Program-made: the position numbers and the translations under genes | NCBI GenBank assembly: GCA_905480225.1 | Contig: CAJQPO010000083.1 | Coordinates: 1-48,497 of the forward strand | Direction of reading: 5' to 3' | Source: an uncultured Flavobacteriales bacterium | GTDB lineage: Bacteria > Bacteroidota > Bacteroidia > Flavobacteriales_D > Parvicellaceae | Length of the DNA: 48,497 nt | Notes under the pieces: model-generated | Database searches by the model: none | What the model was told of the DNA's origin: nothing | The model's input: the letters and a program-made list of their open reading frames with translations, nothing else | Shown here: positions 1 through 48,497 of the stretch, one piece after another | Layout of the letters: every line of letters starts with the position of its first letter | Position numbering within the stretch: position 1 is the first letter of the stretch

Positions 1-252
1 TCATTTAAAAGTGATACAGAAAATAAAGGCTCTCATGTCTATGGCAAAATAAAATTTGTGGAATACGGTGAGGACTATAAAGTGAAATTTGTTGCGTATG
101 GAGAAAATTTAAAAATCAAGTACGTTGAATACGGGGAAGACAAAGTTGGGAAATGGAAAGTTGTCGATTACGGAGAAAAATACAAAATCAAGGTCGTCAA
201 GTACGGGGAGGACTTTAAGGTTAAAGAAGTGGAATATGGCGAAGGTTGCTAG
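1..252 (+). CDS. YGE-repeat protein, C-terminal part (5' end outside window)
   Basis: The reading frame is open from base 1 to the TAG at 250-252, giving 83 visible residues, so the gene begins before the window; the GTG at 58 is only an internal valine codon. The visible part is almost all repeat: six copies of a roughly 11-residue unit, (I/V)-K-x-V-x-Y-G-E-x-x-K, with Y-G-E invariant and one copy two residues longer. Lysine and glutamate/aspartate alternate with beta-branched and aromatic residues, which suggests short beta strands. The spacing resembles Bacteroidota beta-repeat proteins of the DUF6150 (septoil-knot) type, but that is a pattern guess and no function is proposed. The stop lies 11 bases from the convergent stop of the transglutaminase-fold gene, and no terminator is visible between them. 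Confidence 0.75.
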   Translation, partial: SFKSDTENKGSHVYGKIKFVEYGEDYKVKFVAYGENLKIKYVEYGEDKVGKWKVVDYGEKYKIKVVKYGEDFKVKEVEYGEGC

Positions 253-263
253 CCAGTATCGCT

Positions 264-2297
264 TTATTTCTCTAGATTCTCTCTTTTTTTAACCTCAATT
301 TTAATTTCTTTCAATTTATTTCGAATTAAAATTTTATAATCAGACAAAATAGATTGGTGCCTATTTAACTCTCGGATTCGGTACAAATGTCTAGACCGCT
401 CGAAACGGTGATTTGCTTTTCTTCTTGCCGACTCTGTTCTCTTTTCCCAAATGTAATTTACCTTGAGCTGTTTTTGATTTTTCATGTCTGTTTTGAGCCA
501 CCCGTTTATTGCAGTGTTCTGGTTTACAATCTGATTGTACCACTCAATTTGAGCCAGGTAATATTCAATGATTTTTTGATTATTAGTCTGTATAGATTCT
601 CCCATATCATCTACATCGATAAATGGACTCATCTCCGTGTAAACTGCTTGGTTAGCCTTAATTAATTTTTTCATCTCAACGATATTCCTGTAGCCACTGT
701 TGATATACTCATTTCTGTTTTTAATTAATAACCCGAAAAGACTATCTCTCTTTATTCGATGAATTGTGTCATACATTTTTGCTCTTTTTCGTGATTCAAA
801 GTAAATAGAATCAAACTTTGAATAAAATTGAATAAGCCAAGATTCTGCTTCAGCAGTATTATTTGCTTGTTCAATCAGTGCATCTTGAACTCTTAAAGCA
901 AGTGGAGATAGTTTCTTTTCAATGGCATGCAAAAAGCTGTTGATACTGTCATTAGCTGTAAATAATTGTTGCAATTTTTTTTCAGTATTGACAAATGAAG
1001 TCAAGGCCATATCAACCTCAGCCCTAGACACAATTTCTTCAGAAGTTTTTGTCCTCAATTGCATTTCTTTTAACTTATTGCACGTTGCCGTCAGTTTTTC
1101 AATTTTATCGATTGTTTTTTTTCTAGCTTTTTTGTGCTTTAAAATGTACTTCACATCCTTTTTAATAAAGGTATTTGTACGGTTGATTACATCCGTGTTT
1201 TGTTTAAAAATCAATTTATATCGTCTTTTTTCTTCCTTGTTTAAGCCGTTATGAACGATTTTTTCGACCTTGCTTTGCCTTTTAAATGCAGATTTTGAAG
1301 TATCAATAAAATAAAATAATGTGTCATATTCGTCATATCGAATCAGGCAATCTTCAAGGTCTTCTACTTTGGTATCGTTATACTTATTTAAATTAAGTTG
1401 GACATAATTCTCTTGACCAAAACCAAATGAAAAATAGTTAGTATCGCTAAATTCAAGATTAGAAAGTCCTAATAATTGAGCGCTATATTCATCAAAACGA
1501 TATTGATTTATCTTTTCTTCAAAATTGAAGAAACTCCTGGTCTTCGGTCTTGATCGCATATACCGTTTTTTTTCTGTCATAGTCAATCTGAATGTGTCTA
1601 TTGACATCGGAACATGCAACAGTTGCCAAAATGGAGCATCTGGCAAATGATCTATGATCATTTCATCTGGAACCATATTGTATCTATGGTAAGTCGGTTC
1701 TTGAATAAAGGCTAACTTATATCGAACATACGGAATCCCAAGAACTCGTTTTAAAAGAGCAGCCAACTTCCGCTCTCTAGTCGAAACATAACCCGCATCA
1801 AAAGTAGCATCTACTAACTGCCAAACTCCATTTATTTGGATTCCATTCCATGAGTGATCTGAAACATGATACGCACTAGAATGCACATGAGCCCATAAAT
1901 CTCTATCTACATTGCCGTCAATTTTTTCACATTTTATACCCGCTTCTAGATACAATTCATTCAACAATTGAGCATAATGCATACAAACACCTTTTCGACT
2001 TCTTAATGTTTTTTGAATGGACTGCTCTTTGACTTTACTCAAAGTCATTTGATTAACATCATACTTAATGTTATGGATTACCCAAGTATAAACTGCCAGT
2101 GCCTTATCTTCTTCATTCCTTAGATGCCCCGTTAGCTCTTTAGCCAGCTTAGTTACATTTCTTGATTTACTAAACGGTACGCTTTGTGACGCATTAATGA
2201 CGGCATTCTCTTGTGCTTGAACACTGAACATATTTATCATTAAACCCACCAAAAAGGCACGAATAATTGTACGCGTATAATTCAAGATTACTGGCAT
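264..2297 (-). CDS. Exported transglutaminase-fold protein with long coiled C-terminal region
   Basis: The N-terminus has a hydrophobic signal segment ending near VQA-QEN. A transglutaminase-like core follows: catalytic Cys in KGVCMHYAQL (about residue 105), His in SDHSWNGI (about 148) and Asp in WQLVDATFD (about 163), the complete Cys-His-Asp triad of the family. The remaining roughly 500 residues are charged, helix-rich and match nothing I recognise. Related Bacteroidota proteins are secreted or periplasmic peptidase/transglutaminase-like proteins; the substrate is unknown. I start at the ATG at 2297 (677 aa). The longer frame opens at a TTG at 2315, but a promoter box (minus strand, 2303-2310) lies between the two, so the TTG should not be on the mRNA, and the shorter form starts directly with the signal peptide. 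Confidence 0.8.
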   Translation of the reverse strand: MPVILNYTRTIIRAFLVGLMINMFSVQAQENAVINASQSVPFSKSRNVTKLAKELTGHLRNEEDKALAVYTWVIHNIKYDVNQMTLSKVKEQSIQKTLRSRKGVCMHYAQLLNELYLEAGIKCEKIDGNVDRDLWAHVHSSAYHVSDHSWNGIQINGVWQLVDATFDAGYVSTRERKLAALLKRVLGIPYVRYKLAFIQEPTYHRYNMVPDEMIIDHLPDAPFWQLLHVPMSIDTFRLTMTEKKRYMRSRPKTRSFFNFEEKINQYRFDEYSAQLLGLSNLEFSDTNYFSFGFGQENYVQLNLNKYNDTKVEDLEDCLIRYDEYDTLFYFIDTSKSAFKRQSKVEKIVHNGLNKEEKRRYKLIFKQNTDVINRTNTFIKKDVKYILKHKKARKKTIDKIEKLTATCNKLKEMQLRTKTSEEIVSRAEVDMALTSFVNTEKKLQQLFTANDSINSFLHAIEKKLSPLALRVQDALIEQANNTAEAESWLIQFYSKFDSIYFESRKRAKMYDTIHRIKRDSLFGLLIKNRNEYINSGYRNIVEMKKLIKANQAVYTEMSPFIDVDDMGESIQTNNQKIIEYYLAQIEWYNQIVNQNTAINGWLKTDMKNQKQLKVNYIWEKRTESARRKANHRFERSRHLYRIRELNRHQSILSDYKILIRNKLKEIKIEVKKRENLEK

Positions 2298-2302
2298 TGT
2301 AG

Positions 2303-2310
2303 CAAACCTA
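2303..2310 (-). promoter_or_regulatory. -7 box of the transglutaminase-fold gene
   Basis: TAGGTTTG on the minus strand matches the Bacteroidota -7 consensus TAnnTTTG exactly and ends 5 bases before the ATG at 2297. A TTG lies 17 bases further upstream, slightly closer than the usual 19-20. The position predicts a transcript starting at or next to the start codon. Confidence 0.5.
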
Positions 2311-2419
2311 TTCAATTAACTCTTTAGCAAATAAGATATTGCCAATTATTGAGATAATAATCATCCCTATATCAACCTTAATATTAACATTTAGTTACAA
2401 CTGTATTCGTTCACTTTTC

Positions 2420-2427
2420 TAACTTCG
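2420..2427 (+). promoter_or_regulatory. -7 box of the MATE gene
   Basis: TAACTTCG matches TAnnTTTG at seven of eight positions and ends 5 bases before the ATG at 2433. No good -33 TTG is seen at the right distance. Confidence 0.4.
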
Positions 2428-2432
2428 CGATT

Positions 2433-3785
2433 ATGGAAAGAGTTTCCTTCAAAGAAATTTACCGTCTAGCAATACCAGCCATACTGTTTAATGTGGTTGA
2501 ACCAATTATTGGAATGACCGACATGGCAATCATTGGTAGAGTATCAGAAAATGCGACAGAAGCTCAAGGAGGAGTTGGTCTGGCTGCAGGTTTAATTTCG
2601 CTATTGGTATGGAGCCTTGCACAATTAAGAACAGCAGTATCTGCAATTACCTCACAATACCTGGGCAAAGGGAAGATAGATCAAATTCGATCTTTGATTC
2701 CTGTAGCTCTTTTTGCAAGCATTTTTTTAGGAATTGCAGCTTGGCTGCTCACCGCTTATTTTTACTTACCCATCAGTAATTTTCTTTATGCCAAGTCTAA
2801 TGCTGTGATTGTTCAACAGGCGAACATTTATTATTGTATTCGAGCAATTGGATTACCGTTCTCCCTATTTATTGCCTGCGCATTTGGAATCTTCCGAGGT
2901 CTTCAGGACACCTCTTGGGCAATGATCATTAGCTTAATAGGCGGCACTCTAAATTTGATTCTTGATTTGTTACTTGTTAACGGCATAGGATCAATCCCAG
3001 CATATGGTGTGGCTGGAGCAGCTTGGGCCAGTGTGATTTCTCAGGTTTTAATGACAGCTCTTTGTGTTTTCTTTATTCAGAAAAGAACACCATTCAGTCT
3101 TTTTTACATTAAGAAAAAAATTCATGAGCTCAAAAACATGCTTATCATTTTCCTAAATATGTTTATTCGAACCATTGCAGTAAGCGGAACCTTTATTATC
3201 GCTCTTAGATTTGCCAATAATTACGAGGAATTACAAGAAGGGTCCTTAGCAGCTTATGCTATTGGAATTAATATTTGGTTATTTTCTTCTTATTTCATTG
3301 ATGGATTTTCTAATGCTGGAAACGCAATAGCTGGAAAATTACTTGGCGAAGGGAGTTTTAAAAAATTAGTCCGATTAAGAAATGATTTGCTGAAAATAAA
3401 TGGAATGATTGGCATAGGACTTGCTTTAATCTACCTCGTATCCTATCTAGTGTTAGGAGATCTATTTACTGAAGATTTAAACGTTAAAACCATTTTCTAT
3501 TCATTTTTCTGGATCATAATCGTCATGCAACCATTTAACTCTATCGCCTTCAGTTACGACGGCATATTCAAAGGTTTAGGAGAAGCCAAAGCGCTTAGAA
3601 ACAGTTTGCTGCTTGGCACATTTGGAATTTTCTTGCCATTATTAATTGGGTTCAATCAATTTTATCCCAATCTATTTAGTATTTGGGGAGCTTTTGCCGG
3701 CTGGATGCTATTCAGAGGACTGAGCCTTCACCTGATTTTTAACAAAAAATATTCCCTTAAAAACGCACGCATTAAAAATATCTAA
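2433..3785 (+). CDS. MATE family multidrug/Na+ antiporter-type efflux protein
   Basis: This 450-residue protein is hydrophobic throughout and consistent with the 12 membrane helices of the MATE family, in two similar halves. Family features visible are the N-terminal IYRLAIPAILFNVVEPIIGMTD segment and a second-half repeat with NMFIRTIAV. MATE proteins expel cationic drugs or metabolites in exchange for Na+ or H+; substrate and coupling ion cannot be read from sequence. The length is normal (440-460). It diverges from the transglutaminase-fold gene over a 135-base gap holding both promoter boxes. It is probably transcribed alone, because the next gene starts 84 bases downstream and is unrelated. 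Confidence 0.9.
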   Translation: MERVSFKEIYRLAIPAILFNVVEPIIGMTDMAIIGRVSENATEAQGGVGLAAGLISLLVWSLAQLRTAVSAITSQYLGKGKIDQIRSLIPVALFASIFLGIAAWLLTAYFYLPISNFLYAKSNAVIVQQANIYYCIRAIGLPFSLFIACAFGIFRGLQDTSWAMIISLIGGTLNLILDLLLVNGIGSIPAYGVAGAAWASVISQVLMTALCVFFIQKRTPFSLFYIKKKIHELKNMLIIFLNMFIRTIAVSGTFIIALRFANNYEELQEGSLAAYAIGINIWLFSSYFIDGFSNAGNAIAGKLLGEGSFKKLVRLRNDLLKINGMIGIGLALIYLVSYLVLGDLFTEDLNVKTIFYSFFWIIIVMQPFNSIAFSYDGIFKGLGEAKALRNSLLLGTFGIFLPLLIGFNQFYPNLFSIWGAFAGWMLFRGLSLHLIFNKKYSLKNARIKNI

Positions 3786-3869
3786 TTCAACAATTTTTAT
3801 AGCTAAGTGTATTTCTAATGTAACTAATTGATGAAATAAAATTTAAATTATGTAGGCTTCGTCCAAGAC

Positions 3870-6038
3870 ATGAAAAAATTACTGCTGATTATATCATTGC
3901 TTTTATCCATTCACGCAAAAGCTGGGCCTACGCTTCTGACACCTGAAGAGAAGGCATTTCTTTATCATGTGATTATGAAGAGTCCTGTGCTCAAGCGGAA
4001 TCTTTCAGACCTTGTTCATTTTAAAGGCGATTCGATCATTTATAAGAATAAGGTAATCTATGACGATATTGAAGAACAAATCATCTATGAACCTTCACTA
4101 CTGGAATTAAATATTCAAGGATTTGGCAATGTGTCACCAGGGTTGCTCTCAGAATTGGCCACAAAAATGGCATTATATGCGTTGCAAAATGAACTCAGCC
4201 AATCTATTCCAAAAACAAATACACTTCATACCGATCGGATCTTTAAACTGTTTATGGATAAATTACTTCAATCGTTACCAGAAAATGCAACCCGAATTCG
4301 TAATCAAAAACTTGAAGTGCTTCCTAAAATTCTAAAGCTGTTTAATCCTGGATTTTCTATGAATGAAAAAATAGCTTTTATAAATAGTATTGGAATCTAC
4401 AGTATAAAAGACCAACAACAAATACTTGACGCCTACCATAAATCCATTGATTTATATACACAAGAAAAAGCCTTGGACTACTTTTTAATGTTAGGTGGAA
4501 AAAATTTGGACTTTCAAAATACACTATTGGCAGCAGGAGACGGAAGCGGCACTGCCGGTTTGCTTAGAGAAAAAGACAATGGAAAACCTAAAGGAATTGG
4601 ACTTTTTACTTATCAGACCAAGATTAGCCCTAACCCAAATCAAATTCAGATTATTCAAACACCTGAAAAATCATTTCAGCTTCTAGGCAACAAGCAAACA
4701 ACAAATCTCCATCTCAGTATCTGGGGGTTTAACTCGAAACATCAAACTACCGTTGTTATAAAAAACAATAATGTTTCTTACCTCCTGTTTGCAAATAATC
4801 TTACCAAAGAGCTTTCGCCTGATACCACTTTTTCTGGCGGAAAAACATATTTCACATTACTAGCAGAAGTTCAGCATAAAATCGACCTACTCAACGAAAA
4901 AACAAAAGGTAATTCTGGTTTAATCAATAAAATAGCAACTATTAACAGCACGCTTTTAGCAGCCAATCAAACGATTAATAAAAACGAAGAAGCCATCATC
5001 GGAATAAAAAGAAGTTCTTCTAAAAGCAAAAAGAAAAAAATAGCTAAACATGAAGATAAAATAGCCAGAGCTAATCAAAAAATAAGGTTGTACCAAAAGA
5101 AACTGGAGAAGGTAGAATTTGATTTGAAAATTGCCGAAGAAAAACAGTTCGTGTGGGAAAGTGAACTCAAAAAAATGAAGAGTAACCTCGGAGAAAAACA
5201 ATTGTCATTTAAGAGAATTGGGGACGTGTTTTTGTACGAAGATGGATCCATTTTTAATGCCATCACACAAGATTTTAAGTTCAGCGACGAAACTTCGAAA
5301 GATAAATTCACAATTAAGTTAATTGCGATTGGAAATGTACCCATGGCAAAAAACGTAGATGAAGTTCAACTTCATATTAATGTTACTCCAGGTAAAACCA
5401 TTGATAGATTTTTCAATGAATTTGATTTGAAATTGAAAGATCAATTCAAATCCGATTGTTTTACCTTATCTGATTTCTCTTTAGACGCATTTCAGCAATT
5501 CCAGCTGAAACGGATTGCTCTTAAAATGAGCTTGCCAGCAACCACTACATATGCATCAATTCGGGGGAATGGAATAGGTATTCAGACTGAAAACGGAATT
5601 GAGGCTTCAAAAATGGACTATATCGACTCCTATCCGGGAAGCAGTCAAGCAGACAAGAAAAGGATGAAAGAAAGCAAGATGTTCTCAGACCTTAGGATAA
5701 GTAAAATCCACATCTATTTTCTCGATAGCAATCTGTACATAGATATTAATTCATATACAGACCCTGTTAAAAGTAATATCCATGAAAAAGAAGAAATAAA
5801 ATACTTATTTAAAAAAAATAATGTAACGGGAAACGAAGTGCTTAGTGCATTGCGTTCTTATTATTTATTTCAAGAAATTTTAAATGAAATTAAAAGGCAG
5901 TGCATGCATTCACTGCCAAAAAACGCTCAAGAGCTATGCCTGCAAAGAATAGGCAAACTAAAGACACAAATCAATGTCAACTGTAACGGAAAAATGGCAT
6001 TTGATCACTCTATTTTTGAACAGTTTACAGAAAATTAA
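3870..6038 (+). CDS. Unrecognised exported coiled-coil protein
   Basis: The 722-residue product begins with a clear signal peptide (MKKLLLIISLLLSIHAKA, cleavage near residue 18) without a lipobox Cys. Residues of about 325-445 are rich in Lys, Glu and Leu with a heptad-like pattern and a run of Ser/Lys (SSSKSKKKK), so a long coiled coil is likely. The flanking regions look globular, including a C-terminal part with four Cys in the last 80 residues. I do not recognise a family. Secretion to the periplasm or outer membrane is the only functional inference. The gene stands alone on the plus strand, and its last 4 bases overlap the convergent end of the helicase gene. Confidence 0.75.
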   Translation: MKKLLLIISLLLSIHAKAGPTLLTPEEKAFLYHVIMKSPVLKRNLSDLVHFKGDSIIYKNKVIYDDIEEQIIYEPSLLELNIQGFGNVSPGLLSELATKMALYALQNELSQSIPKTNTLHTDRIFKLFMDKLLQSLPENATRIRNQKLEVLPKILKLFNPGFSMNEKIAFINSIGIYSIKDQQQILDAYHKSIDLYTQEKALDYFLMLGGKNLDFQNTLLAAGDGSGTAGLLREKDNGKPKGIGLFTYQTKISPNPNQIQIIQTPEKSFQLLGNKQTTNLHLSIWGFNSKHQTTVVIKNNNVSYLLFANNLTKELSPDTTFSGGKTYFTLLAEVQHKIDLLNEKTKGNSGLINKIATINSTLLAANQTINKNEEAIIGIKRSSSKSKKKKIAKHEDKIARANQKIRLYQKKLEKVEFDLKIAEEKQFVWESELKKMKSNLGEKQLSFKRIGDVFLYEDGSIFNAITQDFKFSDETSKDKFTIKLIAIGNVPMAKNVDEVQLHINVTPGKTIDRFFNEFDLKLKDQFKSDCFTLSDFSLDAFQQFQLKRIALKMSLPATTTYASIRGNGIGIQTENGIEASKMDYIDSYPGSSQADKKRMKESKMFSDLRISKIHIYFLDSNLYIDINSYTDPVKSNIHEKEEIKYLFKKNNVTGNEVLSALRSYYLFQEILNEIKRQCMHSLPKNAQELCLQRIGKLKTQINVNCNGKMAFDHSIFEQFTEN

Positions 6039-7510
6039 TCCGATTGCTCTTCTGGAAAAAATGAGGCATGAAAATTAATGAGGTATACTTTCTCCTGAGC
6101 ACGCGTAATTGCCGTATATAACCATCTTAAATATTCTTTATTCAATAATTCTTCCGTTATATAACCTTGATCAATAAATACCACTGGCCACTGGCCTCCT
6201 TGAGATTTATGACAAGTAACAGCATAGGCAAACTTAACTTGTAAAGCATTGAAATATGGATTATCCAGCACTTTTTTAATCCTTTGTTTCCTGTTAGAAA
6301 ACTCCATGTAGTCATTTTCAACTTCATGAAAAAATGCCTTCATTTCATCTCTTGGTAAATTAGGACCATCAATCATTATGGTATCCAATAATAGCTTCAC
6401 CTCCAGATTAGATTCGTCTGGATAATCAACCAATCTGCAAATGACATTAGCAAATCTACGCTGATATAAGTCTTCGAAAGCAACAATTTTTAATACTTCA
6501 ATGGTATCTCCATTTGCGATGAAACCGGCCTTAGATTCTTCATTGAGCCATGTGTAATTATTTTTTACTACCATTAAAATATCTCCAGTACTAATCTCAT
6601 CTTCATGCCATAATATCCGTGTTCTAATTTGCTGATTAAATTGATTAGCCCTTTTGTTTGATCGTGTTATTACTACGCAATTTTCAACCCCTTTGGTTCC
6701 CAAATTAATGTCTAACTCATCTTCTAATTCATAACCTGAAATCTTAATTATGTCTTTAAACGGTTCTGTTTTAAGCGAAGGGAATGTAACCGTTCCTTCT
6801 TTTGTTTCAATCAACTGATTTTGCTGGGACCTGATTTGAAACGAATTAAACAGTATACCCGACTCCTTCAATTGTCGCATTACTTCTGTTAGCACAATTT
6901 CAACTACCGGCACAGCGTACCTTTTTCTGAGATAAGCTGAATCTAACGCATAACTTTGTTCTTCCATAACAGGTGGCAATTGAGCAACATCCCCCACTAA
7001 CAATAGCTTACATCCATCTCCTTGATAAACGTATTTGATCAAATCATCCAAAATACTTCGCTCTTCTTCAAATGGATTTTTCACTCCTCTTTTTACAGAT
7101 ATCATGGACGCCTCATCAACAATGAAAAGCGTATTCTTGTGTAAGTTTTTCATCAGAGCAAAATAATTTGCTCCTCCCTTACTGGTTTTAAAATAGAGCT
7201 TCCTATGTATCGTAGAGGCTGGTTTACAAGCGTAATTTGACATTACCTTAGCCGCTCTTCCTGTTGGTGCCAATAAAACTGTTTTTGTATTAAACTCAGG
7301 CATCGTTTTTACCAAAGCACCAACGGCAGAAGTTTTACCTGTTCCGGCATAACCTTTGACTAAAAAAACCGATCTGTTAGAATCCTGAAATAAGAACTCA
7401 CTCAGTGCGGAAAACAGCTTAGATTGTTCCGAAGTTGGCTGATGTAAGAAATAAGCCTGCAATATCTTCTTGAATCGAATCGTTATTTCTGTGGAATTGT
7501 ATTCCTTCAT
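6035..7510 (-). CDS. RecD-like superfamily 1 DNA helicase (AAA ATPase)
   Basis: The 491-residue protein carries the SF1 helicase set: Walker A GYAGTGKT (residues 53-60), a motif Ia-like APTGRAAK (81-88), Walker B with VDEAS (131-135), LLVGDVAQLPPV, and C-terminal UvrD/RecD2-type motifs TCHKSQGGQW and YTAITRAQEKVYLI. It is much shorter than RecD2 (over 700 aa) and lacks the N-terminal helix-hairpin-helix region, which fits the short Bacteroidota RecD-like group. It probably unwinds DNA during repair or recombination. No RecB or RecC partner lies nearby. The start is ATG at 7510; no TAnnTTTG box is obvious upstream. Confidence 0.88.
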   Translation of the reverse strand: MKEYNSTEITIRFKKILQAYFLHQPTSEQSKLFSALSEFLFQDSNRSVFLVKGYAGTGKTSAVGALVKTMPEFNTKTVLLAPTGRAAKVMSNYACKPASTIHRKLYFKTSKGGANYFALMKNLHKNTLFIVDEASMISVKRGVKNPFEEERSILDDLIKYVYQGDGCKLLLVGDVAQLPPVMEEQSYALDSAYLRKRYAVPVVEIVLTEVMRQLKESGILFNSFQIRSQQNQLIETKEGTVTFPSLKTEPFKDIIKISGYELEDELDINLGTKGVENCVVITRSNKRANQFNQQIRTRILWHEDEISTGDILMVVKNNYTWLNEESKAGFIANGDTIEVLKIVAFEDLYQRRFANVICRLVDYPDESNLEVKLLLDTIMIDGPNLPRDEMKAFFHEVENDYMEFSNRKQRIKKVLDNPYFNALQVKFAYAVTCHKSQGGQWPVVFIDQGYITEELLNKEYLRWLYTAITRAQEKVYLINFHASFFPEEQSD

Positions 7511-7615
7511 GCATCTTAAATCGATAAATAGCTGCTTGAAATTAGCTGAAAATAACGAAGTACAATTATTCGTTTTGATTTTTTTGCTTAAACAATTTCA
7601 ATATGAAAAAAATTG

Positions 7616-7623
7616 TAGTTTTG
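7616..7623 (+). promoter_or_regulatory. -7 box for the membrane protein/DUF3822/rsmD/coaD run
   Basis: TAGTTTTG is a perfect TAnnTTTG match, 25 bases before the ATG at 7649. No TTG lies at 19-20 bases upstream, so the -33 element is weak or absent. It would drive the run that ends at 11851. Confidence 0.45.
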
Positions 7624-7648
7624 TAACGCTTCAAAAGACGGTTGAGAT

Positions 7649-8575
7649 ATGGATAAATACGATAAAATAATGCACAATGCTGGAAAATTTGTTTTTCCTG
7701 CAATTTTCACCATTACTGGTCTAGTGATGCTAATTATGGGGTTAAGTACAGATGAAGCCACACAAGTTCAACAAACGTCTGAATTTGTTTTTGGCGGATT
7801 GGCATTACTACTTATGGGGATTTTGATGATTTTCAACGTGATGGGTGTCTTCAAACGAAAATCTAAATTTATTCTAATTCCGGCTTTAATTGGCGTTTGT
7901 ATTTGGTACGCGTTTATGAATTATGAATCCATAAAAGAACGGCTTGACTTGGAAGAAGAATACATGGCATACAATACAAGTGTTAAACAAGCGCTGCTGG
8001 ATATCAGAGATGTAGAAGTTGCATTTAGAAAAACCTATCAGCGTTACAGTAGCAGCAAGCAAGAATTGGAGTCGTTCTTAACGACCGGAACCGTTCCGTA
8101 CATCACCTCGTTGTGTGATGAAAGAGCAATCCCAGATGACCGTATGTCACTTGTACAGGCGGATAGTTTAGGAATTGACCCAAATACTGATGAAGGAAAT
8201 AGGGCAATGGAAAGAATCGACGAAGATGAGGCAGTTAAACTTGGTTTAATCACTCGAGACACCATAGAAATACCAGCGATGGATTTTATTTTTAATGGAT
8301 ACCATATTTGTAAATGTGAGGAATGGGATGTGAATGTTTCTCCAATGAGCAACATTGATAAACGTAAATTTTCATTTGAAATTGGCTCACTTTGGTCCAA
8401 AAGATTAAAAGAAGGAGAGTTTGAAGTTTACTCGGCAAATATTGGCGACTCTGCGCAGGCAAAGCATGTTTTTAAAGTATTCGATCCAAAACCATTTGAC
8501 CCTTTCCTAAGAAGAGACACATTAATTGTAGGAGACTTAACCAAGCATCATACAGAAGGTAACTGGCGAGACTAA
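7649..8575 (+). CDS. Membrane protein of unknown function
   Basis: The 308-residue protein has three predicted membrane helices near its N-terminus (about 14-32, 45-66 and 73-90). A charged helical linker follows (KQALLDIRDVEVAFRKTYQRY), then a roughly 170-residue soluble C-terminal domain. The linker resembles the helical region of small pilin-like or periplasmic Bacteroidota proteins, but I cannot name the family. The stop overlaps the next start (TAATG at 8573-8577), so translation is probably coupled to the DUF3822 gene. Confidence 0.8.
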   Translation: MDKYDKIMHNAGKFVFPAIFTITGLVMLIMGLSTDEATQVQQTSEFVFGGLALLLMGILMIFNVMGVFKRKSKFILIPALIGVCIWYAFMNYESIKERLDLEEEYMAYNTSVKQALLDIRDVEVAFRKTYQRYSSSKQELESFLTTGTVPYITSLCDERAIPDDRMSLVQADSLGIDPNTDEGNRAMERIDEDEAVKLGLITRDTIEIPAMDFIFNGYHICKCEEWDVNVSPMSNIDKRKFSFEIGSLWSKRLKEGEFEVYSANIGDSAQAKHVFKVFDPKPFDPFLRRDTLIVGDLTKHHTEGNWRD

Positions 8576-9378
8576 TGCAGCAATTGCTGTTTGAAAATAC
8601 TGAATCTGATTTTAAAGACAGCAATGAAAACCACCTCAATATTGAATGTGGTTTTGGTCTTTTTAAAGCCGTCGTTTATAATCCTATTTCCAAAGAAATT
8701 ATTTGGGCTTGCGAAAAGGAAGCAACAGGCATAGAACAAGCCATTGCTGAAACCAGTCTGAACAAATCTGGATTTGAAAATGTGCATATTAATCTAATTA
8801 ACCCCTATTCTACTTTAATTCCTAACCAGCTTTTTGAGGAAAATCATCTTTCGAAATATTTAAATTACAATTTTGAAACTATTGAAAATACAATCTGCTC
8901 CTTTGATTCCTTAAAAACAGTAGAGGCAAAAAATTGCTATTTACTTTTCGAAAAAGAAAAAGAAGGGATTTTTAAATTGTTCAATAATGCTCGAATTGGA
9001 CATCAGTCTACTGCATTTATTGAATTGAACAGATCTACCGAATCAATCGTTACGATTGAAATACACCCTACGCACTTTCAATTAATGCACATGAAGAACA
9101 ATGAATTCAAAGTGTTTAATTGCTTCGCATATGAAAATGTCGAAGATTTATTGTATTACATTACTTATGCCCTGAAGCAACTCAATGTAGTTAATAAGAG
9201 CGAAATTAATATTGCAGGTTGGATAGACAATGATCACGAAATCTATAAAAAATTAGTTACATACTTCCCAAAACTAAAAATTACAAAAGCCAATTCTGCT
9301 CCTTTAAAACCAGGCTGCATACCACTTAGCAAAATGCACCACTTTAATCAAGTAATCCGTCAACACGTGTGCGTATAA
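8575..9378 (+). CDS. DUF3822 family protein (actin-like ATPase-fold relative)
   Basis: The 267-residue soluble protein lies immediately upstream of rsmD, the position where DUF3822 proteins sit in many Bacteroidota. The middle contains strand-rich ELNRSTESIVTIEIHPTHF followed by ENVEDLLYYITYALKQL, in keeping with the acetate/actin-like fold suggested for the family. No biochemical role is established. Both ends overlap neighbours: the start by one base with the preceding stop, and the end by 10 bases with the rsmD GTG start. The family call rests on position and general appearance more than on a diagnostic motif. Confidence 0.75.
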   Translation: MQQLLFENTESDFKDSNENHLNIECGFGLFKAVVYNPISKEIIWACEKEATGIEQAIAETSLNKSGFENVHINLINPYSTLIPNQLFEENHLSKYLNYNFETIENTICSFDSLKTVEAKNCYLLFEKEKEGIFKLFNNARIGHQSTAFIELNRSTESIVTIEIHPTHFQLMHMKNNEFKVFNCFAYENVEDLLYYITYALKQLNVVNKSEINIAGWIDNDHEIYKKLVTYFPKLKITKANSAPLKPGCIPLSKMHHFNQVIRQHVCV

Positions 9379-9896
9379 TTTCAGGCAAATACAGAAGCAG
9401 AAGAATAACAGCTCCTAAAGGAATTAAAGCAAGGCCAACTACTGATTTTGCAAAAGAAAGTCTCTTTAATATTCTTGGTAATTGGTTCGAAATGAATGAA
9501 ATAAAAGTATTGGATCTGTTTTCTGGCACAGGAAATATTTCATTTGAATTTGGTTCCAGGGGAGCCACTAACATTGTTTCCGTTGACATTTCTAACTTAA
9601 GTTGCCGTTTCATATCAGAAAAGGCATCTGAAATGACTATGCCAATACAAGTACTAAAAGCCGATGTATTCCGATTTATTCCAGGTCATTATGGAAAATA
9701 CGATGTGATTTTTGCAGATCCACCTTATAAGCACGAACAGATAGGAAGCCTACCCTCATTAATTTTAAAACAAGACTTGTTGAAACCTAATGGAGTATTA
9801 GTCGTTGAGCATGATAAGGAAGTCAATTTTGAAAGTGAGGAACGATTTTTGGAATGCAGACAGTACGGAAGGGTTAATTTCTCATTCTTTGAATAA
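9369..9896 (+). CDS. rsmD: 16S rRNA (guanine966-N2)-methyltransferase RsmD
   Basis: This enzyme methylates N2 of G966 in 16S rRNA during small-subunit assembly, using S-adenosylmethionine. The family N-terminus MRIISGKYRSRRI is present, with the SAM-binding loop LDLFSGTGN (48-56) and the catalytic DPPY (117-120). At 175 residues it is the usual length. The start is a GTG at 9369 inside the end of the DUF3822 gene; no other start keeps the conserved N-terminus. coaD follows after 6 bases, the common rsmD-coaD pair. Confidence 0.93.
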   Translation: MRIISGKYRSRRITAPKGIKARPTTDFAKESLFNILGNWFEMNEIKVLDLFSGTGNISFEFGSRGATNIVSVDISNLSCRFISEKASEMTMPIQVLKADVFRFIPGHYGKYDVIFADPPYKHEQIGSLPSLILKQDLLKPNGVLVVEHDKEVNFESEERFLECRQYGRVNFSFFE

Positions 9897-9902
9897 AATA
9901 TT

Positions 9903-10361
9903 ATGGAACGAATTGCAGTTTTTCCTGGTTCATTTGACCCAATTACAAAAGGGCACGAAGACCTTATTTTACGTGCTTCTCGTCTATTTGATAAAGTAAT
10001 TGTGGCCATTGGCGTCAATTCGTCTAAAAAATCACATTTTTCTTCTTCGGAAAGAATGAAGCATGTGGAACAAACATTTGTAACCAATCCGCATATTTCA
10101 GTTGATACTTTTGAAGGTCTCACAACAGATTATTGCAGAAAAATGAAAGCACACTTTATCTTAAGAGGATTACGAAACACATTAGACTTTGAATATGAAA
10201 AGTCAATTGCGCAATTAAATAGCCAATTAGCGCCAGAAATCGAAACCCTATTTTTAACCACGTCAGCTGAATTTGCGGGCCTAAGCTCAACCATCGTTAG
10301 AGAGATCATTATTAACGGCGGTGACCCATCTATGTTCTTACCAGATAATGTACAGATTTAA
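9903..10361 (+). CDS. coaD: Phosphopantetheine adenylyltransferase
   Basis: CoaD converts 4'-phosphopantetheine and ATP to dephospho-CoA, the penultimate step of CoA synthesis in the cytoplasm. The nucleotidyltransferase signature is visible: FPGSFDPITKGHEDLI, with the T/HxGH motif at 15-18, and the C-terminal GLSSTIVRE motif. At 152 residues it is normal for the family. Its stop shares one base with the start of the thioredoxin-like gene (TAATG), so the two are probably cotranscribed. Confidence 0.95.
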   Translation: MERIAVFPGSFDPITKGHEDLILRASRLFDKVIVAIGVNSSKKSHFSSSERMKHVEQTFVTNPHISVDTFEGLTTDYCRKMKAHFILRGLRNTLDFEYEKSIAQLNSQLAPEIETLFLTTSAEFAGLSSTIVREIIINGGDPSMFLPDNVQI

Positions 10362-11851
10362 TGAGGTTTTCATTAATCATATTATTGTGCTGCGTCGCAC
10401 AGCTCTCCATTCATTCAAAAAATATTACCGTTCACGGAAGAGCACCAGGCTTTGTAGGTAAACACGTTTATTTAAATAAGTACTCCGATTACTTATCACA
10501 AGCCTATGAAAAGCTAGACAACGCAATCATTGATGAAAATGGAAATTTTCAATTTAATTCTGAAATTGGGGAAATCACAGAAACATTTATACAGATTCAA
10601 GATAAATCTGCAACCTTATTCTTAGATCCGAAAACCAGCGATTATTTCATTTATTTTCCTTCTGAAGATCAATACGACTATTACAATGGCAAAACGGCAC
10701 AGCTAATCTTGGATAGTCTCAGTAATAATGACATCAATACCCTAATAATTGACTATGAATCACGACTCAATCATTTTCTACATGTTGGCCCTGAGGAAAA
10801 TAACGATGATTCTACATGGAACTTAGCCAAGATTATTTTATCACCTGAAGGTCTGCAAGTAATCGATCAGTTTAGAATGAGTTGCGAAAAAGAGTATACT
10901 GACATTTCTGACACTTTTTTCAAAAACTACATCACCTATTCTATTGCTGGATATAAGCAATATGCTGGTGGCATCGAAAATCTAAAAAGCAATAAATTAA
11001 GTTTATTCAATAAATATATCAAGAATAAACCCATTTTATATAACAATGGGAACTACATGTACTTTCTATTTGATTTTTTTGAAAACCCATTTAACATGAT
11101 GGGACGGTCTAGTTTTGTTGCTTCTGAATTTATTGTTAATGATTTTGGAAGCTACACGAAGCTTTTAGCGCTTTTACAATTAGAGTATTATTACGAAAAC
11201 CCTCAATTGGCAGAATTGATAATGATTAAAGGAATAATGGAAGAATATCATTCTGGCAGGTATTCAAAACGCAATTTGACCCACATTCTAGATAGCACTG
11301 TCCTTGTTACACCGTTTGCCGAGAACAAATTACTCGCACAAAACTTGAAACATGTGTTAACTCGGCTTGAAAAAGGTTATGCTGCTCCTGAATTTAATTT
11401 AATCACCACCGAATTCGACACAATTTCTTTAGAAACATTCAAACAAAAATACATCTATCTCGACTTCTTTCATACCCAAAGTACTCCTGCGCTAGCAGAA
11501 AAACTACTTGTTCCGGAGCTAAAAGAAAAATATGGAAAATACATCGAATTCGTTTCTATTTGTTTAAACGAAAACGCAGAAGATTTAACCCATTTCTTAG
11601 CTCAGAATCCTAACTATGATTGGCATTTTGCCCATTTTAACGGTGACATCGCACTGTTAGAAAACTATAAGGTGAGGTCCCTACCTAGCTACTTCCTTAT
11701 TGGACCTCAAGGTGAAATGGTTGACGCCAACGCGCTCCGTCCTGCTCCTTTGAGCCCAGGTGCTGAATACACGACCATCGATAGAACATTTTGGGCAATA
11801 AAGAAAAAATTTGAACCAGAGAACAAATTTAATATCGGAATCAAAAATTAG
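10361..11851 (+). CDS. Exported DUF4369/thioredoxin-like protein lacking the CXXC motif
   Basis: A signal peptide ends near IHSK. The next 80 residues (VHGRAPGFVGKHVYLNKYSD, then IIDENGNFQF) look like the DUF4369 beta domain that precedes TlpA/AhpC-type thioredoxin domains in Bacteroidota. The C-terminal 150 residues have the TlpA layout: APEFNL, a strand with LDFF, and the cis-proline loop with SLPSYFLIGPQG. The redox site, normally W-C-x-x-C, reads F-H-T-Q-S-T at about 369-375 and contains no cysteine. It cannot act as a standard thiol oxidoreductase and may be structural or binding. It is 496 residues long and ends in a 4-base convergent overlap with the Nudix gene. Confidence 0.8.
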   Translation: MRFSLIILLCCVAQLSIHSKNITVHGRAPGFVGKHVYLNKYSDYLSQAYEKLDNAIIDENGNFQFNSEIGEITETFIQIQDKSATLFLDPKTSDYFIYFPSEDQYDYYNGKTAQLILDSLSNNDINTLIIDYESRLNHFLHVGPEENNDDSTWNLAKIILSPEGLQVIDQFRMSCEKEYTDISDTFFKNYITYSIAGYKQYAGGIENLKSNKLSLFNKYIKNKPILYNNGNYMYFLFDFFENPFNMMGRSSFVASEFIVNDFGSYTKLLALLQLEYYYENPQLAELIMIKGIMEEYHSGRYSKRNLTHILDSTVLVTPFAENKLLAQNLKHVLTRLEKGYAAPEFNLITTEFDTISLETFKQKYIYLDFFHTQSTPALAEKLLVPELKEKYGKYIEFVSICLNENAEDLTHFLAQNPNYDWHFAHFNGDIALLENYKVRSLPSYFLIGPQGEMVDANALRPAPLSPGAEYTTIDRTFWAIKKKFEPENKFNIGIKN

Positions 11852-12435
11852 CTAGACTGATCAAGTACATCCTGAATGGAACCGTACGTATTTTCTAAAA
11901 CCACATTCCATTGTTTAGCTGGAATCCACTCAACTTTCGTAATGCCTTCTTCTATTTGTGGGGCTAGCTCCTCAATCCCTTTGTATTCCATTGCGTACCA
12001 ATAGGTTCTTTTTAGTATCCATTTACCCGCCTCGAAGTAAGTGTGAAAAGTATCGATTAAATGATGTAATAGCGCAGGTCGAATTCCGCATTCCTCCTCT
12101 ACTTCTCTAATTGCAGCATCTTGTTCAGTTTCGCCCAATTCAATTTTACCCTTTGGCAAATCCCATTTATTATGTCTGTAAATAAAAAGAAAATCAGCTC
12201 CACGCTGAACGAGACCTCCAGCGGCTTTAACAAGGCAAAACATCGCACAGAAATGATTCCAATCCTGCTCATTACCTAAAACAATGGTGACCATATTGTG
12301 CTCGTGAAAATCAAATAAATCCTCTAAATCGATTTCCTCATCGAATTCTATTACCCCAGAACCAGTCGCTACAGTAATCTCCTCAAGATTTTGAAGAAAA
12401 AAAAGAGGCTTATCGTTTATAAAAACTTTATACAT
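11848..12435 (-). CDS. Nudix hydrolase
   Basis: The Nudix box is perfect: G96-x5-E-x7-REVEEECGI (ending at residue 118), with all metal-binding glutamates. Such enzymes cleave nucleoside diphosphates linked to another group; the substrate is not evident. An N-terminal extension of about 65 residues precedes the Nudix fold (total 195 aa). The ATG at 12435 is embedded in the divergent pyrE promoter box. Its own likely promoter lies inside the pyrE coding region at 12469-12499. Confidence 0.9.
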   Translation of the reverse strand: MYKVFINDKPLFFLQNLEEITVATGSGVIEFDEEIDLEDLFDFHEHNMVTIVLGNEQDWNHFCAMFCLVKAAGGLVQRGADFLFIYRHNKWDLPKGKIELGETEQDAAIREVEEECGIRPALLHHLIDTFHTYFEAGKWILKRTYWYAMEYKGIEELAPQIEEGITKVEWIPAKQWNVVLENTYGSIQDVLDQSS

Positions 12436-12438
12436 TTG
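12431..12438 (+). promoter_or_regulatory. -7 box of pyrE, overlapping the Nudix start codon
   Basis: TACATTTG is a perfect TAnnTTTG match ending 5 bases before the pyrE ATG at 12444. It covers the start codon of the divergent Nudix gene (12433-12435). No TTG sits at the expected -33 distance. Confidence 0.5.
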
Positions 12439-12443
12439 CGGCT

Positions 12444-13085
12444 ATGATTTTCAGACCCGAAACAGCGTCAAAAGTAGCAGAATTTTTGCTTCAAATCAAG
12501 GCGATCAAACTTCAACCCAATTCACCATTCACTTGGGCATCAGGAATTAAATCTCCGATTTACTGTGATAACCGAATAATTTTATCCTATCCAACCATTA
12601 GAACATTCATTAGACAAGAACTCTGTAATGCTATTCAGCAGCAATATGGTTCTAAAGCTTTAATAGCAGGCGTTGCTACTGGAGGAATTGCCCACGGCGC
12701 ACTTGTAGCCCAAGAAATGGGGGCAGGATTTGCGTATGTGCGTTCAGCTAGTAAAGGACACGGGTTACAAAACAAAGTGGAAGGCGTTGTAGAAGAAGGG
12801 CAAGATGTAGTTGTAATAGAAGATTTAATTTCTACGGGTAAAAGCAGCCTGGATGCAGTTGCTGCACTCAGATTAAGAAGAGCCAATGTAAAGGGAATGC
12901 TCGCTATCTTTAGCTATGGGTTTGACGAAGCATATCAACGTTTTCAAAAAGAAAATTGTCCCATAACTGTTTTATGTGACTATGATCATCTACTAAAAGT
13001 TGCACTAAAAACGAAATACATTAACGAAAAAGAATTGGCTTCTCTTCAGCAATGGAGAAAAGACCCAAAAGGTTGGAACATCTGA
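12444..13085 (+). CDS. pyrE: Orotate phosphoribosyltransferase
   Basis: PyrE joins orotate to PRPP to make OMP in de novo pyrimidine synthesis. The family is recognised from SPFTWASGIKSPIYCDNR near the N-terminus and the PRPP-binding motif VVVIEDLISTGKSS (about 119-132). At 213 residues it is normal length. It is followed after one base by the SRPBCC gene, so the two are likely one transcript. The promoter box directly abuts the ATG, suggesting little or no 5' leader and hence no room for a leader-based attenuator. Confidence 0.95.
   Translation: MIFRPETASKVAEFLLQIKAIKLQPNSPFTWASGIKSPIYCDNRIILSYPTIRTFIRQELCNAIQQQYGSKALIAGVATGGIAHGALVAQEMGAGFAYVRSASKGHGLQNKVEGVVEEGQDVVVIEDLISTGKSSLDAVAALRLRRANVKGMLAIFSYGFDEAYQRFQKENCPITVLCDYDHLLKVALKTKYINEKELASLQQWRKDPKGWNI
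12469..12499 (-). promoter_or_regulatory. Nudix gene promoter inside the pyrE coding region
   Basis: On the minus strand TTG (12497-12499) is followed after 20 bases by TACTTTTG (12469-12476), a full Bacteroidota-type promoter. It predicts a start near 12462 and a leader of about 27 bases before the Nudix ATG. It lies within the first codons of pyrE. Confidence 0.5.
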
Positions 13086-13086
13086 A

Positions 13087-13497
13087 ATGACAGAAATTAC
13101 TAGCAACAAAGCCCAGGTTAAAGCGCCTATTAATGAGGTTTTCATTTTCCTAACAGATATGAATAATTACGAATTACTTTTGCCGAAAGATAACATTTCG
13201 CAATTCCAGGCAAGTGATGATTCATTTTCTTGTAAAATTGAGAATACTTATACCATCTCTCTTAAAAACAATGGAACCAAAAGCAACACGGATATTTCCT
13301 TGATTTCTAATAACGACTCTCCATTGCGATTTACACTAGATGTCAAACTTGAAGAGACCGATATTAATTCAACTTCTGTGCAGTTATTTTGCCATGCGGA
13401 CCTCAATCCATTTCTTAAAATGATGGCCATCAAGCCGTTGCAAAATTTGTTCAATTACATGGCCAATCGATTGGAAAAAGTATTTCCTGGTAATTAA
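13087..13497 (+). CDS. SRPBCC (START-like) family protein
   Basis: The 136-residue protein begins TEITSNKAQVKAPINEVFIFLTDMNNYELLLP, the typical first strand and helix of the SRPBCC hydrophobic-ligand-binding fold. It ends in the long C-terminal helix (LQNLFNYMANRLEKVF) that closes the cavity. The ligand is unknown. It starts one base after pyrE, a neighbourhood seen in other Bacteroidota. Its end overlaps the convergent birA stop by 4 bases. Confidence 0.78.
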   Translation: MTEITSNKAQVKAPINEVFIFLTDMNNYELLLPKDNISQFQASDDSFSCKIENTYTISLKNNGTKSNTDISLISNNDSPLRFTLDVKLEETDINSTSVQLFCHADLNPFLKMMAIKPLQNLFNYMANRLEKVFPGN

Positions 13498-14240
13498 ATG
13501 AATTTTACTTCCTTAAAGTAAAAAGTGTATTCAGTTCCTTCAGAAAAAATTATTAGGGCCCCGGTGGGTTTAATATCGGTAATTACTCCCTTAATTTGCT
13601 CACCAGATTGAACTACTTCATACCAATGTTCCTGCTTGTATTGAAATAACAATGACATGTATTGCTTTTTAAGATCATCTGTATTTCCTGATTTCAACTG
13701 AAGATAGTACTTTTCTAGTTGCTTATTTAAGGTCAATTGTACAGAATCAAGGTCTATATTAGTTTTTAAAAGTGTCTTAATCGAAGTCGCGTTTACATCA
13801 GACATAAAGTCAGTCTGATTGACATTAAATCCAACACCTATAATTGAATGTGAAAATCGATTTTTTTGAACGCTATTCTCAATCAGAATGCCTGCAATTT
13901 TAATGGATTCCACTAAAATATCGTTCGGCCATTTTACGACTGATTTTATTCCAAACTCTTTCAATGTTTTTATTACCGCAAGCGATGTAATTATCGAAAG
14001 ATAGAATTGATCTTCTATTTTGAGAAAAGTTGGTTTTAAAATGTAGGAACAAGTCAAATTCAGTTTTGGGTGTGAAAACCATGAATTTCCTGACTGACCC
14101 TTGCCATTTGTCTGATGTTCTGCCATAATTACAGTCCCATCAAGCACATTTGTCCTCTTAATCAAATTGGCAGCAAAATTGTTCGTAGAATCTACAGTAA
14201 GTAATTCTATTTTGTTTTGACCGATGAACAAAGTTGACAT
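13494..14240 (-). CDS. birA: Biotin--[acetyl-CoA-carboxylase] ligase
   Basis: This enzyme activates biotin with ATP and attaches it to the carrier lysine of biotin-dependent carboxylases. The biotinyl-AMP loop is GKGQSGNSWFS (from residue 46) and the catalytic lysine motif KWPNDI lies at 103-108. At 248 residues it lacks the N-terminal winged helix of the bifunctional E. coli repressor, so it should be an enzyme only. A near-consensus box, TACTTTTA (minus, 14261-14268), lies 20 bases upstream of the ATG. Confidence 0.93.
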   Translation of the reverse strand: MSTLFIGQNKIELLTVDSTNNFAANLIKRTNVLDGTVIMAEHQTNGKGQSGNSWFSHPKLNLTCSYILKPTFLKIEDQFYLSIITSLAVIKTLKEFGIKSVVKWPNDILVESIKIAGILIENSVQKNRFSHSIIGVGFNVNQTDFMSDVNATSIKTLLKTNIDLDSVQLTLNKQLEKYYLQLKSGNTDDLKKQYMSLLFQYKQEHWYEVVQSGEQIKGVITDIKPTGALIIFSEGTEYTFYFKEVKFI

Positions 14241-14289
14241 TGCATTTTTTTAACCTAGTATAAAAGTAGATTTAATTTGACAAAATGAG

Positions 14290-14297
14290 TAATTTTG
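14290..14297 (+). promoter_or_regulatory. -7 box of the rsfS-ftsH-cdsA-psd operon
   Basis: TAATTTTG matches TAnnTTTG fully, 22 bases upstream of the rsfS ATG. No TTG is found 19-20 bases before it. It is the only strong box ahead of this five-gene run. Confidence 0.45.
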
Positions 14298-14319
14298 CAA
14301 ATTAGTATCGTAAAATTAA

Positions 14320-14700
14320 ATGAGTAACAAAATAAAGACTTTATCTCCATCAAAAATTCTAGCAGAAACCATTGTGAAAGGAATGCAAGAATTAAAGGGA
14401 ATTGAAATAAAAGTCCTTGATCTATCCAATATTTCTGGCGCGGTTTGTCAGTACTTTGTGATTTGTCATGGTGAATCTGATACACAAGTAATGGCAATAG
14501 CCAGAGCAATTGAAAAAGAAACACTGAAGCAAATCAAAGAAAAGCCTTGGCATACAGAAGGAGAGGGAAATGCCCAATGGATTTTAATGGATTATGTCGA
14601 CGTAGTTGCTCACGTTTTCTATAAAGAAGCGCGTGAATTTTACAATTTAGAAGGGCTATGGGCTGATGCTCCAATAGAAAATATAGAGTTCCAGCTTTAA
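14320..14700 (+). CDS. rsfS: Ribosome silencing factor RsfS
   Basis: RsfS binds uL14 on the large subunit and blocks subunit joining when nutrients are scarce. The 126-residue protein shows the family segments: IKVLDLSN near residue 30, CQYFVICHGES, and the C-terminal WHTEG...WILMDYVDVVAHVF with the conserved Y-x-D-V-x-H-x-F. It heads an operon with ftsH starting 11 bases downstream, a standard Bacteroidota arrangement. Confidence 0.93.
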   Translation: MSNKIKTLSPSKILAETIVKGMQELKGIEIKVLDLSNISGAVCQYFVICHGESDTQVMAIARAIEKETLKQIKEKPWHTEGEGNAQWILMDYVDVVAHVFYKEAREFYNLEGLWADAPIENIEFQL

Positions 14701-14711
14701 GAAATTAAATT

Positions 14712-16811
14712 ATGACAGATAAAAAGAAAGTGCCAGGAAAAAAACCAGTTTTTAACTTTTACTGGATTTACATCGTAATCATTGTTTTACTAATTCTAAT
14801 GGCCCTATTCAGATGGGAAGGTGGAATTAGCAAAACGACCTATCCAGAGTTTCAAGCAGAAATGTTAACTAATGGCCATGTTGAAAAGGTAATGGTAATC
14901 AACAAGTCCTATGCTCAAGTTAGCATCAAAAAAGAGTTTCATACAGATCCACTTCATGAGAAGAAGATCAATAAGTCTTTTGCAGGTGGCTTAAATAATG
15001 GTCCACACTATGTATTTCAAATTCCTAATAATGAAGCTTTTTCTGATAGCTTACAAGTTTGGCAACAAAATTATGGAATAACCTATGATTATACGACTGA
15101 GGACAACTGGGGAAGAGAAATGTTGTCTTGGGTTCTTTTCTTTGGTTTGATGATTGGAGTTTGGATTTTTATCATGAGACGAGTCTCTGGTGGAGGCGGC
15201 CCTGGTGGTCAAATCTTCAATATAGGAAAGTCAAAAGCGCAGCTATTTGATAAAAGTAAAGGAACCAATGTAACTTTTAACGATGTCGCTGGATTAGAAG
15301 GTGCAAAGGAAGAAGTGCAAGAAATTGTTGACTTCCTCAAGAATCCGACCAAATACACAGCGCTGGGAGCAAAAATTCCAAAAGGTGCATTACTGGTAGG
15401 ACCTCCAGGAACAGGAAAGACTCTTTTGGCAAAGGCCGTAGCAGGTGAGGCAAAAGTTCCCTTCTTTTCTTTGTCTGGTTCTGACTTTGTTGAAATGTTC
15501 GTCGGTGTTGGGGCATCAAGAGTAAGAGATTTATTCAAGCAGGCAAAAGAAAAAGCACCAGCAATTATTTTTATTGACGAAATTGATGCCATCGGACGCG
15601 CCAGAGGCAAAAGTCCTAATATGGGTTCTAATGATGAACGAGAAAATACCTTAAATCAACTGTTAACAGAAATGGATGGTTTTGGAACAAATAGTGGTGT
15701 AATCATCTTGGCTGCAACCAACAGAGCAGACATTCTGGATAAAGCCCTAATGAGAGCCGGGCGTTTTGACCGTCAGATTTATGTAGATATGCCAGATTTA
15801 AATGAACGAAAAGAAATATTCGAAGTTCATCTAAAGCCCTTAAAACTTGCCGATGACTTAGACAGAGACTTTTTAGCCAAACAAACACCTGGATTCTCAG
15901 GTGCAGACATTGCCAATATTTGTAATGAAGCAGCCTTAATTGCAGCAAGAAAAAATAAAAAATCTGTCGAAAAACAAGATTTTCTGGATGCAGTAGATAG
16001 AATTATTGGTGGACTAGAAAAGAAAAATAAAATTATCAGTCCAGAAGAAAAAAAGGCCATCGCTTATCACGAAGCCGGTCACGCTACTGTAAGTTGGTTA
16101 TTAGAACATGCTAATCCATTAGTTAAAGTAACTATAGTACCGCGTGGTCAAAGCCTTGGTGCTGCTTGGTATTTGCCGGAGGAAAGACAAATTACTAGAA
16201 CAGCCCAAATGCTTGATGAAATGTGTTCTTTGTTAGGAGGAAGAGCAGCTGAAGAGGTCATCTTCAACCAAATTTCTACAGGAGCCTTAAGTGACTTAGA
16301 GCGAACTACAAAAATGGCACAGGCAATGGTAACCATTTATGGTTTAAACAATAAACTTGGAAACGTAAGCTATTACGACTCCTCCGGTCAACAAGGCTTT
16401 TTCATGGATAAACCTTATAGTGATGATACGGCAAAAATAATTGACGAAGAAATCAGTGTTCTCATTGAAGGTCAATATGAAAGAGCTAAAACTTTGCTTC
16501 AGGACAATAAGGATAAATTAGATCAACTGGCACAAAAATTACTTGAAAAAGAAGTGATTTTCAGAGATGATTTGGAGCTGATTTTCGGAAAAAGGCCCTT
16601 CGACAAAGATTCTTCAGTTGATGATGATGCATCATCAATTTCCAAAGAAATGAAGAGCAATGAAGAGCAAGCAGGAACCATTGACAGTGCTGATTCCAAT
16701 GCTGAAAAGACTGAAAATAAAGTTCCCGTTCAAGAAGAAACGACTACTAACAATGATGATACAGACGATAAAGAAGAAACTCCCGAACAGGAGGCGGAAA
16801 ATATCGAATGA
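14712..16811 (+). CDS. ftsH: ATP-dependent zinc metalloprotease FtsH
   Basis: FtsH is a membrane-anchored AAA protease that degrades misfolded membrane proteins and regulatory substrates. Two membrane helices (about 15-35 and 138-155) flank a periplasmic domain. The AAA domain has Walker A GPPGTGKT (about 230-237), Walker B IFIDEIDA and the SRH region with [20 protein letters not shown]. The zinc site HEAGH is at 453-457. The last 65 residues form an acidic, low-complexity tail rich in Glu, Asp and Thr. At 699 residues it is slightly longer than the E. coli protein. Its TGA overlaps the next ATG (ATGA). Confidence 0.97.
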
Positions 16812-17014
16812 ATGACAATTGGACACTCGTTTTTGAATCTAGTTTTGAGCACATCTGCCAAACGTTAAAAAGTATGCTTGAGCAAAACGGAATTGAAACC
16901 ATTGTGTTAAATAAAAAAGATTCAATGGTGCAATCCATTGGTACCATTGAATTATATGTCCAGAAAGACGATGTAATTTTAACCAAACGCTTGATTGAAA
17001 GTTCAGCAATTTGA
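16808..17014 (+). CDS. DUF2007 domain protein
   Basis: The 68-residue protein (WTLVFESSFEHICQTLKSML, then IELYVQKDDVILTKRLIE) fits the small ferredoxin-like DUF2007 fold, related to PII-like signalling domains. No role is established. It sits between ftsH and cdsA, overlapping both by 4 bases, so it is translationally coupled in the same operon. This position is typical for the family in Bacteroidota. Confidence 0.8.
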   Translation: MNDNWTLVFESSFEHICQTLKSMLEQNGIETIVLNKKDSMVQSIGTIELYVQKDDVILTKRLIESSAI

Positions 17015-17856
17015 AGGAAATACTTACTAGAACTGCCACAGGACTTCTTTTCGTAGGAGTTGTTATCTCGAGCATCGTTTGGAGCCAGTATTCTGTTGCC
17101 GTTTTATTTCTTTTGGTCAGCATTTTAGCGCTCTACGAATTTTATAAATTAATGAATAAGGCCTCATTTACGCCTCACAAAACAATCGGTTTTATCTGTG
17201 GTGCTACCATATATATACTCATTGCTTTACACAGTTTCAACTGGCTCCCTTTGCATACACTATCCATTATATTCCCATTACTTGTTGGAATAGTCATTGT
17301 GGAACTTTTCAGAAAACAAAAATCGCCAATTTCGAACATTGCCTTCACTGTTCTTTCAATGATTTATATTGTAATGCCTCTTGCATCCTTGAATTACTTC
17401 GCCTATTACAATCCTTTTAATGATGAAGTTCATCTATACAAAAACGAGTACAGCTTATTGCTCGGCTTTTTCATTATTGTATGGAGTAATGATACTGGGG
17501 CTTATTTGTTTGGTAGATTATTTGGAAAAAGAAAGCTGTTTAAACGTATTTCGCCGAACAAAACATGGGAAGGGTTTATTGGAGGTGCTTTCGTTGCTGT
17601 TGGTAGTGCAATATTATTTGCTAATTCGACCGATAGCTCCATGTTTCATTGGTCCATTATTGCAAGTCTAATCGTAATTTTTGGAACTTTAGGGGACTTA
17701 ACTGAATCCCAAATAAAAAGAAGTATTGGCGTTAAAGATGCAAGCAATTTTTTACCTGGACACGGTGGAATTTTAGATCGCTTTGATGGTGTGCTATATG
17801 CTGCCCCATTCGTTCTTACTTATTTTCTTATTATTAAAGCTGAATCTTTAATTTAA
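17011..17856 (+). CDS. cdsA: Phosphatidate cytidylyltransferase
   Basis: CdsA makes CDP-diacylglycerol from phosphatidate and CTP in the inner membrane, the branch point for bacterial phospholipids. The C-terminal signature is intact: SQIKRSIGVKDASNFLPGHG followed by GILDRFDG. About seven to eight membrane helices fit 281 residues. The start is a TTG at 17011 overlapping the DUF2007 stop. It is the most plausible start, because the first membrane segment begins 7 codons later. Confidence 0.93.
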   Translation: MKEILTRTATGLLFVGVVISSIVWSQYSVAVLFLLVSILALYEFYKLMNKASFTPHKTIGFICGATIYILIALHSFNWLPLHTLSIIFPLLVGIVIVELFRKQKSPISNIAFTVLSMIYIVMPLASLNYFAYYNPFNDEVHLYKNEYSLLLGFFIIVWSNDTGAYLFGRLFGKRKLFKRISPNKTWEGFIGGAFVAVGSAILFANSTDSSMFHWSIIASLIVIFGTLGDLTESQIKRSIGVKDASNFLPGHGGILDRFDGVLYAAPFVLTYFLIIKAESLI

Positions 17857-17862
17857 GCAGCT

Positions 17863-18519
17863 GTGAAAATTCACAAAGAAGGATATACTATAATTTTAGT
17901 GACATTTCTGGCATTAGTCTGCCTAAATACATTGGTCTTTTTTCTATCCAGTGGTTGGTTGTTTATTTTCTATTCAATAAGTGCCATTTCCTTTGTCTTC
18001 TTCTTTTTAATTGTCCAGTTCTTCAGAATTCCGAAAAGAAGTCCAATTATAGATGGGAATAAAATTATAGCTCCTTCGGACGGAAAAATAGTAGTCATTG
18101 AGGAAATTATTGAACAAGAATATTTTAATGACAAAAGAATACAGCTTTCTATTTTTATGTCACCCTTGAATGTACATGCACAGTGGTACCCCATTAATGG
18201 AATAGTTAATTACTTTAAATACCATCCCGGAAAGTACTTGGTCGCATGGCATCCAAAATCGTCAACAGAAAATGAAAGAAGTACAATCGTCATTAAAAAG
18301 GATGCTGGACAAGAAGTTATGTTTCGACAGATTGCAGGTGCCGTTGCCAGGAGAATTATTTGTTATGCAAAAGAAGGTGATCAAGCACATCAAGGAGAAA
18401 ATTGCGGTTTTATTAAGTTTGGATCTCGAATTGACGTCATTCTTCCACTAGATGCAAAAATACTGGTTGATCTGGACACAAAAACCGTCGGTTCAGAGAC
18501 AGTTCTTGCAGAATTTTAA
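17863..18519 (+). CDS. psd: Phosphatidylserine decarboxylase, short type
   Basis: Psd decarboxylates phosphatidylserine to phosphatidylethanolamine. It is a self-cleaving proenzyme whose serine becomes the pyruvoyl group. The cleavage site appears as IKFGSRIDVILP near residue 188 (Gly-Ser), and two N-terminal membrane helices precede the ASDG-like motif APSDGKIVV. At 218 residues it belongs to the short form found in Bacteroidota. The start is GTG at 17863, 6 bases after cdsA, so successive steps of phospholipid synthesis are encoded side by side. pssA is not in the window. Confidence 0.92.
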   Translation: MKIHKEGYTIILVTFLALVCLNTLVFFLSSGWLFIFYSISAISFVFFFLIVQFFRIPKRSPIIDGNKIIAPSDGKIVVIEEIIEQEYFNDKRIQLSIFMSPLNVHAQWYPINGIVNYFKYHPGKYLVAWHPKSSTENERSTIVIKKDAGQEVMFRQIAGAVARRIICYAKEGDQAHQGENCGFIKFGSRIDVILPLDAKILVDLDTKTVGSETVLAEF

Positions 18520-18591
18520 CAGATCAAGTGTAATTCCGCCAATTTATTCTTAAATTATGCATCCATAAAGACATTTATTAAATCAAATCAT

Positions 18592-18813
18592 ATGAAAAAG
18601 GTACTTATTGCTTTTACACTCGTTGCTTTTATAGGTGGAACGACTTTCGCTTCAACTACATTCGATGGTGACCCAGTTAAGACTGAAAAAACCAAAGGTG
18701 ACGAAAAGAAAAAGAAGAAAAAGAAATCTCAAGAATGCACAAAAACCGCTACAACTAAAAGTTGTTGTTCAAAAGCTAGCGGAAAAACGTGCACAAAGAA
18801 AAAAGAATTATAG
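18592..18813 (+). CDS. Small secreted Lys/Cys-rich protein
   Basis: The 73-residue product has a signal peptide (MKKVLIAFTLVAFIGGTTFA), then an acidic spacer, a run of lysines (EKKKKKKKS) and a C-terminal block with four cysteines (ECTKT, KSCCSK, KTCTKK). The mature part is only about 53 residues and very basic. The cysteine pattern could bind a metal or form disulfides; no family is recognised. It lies 72 bases after psd and is closed by a strong terminator. A second frame, 18635-18892, is its shadow. Confidence 0.75.
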   Translation: MKKVLIAFTLVAFIGGTTFASTTFDGDPVKTEKTKGDEKKKKKKKSQECTKTATTKSCCSKASGKTCTKKKEL

Positions 18814-18838
18814 AATTAATTTTCTTTTAACAAGTATT

Positions 18839-18862
18839 AAGGAGGCGAATGCCTCCTTTTTT
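18839..18862 (+). terminator. Intrinsic terminator after the small secreted protein
   Basis: AAGGAGGC-GAAT-GCCTCCTT forms an 8-bp perfect stem (18839-18858) running into a T tract. It ends the rsfS-to-psd region and the small gene. Confidence 0.88.
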
Positions 18863-18912
18863 GTTTTCTACTATTTTTCAAATTTCACGTAAAAAACAAG
18901 CAGCCATTATCG

Positions 18913-18920
18913 TACATTTA
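18913..18920 (+). promoter_or_regulatory. -7 box of the thioesterase gene
   Basis: TACATTTA matches TAnnTTTG at seven of eight positions and ends 4 bases before the ATG at 18925, again predicting a leaderless transcript. No -33 TTG at the usual distance. Confidence 0.35.
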
Positions 18921-18924
18921 TTCT

Positions 18925-19299
18925 ATGGAAAAACCAAAAGGTAAATTAGCCTTGCAAGTTGTGGCAATGCCAGCAGATACCAATCCTGCTGGAGATATAT
19001 TTGGTGGTTGGTTATTATCTCAGATGGATATAGCCGGGGGAATTTTCTGCAGATCAATTGCCAAGGGTCGTGTCGTAACTGTGTCCATTGAATCCACAGA
19101 ATTTAAGATTCCTGTTTTTGTTGGAGATACACTGTCCTGCTTTGTTGAGTTAAAAAGAAAAGGTCGAAGTTCTATCTCAGTGAAGATTGAAGCCTGGGTA
19201 ACTAGAGATTTCGTTGAAGACAACATGATGAAAGCTACCGAAGGAACCTATACTTTTGTTAAAGTGAATGCAGACAGAACTCCCATACCGATATCTTAG
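18925..19299 (+). CDS. Acyl-CoA thioesterase, hotdog fold (YciA-like)
   Basis: The 124-residue protein carries the YciA/BACH signature MPADTNPAGDIFGGWLLSQM with the catalytic Asn-Asp region, followed by hotdog strands (VVTVSIESTEFKIPVFVGD). It hydrolyses acyl-CoA to free acid and CoA; chain-length preference cannot be told. It is followed after 3 bases by the DEAD-box gene, so the two probably share a transcript. Confidence 0.9.
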   Translation: MEKPKGKLALQVVAMPADTNPAGDIFGGWLLSQMDIAGGIFCRSIAKGRVVTVSIESTEFKIPVFVGDTLSCFVELKRKGRSSISVKIEAWVTRDFVEDNMMKATEGTYTFVKVNADRTPIPIS

Positions 19300-19302
19300 A
19301 CT

Positions 19303-20643
19303 GTGAACTTTACTGAATTAAACTTAAATACACCCTTATTAAATGCGCTGAATGAGCTCGGTTTCAGCAATCCTACCCCAATACAAGAAAAAGCCTTTCC
19401 TGTGATCATGGCGGGTAAAGATGTTGTTGGAATTGCCCAAACTGGAACCGGTAAAACATTGGCTTTTCTACTTCCAATACTTCGTAACCTAAAATACTCA
19501 ACGGAACATCATCCAAGAGTATTAATACTTGTTCCTACCAGAGAGCTTGTTGACCAAATTGTAAATCGATTAGAGACCTTAACTACTTATATCAATTGCA
19601 GAGTCATTGGCGTATTTGGTGGCACCAATATCAATACACAAAAGCAAATTATCCATGATAATGGCGTCGACATACTAGTAGCTACACCGGGAAGACTCGC
19701 TGATTTGGCATTAAGTGGAGTATTGCGACTTAAAAACGTCAAGCAACTCGTAATTGACGAAATGGATGAAATGCTTGATTTAGGCTTTCGGCCCCAGCTT
19801 CTTAATATAATTGACTTACTTTCTACAAAAAGACAAAACTTATTATTCTCAGCAACAATTACTGACGACGTAGAAACATTCATTCAAAAATTCTTTTTTT
19901 CACCAATTAAAATTGAAGCAGCAGGAGCCGGTACACCTCTCAAGTTGATTACCCAAAAATTTTACCATGCTCCTAACTTCTTATCGAAAAAATCACTCAT
20001 TACGCACTTGCTATCTAATGCTAAGTTCTCAAAAGTTTTAATTTTCGTAAGTAGTCGGAAGTTTGCAGATCGCCTTCACGAAGAACTTCAAAAGGATTAC
20101 CCGGAAGAAGCCAATGCGATACATTCAAATAAATCTCAAAATTATCGAATTAACGCAGTGAAGTCCTTTGCTGATGGTACGATTCGGATACTTATTGCCA
20201 CCGATTTAATTTCCAGAGGAATTGATATCGAAGGGGTTTCTCATGTCATTAATTTTCATCTTCCTGAAAACGTGGAACACTATACTCATCGAATTGGAAG
20301 AACGGGAAGAGCTGAAAGTAAGGGTACCGCTTTATCCTTTATTAGCGAAAATGAAAAAAATTGGCTGCGTAATATTGAAACATCATTGGGCAAAAACATC
20401 GAACGATTGGAAGTTCCAGAAGAGGTTGTCTTTACAGATGTCCTAATAACGGAGGAGCAACCCGTTGTACTTGAGAAAAACTATCTACCCAAACCAAAAA
20501 AGATCGATGAAAGAGGTCCTGCGTTTCATGAGAAAAAAGAAAAGAATCAAAAAACCAACCAAGGCGGTTCCTACAAAAAGAAAATAAAAGCGAAATACAA
20601 AAAACCAAAAACCAGGGGTCAGAAGAAAAAAGGTAAAAAATAA
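19303..20643 (+). CDS. DEAD-box RNA helicase with DEMD motif II
   Basis: All core motifs are visible: Q motif (GFSNPTPIQEKAF), motif I AQTGTGKT, PTRELVDQ, TPGRL, motif II, SAT (FSATIT), and motif VI HRIGRTGRA. Motif II reads D-E-M-D rather than D-E-A-D; the two acids that bind Mg-ATP are kept. The last 55 residues are Lys-rich and unstructured, typical of RhlE/CshA-like proteins that unwind rRNA or mRNA. The start is GTG at 19303, 3 bases after the thioesterase; it precedes the Q motif by the usual distance. The product has 446 residues. Confidence 0.92.
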   Translation: MNFTELNLNTPLLNALNELGFSNPTPIQEKAFPVIMAGKDVVGIAQTGTGKTLAFLLPILRNLKYSTEHHPRVLILVPTRELVDQIVNRLETLTTYINCRVIGVFGGTNINTQKQIIHDNGVDILVATPGRLADLALSGVLRLKNVKQLVIDEMDEMLDLGFRPQLLNIIDLLSTKRQNLLFSATITDDVETFIQKFFFSPIKIEAAGAGTPLKLITQKFYHAPNFLSKKSLITHLLSNAKFSKVLIFVSSRKFADRLHEELQKDYPEEANAIHSNKSQNYRINAVKSFADGTIRILIATDLISRGIDIEGVSHVINFHLPENVEHYTHRIGRTGRAESKGTALSFISENEKNWLRNIETSLGKNIERLEVPEEVVFTDVLITEEQPVVLEKNYLPKPKKIDERGPAFHEKKEKNQKTNQGGSYKKKIKAKYKKPKTRGQKKKGKK

Positions 20644-20672
20644 TGTTAATGCGAATTAGCCACGTTCCTTCG

Positions 20673-20999
20673 TTAGCGTAATTTTGGATTCTCAATATGG
20701 CGTGTGCTATCGCGACTCGTCTTTTTCTTAAAGTTTCGCTCTAATGCTGCGTCTAAATCAATACCTGTTTGATTGGCTAAGCACATGAGAACCCACAATA
20801 TATCAGCCATCTCATCCCCAATATCTTTTCCTTTATCAGATTCCTTTTCTGACTGCTCCCCGTATCTTCTGGCCACAATACGAGACAATTCACCAACCTC
20901 TTCCGATAGTATAACCATATTTGTAAGTTCATTAAAGTAGCGAACACCATACTTTTTAATCCAATCGTCAACCTGTTTTTGAGCCTCTGTAATCGTCAT
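20673..20999 (-). CDS. MazG-like nucleotide pyrophosphohydrolase
   Basis: The 108-residue all-helical protein shows the MazG metal-binding motifs EEVGEL (about 29-34) and DEMADILWVL (about 62-71). Such enzymes hydrolyse (d)NTPs to monophosphates and can cleanse the nucleotide pool. It is the third gene of the minus-strand rsgA-dtd operon, and its start shares one base with the dtd stop. The single domain matches the short MazG class. Confidence 0.9.
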   Translation of the reverse strand: MTITEAQKQVDDWIKKYGVRYFNELTNMVILSEEVGELSRIVARRYGEQSEKESDKGKDIGDEMADILWVLMCLANQTGIDLDAALERNFKKKTSRDSTRHIENPKLR

Positions 21000-21451
21000 T
21001 ATTCTTTATTCTTTGAGTCTAATATGATGGTAACGGGACCGTCATTAATTAAATGTACTTGCATATCTTCTCCAAACCTACCCGTCTTCGGTGTTAATTG
21101 CATCAGCTCCCCTAGTTGATTAATGAAACGTTCATACAACGGTTTACTGACTGCAGCGTTTGCCGCTTTACTATAGGTAGGCCTGTTTCCTTTTTTCACG
21201 CTGGCATGCAGCGTGAATTGGCTTACTACCAATGCTTCACCTGCTATATCAACTAAAGATTTATTCATAACACCAAATTCATCAGGAAATATTCTCATCC
21301 TAACTATTTTTCCCGCCAACCATTCGATATCAGGAGAGTCGTCCATTGACTCTATACCCACAAATATTAATACACCCTTTTCAATCGACGCTATATGATC
21401 TCCACTAATGGCCACTGATGCCTTTTTAACTCTCTGAATTATTGCCCGCAT
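20999..21451 (-). CDS. dtd: D-aminoacyl-tRNA deacylase
   Basis: Dtd removes D-amino acids (and glycine mischarged on tRNA-Ala) from tRNA. The diagnostic motifs are VVSQFTLHA in the middle and the C-terminal NDGPVTIILDS, which forms the cross-subunit Gly-cisPro pocket. At 150 residues it is full length. The ATG directly follows the rsgA stop with no spacing. Confidence 0.95.
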   Translation of the reverse strand: MRAIIQRVKKASVAISGDHIASIEKGVLIFVGIESMDDSPDIEWLAGKIVRMRIFPDEFGVMNKSLVDIAGEALVVSQFTLHASVKKGNRPTYSKAANAAVSKPLYERFINQLGELMQLTPKTGRFGEDMQVHLINDGPVTIILDSKNKE

Positions 21452-22390
21452 TCAGTATCCTTTATCTCGATAGGTCTCCTCTTCATTATCTTCATAGATT
21501 GCTAAATAATTAGTGTACCGCTCTAGTGGTAATTTTCCATTTTCTACTGCGTCGATTACAGCACATTTTGGTTCTTTCAAATGTTGACAATTATGAAACT
21601 TACAATTCCCCATTAAAACGCGAATTTCAGGAAAATAATGCCCGAGCTCCTTTTTATCAATGTCAACAATTCCAAAACCTTTGATGCCAGGAGTATCAAC
21701 TATAAATCCTCCAAAATTTAGCTCAAACATTTCGGCAAATGTGGTTGTATGTTTTCCTTTATAATGTGCTTCAGAAATCTCACCGGTTTTCAATTCTAAA
21801 TTTGAATCGACGGCATTAATTAAAGTTGATTTACCAACTCCTGAATGACCAGAAACCAGACTCACCTTATCCTTCATTAATGTTTCTATTGCATCTACAC
21901 CCGTTCTAGTTAAAGCAGAAACTTCAAAGGTTTGATAACCTACTTCTCTATAGGTTTTGATTAACTTAACCAATTGCTCTTTCGACTTAACGTCTAATAA
22001 ATCTATTTTATTAAACACAAGCGCAACCGGAATTCTATATGCTTCAGCACTCACTAAAAACCTATCAATAAAACCTGTTGAAGTTCTTGGACTATCAATC
22101 GTGATAATCAAAATTGCCTGATCAATATTACTCGCAATAATATGAGAGCGTTTGGATAAATTAACCGATTTTCTAATAATGTAATTTCGTCGGTCGTGAA
22201 TAGCTCTAATTACTCCTGTTCCGTCTTCTTCTCTATTAAAATCTACCCAATCACCAACAGCAATTGGATTCGTGCTTTTTATTCCTTGAATCCTAAATTT
22301 ACCTTGTATTCTGCACTGTGAAACAGTCCCGTCAGTTAACCTCACTGCATACCAACTTCCCGTCGATCTTATTACCAATCCCTTTTCCAA
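21452..22390 (-). CDS. rsgA: Small ribosomal subunit biogenesis GTPase RsgA
   Basis: RsgA checks the 30S decoding centre late in assembly. It has the circularly permuted GTPase order: N-terminal OB domain (STGSWYAVRL), G4 NKID (127-130), then G1 GHSGVGKST (181-189) and G3 DTPG, and a C-terminal zinc site (CKFHNCQH...KC). The product is 312 residues. The start is TTG at 22390; the conserved GLVIRSTGSWY begins three codons later, so no better start exists. A perfect -7 box ends only 7 bases upstream. Confidence 0.95.
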   Translation of the reverse strand: MEKGLVIRSTGSWYAVRLTDGTVSQCRIQGKFRIQGIKSTNPIAVGDWVDFNREEDGTGVIRAIHDRRNYIIRKSVNLSKRSHIIASNIDQAILIITIDSPRTSTGFIDRFLVSAEAYRIPVALVFNKIDLLDVKSKEQLVKLIKTYREVGYQTFEVSALTRTGVDAIETLMKDKVSLVSGHSGVGKSTLINAVDSNLELKTGEISEAHYKGKHTTTFAEMFELNFGGFIVDTPGIKGFGIVDIDKKELGHYFPEIRVLMGNCKFHNCQHLKEPKCAVIDAVENGKLPLERYTNYLAIYEDNEEETYRDKGY

Positions 22391-22397
22391 AGTTTCG

Positions 22398-22405
22398 CAA
22401 AGTTA
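22398..22405 (-). promoter_or_regulatory. -7 box of the rsgA-dtd-mazG operon
   Basis: TAACTTTG on the minus strand is a perfect TAnnTTTG match, ending 7 bases before the TTG start of rsgA. No TTG is present at -33. The same string TAACTTTGCG precedes der. Confidence 0.5.
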
Positions 22406-22486
22406 ACAAACCTTATGTTGATACTGCATGCACTTGGCACATAGAAATATATAATTATGTAGTAACTTTATCGAAAGATTAATTCC

Positions 22487-23395
22487 ATGTCTATTTCGGT
22501 AAAAAATATTTCTAAAGTTTACGGCGATCAATATGCATTGCGCAATGTTTCTTTGGAAATACCTAAAGGCCAGATAATTGGTTTCCTGGGACCCAATGGT
22601 GCGGGTAAATCAACATTGATGAAAATCATCACTTGTTTTATTCCTCAAACAGAAGGTGAAATAAAAGTCTGTAATCTAGATGTTAATGAACAAACTTTAG
22701 GAGTAAAAAAACGCGTAGGATACTTACCGGAGCATACACCACTATATCAAGACATGTATGTTAAAGAGTACCTGAGCTTTATTGCACATCTACACCAAGT
22801 ACCCAAAAGAAAAGAGCGCGTTGATGAAATGATTGAGTCTGTTGGTTTAAGACTCGAAAGTCACAAAAAGATTGCAGCACTTTCAAAAGGATACCAACAG
22901 CGTGTTGGATTAGCGCAAGCGCTTATTCACGATCCAGAAGTGCTAATACTTGATGAACCAACCAGTGGACTTGATCCGAATCAACTTGAAGATATTCGAA
23001 ATCTAATCAAGCGATTAGGGAGTGAAAAAACCGTTATGCTTTCTACGCACATAATGCAAGAGGTTGAAGCCATATGTGACAGGGTTATTATCATTAACAA
23101 AGGAGAAATTGTAGCCGATGACTCAGCAAAGAATTTGCAAAATCAAACTGCAGCAAAACAAGTTATACGTGTTGAATTTGATCAAGTAATATCCATCAAA
23201 AAACTGCAAACCATTTCTGGAGTTTCCGTTGTAAATCAAATCGACCAGAACCTCTTTTTATTAGAACCTAAGTCTAAAGTAGATTTGAGACCTGCGATAT
23301 CAAAATTTGCAAATGAAAATCATCTTTTAATCCTAACATTACAGAAAGAAGAACAATCTTTAGAAGAGGCGTTTAAAAAATTGACTAATAAATAA
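22487..23395 (+). CDS. gldA: Gliding-associated ABC transporter ATPase GldA
   Basis: The 302-residue ABC ATPase has Walker A GPNGAGKST (35-43), a degenerate signature LSKGYQQR, Walker B ILDEPTSGLDP and the H-loop STHIMQEVE. The segment RVGYLPEHTPLYQDMYVKEYL is typical of GldA/NatA-type ATPases. In Flavobacterium GldA works with the membrane proteins GldF and GldG and is needed for gliding. Neither gldF nor gldG is in the window, which is normal for flavobacteria. A similar export ATPase cannot be excluded. The next gene, metK, is 48 bases away. Confidence 0.85.
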   Translation: MSISVKNISKVYGDQYALRNVSLEIPKGQIIGFLGPNGAGKSTLMKIITCFIPQTEGEIKVCNLDVNEQTLGVKKRVGYLPEHTPLYQDMYVKEYLSFIAHLHQVPKRKERVDEMIESVGLRLESHKKIAALSKGYQQRVGLAQALIHDPEVLILDEPTSGLDPNQLEDIRNLIKRLGSEKTVMLSTHIMQEVEAICDRVIIINKGEIVADDSAKNLQNQTAAKQVIRVEFDQVISIKKLQTISGVSVVNQIDQNLFLLEPKSKVDLRPAISKFANENHLLILTLQKEEQSLEEAFKKLTNK

Positions 23396-23414
23396 ATAGA
23401 GCCAATTAAATTTA

Positions 23415-23422
23415 TAATTTAG
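23415..23422 (+). promoter_or_regulatory. Possible -7 box of metK
   Basis: TAATTTAG matches TAnnTTTG at seven of eight positions, 21 bases before the metK ATG. No SAM-responsive RNA structure fits in the 48-base gap. Confidence 0.3.
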
Positions 23423-23443
23423 CGCACTCTTAAAAGCATAATT

Positions 23444-24700
23444 ATGCCATATTTATTTACTTCAGAGTCCGTATCAGAGGGACACCCCGATAAAGTTGCT
23501 GATCAAATTTCAGATGCATTAATTGATAATTTCATGGCATTTGATCCTCAGTCGAAAGTAGCGTGTGAAACATTAGTTACTACAGGTCAAGTTGTTTTAG
23601 CAGGAGAAGTTAAAACCAACACCTATCTTGATGTTCAATTAATTGCAAGAAACACGATTAAAAAAATTGGTTATACCAAATCAGAATATATGTTTGATGC
23701 CAATTCATGTGGAATTTTATCTGCCATACATGAACAATCTGAAGACATTAATCAAGGTGTGGAAAGAGCGAATCCTGAAGACCAAGGAGCTGGAGACCAA
23801 GGAATGATGTTTGGTTATGCTACTAAAGAAACAGAAAATTACATCCCTTTAGGTCTTGACTTAGCCCACAAGATATTGCTTGAAATGGCACATATAAGAA
23901 ACAATGAGCCAGAATTAATTCCTTTTTTACGTCCAGATGCTAAGTCTCAAATTACCATTGAATACTCGGACGATAATGTACCTCAAAGGATTGATACTAT
24001 TGTTGTTTCAACACAACACGATGATTTTGATACGGAGTCAGTCATGTTGGAAAAAATCAAATCAGACATTGTAAACATTGTAGTTGAGCGTGTCAAAGCG
24101 AAATGTACCCCTGAAATCCAAAAGCTTTTTACGGAAGACATTCAATTTCATATTAATCCGACAGGGATCTTTGTAATTGGCGGGCCTCATGGTGATACTG
24201 GCTTAACCGGTCGGAAAATAATTGTCGACACCTACGGAGGAAAAGGAGCGCATGGTGGCGGTGCTTTTTCGGGAAAGGATCCGTCCAAAGTAGATCGATC
24301 AGCTGCATATGCAACAAGACATATTGCAAAAAACATGGTTGCTGCAGGATTATGTGATGAAGTTTTGGTGCAAGTATCGTATGCTATTGGTGTAGCTGAG
24401 CCATGTGGTTTGTTCGTAGACACATATGGGTCTGCTAAAATTGGTTTGAGTGATGGTGAAATTGCGCAAAAAATTAGCGAAATATTTGATATGAGACCTT
24501 ATTTTATTGAGCAACGTCTGAAGCTTCGTAATCCAATGTACTCAGAAACTGCTGCTTATGGTCATATGGGGCGTAAAAATGAAGTTGTAACCAAAACTTT
24601 TCAAGCACCTGATGGTAAAAAAGTTACTAAAGACGTAGAATTATTTACTTGGGAAAAATTAGATTACGTAGCAAAACTAAAAGATACTTTTGCACTTTAA
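23444..24700 (+). CDS. metK: S-adenosylmethionine synthase
   Basis: MetK makes SAM from methionine and ATP. Family motifs are all present: [18 protein letters not shown] (N-terminal ATP/Mg site), [12 protein letters not shown] (signature 1), and [19 protein letters not shown] (signature 2, P-loop-like). At 418 residues it is slightly longer than E. coli MetK (384), as is usual in Bacteroidota. It is closed by a strong terminator and followed by a gamma-family PLP enzyme of sulfur amino acid metabolism. Confidence 0.97.
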
Positions 24701-24723
24701 TTTTCTCAAAAAAGGAATTTTAA

Positions 24724-24755
24724 AGGGCTTCTTGTATTTATAAGAAGCCTTTTTT
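24724..24755 (+). terminator. Intrinsic terminator of metK
   Basis: GGCTTCTT (24726-24733) pairs with AAGAAGCC (24742-24749) across an 8-base loop, extended by A-T pairs and followed by six Ts. The -33 and -7 elements of the next gene lie within it. Confidence 0.88.
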
Positions 24756-24762
24756 ACATTTA
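24732..24762 (+). promoter_or_regulatory. Promoter of the PLP enzyme gene nested in the metK terminator
   Basis: TTG (24732-24734) lies in the terminator stem and loop, and TACATTTA (24755-24762, seven of eight to TAnnTTTG) follows after 20 bases, starting in the T tract. The box ends 4 bases before the TTG start codon at 24767. Confidence 0.45.
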
Positions 24763-24766
24763 GGTT

Positions 24767-25927
24767 TTGGATAATCAAAATATCATCAATCACTTAGGCG
24801 AAAATCGAGCGGACTATGAAAACTCCGTTGTTCCGCCTATTTATCAGTCAAGTATTTTTTGTTTCGATTCTGTCGATGATTTAAGACAGAATCTTAAGCG
24901 AGAGCTCGAAGTTCCTTTTTACACCAGAGGGGTGAATCCAACAGTTACCAAACTGAGAAAAAAAATAGCAGCACTAGAAAAAACAGAAGATGCTTTGATA
25001 TTTGGCAGCGGAAGCGGAGCTATAGCTGCGGCAGTTATGAACAGTGTCCAAGCGGGAGACCATGTAGTTTGCGTTCAGAAACCGTATTCTTGGACTGGAA
25101 AGCTATTAGGAGAATACCTTTCGAAATATAAGGTAGAAGTTTCATTCATTGATGGTAAATCAATTGACAATTTTGAGAAGGCCATTCAACCCAATACTAA
25201 GCTATTTTATCTGGAAACACCCAATTCAGTAACCTTCGAGTTACAAGACCTTCGAGCCGTAGCTGAACTTGCAAGGAAGAAGGGCATTCGAACCATTTGC
25301 GACAACAGTTATTCTTCCCCTATTTATCAAAATCCTTCCGAATACGGGATTGATATCGTTTGCCATTCAGCAAGTAAATACATTGGTGGTCATTCCGATG
25401 TTGTTGCCGGTATACTCTGTGCCTCTTCCGAAGTGGTAAATTCAATATTTGCAAATGAGTTTATGACAATTGGAGGCATTATTTCGCCCAATGATGCCTG
25501 GTTGCTTTTACGCGGTCTAAGGACACTTCCCATGAGAATAAAGCAATCTCACGAAACCACGGTTAAGGTTATCGATTGGCTCTCTTCGCATCCTAAAGTG
25601 GAAAAAATTAATTACCCTTTCTTGGAATCATTTCCACAACTTGAGTTGGCCAAAAAACAAATGCGAGGTTGTGGAGGATTATTCTCGATGGAAATAAAAG
25701 CAAATTCCATTGAAGAAGTTGAAATATTTTGTAACTCTTTGAATCATTTTTTAATCGCTTGCTCTTGGGGTGGCTATGAGTCTTTACTATTTCCAACTTG
25801 TGCCTTGTTCGACTCAGCCAATTACAATCAAACCGAATTATCTTGGAAACTCATCAGGTTTTATATCGGATTTGAAGATCATCAAATTATCATTGATGAT
25901 TTTTCTCAGGCATTCAATAAAATTTAA
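24767..25927 (+). CDS. Cystathionine gamma-synthase/lyase family PLP enzyme
   Basis: The 386-residue protein belongs to the Cys/Met metabolism fold-type I PLP enzymes: VPPIYQSSIF near the N-terminus, YTRGVNPTV (phosphate-binding Tyr-x-Arg), and PLP lysine K204 in HSASKYIGGHSD. Members are gamma-synthases, beta- or gamma-lyases, or sulfhydrylases, and residues seen here do not decide among them. Location beside metK suggests a role around methionine. The only start keeping the N-terminus is TTG at 24767, because a TAG lies two codons upstream. Confidence 0.88.
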   Translation: MDNQNIINHLGENRADYENSVVPPIYQSSIFCFDSVDDLRQNLKRELEVPFYTRGVNPTVTKLRKKIAALEKTEDALIFGSGSGAIAAAVMNSVQAGDHVVCVQKPYSWTGKLLGEYLSKYKVEVSFIDGKSIDNFEKAIQPNTKLFYLETPNSVTFELQDLRAVAELARKKGIRTICDNSYSSPIYQNPSEYGIDIVCHSASKYIGGHSDVVAGILCASSEVVNSIFANEFMTIGGIISPNDAWLLLRGLRTLPMRIKQSHETTVKVIDWLSSHPKVEKINYPFLESFPQLELAKKQMRGCGGLFSMEIKANSIEEVEIFCNSLNHFLIACSWGGYESLLFPTCALFDSANYNQTELSWKLIRFYIGFEDHQIIIDDFSQAFNKI

Positions 25928-25930
25928 TCG

Positions 25931-27238
25931 CTATTTCTTTCTGAAAAATATGCGAATTGGGACACCTTTAAAATTGAATTCTTCTCGAAACTTGTTTTCC
26001 AAAAACCGTTTGTAAGAATCCCTCACATATTGAGGCAAATTGCAGAATAGCGCAAAAGCCGGTGCATGTGTAGGTAATTGTGTGATGTATTTAATCTTAA
26101 TAAATTTACCTTTAACAGATGGAGGCGGATGGTGCTCCATTATCCCTTGTAGAAGCTCGTTTAATCGAGAAGTTGGAATGCGTTGAGTTCGATTATGGTA
26201 TACTTCTATTGCTTCTTCAAGCGACTTGTGAATACGCTGTTTTTCTATAGCAGATGTGAAAATAATTGGCACATCTGAAAATGGCGATAGTTGCTCTCTT
26301 ATTTTGTTTTCAAAATCTCGAACAGAATTGGTTTCTTTTTCAATTAGATCCCACTTATTAACAAGAACGACTACCCCCTTGCGATTTTTCTCAATGACAT
26401 AAAAAATATTCAAATCTTGTTTTTGAACACCCTCTGTAGCATCAATCATGAAAATACAAACGTCAGAATTTTCGATGGTTCGAATAGACCTGAGTACAGA
26501 GTAATATTCTATATCTTCATCAACTTTAGCTTTCTTTCTAATCCCAGCAGTATCTACTAAGTTAAAATCAAATCCGAAGGACTTGTATCGAGTATGAATA
26601 GAATCCCTAGTTGTACCAGAAATGGGCGTAACAATGTTGCGTTCTTCTCCCAAAAGTGCATTACACAATGAAGATTTGCCCACATTAGGTTTGCCCACTA
26701 TCGCAATATTGGGAATACCTGAAGTATCGTCAATATCAAGATCTGTATTGAAGCTACTCACAAGCTTATCCAATAATTCTCCCGTACCCGAACCATTGAT
26801 AGCGGAAATGGCGTGTACCTCACCTAATCCAAAAGAATAAAAAGCTGTTGCATCAATAGACCTGCTTGCGTTATCTACTTTGTTAGAACAAAGGACAACG
26901 GGTTTATCTGTTCTCCTTAACATATTTGCAACTGATTCATCCAAATCGGTAATCCCTGTAGTTACATCTACCACAAAGATAATGGCAGAGGCTTCATCCA
27001 TGGCAATGACTACTTGTTTTCTAATTTCTTCTTCAAAAATATCATCTGATCCCGAAACATATCCACCTGTATCGATAACTGAAAATTCTACTCCATTCCA
27101 CTCTGATAACCCGTAATGGCGATCTCTAGTAACACCGCTAGTTTCTTGAACAATTGCAGCTCTGGATTCTGTCATTCGATTGAATAATGTTGATTTTCCA
27201 ACATTAGGCCTGCCAACTATTGCTACAATGTTTCTCAT
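25931..27238 (-). CDS. der: Ribosome biogenesis GTPase Der
   Basis: Der is the only bacterial GTPase with two tandem G domains and acts in 50S assembly. Domain 1 has GRPNVGKST (about 8-16) and DTGGYV; domain 2 has GKPNVGKSS and [10 protein letters not shown]; both have an NKxD motif (SNKVD, VNKWD). The C-terminal KH-like domain ends in [11 protein letters not shown], the normal terminus. At 435 residues it is the standard length. It starts at ATG 27238, with a perfect -7 box just upstream. Confidence 0.97.
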
Positions 27239-27245
27239 TTCCGCG

Positions 27246-27253
27246 CAAAGTTA
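27246..27253 (-). promoter_or_regulatory. -7 box of der
   Basis: TAACTTTG on the minus strand is a perfect TAnnTTTG and ends 7 bases before the ATG. The triplet at the -33 position is AGT rather than TTG. Confidence 0.5.
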
Positions 27254-27383
27254 ATCTAAAAGAAGTTAGTGGACTCGCTACTGATTAACATCTTTTACCA
27301 TTCCTTTAACATTTATTCAGCTCACTCTATTCTTTTTATTTTCAGAATTAAGTAATTTCCATTTAAACACAAATACTTACTGT

Positions 27384-27896
27384 ATGAAGATTTACAAAAT
27401 CCTATTTACATTTTTTGGGCTAATTTATATTTCTGCTTTTTTTATGCCGACATATGATATTGCAATATTTGGAACCTTTTCGACTCTTTTGGGATGGGAG
27501 ACTTGTATCTTTAGTTTTCGCATGTTAATAGACTCATTCCTTAAATTTGAAACATTACATTTCACATCAGGAATATGTGCTGTTGTAGCGAATGGTGCCG
27601 TAATTTTTGCCCTAATCTGTTTAATAAGAAAATCTAAAAAGATAAAATTACTTCGTATTGTATCCTTAATTGGGTTCACAAGTACCATCTGGTGGTTGGT
27701 TCATGAAATGTACGACGGCGAGATTAGTAATCTATTGGTGGGATATTATATCTGGATAAGTAGTGTAGGTGGCGTACTGTTTACAACAGTTGCTCAAGTT
27801 AAATATCGGCTTAAAGCAAACAATGTGCAATCAAATTTTATGATTGACTCCTCCGGTTCAAATATAACATCGCAAATCTCTGGTAATTATATCTGA
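27384..27896 (+). CDS. Four-helix membrane protein of unknown function
   Basis: The 170-residue protein has about four hydrophobic helices (roughly 5-23, 63-83, 88-108 and 115-138) and a polar, Ser/Asn-rich C-terminal tail. The first helix could also act as a signal anchor. I recognise no motif. It stands alone between der (divergent) and era (convergent, stops 14 bases apart). Codon use looks like its neighbours. Confidence 0.65.
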   Translation: MKIYKILFTFFGLIYISAFFMPTYDIAIFGTFSTLLGWETCIFSFRMLIDSFLKFETLHFTSGICAVVANGAVIFALICLIRKSKKIKLLRIVSLIGFTSTIWWLVHEMYDGEISNLLVGYYIWISSVGGVLFTTVAQVKYRLKANNVQSNFMIDSSGSNITSQISGNYI

Positions 27897-27909
27897 TTAA
27901 TTAGACCTT

Positions 27910-28785
27910 TTAATAACCGTAGTTATCAAGTGATTTATCCTGATTTCTCCACTCCTTTTCAACCTTAACTCGAAGTTCAAGGTGTACGTGTTTATCAACA
28001 AATATTTGAATGTCTTTTCTCGCTTTAATACCTACGTGCTTAATCTTTTTACCTTGATGGCCGATGATTATACCCTTTTGAGAATCTCTTATCACTAAAA
28101 TGTTAGCTTCAATTTTAATAATAGATTCCTCCTCTTTGTACGCCACTACTTCCACTTCACAACTATAGGGTAATTCCTGATCATAAGTCTCAAATATTTT
28201 CTCTCTTATAATCTCAGAAATAAAAAATCGCATGGGCTTATCGGTTAGCTCATCCTTAGGAAAATAAGGTGGTGATTGAGGTAAATATTCCTTCACTTTA
28301 TTTATGATGTACTCCAAATTCATTTTATGCAAAGCTGATATTGGTAGAATTTCAGCACGCGGTATTTTCTTCGACCAATAATCTACTCTTTCTATTAATC
28401 GCTCTTGATCGATTAAATCAATTTTATTAATTAAAACCAATACAGGAGCTTCTGATTTTTGAATTTTTGACAAGGTATTTTCGTGATTCATTTCATCTTC
28501 AAATGGATCAGTTACAAAAAGAAAAACATCGGCATCAGAAATAGCAGTATTAACATATTTCATCATCCGTTCGTGTAATTTGTAACCCGCGTTTACTACT
28601 CCAGGTGTATCAGAATATACAATTTGAAAATCATCACCATTGACGATACCCATTATTCGATGCCTAGTTGTTTGTTTCTTTGAAGTAATAATACTGAGCC
28701 GCTCACCTACCAAACCATTCATTAAAGTTGATTTCCCTACGTTAGGACTACCTAATATGTTTACAAATCCAGCCTTATGTGCCAT
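27910..28785 (-). CDS. era: GTPase Era
   Basis: Era binds the 3' end of 16S rRNA and couples 30S maturation to growth. It shows G1 GSPNVGKST, G2 with KKQTTRHRI, G3 DTPG, G4 NKID, and a C-terminal KH domain with IIGHQGKKIKHVGIKARKDI. I start at the ATG at 28785 (MAHKAGFVNI, the usual Era N-terminus, 291 aa). An upstream in-frame ATG at 28794 would add only three residues. It lies between the convergent membrane-protein gene and the divergent initiator tRNA. Confidence 0.95.
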   Translation of the reverse strand: MAHKAGFVNILGSPNVGKSTLMNGLVGERLSIITSKKQTTRHRIMGIVNGDDFQIVYSDTPGVVNAGYKLHERMMKYVNTAISDADVFLFVTDPFEDEMNHENTLSKIQKSEAPVLVLINKIDLIDQERLIERVDYWSKKIPRAEILPISALHKMNLEYIINKVKEYLPQSPPYFPKDELTDKPMRFFISEIIREKIFETYDQELPYSCEVEVVAYKEEESIIKIEANILVIRDSQKGIIIGHQGKKIKHVGIKARKDIQIFVDKHVHLELRVKVEKEWRNQDKSLDNYGY

Positions 28786-28800
28786 TTTTATCATTTTTTC

Positions 28801-28831
28801 TTGCCGTACAAAGGAACAAATTATATCTTTG
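28801..28831 (+). promoter_or_regulatory. Promoter of the initiator tRNA gene
   Basis: TTG (28801-28803), a 20-base spacer and TATCTTTG (28824-28831) give a perfect Bacteroidota promoter. The predicted start is a few bases before the tRNA 5' end at 28844. Confidence 0.65.
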
Positions 28832-28843
28832 ACGACCTAAGAT

Positions 28844-28916
<73 letters not shown>

Positions 28917-28922
28917 CTAAGT

Positions 28923-28955
28923 AAAAAGCCTGAACAATTGTTCAGGCTTTTTTTA
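28923..28955 (+). terminator. Intrinsic terminator of the tRNA-fMet gene
   Basis: A perfect inverted repeat, AAAAAGCCTGAAC paired with GTTCAGGCTTTTT around AATT, is followed by further Ts. The A/T flanks make it potentially active in both directions. Confidence 0.9.
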
Positions 28956-29092
28956 TTCCATCCAAAATATTTTTAGAAAGTGGATTGTGTTAATCATTCT
29001 CAATCAACTACTGTATGTTTGTATTTATAGCTTTCCAAGAGTAGTAAACTTGTGGTTTTTTTGAAAGCCAACTGACGTATACTTTCGCACTA

Positions 29093-29100
29093 CGTTTGAT
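29093..29100 (+). promoter_or_regulatory. -7 box in front of the candidate small RNA
   Basis: TACGTTTG is a perfect TAnnTTTG match. The nearest TTG is 27 bases upstream, so the -33 element is poor. A second, weaker box (TACTTTCG, 29082-29089) lies just before it. Confidence 0.4.
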
Positions 29101-29104
29101 AAGC

Positions 29105-29177
29105 GTACAATTACTCACTCCAAGCGAGTAGTAGGTAGGGTGTAAGCCGGTCCTGGAGAGGACCGGCTTCTTTTTTT
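29105..29177 (+). ncRNA. Candidate small RNA ending in a strong terminator
   Basis: Between tRNA-fMet and the lipoprotein gene, a perfect -7 box is followed about 75 bases later by a long G+C-rich terminator with no coding gene between. The region has no ATG, and its only GTG is followed at once by a stop, so it is unlikely to encode a peptide. A second hairpin (ACTC/GAGT around CAAGC, about 29115-29129) precedes the terminator. I do not recognise it as 6S, SRP, tmRNA or RNase P RNA. Start position is inferred from the box and uncertain by several bases. Confidence 0.4.
29144..29177 (+). terminator. Strong intrinsic terminator without an upstream ORF
   Basis: AAGCCGGTCCT (29144-29154) pairs perfectly with AGGACCGGCTT (29159-29169) around GGAG, then C and seven Ts. 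It is one of the strongest hairpins in the window, yet the nearest upstream gene is the already terminated tRNA. Confidence 0.9.
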
Positions 29178-29189
29178 AAGTAAATTCAG

Positions 29190-29197
29190 TACTATTG
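29190..29197 (+). promoter_or_regulatory. -7 box of the MORN-type lipoprotein gene
   Basis: TACTATTG (seven of eight to TAnnTTTG) ends 4 bases before the ATG at 29202. TTC instead of TTG lies 19 bases upstream, within the preceding terminator tail. Confidence 0.35.
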
Positions 29198-29201
29198 TAC
29201 C

Positions 29202-29636
29202 ATGTATAAATTTTTAATTGCGTCTATATTGGTTTTGCTATCCTCCTGTAAAGAGAACGCCACCAATATTCAACCTACAGAGGTGGACTCGTTGCATGAT
29301 ATTCACTCTTGTAACTGTGGTGATCTAATTCTGGATTCTGGATTCAATTGGTACTACCTTTCAGATAGATTGAAGCCATTCACAGGCAAATGCTCTTTGC
29401 AACTGCCGGATGGAAGCATCATACTTGAAAGAAATTATGAGCAAGGAAAAGTACATGGGGATGTGTTAGAATGGCATAATAATGGTACATTAAAATTATC
29501 CATGAAATTTGAAAAGAACAGGCAAGTGGGAGAAATGAAAGAATGGGATAATGAAGGAATTCTAGAATATCATGCTACCTATAACGTTGGTAAAATGGAC
29601 TCCTTAATATATAAAAGAATCCATTACGTTAATTAA
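29202..29636 (+). CDS. Lipoprotein with YwqK-like (MORN-type) repeats
   Basis: The 144-residue protein starts with a lipoprotein signal peptide (LVLLSSCKE, lipidated Cys about residue 16). The C-terminal half has repeats of the form G-K-x-H-G-x-x-x-E-W-x-x-N-G-x-L (GKVHGDVLEWHNNGTLK, then RQVGEMKEWDNEGILE), typical of MORN/YwqK-like proteins. Automatic pipelines often label these toxin-antitoxin antitoxins, but nothing here supports that: no partner toxin is present. The end overlaps the convergent ABC-F gene by 8 bases. Confidence 0.8.
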   Translation: MYKFLIASILVLLSSCKENATNIQPTEVDSLHDIHSCNCGDLILDSGFNWYYLSDRLKPFTGKCSLQLPDGSIILERNYEQGKVHGDVLEWHNNGTLKLSMKFEKNRQVGEMKEWDNEGILEYHATYNVGKMDSLIYKRIHYVN

Positions 29637-31560
29637 GAGCGTCGATCTCATCAGAAGTAATTTCCCAATCATAATACGTTTTATCTAACTCACTTTTAGC
29701 CGAATTGTAAGCCCCTAATACTTTTTCGGTTAGCACTTTGTCATTGTAATCCAATCCCGAAACTTCCTGGTCTAGTTCTTTTATTTTCGTTTCAAGTTCC
29801 GCAATTTTTACTTCTAAACGAGAAATTTTGTTCTTTAACATGCGTTCTTTTTTCTCGTCTTTTTTCTTTTCTAAATAATCTTTCTTATTCTGAGAAATTA
29901 CTTTCTCTTTCGATTTTTTGATAGGATTACTATTATGTTCAAAATCGACTATGCTTTCCTTTTTTCTGTAATCTAAAAATTCCTTTATCCCAAAATGGTG
30001 TACACTGATTTGTTCATTTTTAATCTCATAAATCCGATCAGTTAATCCGTCTAAAAAATCTCGATCATGCGAAACAATCAACAATGTTCCATCATATTTT
30101 ATCAAAGCTTGTTTAAGAATTTCCTTTGACTTAATATCTAAATGGTTTGTAGGCTCATCTAGAACCAATAAATTGTAAGGTTCTAGAAGAAGTTTACACA
30201 ATGATAGTCTTGTTTTCTCGCCACCAGACAAAACTTTAACCTTTTTGTCCGCATCTTCACCGCTGAACAAAAATCCACCTAATATCATTCTTACTCTTTT
30301 ACGAATATCGCCAACTGCAATATCATCAATAGTTTCAAAAACCGTTTTTTCTGTATCAAGCTGATCGGCTTCATCTTGAGCAAAATATCCTAGATTAACG
30401 TTGTGCCCTAATTTAACTGTTCCATTAAAATCAGTGTCTCCCACAATCATCTTGACTAGCGTTGATTTGCCTAACCCATTTTTCCCAATTAATGCAACTT
30501 TATCTCCTCGTCCCATCGAGAACTCCGTATCGGTTAAAATATTATGACTATAAGCCTTGGTTACATTCATAGCCTCAATAGCTATCTTACCCGACCTAGG
30601 AGCCGGCGGAAATAAAATATTTAAACCTGCAATTTCATCAGATTCAATTTCAATTTTGTCTAACCTGTCTAATTTTTTTATAAGGGATTGAGCGAAAGCA
30701 GCCTTGTTCTTTTTAGCTCTAAATTTATTAATTAGCTGTTCGGTTTGCTGAACATATTTTTCTTGATTTTTTGCCGCATCGGTTTGCTGTGCTATTTCTT
30801 GTTCGCGTTGAACCTTATACTTGGTATATGGCAAAGGATAATCTCTGATTTTACCATTTACTACCTCAATGGTTCTATTCGTAATGTTATCAAGAAATAA
30901 TCGATCATGAGAAATAAGCATTAGCGAATTATTTCCTTTTTTTAGAAAGTCTTCTAACCACTGTATAGATTCTATATCTAAATGATTCGTAGGCTCATCT
31001 AGTAACAATAAATCCGGTTCTAATAGAAGTATCTTTGCTAACTCTACTCGCATTTTCCAACCACCACTGAACTCTCCCATTGGGCGTGAAAGGTCTTCCG
31101 ATTTAAACCCCAAACCAAATAAAATCTTTTCTGCTTTTTCAGCTTGTAAAAAGCCACCTATCATTTGATAACGGTCATTTTTATCATTGAGATTTTCTAT
31201 CAATTTCAAATAGCCTGAAGATTCATAGTCTGTTCTTTCAGCCAGTTCAGAGCTTATTTGAGCAATCTCTTTGTCTAACGTTTTTATTTCAATATTAGCT
31301 GATTGTGTTTCTTGAAGAATGGTTGCAGCCTCATTGTGCTTCATTTCTTGAGGCAAATATCCCAAAATAGCATCTTTGCGCTTATTGATTGCCCCCTTAT
31401 CTGGCGTATATTCGCCGTTTATCAATTTTAAGAGCGTGGATTTTCCGGCACCATTCTTACCAACAAGACCTATCTTATCTTGTTTCGTTACTTGAACTGA
31501 TACTCCATCAAAAATTGCCCGATCTCCAAAATATAATTCTAAATCTGATAGTGAAACCAT
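29629..31560 (-). CDS. ABC-F family ATP-binding protein
   Basis: The 643-residue protein has two ABC ATPase domains without membrane segments: Walker A GKNGAGKST and GKNGLGKST, signatures FSGGWKMRV and LSGGEKTRLS, each with LDEPTNHLD. The interdomain linker is charged (the P-site tRNA interaction motif), and the last 100 residues form a coiled coil (KKKDEKKERML...). ABC-F proteins act on the ribosome to rescue or regulate translation; Uup-like is the best guess given the C-terminal coil. It follows the OmpH-like gene by 23 bases on the same strand. Confidence 0.93.
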   Translation of the reverse strand: MVSLSDLELYFGDRAIFDGVSVQVTKQDKIGLVGKNGAGKSTLLKLINGEYTPDKGAINKRKDAILGYLPQEMKHNEAATILQETQSANIEIKTLDKEIAQISSELAERTDYESSGYLKLIENLNDKNDRYQMIGGFLQAEKAEKILFGLGFKSEDLSRPMGEFSGGWKMRVELAKILLLEPDLLLLDEPTNHLDIESIQWLEDFLKKGNNSLMLISHDRLFLDNITNRTIEVVNGKIRDYPLPYTKYKVQREQEIAQQTDAAKNQEKYVQQTEQLINKFRAKKNKAAFAQSLIKKLDRLDKIEIESDEIAGLNILFPPAPRSGKIAIEAMNVTKAYSHNILTDTEFSMGRGDKVALIGKNGLGKSTLVKMIVGDTDFNGTVKLGHNVNLGYFAQDEADQLDTEKTVFETIDDIAVGDIRKRVRMILGGFLFSGEDADKKVKVLSGGEKTRLSLCKLLLEPYNLLVLDEPTNHLDIKSKEILKQALIKYDGTLLIVSHDRDFLDGLTDRIYEIKNEQISVHHFGIKEFLDYRKKESIVDFEHNSNPIKKSKEKVISQNKKDYLEKKKDEKKERMLKNKISRLEVKIAELETKIKELDQEVSGLDYNDKVLTEKVLGAYNSAKSELDKTYYDWEITSDEIDALN

Positions 31561-31583
31561 AAAACCTAATTAATATAAAAACA

Positions 31584-32114
31584 CTATTTATCGAGCCCCA
31601 ACTCTTTTGCGATTACCTCGGTTAAATCCTCTGCTCCTATCATAGGTGGAATTGCCTTTAAACTAGAATCATAGATGTAATCAAAGTCATCTTTATCTTT
31701 AATTCGTTCACAAGCATCGGCTATTCTTTGATTAACTTCTATGAATAAATCATGATCCGTTTTTGACAATTCAATTTTGGCTGTGATTCTATAAGAATTA
31801 AGCATCGAAGTTAAATCTTGGAGCTGTACAATTAATTTGTCCTTTTCACTTTGACCAATAATCGTATCGAGTTGTTTGCTTTTTTCCTGAATCATATTTG
31901 TTAGTGCATATAATTCTTTTTCAAACAACGACTCATACTCAGCAGATAAAGCAACTAATGAATCATATTCTGGCATAAGATGCTTTAACTTTCCAAAATC
32001 TGCAAAACCAATTTTTTTATTCGTTTGAGCTTGACACGGAATTAAGCCGACCAAAGAACTTGTTAAAATCAACATTAAGATCAATGTCGCTCTAAGCTTA
32101 AAATTGAAGTTCAT
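31584..32114 (-). CDS. OmpH/Skp-like periplasmic protein
   Basis: This has a signal peptide (ending near CQAQ), then KIGFADFGKLKHLMPEYDSL, the usual start of Skp/OmpH chaperones (K-I-G-x-x-D), followed by a long charged helical hairpin. Skp-like proteins hold unfolded outer membrane proteins in the periplasm. The product has 176 residues with the ATG at 32114. A longer frame would begin at a TTG at 32123, but that TTG is part of a likely -7 box (TATAATTG, minus 32121-32128), so the ATG is preferred. It lies directly after the gldN terminator. Confidence 0.82.
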   Translation of the reverse strand: MNFNFKLRATLILMLILTSSLVGLIPCQAQTNKKIGFADFGKLKHLMPEYDSLVALSAEYESLFEKELYALTNMIQEKSKQLDTIIGQSEKDKLIVQLQDLTSMLNSYRITAKIELSKTDHDLFIEVNQRIADACERIKDKDDFDYIYDSSLKAIPPMIGAEDLTEVIAKELGLDK

Positions 32115-32120
32115 TTGATT

Positions 32121-32128
32121 CAATTATA
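32121..32128 (-). promoter_or_regulatory. Possible -7 box of the OmpH-like gene
   Basis: TATAATTG on the minus strand matches TAnnTTTG at seven of eight positions and ends 6 bases before the ATG at 32114. It abuts the T tract of the gldN terminator. No -33 TTG is seen. Confidence 0.35.
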
Positions 32129-32160
32129 TAAAAAAAGCCCAGAATAAATTCCAGGCTTTT
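32126..32160 (-). terminator. Intrinsic terminator of the gldKLMN operon
   Basis: On the minus strand AAAAGCCTGGAA pairs with TTCTGGGCTTTT around a 4-base loop, followed by Ts. Two pairs are G-U wobbles only on the minus strand and would be C-A mismatches on the plus strand, which fixes the direction. Confidence 0.85.
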
Positions 32161-32178
32161 CTCTATGAATATCATTAA

Positions 32179-33111
32179 TTATAAATGCCAGAGATCGTGT
32201 TCTACAGTAAAAATTTCTTTCTTTATTTTCTCCGATTCTAAAAGTGCATCTACACCTTCAAATGTATTGTTGACTTTCCGATCATACACATTTGATTCTT
32301 TGTGAATATAACTCGAGTACATTTGTTTCCAGAACAAATCGTCATAAGACATTCTTCTTGCATCATTTTCAGAATTGTAAACAAAGAAGTTTTGGAAGAC
32401 ATAGCGACATTCTGGAAAGTATAGCCAAAACATAGTATTTAAAGCTTTGATATCTCCATTGTCATCCAAAGCATATCTTACTGGTGCAATTCCGATAATT
32501 CTTCTTTCTTGCACTCCTCTTTGCTTGTCAAAAAACCAATCTTCCTTCACGTAGTACTTGATAATTTGTTCAGATGTTATGTCCTCCTTCATTGTTGTAT
32601 CCATAGGATCACCATTATCATCATACCGCTCTAGACCATCATCGTCTAGTAGGGGTTCCGTCTTTATCGTAAAAAATAAGTTATCCAATTCTTCTTTATA
32701 AATCGGATCATCGGCATTTCCATTTGGCGGAACAAGTGGTAAATCAAACTGATCATTTGGCTGCGCAAAATCATCAATGGCCTTATATGGTGTTAATGAT
32801 TTTTCCACAAGCACCCCATATTTAATAACGTCCCACAATGACCTTCGATCCGAAATTGGTTGTGTCGGATAGGTTAAAGGATGGTTCTTTTTCTCTCGTA
32901 AATCGATGGTCCTCCAGATTCGTTTTGCCCATACAATGTCCGCTTCTCTTAAGGCTGTATATTGTATTACTCTCTTGGTTGGCACGTGTTCCTGCACGTA
33001 TACTCCATCCAATACGCCAGATTCTGACATACCTGAACTAGGTAATTGTGCGTTAGCTGAAACAAATGCAACAACCGTAAACGACACAGATATTATTTGC
33101 TTTAAATTCAT
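32179..33111 (-). CDS. gldN: T9SS ring protein GldN
   Basis: GldN (PorN) is a periplasmic component that binds GldK and forms the ring of the type IX secretion machine under the outer membrane. The 310-residue product has a signal peptide (ending SANAQ). It shows the family's central block (ADIVWAKRIWRTIDLREKKN, then HPLTYPTQ) and a C-terminal FWLYFPECRYVFQNFFVYN. It is the last gene of the gldKLMN run, 41 bases after gldM, and is followed by a terminator. No gldO duplicate is present. Confidence 0.95.
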   Translation of the reverse strand: MNLKQIISVSFTVVAFVSANAQLPSSGMSESGVLDGVYVQEHVPTKRVIQYTALREADIVWAKRIWRTIDLREKKNHPLTYPTQPISDRRSLWDVIKYGVLVEKSLTPYKAIDDFAQPNDQFDLPLVPPNGNADDPIYKEELDNLFFTIKTEPLLDDDGLERYDDNGDPMDTTMKEDITSEQIIKYYVKEDWFFDKQRGVQERRIIGIAPVRYALDDNGDIKALNTMFWLYFPECRYVFQNFFVYNSENDARRMSYDDLFWKQMYSSYIHKESNVYDRKVNNTFEGVDALLESEKIKKEIFTVEHDLWHL

Positions 33112-33152
33112 AATACTAATATTAAATTAAACATCTGTAAGGCATTTCAGAT

Positions 33153-35009
33153 CTATAATACTTTGAAAATTAGTGAAGGAATCTTTTTAGCCTTGCCTTT
33201 TGGACCTTGAGCCCAAACATCTTCTATATATAATTTTTGTCCTTTTTTTAACCCTTTTAAATAATTTTGAGCTTTGCCAGAAAGACGTTCACCTTTACAT
33301 TTGGCTTCAGCTACTTCTCCATTCTTCACAATACTGACCGTAAACTTGGTAATCTTAAATTTAACATTCAATGGAGAACCTTTCAATTCAGCCAATAATT
33401 TCTTGGCCTGTTTGATTTTACCAATACTTACAGTACTTTCAGTAACTCCGGCACCTACTATCAATGGCGTTGGAGAAGGCAATCTTTTAATCCTAAATTC
33501 TTGTCTCGCAATTTCTGCTTTTTTACCATCCGCTGCTATTCCCGTTACTACAATAGTTGCTTTTTTACCAGTCTTAACAGAAGCAATATAGTTCCCGTCT
33601 CCTTTTTTGGATAAGGAACAACCACTACAAGAAGCTTCGACACTTGGATAACCTGATCCAGAAGCCTGAATTTGATTGTCATAGTTAATATACAATACAT
33701 TCATCTCCGTATTCGCAACAACTCCAGTAGGCGTTCCAACTGTGTAATCAAAATTCCAATCTTTCCACTTTTTACCACCATTTTCTTCAACTTCAATCTG
33801 GCCGTATACGAAATGTTTACCCGCACCTTTATCAGCACCTAAACCGAGTTTTCTAGTCGCTTCTCCTTCAAATAGAATAGGATCACCACTTCTGGTTGAA
33901 TCTTCTTCCCAATACCTTAATTTTAAATCCTGAGTCGAATCATAAGCTGCTATCATAACACTTAATCCTAATGAATCACCTTGATTGATGTAACCCTTAT
34001 TAGCAAAAGCTAATGGCTCAATTTTGTTAAAGTTAAACTTAGGTTTCTCCGTCTTATCTGCAATCATCGCAATGGCAATGCTTTCTGCTCTTTGAACATC
34101 CCCTTTCAAGGAGGTAAATAAAGCTCCAGAAGCTACAATAGGCGAATGATTAAATACGCCCGCTAACCAGGGTTGTGTTTCTCCGTGGTTATCGATAAAA
34201 TCAACAGGGGTTAAAATCTTGTAGATTTGCTTAATTCGCGCCGAATCTGCTGGATTTACAGTGGCTAAGGCCTCTGTAATTGCCGCATCAAAAACCGCCT
34301 GGTCTTCAGAGCTAGCTGAATTTAAGGTTGCGGTAACTTCAGGGAAGTTCCATGTTTTTGGTTCCCCTTTGTAGATATCGTCATAATTAGCAATCTCCGC
34401 AATTAAAGAATCACGAAAATTCTGTAATGTCGATATAATTTCAAGTCCACCTTCAACAGGACTCTGAAAATTATCACCTACAAACAAACGAGTCGGAGTA
34501 TCATAATCATCCTTTTTTGCTAAATGCATCATCGATGCTAAATGATAATATCCCCTTTCATCTACATAATAATAAGACTGTGCACCATCTTTGTCTGGCA
34601 CCAATTCATTGTGATGCTCTGCACCGTAATGTCCCAGTGTCCTGGCTAAATCAGCTGAAGCAGGATCTGCCTGCATAATCATATATGATGTTCTGTCAAC
34701 CATGTAATTGGCCGTTCTTTTTGACATATCAACCACATGATGTAAACGATCAATTAAATCTTTTTGCTTTTCAATTTTAGCAGGCGGAATAGCCGGATCT
34801 AATTTCATTTCTTCAAGCGCCATTTCTGCTGTACTCACCTTGCCGTAAATGTCTTTCATGGTAAGCTGATTACCATCTTCCATTTTTCTGTCAAGCGTCA
34901 CAAAAGCATTAATGATTTCCTTGGATACATTCATTGCCAACATAGCCATGAGTACCAAGTACATGAGTCCAATCATCTTCTGCCGTGGGGTTTCTTTGCC
35001 TCCTCCCAT
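33153..35009 (-). CDS. gldM: T9SS/gliding motor protein GldM (long form)
   Basis: GldM spans the periplasm with a single N-terminal helix (MIGLMYLVLMAMLAMNVS, about 12-29) and forms the stalk of the GldLM motor that powers secretion and gliding. The start MGGGKETPRQKM is typical. The periplasmic part fits the four-domain (D1-D4) arrangement, ending in an IPSLIFKVL strand. At 618 residues it is about 100 longer than Flavobacterium GldM or Porphyromonas PorM (about 515). The extra length appears to sit in the first 300 periplasmic residues (for example DEDQ-rich and NPADSARIKQIYKILTP segments). It lies 59 bases after gldL. Confidence 0.95.
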   Translation of the reverse strand: MGGGKETPRQKMIGLMYLVLMAMLAMNVSKEIINAFVTLDRKMEDGNQLTMKDIYGKVSTAEMALEEMKLDPAIPPAKIEKQKDLIDRLHHVVDMSKRTANYMVDRTSYMIMQADPASADLARTLGHYGAEHHNELVPDKDGAQSYYYVDERGYYHLASMMHLAKKDDYDTPTRLFVGDNFQSPVEGGLEIISTLQNFRDSLIAEIANYDDIYKGEPKTWNFPEVTATLNSASSEDQAVFDAAITEALATVNPADSARIKQIYKILTPVDFIDNHGETQPWLAGVFNHSPIVASGALFTSLKGDVQRAESIAIAMIADKTEKPKFNFNKIEPLAFANKGYINQGDSLGLSVMIAAYDSTQDLKLRYWEEDSTRSGDPILFEGEATRKLGLGADKGAGKHFVYGQIEVEENGGKKWKDWNFDYTVGTPTGVVANTEMNVLYINYDNQIQASGSGYPSVEASCSGCSLSKKGDGNYIASVKTGKKATIVVTGIAADGKKAEIARQEFRIKRLPSPTPLIVGAGVTESTVSIGKIKQAKKLLAELKGSPLNVKFKITKFTVSIVKNGEVAEAKCKGERLSGKAQNYLKGLKKGQKLYIEDVWAQGPKGKAKKIPSLIFKVL

Positions 35010-35068
35010 TTCGAGTTATTTTTTTAAGTTAAAAATTAGTGAATGAATTAAATACACCGTCGCAGCAA

Positions 35069-35896
35069 TTAATCTCTTCCAACATTCATGGCAGATAACA
35101 TGTTACCATAAACTGTGTTAAGTGCAGATAAGTTCTTACTAAGTTCACCCATAGTTTCTTTATACATTCTTGTATCATCAATAGATCCGTGGAGGTTACC
35201 CATTAATTCATTAATACCGGAATACATTTGCTCTGTTGCTTCTAAGTGCTCTGAGGCACCTTTCAATTGCATTTCATAAACATTATTTAAAGCCGCCAAA
35301 TTTCCAGAGACTTTTTCCATTTGCTCCCCAACTGCATCACTACTGGCTTTTGCATTTGTTAAACCGGTTAAAGATTCAGAAGCAGAGTCATATGCTTCAG
35401 ACAATTGTCCCATTTTCGCTGAGGCGCCTTCCAAACTCTCAATGTAATTATTTGTTGCTGTTGATGCACCTGACACCTCACCTAATTGGCTGGCATTATC
35501 GCTCAATGCTTTCATTCCTACACCAAGACTTTCAATTAGTTCTGGTTCTATCTTGGCATCTGCCAACATCGTATCCAATTGCTCAGTTAATGATAAATCA
35601 TCACCTAAATCATCTAATGATTCTGGCAATTCATCCAATCCTTGGTCAGAATGACCCATTGCTAATTCAGGATAAACCAATGCCCAGTCAGGATCAGCAT
35701 GCAAAGGTTCAAATGCCGAGATAAAAAAGATTGCTGCTTCCGTCAACAAACCAAACGTTAGCCAAAATCCGGCGCCTGGTAAGTGCAGTATTTTAAACAA
35801 TGCTCCAATAATTACGATGGCTCCACCCCAACCGTAAACAAACTTCATTATGTTCTTAAATTTTCTACTCTCGAAAAAACTTCCTCCTGAACTCAT
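35069..35896 (-). CDS. gldL: T9SS/gliding motor protein GldL (long form)
   Basis: GldL forms the inner-membrane pentamer of the motor. Two helices (about 18-36 and 43-62) are present. The second carries Glu53 in FGLLTEAAIFF, matching the membrane glutamate that is needed for proton-driven motor function in Flavobacterium GldL. The cytoplasmic tail is long, Ala/Ser/Glu-rich and helical (about residues 90-270), giving 275 residues against about 215 in F. johnsoniae. It lies between gldK and gldM. Confidence 0.95.
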   Translation of the reverse strand: MSSGGSFFESRKFKNIMKFVYGWGGAIVIIGALFKILHLPGAGFWLTFGLLTEAAIFFISAFEPLHADPDWALVYPELAMGHSDQGLDELPESLDDLGDDLSLTEQLDTMLADAKIEPELIESLGVGMKALSDNASQLGEVSGASTATNNYIESLEGASAKMGQLSEAYDSASESLTGLTNAKASSDAVGEQMEKVSGNLAALNNVYEMQLKGASEHLEATEQMYSGINELMGNLHGSIDDTRMYKETMGELSKNLSALNTVYGNMLSAMNVGRD

Positions 35897-35990
35897 TTTC
35901 CTTACTTTTTAAATATTAGTATTATCTATTAATTTTGGATTGAAATATATCAACAATTTTTTAACGTGGCTCTATTTTTGGATCTATTTA

Positions 35991-37469
35991 TTAATTGATA
36001 TCACCACTTTTATTTACACCTCCTCGACCAAGATAGCTCATAACACACCTATATCCCACATAACACTTAGCAGAATCCTGGTACTCGTATGTTCTTGATC
36101 CAGTTTGTAAATAATATCCTATGTCTTTCCAAGATCCACCTCTTATTACTTTTCTTTTCATTGAAGGTGGGTCATGATCTAATGCATGGTACTTATACTC
36201 TGGTGCTAAATCATGAGAAAATTCATACATAGACTCATCATATGCGGTACTTGTCCATTCTGCAACATTACCTGCCATACAGTATAATCCATAATCGTTA
36301 GGATGGTACGAAGTGACATTTACGGTATAAAATCCACCATCTTCGAAGTACCTTCCACGCATGGGTTTGAAATTTCCTAAAAAGCATCCGCGAGCATTTC
36401 TTATATAAGGTCCTCCCCAAGGATAAGGAGACAAATCTAATCCTCCTCTGGCAGCATATTCCCATTCCGCTTCGGTTGGCAATCTGAAATCTTGCACATA
36501 ACTTTCCCAATTATAATGACGCCAAGTATTAAGCAATTGCGTTCTCCAAACACAAAATGCATTTGCTTGTTGCCAAGTAACCCCGACAACTGGATAGGCA
36601 TCATAAGCTGGGTGCCAGAAATACATATTTGTCATTGGTTCATTATAAGAATACGAGAAATCGTGAACCCACGTAAGTGTATCGGGGTAAACGTTAATTA
36701 CTTCGTGAATAATGAATCGCTTCCTGTCATCATGGCCTCTTATCGAATTATGTTGACCTTTAGTGTTTCTAAATCCTAAATCTAAATCGCGTCCTCTATA
36801 AATAGGTGGTTCTTCCGTATCAACAGGAAAAGGCATTTCACCATTTTTCATCACTTTCCTGTGATCATCATCTGCTTCAGCCTCGTTATTAGATAACTTT
36901 TTGATCAATGGCCTACCTTTTACAGCGGCCTCTTGCCAATCAATCCAAAAATATTCAAATTTTAATTTCCGAACATCAATGACTCTTCTTGAATAATATC
37001 TTTGTGTTTCAGGAAGATATAACTCACCTAGAATCGCCATCTGTTCTTCATCCAACCTTCCCATATTGGCTCTTGGATTTAAATTCCATTCCGATTGATC
37101 TTTTTCCTCCCCATCATCATCGTAAGCTGGAATTAAGAATGTTTCAGGATCAGTTTCAGCAACCATTTCTCTTGAAATCGAATCAAACACCCAATCAACA
37201 AACTGCCGATATTCATTATTCTCAATTTCCGTTTGATCCATATAAAAGGCCGGTATCGAAACCGTCTTGGACCTTGTATAATGGGCAAATGGCACATCCT
37301 GATCACTCTGACCCATATTATAACTACCTGCTGGTATATATAACATACCATATGGATCTGGCATAAACCAAGGTGCTCTTCCTGGGGATCCTAAAAGTTC
37401 TCCACGACTTCCGCCTGCACAGCTTCCTAGAAACAGAACAACGGCTAAGAAATACAACGTTTTTTTCAT
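35991..37469 (-). CDS. gldK: T9SS/gliding lipoprotein GldK
   Basis: GldK (PorK) is an outer-membrane lipoprotein that forms the periplasmic ring with GldN. The signal peptide has a lipobox (FLGSC, Cys17). The rest is a formylglycine-generating-enzyme-like (SUMF) domain: YIPAGSYNMGQSDQD near the start, DQTEIENNEYRQFVDW, RLPTEAEWEYAARGG and a C-terminal GGSWKD...GYRCVMSYL. The family uses this fold structurally, not as an oxidase. At 492 residues it is typical. It follows porP after 105 bases. Confidence 0.95.
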   Translation of the reverse strand: MKKTLYFLAVVLFLGSCAGGSRGELLGSPGRAPWFMPDPYGMLYIPAGSYNMGQSDQDVPFAHYTRSKTVSIPAFYMDQTEIENNEYRQFVDWVFDSISREMVAETDPETFLIPAYDDDGEEKDQSEWNLNPRANMGRLDEEQMAILGELYLPETQRYYSRRVIDVRKLKFEYFWIDWQEAAVKGRPLIKKLSNNEAEADDDHRKVMKNGEMPFPVDTEEPPIYRGRDLDLGFRNTKGQHNSIRGHDDRKRFIIHEVINVYPDTLTWVHDFSYSYNEPMTNMYFWHPAYDAYPVVGVTWQQANAFCVWRTQLLNTWRHYNWESYVQDFRLPTEAEWEYAARGGLDLSPYPWGGPYIRNARGCFLGNFKPMRGRYFEDGGFYTVNVTSYHPNDYGLYCMAGNVAEWTSTAYDESMYEFSHDLAPEYKYHALDHDPPSMKRKVIRGGSWKDIGYYLQTGSRTYEYQDSAKCYVGYRCVMSYLGRGGVNKSGDIN

Positions 37470-37574
37470 GCTACCTACTTTTACTTCGTTTTCAGACTCC
37501 TTTTTAACAACGTTTTCTGGTGGGGAGTGCTTACTACGTTGGCAAGGTATTTTTAGTTACAACTTTTACCTAAT

Positions 37575-38504
37575 TTATAAGAACCTCGGGTTCTTGTATT
37601 TTTGAACGGGCTCAGGCCTATCCAAATTAAAACAATAATTCAACATGATCTCATGCGACCCATTACTATAATTACTAAGCTTACTTGTGGTTACATCATA
37701 TGAGTAACCAATTTTCAACAATCCATCATTCCCTATAGGAGTTTGATAACCAATCATGGGAGCAACTGCATCAGCAATACGATAGCTTACGCCTGCCCAA
37801 ACCATGTTTCTAAACATAACGGACGCATTCACATCAATTTGTGTGGAGGACGCATCACTTTTAGCTAGAATACTTGGTTTCAACATCCAATCCCCAGTAA
37901 TACTATAATTATAACCAGCCATAATCCAATAGTGTCTAGCCGTTTGAATGTGTATATCTTTCAAATCTGATTGACTGATGTGCGTAGAGCTTAAACCCAT
38001 CCACAAATTATTAGCTTGGTAGAAAACGCCAATACTAAAATCTGGTGCTAAATCGTTTGAGCTTTGATCTGAAATTGAATTATCGGTATTCCAAGGTGTT
38101 CCATCCGGGGTTATCCAAGTCGCAGAAATATTTTTTGAAATTAAACCAACCGATGCTCCTATTCCCAATGTTCCTACACCTACAGATTTATGAAAAGAAT
38201 AGTGCAATCGTGCAATGTTATTCGTTTCAAAACCCAACTTATCATTGTAATAAGTCAATCCTAACCCTCCTCGAAGGACTTTAACAGGCATGTGAACATT
38301 TAACAAACCTGTTTTTGGAGCACCATCAAACTTTACCCATTGGTATCGACCAACGAAAGTCCCACAAATTGCATTATTTAATCCGGCATAACCTGGATTG
38401 ACACTTAGTTTATCAAACATGAAATGTGTCAATTGAACGTCTTGTTGAGCCATAGACGCAAATCCAACAGAACTCAACACAAGGGCTATTAAAATCTTCT
38501 TCAT
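37575..38504 (-). CDS. PorP/SprF family T9SS outer-membrane protein
   Basis: The 309-residue protein has a signal peptide (ending SMAQ) and the PorP/SprF opening DVQLTHFMFDKLSVNPGYAGL, then a beta-barrel-like alternation of aromatic and Gly residues to the C-terminus. SprF of F. johnsoniae supports secretion of the adhesin SprB, and PorP is a T9SS component; other members pair with partner adhesins. Which applies is not decided, so no symbol is given. Its place directly upstream of gldK on the same strand suggests a core PorP-like role. Confidence 0.9.
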   Translation of the reverse strand: MKKILIALVLSSVGFASMAQQDVQLTHFMFDKLSVNPGYAGLNNAICGTFVGRYQWVKFDGAPKTGLLNVHMPVKVLRGGLGLTYYNDKLGFETNNIARLHYSFHKSVGVGTLGIGASVGLISKNISATWITPDGTPWNTDNSISDQSSNDLAPDFSIGVFYQANNLWMGLSSTHISQSDLKDIHIQTARHYWIMAGYNYSITGDWMLKPSILAKSDASSTQIDVNASVMFRNMVWAGVSYRIADAVAPMIGYQTPIGNDGLLKIGYSYDVTTSKLSNYSNGSHEIMLNYCFNLDRPEPVQKYKNPRFL

Positions 38505-38551
38505 AGTTTTCTTTCAGTAATAAGTCGGTTTTTCCAATTTGTTACAATTCG

Positions 38552-38581
38552 CTAAAATAGACAAATTCTGTGGTTACTCAA
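38552..38581 (-). promoter_or_regulatory. Promoter of the porP-gldKLMN run
   Basis: On the minus strand TTG (38579-38581), a 19-base spacer and TATTTTAG (38552-38559; seven of eight) form a Bacteroidota promoter. The leader before the porP ATG at 38504 is about 40 bases. It is the only good promoter I see ahead of the T9SS genes. Confidence 0.5.
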
Positions 38582-38671
38582 AGGAATCCACCTAACATAA
38601 CGTTTTAAATCAAATTAAATCGAGCACAATATACTAAAAACGAGGGAAACCTGATTCATTACATAATAATG

Positions 38672-38703
38672 AAATTTAGGTAGCATATAGTAATCCTAAA
38701 TTT
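38672..38703. repeat. Perfect 9-bp inverted repeat between porP and the arginase-like gene
   Basis: AAATTTAGG (38672-38680) and CCTAAATTT (38695-38703) are separated by 14 bases. No T tract follows on the minus strand, so it is not a good terminator for the upstream gene. It may be a protein-binding site or an mRNA 3'-end hairpin. Confidence 0.5.
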
Positions 38704-38749
38704 TACTTGAGCGTCAATTGAAAATTATCCCCACCAAAAATCAGCAGTT

Positions 38750-39916
38750 CTACCGGAGTTTTTGATAAGTCCTCCACCACAAATCAGGAACTATCCCTTT
38801 CGAAGCTTTCTGATAATCCTCATAGGAACAAGGTATCATGTGGTGCCTATCAAACTTAATTCTCTTATCAGGAGGGTAAGGCACCTCCATCCACCACCGG
38901 TCAGACTTATCCGACTTGTAGAAATTGACTTGATGATCAGTCCCCTCAATGGGAACCAAGTACTTTTTGTAATTTACTTTTGAACCAATAGGAAAATCCT
39001 TTTTCCGCTCACTGGCGCCTTCAAAAAAACACCAGATCATTTGAGAAACTAATTTTGCTCCAAATTTAGATTCATTAAAAATCGGATTATAATCAAATAT
39101 ACCCGCACAGGACACTTTATCGCTTATTCCTGCATACCTCATGATTTGACATATTTCCTCTCCATACAGTCCATTAGGTGAGGCATCTTCTCTTTCAAGT
39201 CCCAATTCAGAAAATCGCACAGAATTAATATTCACAGAAACTAAGTCAGCGTATCGCATAAGTGGTTCGGTCTTCTTAATGTCTGTTTGAATTTCACCTA
39301 ATCGGTGATAATCAAAATAGAGCTCATCCATTAATACAATTTCTGAAGGAGGTACAAGGTAGGTTTGATAGCCAATAGTGCTGTAATTAAATAAGTAATT
39401 AGGTTCATGTAAAATAATGTGATTGATGTAATTACCTGAATTAACTTCAGATGAGTAAGCGCCCATATTTAATCTTGAGTCTACAGCACAAACATTGACA
39501 GTCTGTTCTAATTTGCTGTAGGCTTTGTACGCGGCAAAACCAAGATCCCTCGATCCACCTAAAAATACTACTGTTTTGTTTTTTTTAATTATTTCGAAAA
39601 CAACATCTTCTACCGCCTTGTATGTATCCTGAATAGAGGCTCCCTGATAAATGTTTCCTAAATCAGCGATTTCAAGATCAAAATGTTTATACAAACGGTA
39701 GAGTTCTCTCCTAATTTCGGTAGGACCTTCTGCCGCCCCCATGTTTGATTCACTTGCTCGATCTTCCTGAACACCAAAAAAAACGACATCACAAGCAGAC
39801 CAGTCCGGAAAAGAATTATCTACATGAATATGGACCGATTGTCCAATAGTTTCCTGATGTAAATCATCAAAAAGATCCGAACTTATTGATTGAAAATAAA
39901 TAGAAATAGACGACAT
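38750..39916 (-). CDS. Arginase/formimidoylglutamase-fold pseudoenzyme
   Basis: The 388-residue protein has the ureohydrolase layout (VVFFGVQEDR...GAAEGPTEIRRELY...), but the metal-ligand motifs are destroyed. The GGDHS position reads GGSRD, DAHxD reads DSRLN, and SxDxD reads SVNIN. Only the first Asp of the second motif survives, so no binuclear manganese centre can form. A functional formimidoylglutamase is therefore unlikely, although pipelines give that name. It lies downstream of topA and upstream of porP-gldKLMN on the same strand. The long C-terminal part (WWMEVPYPPDKRIKFDRHH) is not a usual part of arginases. Confidence 0.8.
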   Translation of the reverse strand: MSSISIYFQSISSDLFDDLHQETIGQSVHIHVDNSFPDWSACDVVFFGVQEDRASESNMGAAEGPTEIRRELYRLYKHFDLEIADLGNIYQGASIQDTYKAVEDVVFEIIKKNKTVVFLGGSRDLGFAAYKAYSKLEQTVNVCAVDSRLNMGAYSSEVNSGNYINHIILHEPNYLFNYSTIGYQTYLVPPSEIVLMDELYFDYHRLGEIQTDIKKTEPLMRYADLVSVNINSVRFSELGLEREDASPNGLYGEEICQIMRYAGISDKVSCAGIFDYNPIFNESKFGAKLVSQMIWCFFEGASERKKDFPIGSKVNYKKYLVPIEGTDHQVNFYKSDKSDRWWMEVPYPPDKRIKFDRHHMIPCSYEDYQKASKGIVPDLWWRTYQKLR

Positions 39917-39938
39917 ACTTGTTTTTTATAGGATACTT

Positions 39939-39967
39939 CAAATTTATAAATCAAAAAAGCCCCGCAA
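39939..39967 (-). promoter_or_regulatory. Promoter of the arginase-like gene, nested in the topA terminator
   Basis: TAAATTTG (minus, 39939-39946) is a perfect TAnnTTTG 22 bases before the ATG at 39916. TTG (39965-39967) lies 18 bases upstream, inside the 3' arm of the topA terminator. Confidence 0.45.
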
Positions 39968-39986
39968 TCGCAATTACAGGGCTTTT
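39953..39986 (-). terminator. Intrinsic terminator of topA
   Basis: On the minus strand AAAAGCCCTGTAAT pairs with ATTGCGGGGCTTTT around TGCG (14 bp with two G-U wobbles), followed by six Ts (39953-39958). Confidence 0.85.
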
Positions 39987-40005
39987 ATCAACATAGTTGT
40001 GAAAT

Positions 40006-42291
40006 CTATTTTTCAGCAATTGCTAAGCAATCTTCTAATGATAAAGATTTTGGATCCGTGCCTTTTGGTATTCTGTGATTTTTCTTACCTATTTTAATGT
40101 ATGGTCCATACCGGCCATTCAACACCTGCACTTTAACATCCCCGTGCTCCCACTCATTAATAAATTTGTTTTTATCCGCTTCTATTTTTTCCTCAATTAG
40201 CACAATCGACCGGTCGAGTTCAATTGTCATTGGGTCGTCTCCATTTGCCTTTTTTATACTGATAAACGTGCCATCATACCTGATATATGGTCCGTATTTA
40301 CCTATACCAATTACCACCTCTTTTTCTTTGTAATCTCCCAAACTTCTTGGCAGCTCAAATAATTTTAGTGCTTCCTCTAACTGGATTGAATCAATACTTT
40401 GTCCAGTAATCATTGACGCAAATCTGGGTTTCTCTTCATCTTCCGTATTGCCAATCTGAACCATTGGACCAAATCGGCCAATCCTTGCTTTCACTGGTTT
40501 TCCGGACACTGGATCCTCACCAAGTATGCGTTCACCACTGGCCCTTGAGGATGTTTCTATCGTTGTTTCTACGCTCTTATGGAAGGGGTGATAAAAGTCG
40601 TTAATCATTTCCGTCCATTCCACAAGACCGTTAGCTATTTCATCAAACTGCTTCTCAACAGAAGCTGTGAAATTGTAATCCAGTATTTTATCAAAATGTT
40701 CTACTAGAAAATCATTTACAACTTTACCAATATCTGTCGGAGTAAGTTTATTTTTGTCGGCACCATAACGTTCGTTTCTAGATGATTTACTAATCACGTT
40801 ATTTTCCAATACTACTTCGGCTACCGTTCTTTCCTTTCCTTCTAAGTTGGTTTTGTCAACATAACCTCTTTTTTGGACGGTGCTAATGGTTGGTGCATAG
40901 GTCGAAGGTCTTCCGATTCCCAATTCCTCCATTTTCTTAACTAGACTGGCCTCAGTATACCTCGCTGGAGGACGAGTAAATCTTTGAATCGCTTTTATCG
41001 CATTGTAATCTAGCGATTCACCCTCTTGTAAGTTTGGAAGAATTCCTTTCTGATCCTCATCATCCTCATCATCTGATCCCTCTATATACACATTCAGAAA
41101 TCCATCAAATTTAATTACCTCACCATGACCCAAGAATACTTCTTCAAAACCAGAGCCAACAATTCTAACAGTAGTTCTTTCCAATTCTGCGTCTGCCATT
41201 TGAGAGGCCAAAGTTCGTTTCCAAATCAATTCATATAGTTTCTTTTCGGATGGATCTCCACCATCAATAGTATTCAAATTAAATTCCGTAGGTCTAATCG
41301 CTTCGTGTGCCTCTTGCGCCCCTTTATTTTTAGTTTGGTATTTTTTTGGATTAGCATATTCACCCCCAAAAGAGTTGACAATAACTTCCTTAGCTTGACT
41401 CAAGGCGTGATCAGAAAGATTCACCGAGTCTGTTCTCATGTATGTAATCTTCCCTGCTTCATAAAGCTTTTGAGCTACAGACATTGTTCGAGAAACGGAA
41501 TACCCAAGTTTTCTACTGGCTTCCTGCTGAAGTGTTGAAGTTGTGAAAGGTGCTGCTGGCGATTTTTTCCCCGGCCTTTTATCCAAAGAAGATATCGTAA
41601 AACTAGCACTAGCACATTGCTTAATGAACTTTTCCGCTTCTTCCTCATTTGGAAAGGATTTATTCAAATCTGCTTTGAAACTTTTACCATGACTAGGTGC
41701 AAATTCACCATAAACTTTAAATGACGATTTTGGTTCAAATTGGTTAATACTTCGGTCCTTCTCTACAATCAATCTGACTGCAACAGATTGTACTCGCCCT
41801 GCAGATAAGGACGGTTTCACTTTCCTCCATAAAACTGGACTCAATTCGAAACCAACCAATCGATCTAGTACTCTTCTAGCTTGTTGAGCATTCACAAGAT
41901 CTACATTAATAGCTCGTGGATTTTCAATCGCTTTAACAACTGCCGACTTTGTTATTTCATTAAAAGTGATTCTTTTTGTTTTGTCATCTGATAGTTTTAA
42001 AGTCTCGTATAAATGCCAAGAAATAGCTTCACCTTCTCGATCCTCATCCGTTGCTAACCAAACCATTTCAGCTGATTTTGCAAGCTTTTTAAGCTCCGCC
42101 ACAACCGTTTTTTTATCCGAAGAAATAGCGTAGTCAAGCTTAAAATTATTTTCCACATCAATTGCCAGACCTTTTTTTGCTAGATCTCTAACATGACCAA
42201 AGCTTGACTTAACAACAAAGTCCTTTCCCAGATACCCTTCTATCGTCTTTGCTTTTGCAGGTGACTCAACAATCACTAAATTCTTTGCCAT
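40006..42291 (-). CDS. topA: DNA topoisomerase I
   Basis: TopA relaxes negative supercoils by breaking one strand. The N-terminal Toprim domain begins LVIVESPAKAKTIEGYLG, with TDEDREGEAISWH, and the active-site tyrosine is in KITYMRTDSVN (about Y284). The C-terminus has no four-cysteine zinc ribbons; instead it has three topoisomerase C-terminal repeats with the R/K-F/Y-G-P motif (RFGPMVQIG, KYGPYIRYD, RYGPYIKIG), as in other Bacteroidota. At 761 residues it is normal. It diverges from miaB over about 200 bases. Confidence 0.96.
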   Translation of the reverse strand: MAKNLVIVESPAKAKTIEGYLGKDFVVKSSFGHVRDLAKKGLAIDVENNFKLDYAISSDKKTVVAELKKLAKSAEMVWLATDEDREGEAISWHLYETLKLSDDKTKRITFNEITKSAVVKAIENPRAINVDLVNAQQARRVLDRLVGFELSPVLWRKVKPSLSAGRVQSVAVRLIVEKDRSINQFEPKSSFKVYGEFAPSHGKSFKADLNKSFPNEEEAEKFIKQCASASFTISSLDKRPGKKSPAAPFTTSTLQQEASRKLGYSVSRTMSVAQKLYEAGKITYMRTDSVNLSDHALSQAKEVIVNSFGGEYANPKKYQTKNKGAQEAHEAIRPTEFNLNTIDGGDPSEKKLYELIWKRTLASQMADAELERTTVRIVGSGFEEVFLGHGEVIKFDGFLNVYIEGSDDEDDEDQKGILPNLQEGESLDYNAIKAIQRFTRPPARYTEASLVKKMEELGIGRPSTYAPTISTVQKRGYVDKTNLEGKERTVAEVVLENNVISKSSRNERYGADKNKLTPTDIGKVVNDFLVEHFDKILDYNFTASVEKQFDEIANGLVEWTEMINDFYHPFHKSVETTIETSSRASGERILGEDPVSGKPVKARIGRFGPMVQIGNTEDEEKPRFASMITGQSIDSIQLEEALKLFELPRSLGDYKEKEVVIGIGKYGPYIRYDGTFISIKKANGDDPMTIELDRSIVLIEEKIEADKNKFINEWEHGDVKVQVLNGRYGPYIKIGKKNHRIPKGTDPKSLSLEDCLAIAEK

Positions 42292-42387
42292 AAGGATTTG
42301 TTTTACTTCCGATTTTATCAGATTAATTTTGCAAAGGAATAGAAAAATAATTTATTTAAACAAGTCTTAACATAACTTAAAGCGCAC

Positions 42388-42406
42388 TATATTATTATAT
42401 AATATA
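42388..42406. repeat. AT-only palindrome between topA and miaB
   Basis: TATATTAT and ATAATATA flank a 3-base centre (TAT). It sits about 30 bases upstream of the miaB promoter. It may be a regulator-binding site, but AT-rich DNA gives such palindromes by chance. Confidence 0.3.
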
Positions 42407-42433
42407 AAAAGTCGAAAATATATTTCTGCCATT

Positions 42434-42463
42434 TTGACAGACTCTAATAATTGAGTACTTTTG
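42434..42463 (+). promoter_or_regulatory. Promoter of the miaB operon
   Basis: TTG (42434-42436), exactly 19 bases, then TACTTTTG (42456-42463) form a perfect Bacteroidota promoter. The -7 box covers the TTG at 42461, which could otherwise be called a start; transcription should begin near 42469, so the true start must be the ATG at 42491. Confidence 0.7.
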
Positions 42464-42490
42464 CCTAAAATTCCAAAGGGAACACGGAAA

Positions 42491-43912
42491 ATGGAAGAGA
42501 AAATAATTATCCCTGAAAACCAAGGCAACGCTACTGTTTTAGCAGAACAGCTGGGACACTCAAGAAAATTATACCTTGAAAGTTATGGATGTCAAATGAA
42601 TTTTTCAGATAGTGAAATCGTAGCTTCGATTTTAAGCGAATCGGGATTTGGAACTACAAAGAACAGTGAAGAAGCTGATGTTATTCTACTTAATACTTGT
42701 TCAATTCGTGAAAAAGCTGAACAAACCGTTCGCAATAGATTAAATGCTTTTCGTAAACAAAAAAAGGAAAATCCGAGTTTAGTGGTCGGCGTACTTGGTT
42801 GTATGGCAGAACGGATGAAAAAAACCTTACTCGACGAAGAAAAACTTGTTGATCTTGTAGTAGGCCCCGATGCCTACAGGGATTTACCCAATCTAATTAG
42901 CGAAGTTGATAGCGGACAAAAAGCAGTCAATGTCCTCTTATCCCGTGAAGAAACCTATGCGGACGTAAATCCTGTTAGGCTTGGTTCTAATGGTATAACA
43001 GCATTTATTTCAATAATGCGTGGTTGCGACAACATGTGTTCATTTTGCGTCGTACCATTTACAAGAGGCAGAGAGCGAAGTCGAAATCCATTATCAATCG
43101 TTGCTGAGGCTAAAGAACTTTTCAATAGCGGTTATCGAGAAGTAACTTTACTCGGACAGAATGTGGATAGTTACCGATGGAATTTAAATAAAAAAGGAGA
43201 AGTAGAGGACGAGAATCAACCCACTGTTAATTTTGCACAATTAATGGAAATGGTAGCTAAAGTCGACTCAAAATTAAGAATTCGGTTTTCAACTTCACAT
43301 CCGAAAGACATGACGAATGATGTTCTGCACGTTATGGCAAAGTACAGCAACATTTGTGAATACATTCATCTACCTGTTCAATCTGGTAATTCAGAGGTTT
43401 TAGAAAAAATGAATCGTGGATATACAAGAGACTGGTACCTTGAAAGAATCGAAGCGATTAAAACAATTCTTCCCAATGCTGCAATTTCAACCGATATTAT
43501 TTGTGGATTTTGTTCAGAAACAGAAGACCAGCATAATGATACGTTATCATTGATGAAAATGATTAAGTATGATTTTGCTTATCACTTTTTCTATAGTGAA
43601 AGACCGAAAACTCTTGCTGAAAGAAAATATGAGGACGACATTCCGGTAGATGTAAAAAAGAGAAGGTTACGAGAAGTAACTGAAATTCAAAGGGCACATT
43701 CGTTAATGCACAATCAAAAATACATTGGTAAAGTTCAAGAAATTTTAATCGAAGGCCCTTCTCGAAAATCCGATGCACAATTCTGCGGTAGAAATTCACA
43801 AAATGCCATGGTCGTTTTTGATAGAGGCGAAACTAAACCTGGAGATTACATTTCAGTGCTTATAGAAGATTGCACTGCCGCTACCCTATTTGGTAGTATA
43901 GTTGAAAATTAA
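42491..43912 (+). CDS. miaB: tRNA-2-methylthio-N6-dimethylallyladenosine synthase
   Basis: MiaB is a radical-SAM methylthiotransferase that adds ms2 to i6A37 of tRNAs reading UNN codons. Three cluster-binding cysteines lie in the N-terminal UPF0004 domain ([24 protein letters not shown]). The radical-SAM CxxxCxxC is C179-DNM-C183-SF-C186, and a TRAM domain closes the C-terminus. The product is 473 residues from the ATG at 42491. Ten extra residues from an upstream TTG are excluded because that codon is inside the -7 box. The sigma-54 activator follows after 2 bases. Confidence 0.95.
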
Positions 43913-43914
43913 AC

Positions 43915-45198
43915 ATGACAATACAACAAGTAAAACAAAGATTTGGAATTATTGGCAATTCCATTGGATTGAACAGAGCTCTAGATGTAGCGCTACAAGT
44001 AGCACCTACTGATATCTCTGTTTTCGTAACTGGTGAAAGTGGTTCTGGCAAGGAATCAATGCCCCAAGTAATCCATCATTATAGCTCAAGAAAACATGCC
44101 GAATACATTGCCGTAAATTGTGGAGCTATTCCAGAAGGAACCATTGATTCAGAACTTTTTGGACACGAAAAAGGTTCTTTTACCGGAGCAACTGGGGAAA
44201 GAAAAGGATATTTTGAAGTTGCGAATGGAGGAACCATTTTCTTAGATGAAGTTGCCGAGCTCCCACTGCAAACTCAAGTTCGTCTTTTAAGAGTTTTAGA
44301 AACGGGAGAGTTTATCAAAGTAGGTTCGTCAAAAGTGTTGAAAACGGATGTTCGAATAATCGCAGCAACCAATGAAAATATTCAACAAGCAATTAATAAA
44401 GGTAAATTTAGAGAGGATCTATTCTACAGACTCAGCACAGTACCTATTAATATACCTCCCTTAAGAGAGCGAAAGGAAGATGTCCACCTGCTTTTCAGAA
44501 AATTCGCCGCTGATTTTGCGGAGAAATATAGAATGCCTACGATACAATTAAATTCTGATGCAGTTAATGCACTCATTGGTTACAGTTGGCCAGGAAATAT
44601 TAGACAATTGAAAAATATAACTGAACAAATTTCTGTTATAGAAAAAGAACGAGAAGTTAAGGCTGAAACTTTATTGCGCTATTTACCAGAAAAAGCGACT
44701 CACTCTAATCTACCAATGGTCATTGGCGGTCAAGAAGGAGCCCACAACATTTCAGGGGATTTTTCAGAGCGTGAAATACTGTACAAAGTCCTGTTCGATC
44801 TAAGGCAAGACATGACAGAAATGAAAAAATTAGTTATCGATCTTCTTGAAAATGACAAATCGGGAAATATTAATGCTACAGAAAAAACGGCAATGATCAG
44901 CCGACTGCATCAAGATGTAGATAGTACACGGCTGCATGTTAGCCCTGATAGCAGACCAAACGATCCAATGTCGGTGCAGCATCATAACCCTTCAAGCGAT
45001 TCTAATTTTACATTTACAGAATCTTTTCAAGAACACGAAGAGGTTGAAGAATCTCTCTCATTAGAGGCCAGAGAGGTGGAATTAATAAAAAAGGCATTAG
45101 ATAAACACAACGGCAAACGAAAATATGCAGCTCGAGAACTCGGCATATCTGAAAGAACGTTGTACCGTAAAATTAAAGAGTACGATATTAACAAGTAA
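43915..45198 (+). CDS. Sigma-54-dependent transcriptional activator without sensor domain
   Basis: The 427-residue protein starts almost directly with the AAA+ domain: Walker A GESGSGKE (40-47), sigma-54 contact loop GSFTGA (87-92), Walker B FLDEVAEL, and the sensor region FREDLFYRL. A variable, acidic linker of about 130 residues follows (roughly 255-385). A Fis-type helix-turn-helix ends the protein (KHNGKRKYAARELGISERTLYRKIKEY). No receiver, GAF or PAS domain is present, so control must come through expression, a partner or the linker. Its position between miaB and lptE is common in Bacteroidota; targets are unknown. Confidence 0.93.
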   Translation: MTIQQVKQRFGIIGNSIGLNRALDVALQVAPTDISVFVTGESGSGKESMPQVIHHYSSRKHAEYIAVNCGAIPEGTIDSELFGHEKGSFTGATGERKGYFEVANGGTIFLDEVAELPLQTQVRLLRVLETGEFIKVGSSKVLKTDVRIIAATNENIQQAINKGKFREDLFYRLSTVPINIPPLRERKEDVHLLFRKFAADFAEKYRMPTIQLNSDAVNALIGYSWPGNIRQLKNITEQISVIEKEREVKAETLLRYLPEKATHSNLPMVIGGQEGAHNISGDFSEREILYKVLFDLRQDMTEMKKLVIDLLENDKSGNINATEKTAMISRLHQDVDSTRLHVSPDSRPNDPMSVQHHNPSSDSNFTFTESFQEHEEVEESLSLEAREVELIKKALDKHNGKRKYAARELGISERTLYRKIKEYDINK

Positions 45199-45213
45199 TT
45201 AAAAGCCATTGTT

Positions 45214-45723
45214 TTGAAAATAAAATATTTTCTTCCTTTATCACTTATCTGTATTTCGGTTGCTTGTTCAATATCGTATAGTTTTAATGGAGGTAAAGTT
45301 CCGAACGGTGCAAAAACAATTCAAATTGATTATTTCCAGGTATCCAATTCAGCGCCTCTCGCTTCTGGTCTAAGCAGTCAATCTTTTACAGAAGCGCTTC
45401 GCGATGTTTTCCTATCACAAACAAAACTCGATATCGTATCTAAGAATGGCGATATTCTTCTTAATGGAGAAATTGTAGCTTACCATATTGCCCCAATTAA
45501 CATCTCTGCTGCTTCAGAAACAGCAGCCCAAAACAGGCTTACACTAGGTGTGGCAGTAAATTATTACATTGGTGCAGATTCCCTTGTTTTTGACCGTCAG
45601 TTTAAAAGATTTGCCGATTACGAAAGCACACTGGATTTTTCAACGATTGAAGAGCAGCTACTTGCTGAAATTAATGACCAAATAACTCAAGACATTTTTA
45701 ACGCTTCATTAGGAGATTGGTAA
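45214..45723 (+). CDS. lptE: LPS assembly lipoprotein LptE-like
   Basis: LptE plugs the LptD barrel that inserts lipopolysaccharide in the outer membrane. The 169-residue protein has a lipoprotein signal with Cys18 (ISVAC) and the Bacteroidota LptE opening YSFNGGKVPNGAKTIQIDYFQ, followed by TEALRDVFLSQTKLDIV and DILLNGEIVAYHI. The start is TTG at 45214, and no ATG fits ahead of the signal peptide. It is 15 bases after the sigma-54 activator gene. Divergence from proteobacterial LptE makes the name position-dependent. Confidence 0.85.
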   Translation: MKIKYFLPLSLICISVACSISYSFNGGKVPNGAKTIQIDYFQVSNSAPLASGLSSQSFTEALRDVFLSQTKLDIVSKNGDILLNGEIVAYHIAPINISAASETAAQNRLTLGVAVNYYIGADSLVFDRQFKRFADYESTLDFSTIEEQLLAEINDQITQDIFNASLGDW

Positions 45724-46541
45724 TGACAAAAGAAACATTTCTTGCCTGTTTAGAATCTCCAAGCATGTCGGCCAATCTTGATATCAAATTATTGAGTCAA
45801 TTATCAGATGTGCATTCCTATTCTTCAACAGTACAAATGGTCTATGCTAAAATACTCAAAAGCACCAATAGTATTTATTTTGAAGACCAATTAAAAAAAA
45901 CAGCACTCGTAGCTTCCGACAGGAGAAAGTTGTATCAATTAATTGTATCTGAATCTTCTCAAAAGATTGATTTTCAGAATAAGAATACCAAAGTAAACGA
46001 TGCTGATATCATTCATTCAGAAGAAGAAACTAAAATCGCAGTACCGGAAAGTGATGATTCACTTGATGATGCGATAGTAGCCTCCGCCATAAATGCAAGT
46101 ATTCAGAAAGAACTTCTAGAAATGGAAGAGAAAAGCTTAATTGATTTGGCTGAAGAAATCAGTCACAAAAATTTAGCTAATCAAAAAGAGCCTGAAGTTC
46201 AGAAAGAAGAACCTTTACCTTCAAAATTATCGTTCAGCAACTGGCTTCATGCTGGCACTTCTCAACCAGACCGAAATAAAGATGAAATTAGGCAGCTTGT
46301 TGATCAATATAAGCCAACCAAATCAGAACAAAAACAATTTTATTCTGCCAGTAAAATGGCTGCAAAAAGCTTAATCGATCAAGAGGAAATAGTGACTGAA
46401 ACGCTTGCAAAAATTTATGCAGACCAAGGAAATACAGCAAAAGCAATCGCCGCTTATAAACGATTGAGTTTGAAATTTCCAGAAAAAAGCGTTTTATTTG
46501 CAGGCCGTATCAAAGATTTAGAAAAATTAAAACCAAAATAA
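45723..46541 (+). CDS. TPR-containing protein of the lptE-secG cluster
   Basis: The 272-residue protein has no signal peptide. Its middle is acidic and low-complexity (DDSLDDAIVASAIN...), and the C-terminus carries a single tetratricopeptide-like unit (ETLAKIYADQGNTAKAIAAYKRLSLKFPEK). The function is unknown; the conserved position between lptE and secG hints at envelope biogenesis. I start at the ATG at 45723, which overlaps the lptE stop (TAATG). A TTG two codons upstream is possible but less likely. Confidence 0.8.
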   Translation: MTKETFLACLESPSMSANLDIKLLSQLSDVHSYSSTVQMVYAKILKSTNSIYFEDQLKKTALVASDRRKLYQLIVSESSQKIDFQNKNTKVNDADIIHSEEETKIAVPESDDSLDDAIVASAINASIQKELLEMEEKSLIDLAEEISHKNLANQKEPEVQKEEPLPSKLSFSNWLHAGTSQPDRNKDEIRQLVDQYKPTKSEQKQFYSASKMAAKSLIDQEEIVTETLAKIYADQGNTAKAIAAYKRLSLKFPEKSVLFAGRIKDLEKLKPK

Positions 46542-46542
46542 G

Positions 46543-46824
46543 ATGTTACAGTTCTTTATTATTTTAGGAATTATTGTTGCCGTTTTACTTGTACTGGTAG
46601 TTTTAGTACAAAACCCTAAAGGAGGAGGAATAGATTCATCATTTGGTGCTGTCAATCAGCTTGGAAGTGTTCGTAAAACGACAGATTTTATTGAAAAAGC
46701 AACTTGGACCCTTGCTATTGGTCTAGCAGTCGTTTGTCTTGTTGCAGCATCTTTTATTTATAGCAGTAGAGGTGTATCTGGTGGCTCACCTTCAGACGCT
46801 GCTCCTACTGAACAAAATGTTTAG
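46543..46824 (+). CDS. secG: Preprotein translocase subunit SecG
   Basis: SecG is the small membrane partner of SecYE. The 93-residue protein has two membrane helices (about 3-22 and 55-72) joined by the characteristic loop QNPKGGGIDSSFGAVNQLGSVRKTTDF. It follows the TPR gene after one base and ends the miaB operon. Confidence 0.95.
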   Translation: MLQFFIILGIIVAVLLVLVVLVQNPKGGGIDSSFGAVNQLGSVRKTTDFIEKATWTLAIGLAVVCLVAASFIYSSRGVSGGSPSDAAPTEQNV

Positions 46825-47045
46825 AAAAATTTTCCCTTTTTCTAATTTGCTTTACAAGATTTAGCTTCTTAAGATTTTCAATTTTATTTGCACACAATTT
46901 CAGTGTGTCAGTGTGTCATTAATTGCGCCATTGAAGATGTCAAATTTCACTACATAATTTTTATCTCTGCCATGACGACAGTGAATACCATTTGGCACAA
47001 ATTATGAGTAGCATGAATGTTATTAAACCTTAAATACATTAAAAA
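46825..47045 (+). promoter_or_regulatory. groESL upstream region with repeats and a -24/-12-like element
   Basis: The 221-base gap holds a direct repeat CAGTGTGT x2 (46901-46916), which can also pair with CACACA just upstream. An inverted pair TGCCA (46968-46972) and TGGCA (46993-46997) is also present. TTGGCAC (46992-46998) is followed after 4-5 bases by ATTATGAG, which partly resembles a sigma-54 -24/-12 promoter: the GG is kept and the -12 GC reads GA. No CIRCE (HrcA) element or perfect TAnnTTTG is visible. A TA-N3-TTTG string (46986-46994) is an alternative -7 box. Confidence 0.4.

Positions 47046-48497
<1,452 letters not shown>

Follow-up and report, generated by a model that had tools for sequence, protein, structure and literature searches.

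A predicted arginase-fold pseudoenzyme family encoded beside topA and porP-gldKLMN in the class Bacteroidia

Genes and signals at the locus

The window, i.e. the whole 48,497 nt of contig CAJQPO010000083.1 (GCA_905480225.1) from an uncultured Flavobacteriales bacterium of the Parvicellaceae, carries on its minus strand the gene order topA, ALP, porP, gldK, gldL, gldM and gldN. ALP, the arginase-fold protein that is the subject here, is encoded by an intact frame of 388 codons for amino acids at exactly 38750-39916, and the initial annotation was right in describing it as a full-length gene upstream of porP-gldKLMN. Each of the neighbors was identified by a family HMM, namely topA (40006-42291) on the one side and porP/sprF (37575-38504; TIGR03519, 232 bits), gldK (35991-37469; TIGR03525, 574 bits), gldL (35069-35896; TIGR03513, 235 bits), gldM (33153-35009; TIGR03517, 239 bits) and gldN (32179-33111; TIGR03523, 206 bits) on the other, all on the minus strand. 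Two signals on the same strand were found in the flanking gaps: a hairpin resembling an intrinsic terminator in the topA-ALP gap (39955-39986), and a Bacteroidota-type promoter of porP-gldKLMN, TTTG-N19-TATTTTAGC, between ALP and porP (38551-38582).

Fold, domains and cellular location

That ALP has an arginase fold, as first proposed, agrees with both sequence and model. Residues 43-207 match the Pfam Arginase domain (PF00491) above its cut-off (E 8.6e-15), and the AlphaFold2 model, built on an alignment of 67 homologues, has a mean pLDDT of 94.5 and a pTM of 0.93. Over residues 19-305 its best structural match is the Trypanosoma cruzi formiminoglutamase (Z 36.6, rmsd 2.0, 277 residues), while the Foldseek list was headed by metformin hydrolase. 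Model and Pfam match together place ALP in the ureohydrolase (arginase) superfamily with its three-layer alpha-beta-alpha fold, the core comprising residues 42-304 (39005-39793, minus strand). The best curated NCBIfam family is hutG (TIGR01227; E 8.2e-21), but at 74.5 bits ALP falls far short of the equivalog threshold of 229 bits. Hydropathy revealed no transmembrane or signal segment, the best 19-residue mean being 0.78, and ALP should therefore be cytosolic.

Beyond the core lies an extra stretch of about 84 residues (305-388; 38753-39004, minus strand) with the conserved pattern F..S....RWW...P...PC.Y.DY..A....PD.W. Modelled alone it reached a pLDDT of 81.9. A PDB sequence search with this domain gave no significant match, and structure searches returned at best E 2.6 (Foldseek) and Z 4.7 (VIA), values at which a known fold is still possible. 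Each of 60 genomes of the class carried a single copy of the domain, located in ALP; the one deviation was a weak stray match in genome G475. The domain is unique to the ALP family.

Loss of the metal site

The initial annotation held that five of the six manganese ligands are replaced, in the motifs GGSRD (residues 120-124; 39545-39559), DSRLN (146-150; 39467-39481) and SVNIN (227-231; 39224-39238), all on the minus strand. Alignment with rat arginase I leads to the same count: H101 corresponds to R123, H126 to R148, D128 to N150, D232 to N229 and D234 to N231, and only D124 is kept, as D146. The resulting string, R-D-R-N-N-N in place of H-D-H-D-D-D, is common to three sampled members of the window's genus. 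With these ligands replaced, binuclear hydrolysis by ALP would be excluded on established arginase chemistry.

Homologues were compared in a set of 172, which takes in a few near-duplicate loci from the same genomes. None has the full six-ligand set, and the typical member has lost three ligands, not five. Common to the family is the loss of H126 and D234, which in arginase I form the B-metal half of the site. One homologue has H126 and five have D234, in no case alongside the rest, and none has a complete B site. At the other positions D146 is kept in 161 and D229 in 158 homologues, position 150 holds D in 145 homologues and N in 18, and position 123, equivalent to H101, has Q in 129 and His in 20, as against R in the window protein. 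According to a quick tree, in which many forks are weakly supported, His at position 123 is commoner in basal branches, and breakage of the A site is scattered across the family, the window's genus included. The claim that all catalytic motifs are gone thus stands for this genus but not for its orthologues, most of which retain an A-site-like cluster; shared are the loss of H126 and D234, whereas the near-total loss is genus-specific. No gldK-adjacent orthologue had intact GGDHS and DAHxD motifs.

One family (f16) has a pattern of its own. In its five loci (L149-L151, L171, L172) the A-site Asp residues are lost and an Asp is kept at the D234 position (NSISND); the C-terminal domain is diverged, and topA is near in four of the five.

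The retained cluster, which in 153 of the 172 homologues reads [QHN]-D-x-[DN]-D across the A site and has His in 20, counts against a purely non-hydrolytic reading, as it could hold one metal and allow some chemistry. ALP might then be an enzyme with changed chemistry, in which the cluster binds a single metal or new residues catalyze another reaction, and the core polar residues R69, D85 and Q184, invariant in ALP and also found in HutG, would fit such a role. This seems rather improbable to us, for several branches, among them the window's genus with its RDRNNN, have a broken A site and yet show no signs of decay, and H126 and D234 are never kept together.

Selection and probable origin from HutG

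Comparison with a congener gave a dN/dS of 0.037 for ALP, next to 0.020 for topA and 0.029 for porP. Such strong purifying selection means that ALP is not a decaying pseudogene, and with the frame intact a pseudogene or frameshift was rejected. The earlier description of a selected protein lacking an intact binuclear metal site thereby holds.

Outside the family, the closest relatives (L163-L166) carry the ligands H/N-D-H-D(N)-D-D and adjoin, or lie near, a HutI-like amidohydrolase gene; the three that were scanned (L163, L164 and L165) score 199-211 bits on the HutG model. Genome G061 encodes a complete HutG (293 bits) in addition to ALP. R69, D85, G120-G121 and Q184 are invariant in ALP and common to HutG, while R53, F201, R205, E217, P218, R221, C256 and W295, together with the C-terminal set, are near-invariant in ALP and different in HutG. 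Because of the HutG-type relatives, the G061 pair, the new near-invariant residues and the low dN/dS, the family appears to be a neofunctionalized HutG paralogue and not a product of decay.

A non-catalytic role could also be that of a subunit paired with an active ureohydrolase paralogue. For this there is an exact precedent in MetCb, which has five of six ligands mutated and pairs with MetCa (PMC11271267). In most of the sampled genomes at least two PF00491 genes occur, and that of the window encodes a separate arginase (L227; G000:C73:1204-2100) whose metal motifs are all intact (GDHS, DAHAD and DVD). Nevertheless, such pairing would be very unlikely for ALP, as no active ureohydrolase adjoins it at the loci examined, the 95% complete genome G486 has no second PF00491 gene, and the type of potential partner varies between genomes.

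Gene neighborhood and transcription signals

With one genome taken from each of 40 families, the block topA-ALP-porP-gldKLM was found in 22, topA only in two, gldK only in two and neither in 14, a count limited by contig ends in some genomes. Over all loci, both topA and gldK were present in 66, topA without gldK in 13, gldK without topA in two and neither in 47, the rest being cut off. The linkage is consequently old and broad, with topA as the steadier neighbor, although the basal ALP branches have neither gene nearby. Other conserved neighbors were only lineage-specific. In the 66 full-block loci topA and ALP are separated by a median of 42 nt, and in 29 of them the gap is at most 30 nt or the genes overlap; between ALP and the type IX secretion system (T9SS) genes the median is 136 nt, and one locus has a gap of at most 30 nt.

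The promoter motif TAnnTTAGC was found upstream of porP in 42 of 61 loci (0.8 expected), and the longer form TTTG-N17-21-TAnnTTAG in 34 (0.4 expected), whereas neither occurs upstream of ALP in any of 66 loci. More than half of the 61 loci thus have the Bacteroidota-type promoter TTTG-N17-21-TAnnTTAGC(G) ahead of porP-gldKLMN, which marks it as deeply conserved. It was rejected as a T9SS-specific signal: genome-wide the pattern occurs at or below chance, also before unrelated genes, and is therefore no mark of a regulon by itself. A single operon for ALP and the T9SS genes is disfavored by the gap lengths and the porP promoter. On the topA side, the hairpin in the window genome is strong, whereas many relatives have topA and ALP overlapping; ALP may thus be its own transcription unit here, and coupling to topA is not universal.

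Two families deviate from the common configuration. At five loci of f17 (L162, L167, L168, L175, L176) the block lacks both porP and the TTAGC promoter, and ALP comes immediately before gldK. In three of f18 (L153, L154, L156) a very diverged ALP gene lies tail to tail with a Mur ligase gene, away from gldKLMN, beside a GldK-like gene, probably GldJ, and in two of the three also near a weak PorP-like gene.

Distribution and co-occurrence with the T9SS

Among 177 genomes of class Bacteroidia, each at least 95% complete, 169 have ALP and 171 have GldL. Both are present in 167, ALP only in two (95%-complete assemblies from otherwise positive families), GldL only in four, and neither in four, three of which come from one family (f22). 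The co-occurrence that the initial annotation named as a check is thus strong (Fisher p 2.6e-5, uncorrected for kinship), and it is so because both genes are near-universal in the class; the T9SS-negative Bacteroidia sampled here stem from few independent losses. Beyond the class the matches were weaker and of the HutG/arginase-like kind only.

Altogether seven genomes with GldL proved to lack ALP, namely G404, G466, G451 and G586 and the three of f21 (G247, G306 and G428); the other lineages concerned are f23, f81 and, within f22, genus g78. ALP therefore does not accompany the T9SS everywhere. Nor is it confined to T9SS-bearing genomes, as the 99% complete G416, the one clear case, has ALP without GldK and GldL.

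These data bear on whether ALP is a cytosolic accessory factor of the T9SS or of the gliding motor, e.g. by binding the cytoplasmic part of GldL. The linkage to porP-gldKLMN in 22 of the 40 families together with topA, and to gldK in two more without it, speaks for this, as do the f17 loci with ALP directly ahead of gldK and the GldL co-occurrence with its uncorrected p value. The linkage spans many families, a breadth beyond what random gene order would be expected to leave, which counts against a merely inherited arrangement. However, ALP is missing from T9SS-bearing lineages and kept in G416, porP has a separate conserved promoter, topA is retained without gldK far more often than the reverse (13 loci versus two), and GldK, GldN and PorP are envelope proteins while ALP is cytosolic. 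A direct T9SS role is therefore possible but disfavored, and we consider the accessory factor unlikely. As T9SS-bearing lineages exist without ALP, G416 has ALP without GldK and GldL, the close gaps are on the topA side and porP has its own promoter, the link of ALP to the T9SS is positional and not obligatory. Its place ahead of porP-gldKLMN is best read as inherited gene order and not as membership of the secretion machine. Of the initial proposal of a selected non-enzymatic role, perhaps in secretion or gliding, the selection, the site loss and the gldKLMN linkage hold up; the tie to secretion or gliding is unsupported beyond gene order, given the seven ALP-negative genomes with GldL, G416 and the basal loci far from gldK.

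A model for ALP function

ALP is best read as a near-universal gene of core physiology in the class, situated beside topA and often operon-close to it. In the reading we hold to be probable, if only just, it is a cytosolic HutG paralogue specific to class Bacteroidia, in which binuclear metal hydrolysis has been abandoned in favor of a binding or scaffold function. The B-metal ligands are lost family-wide; the acidic A-site cluster is retained in most lineages and lost again in several, including the window's genus. The old pocket may now bind a ligand or serve structure, and the new residues may form a partner-binding surface with the C-terminal domain. A metal-free or one-metal binding role is suggested because pocket residues are kept, new invariant residues have arisen and the C-terminal domain is unique.

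By gene position alone, topA would be the suggested partner. A more specific version seems unlikely to us: ALP, derived from HutG and with a C-terminal domain that yielded no known fold, would be a sensor or adaptor relaying a small-molecule signal to a partner, which might be topoisomerase I or the T9SS motor on its cytoplasmic side.

ALP matches only hut/arginase models, although nearly every member of the class keeps the gene. As the metal site that these enzymes need is lost, an enzymatic name would probably be wrong. The unique C-terminal domain and the conserved position between topA and the T9SS genes make the function directly testable.

Comparison with known systems

In open-licence papers we found none on ALP, nor any tying its gene to the T9SS. 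What appears to be new here is a class-wide Bacteroidia family of putative arginase-fold pseudoenzymes with a unique domain. To the short list of arginase-fold pseudoenzymes for which some role is known, it adds one that is deeply conserved.

Four systems can be compared with it. The T9SS core operon porP-gldKLMN shares a conserved neighborhood with ALP in many Bacteroidia families, but it has its own promoter and no protein features in common with ALP, and neither gene set requires the other. HutG (TIGR01227) resembles ALP in fold, in being the top HMM and structural match, and in the invariant R69, D85, G120-G121 and Q184; ALP differs in the B site lost in all homologues, the far-sub-threshold score, the extra C-terminal domain and the lack of hut neighbors. 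MetCb (MfmB), the inactive subunit of metformin hydrolase, likewise has an arginase fold with five of six ligands mutated, and is the binding partner of the active MetCa (PMC11271267). Unlike ALP, it has an adjacent active partner, no such C-terminal domain has been described for it and it occurs in different bacteria. Lastly, the arginase-like protein of Trypanosoma brucei (Hai et al. 2015, as cited in PMC11271267) is described as an arginase relative without the binuclear manganese cluster; it is eukaryotic, and by that description ALP resembles it in lacking such a cluster.
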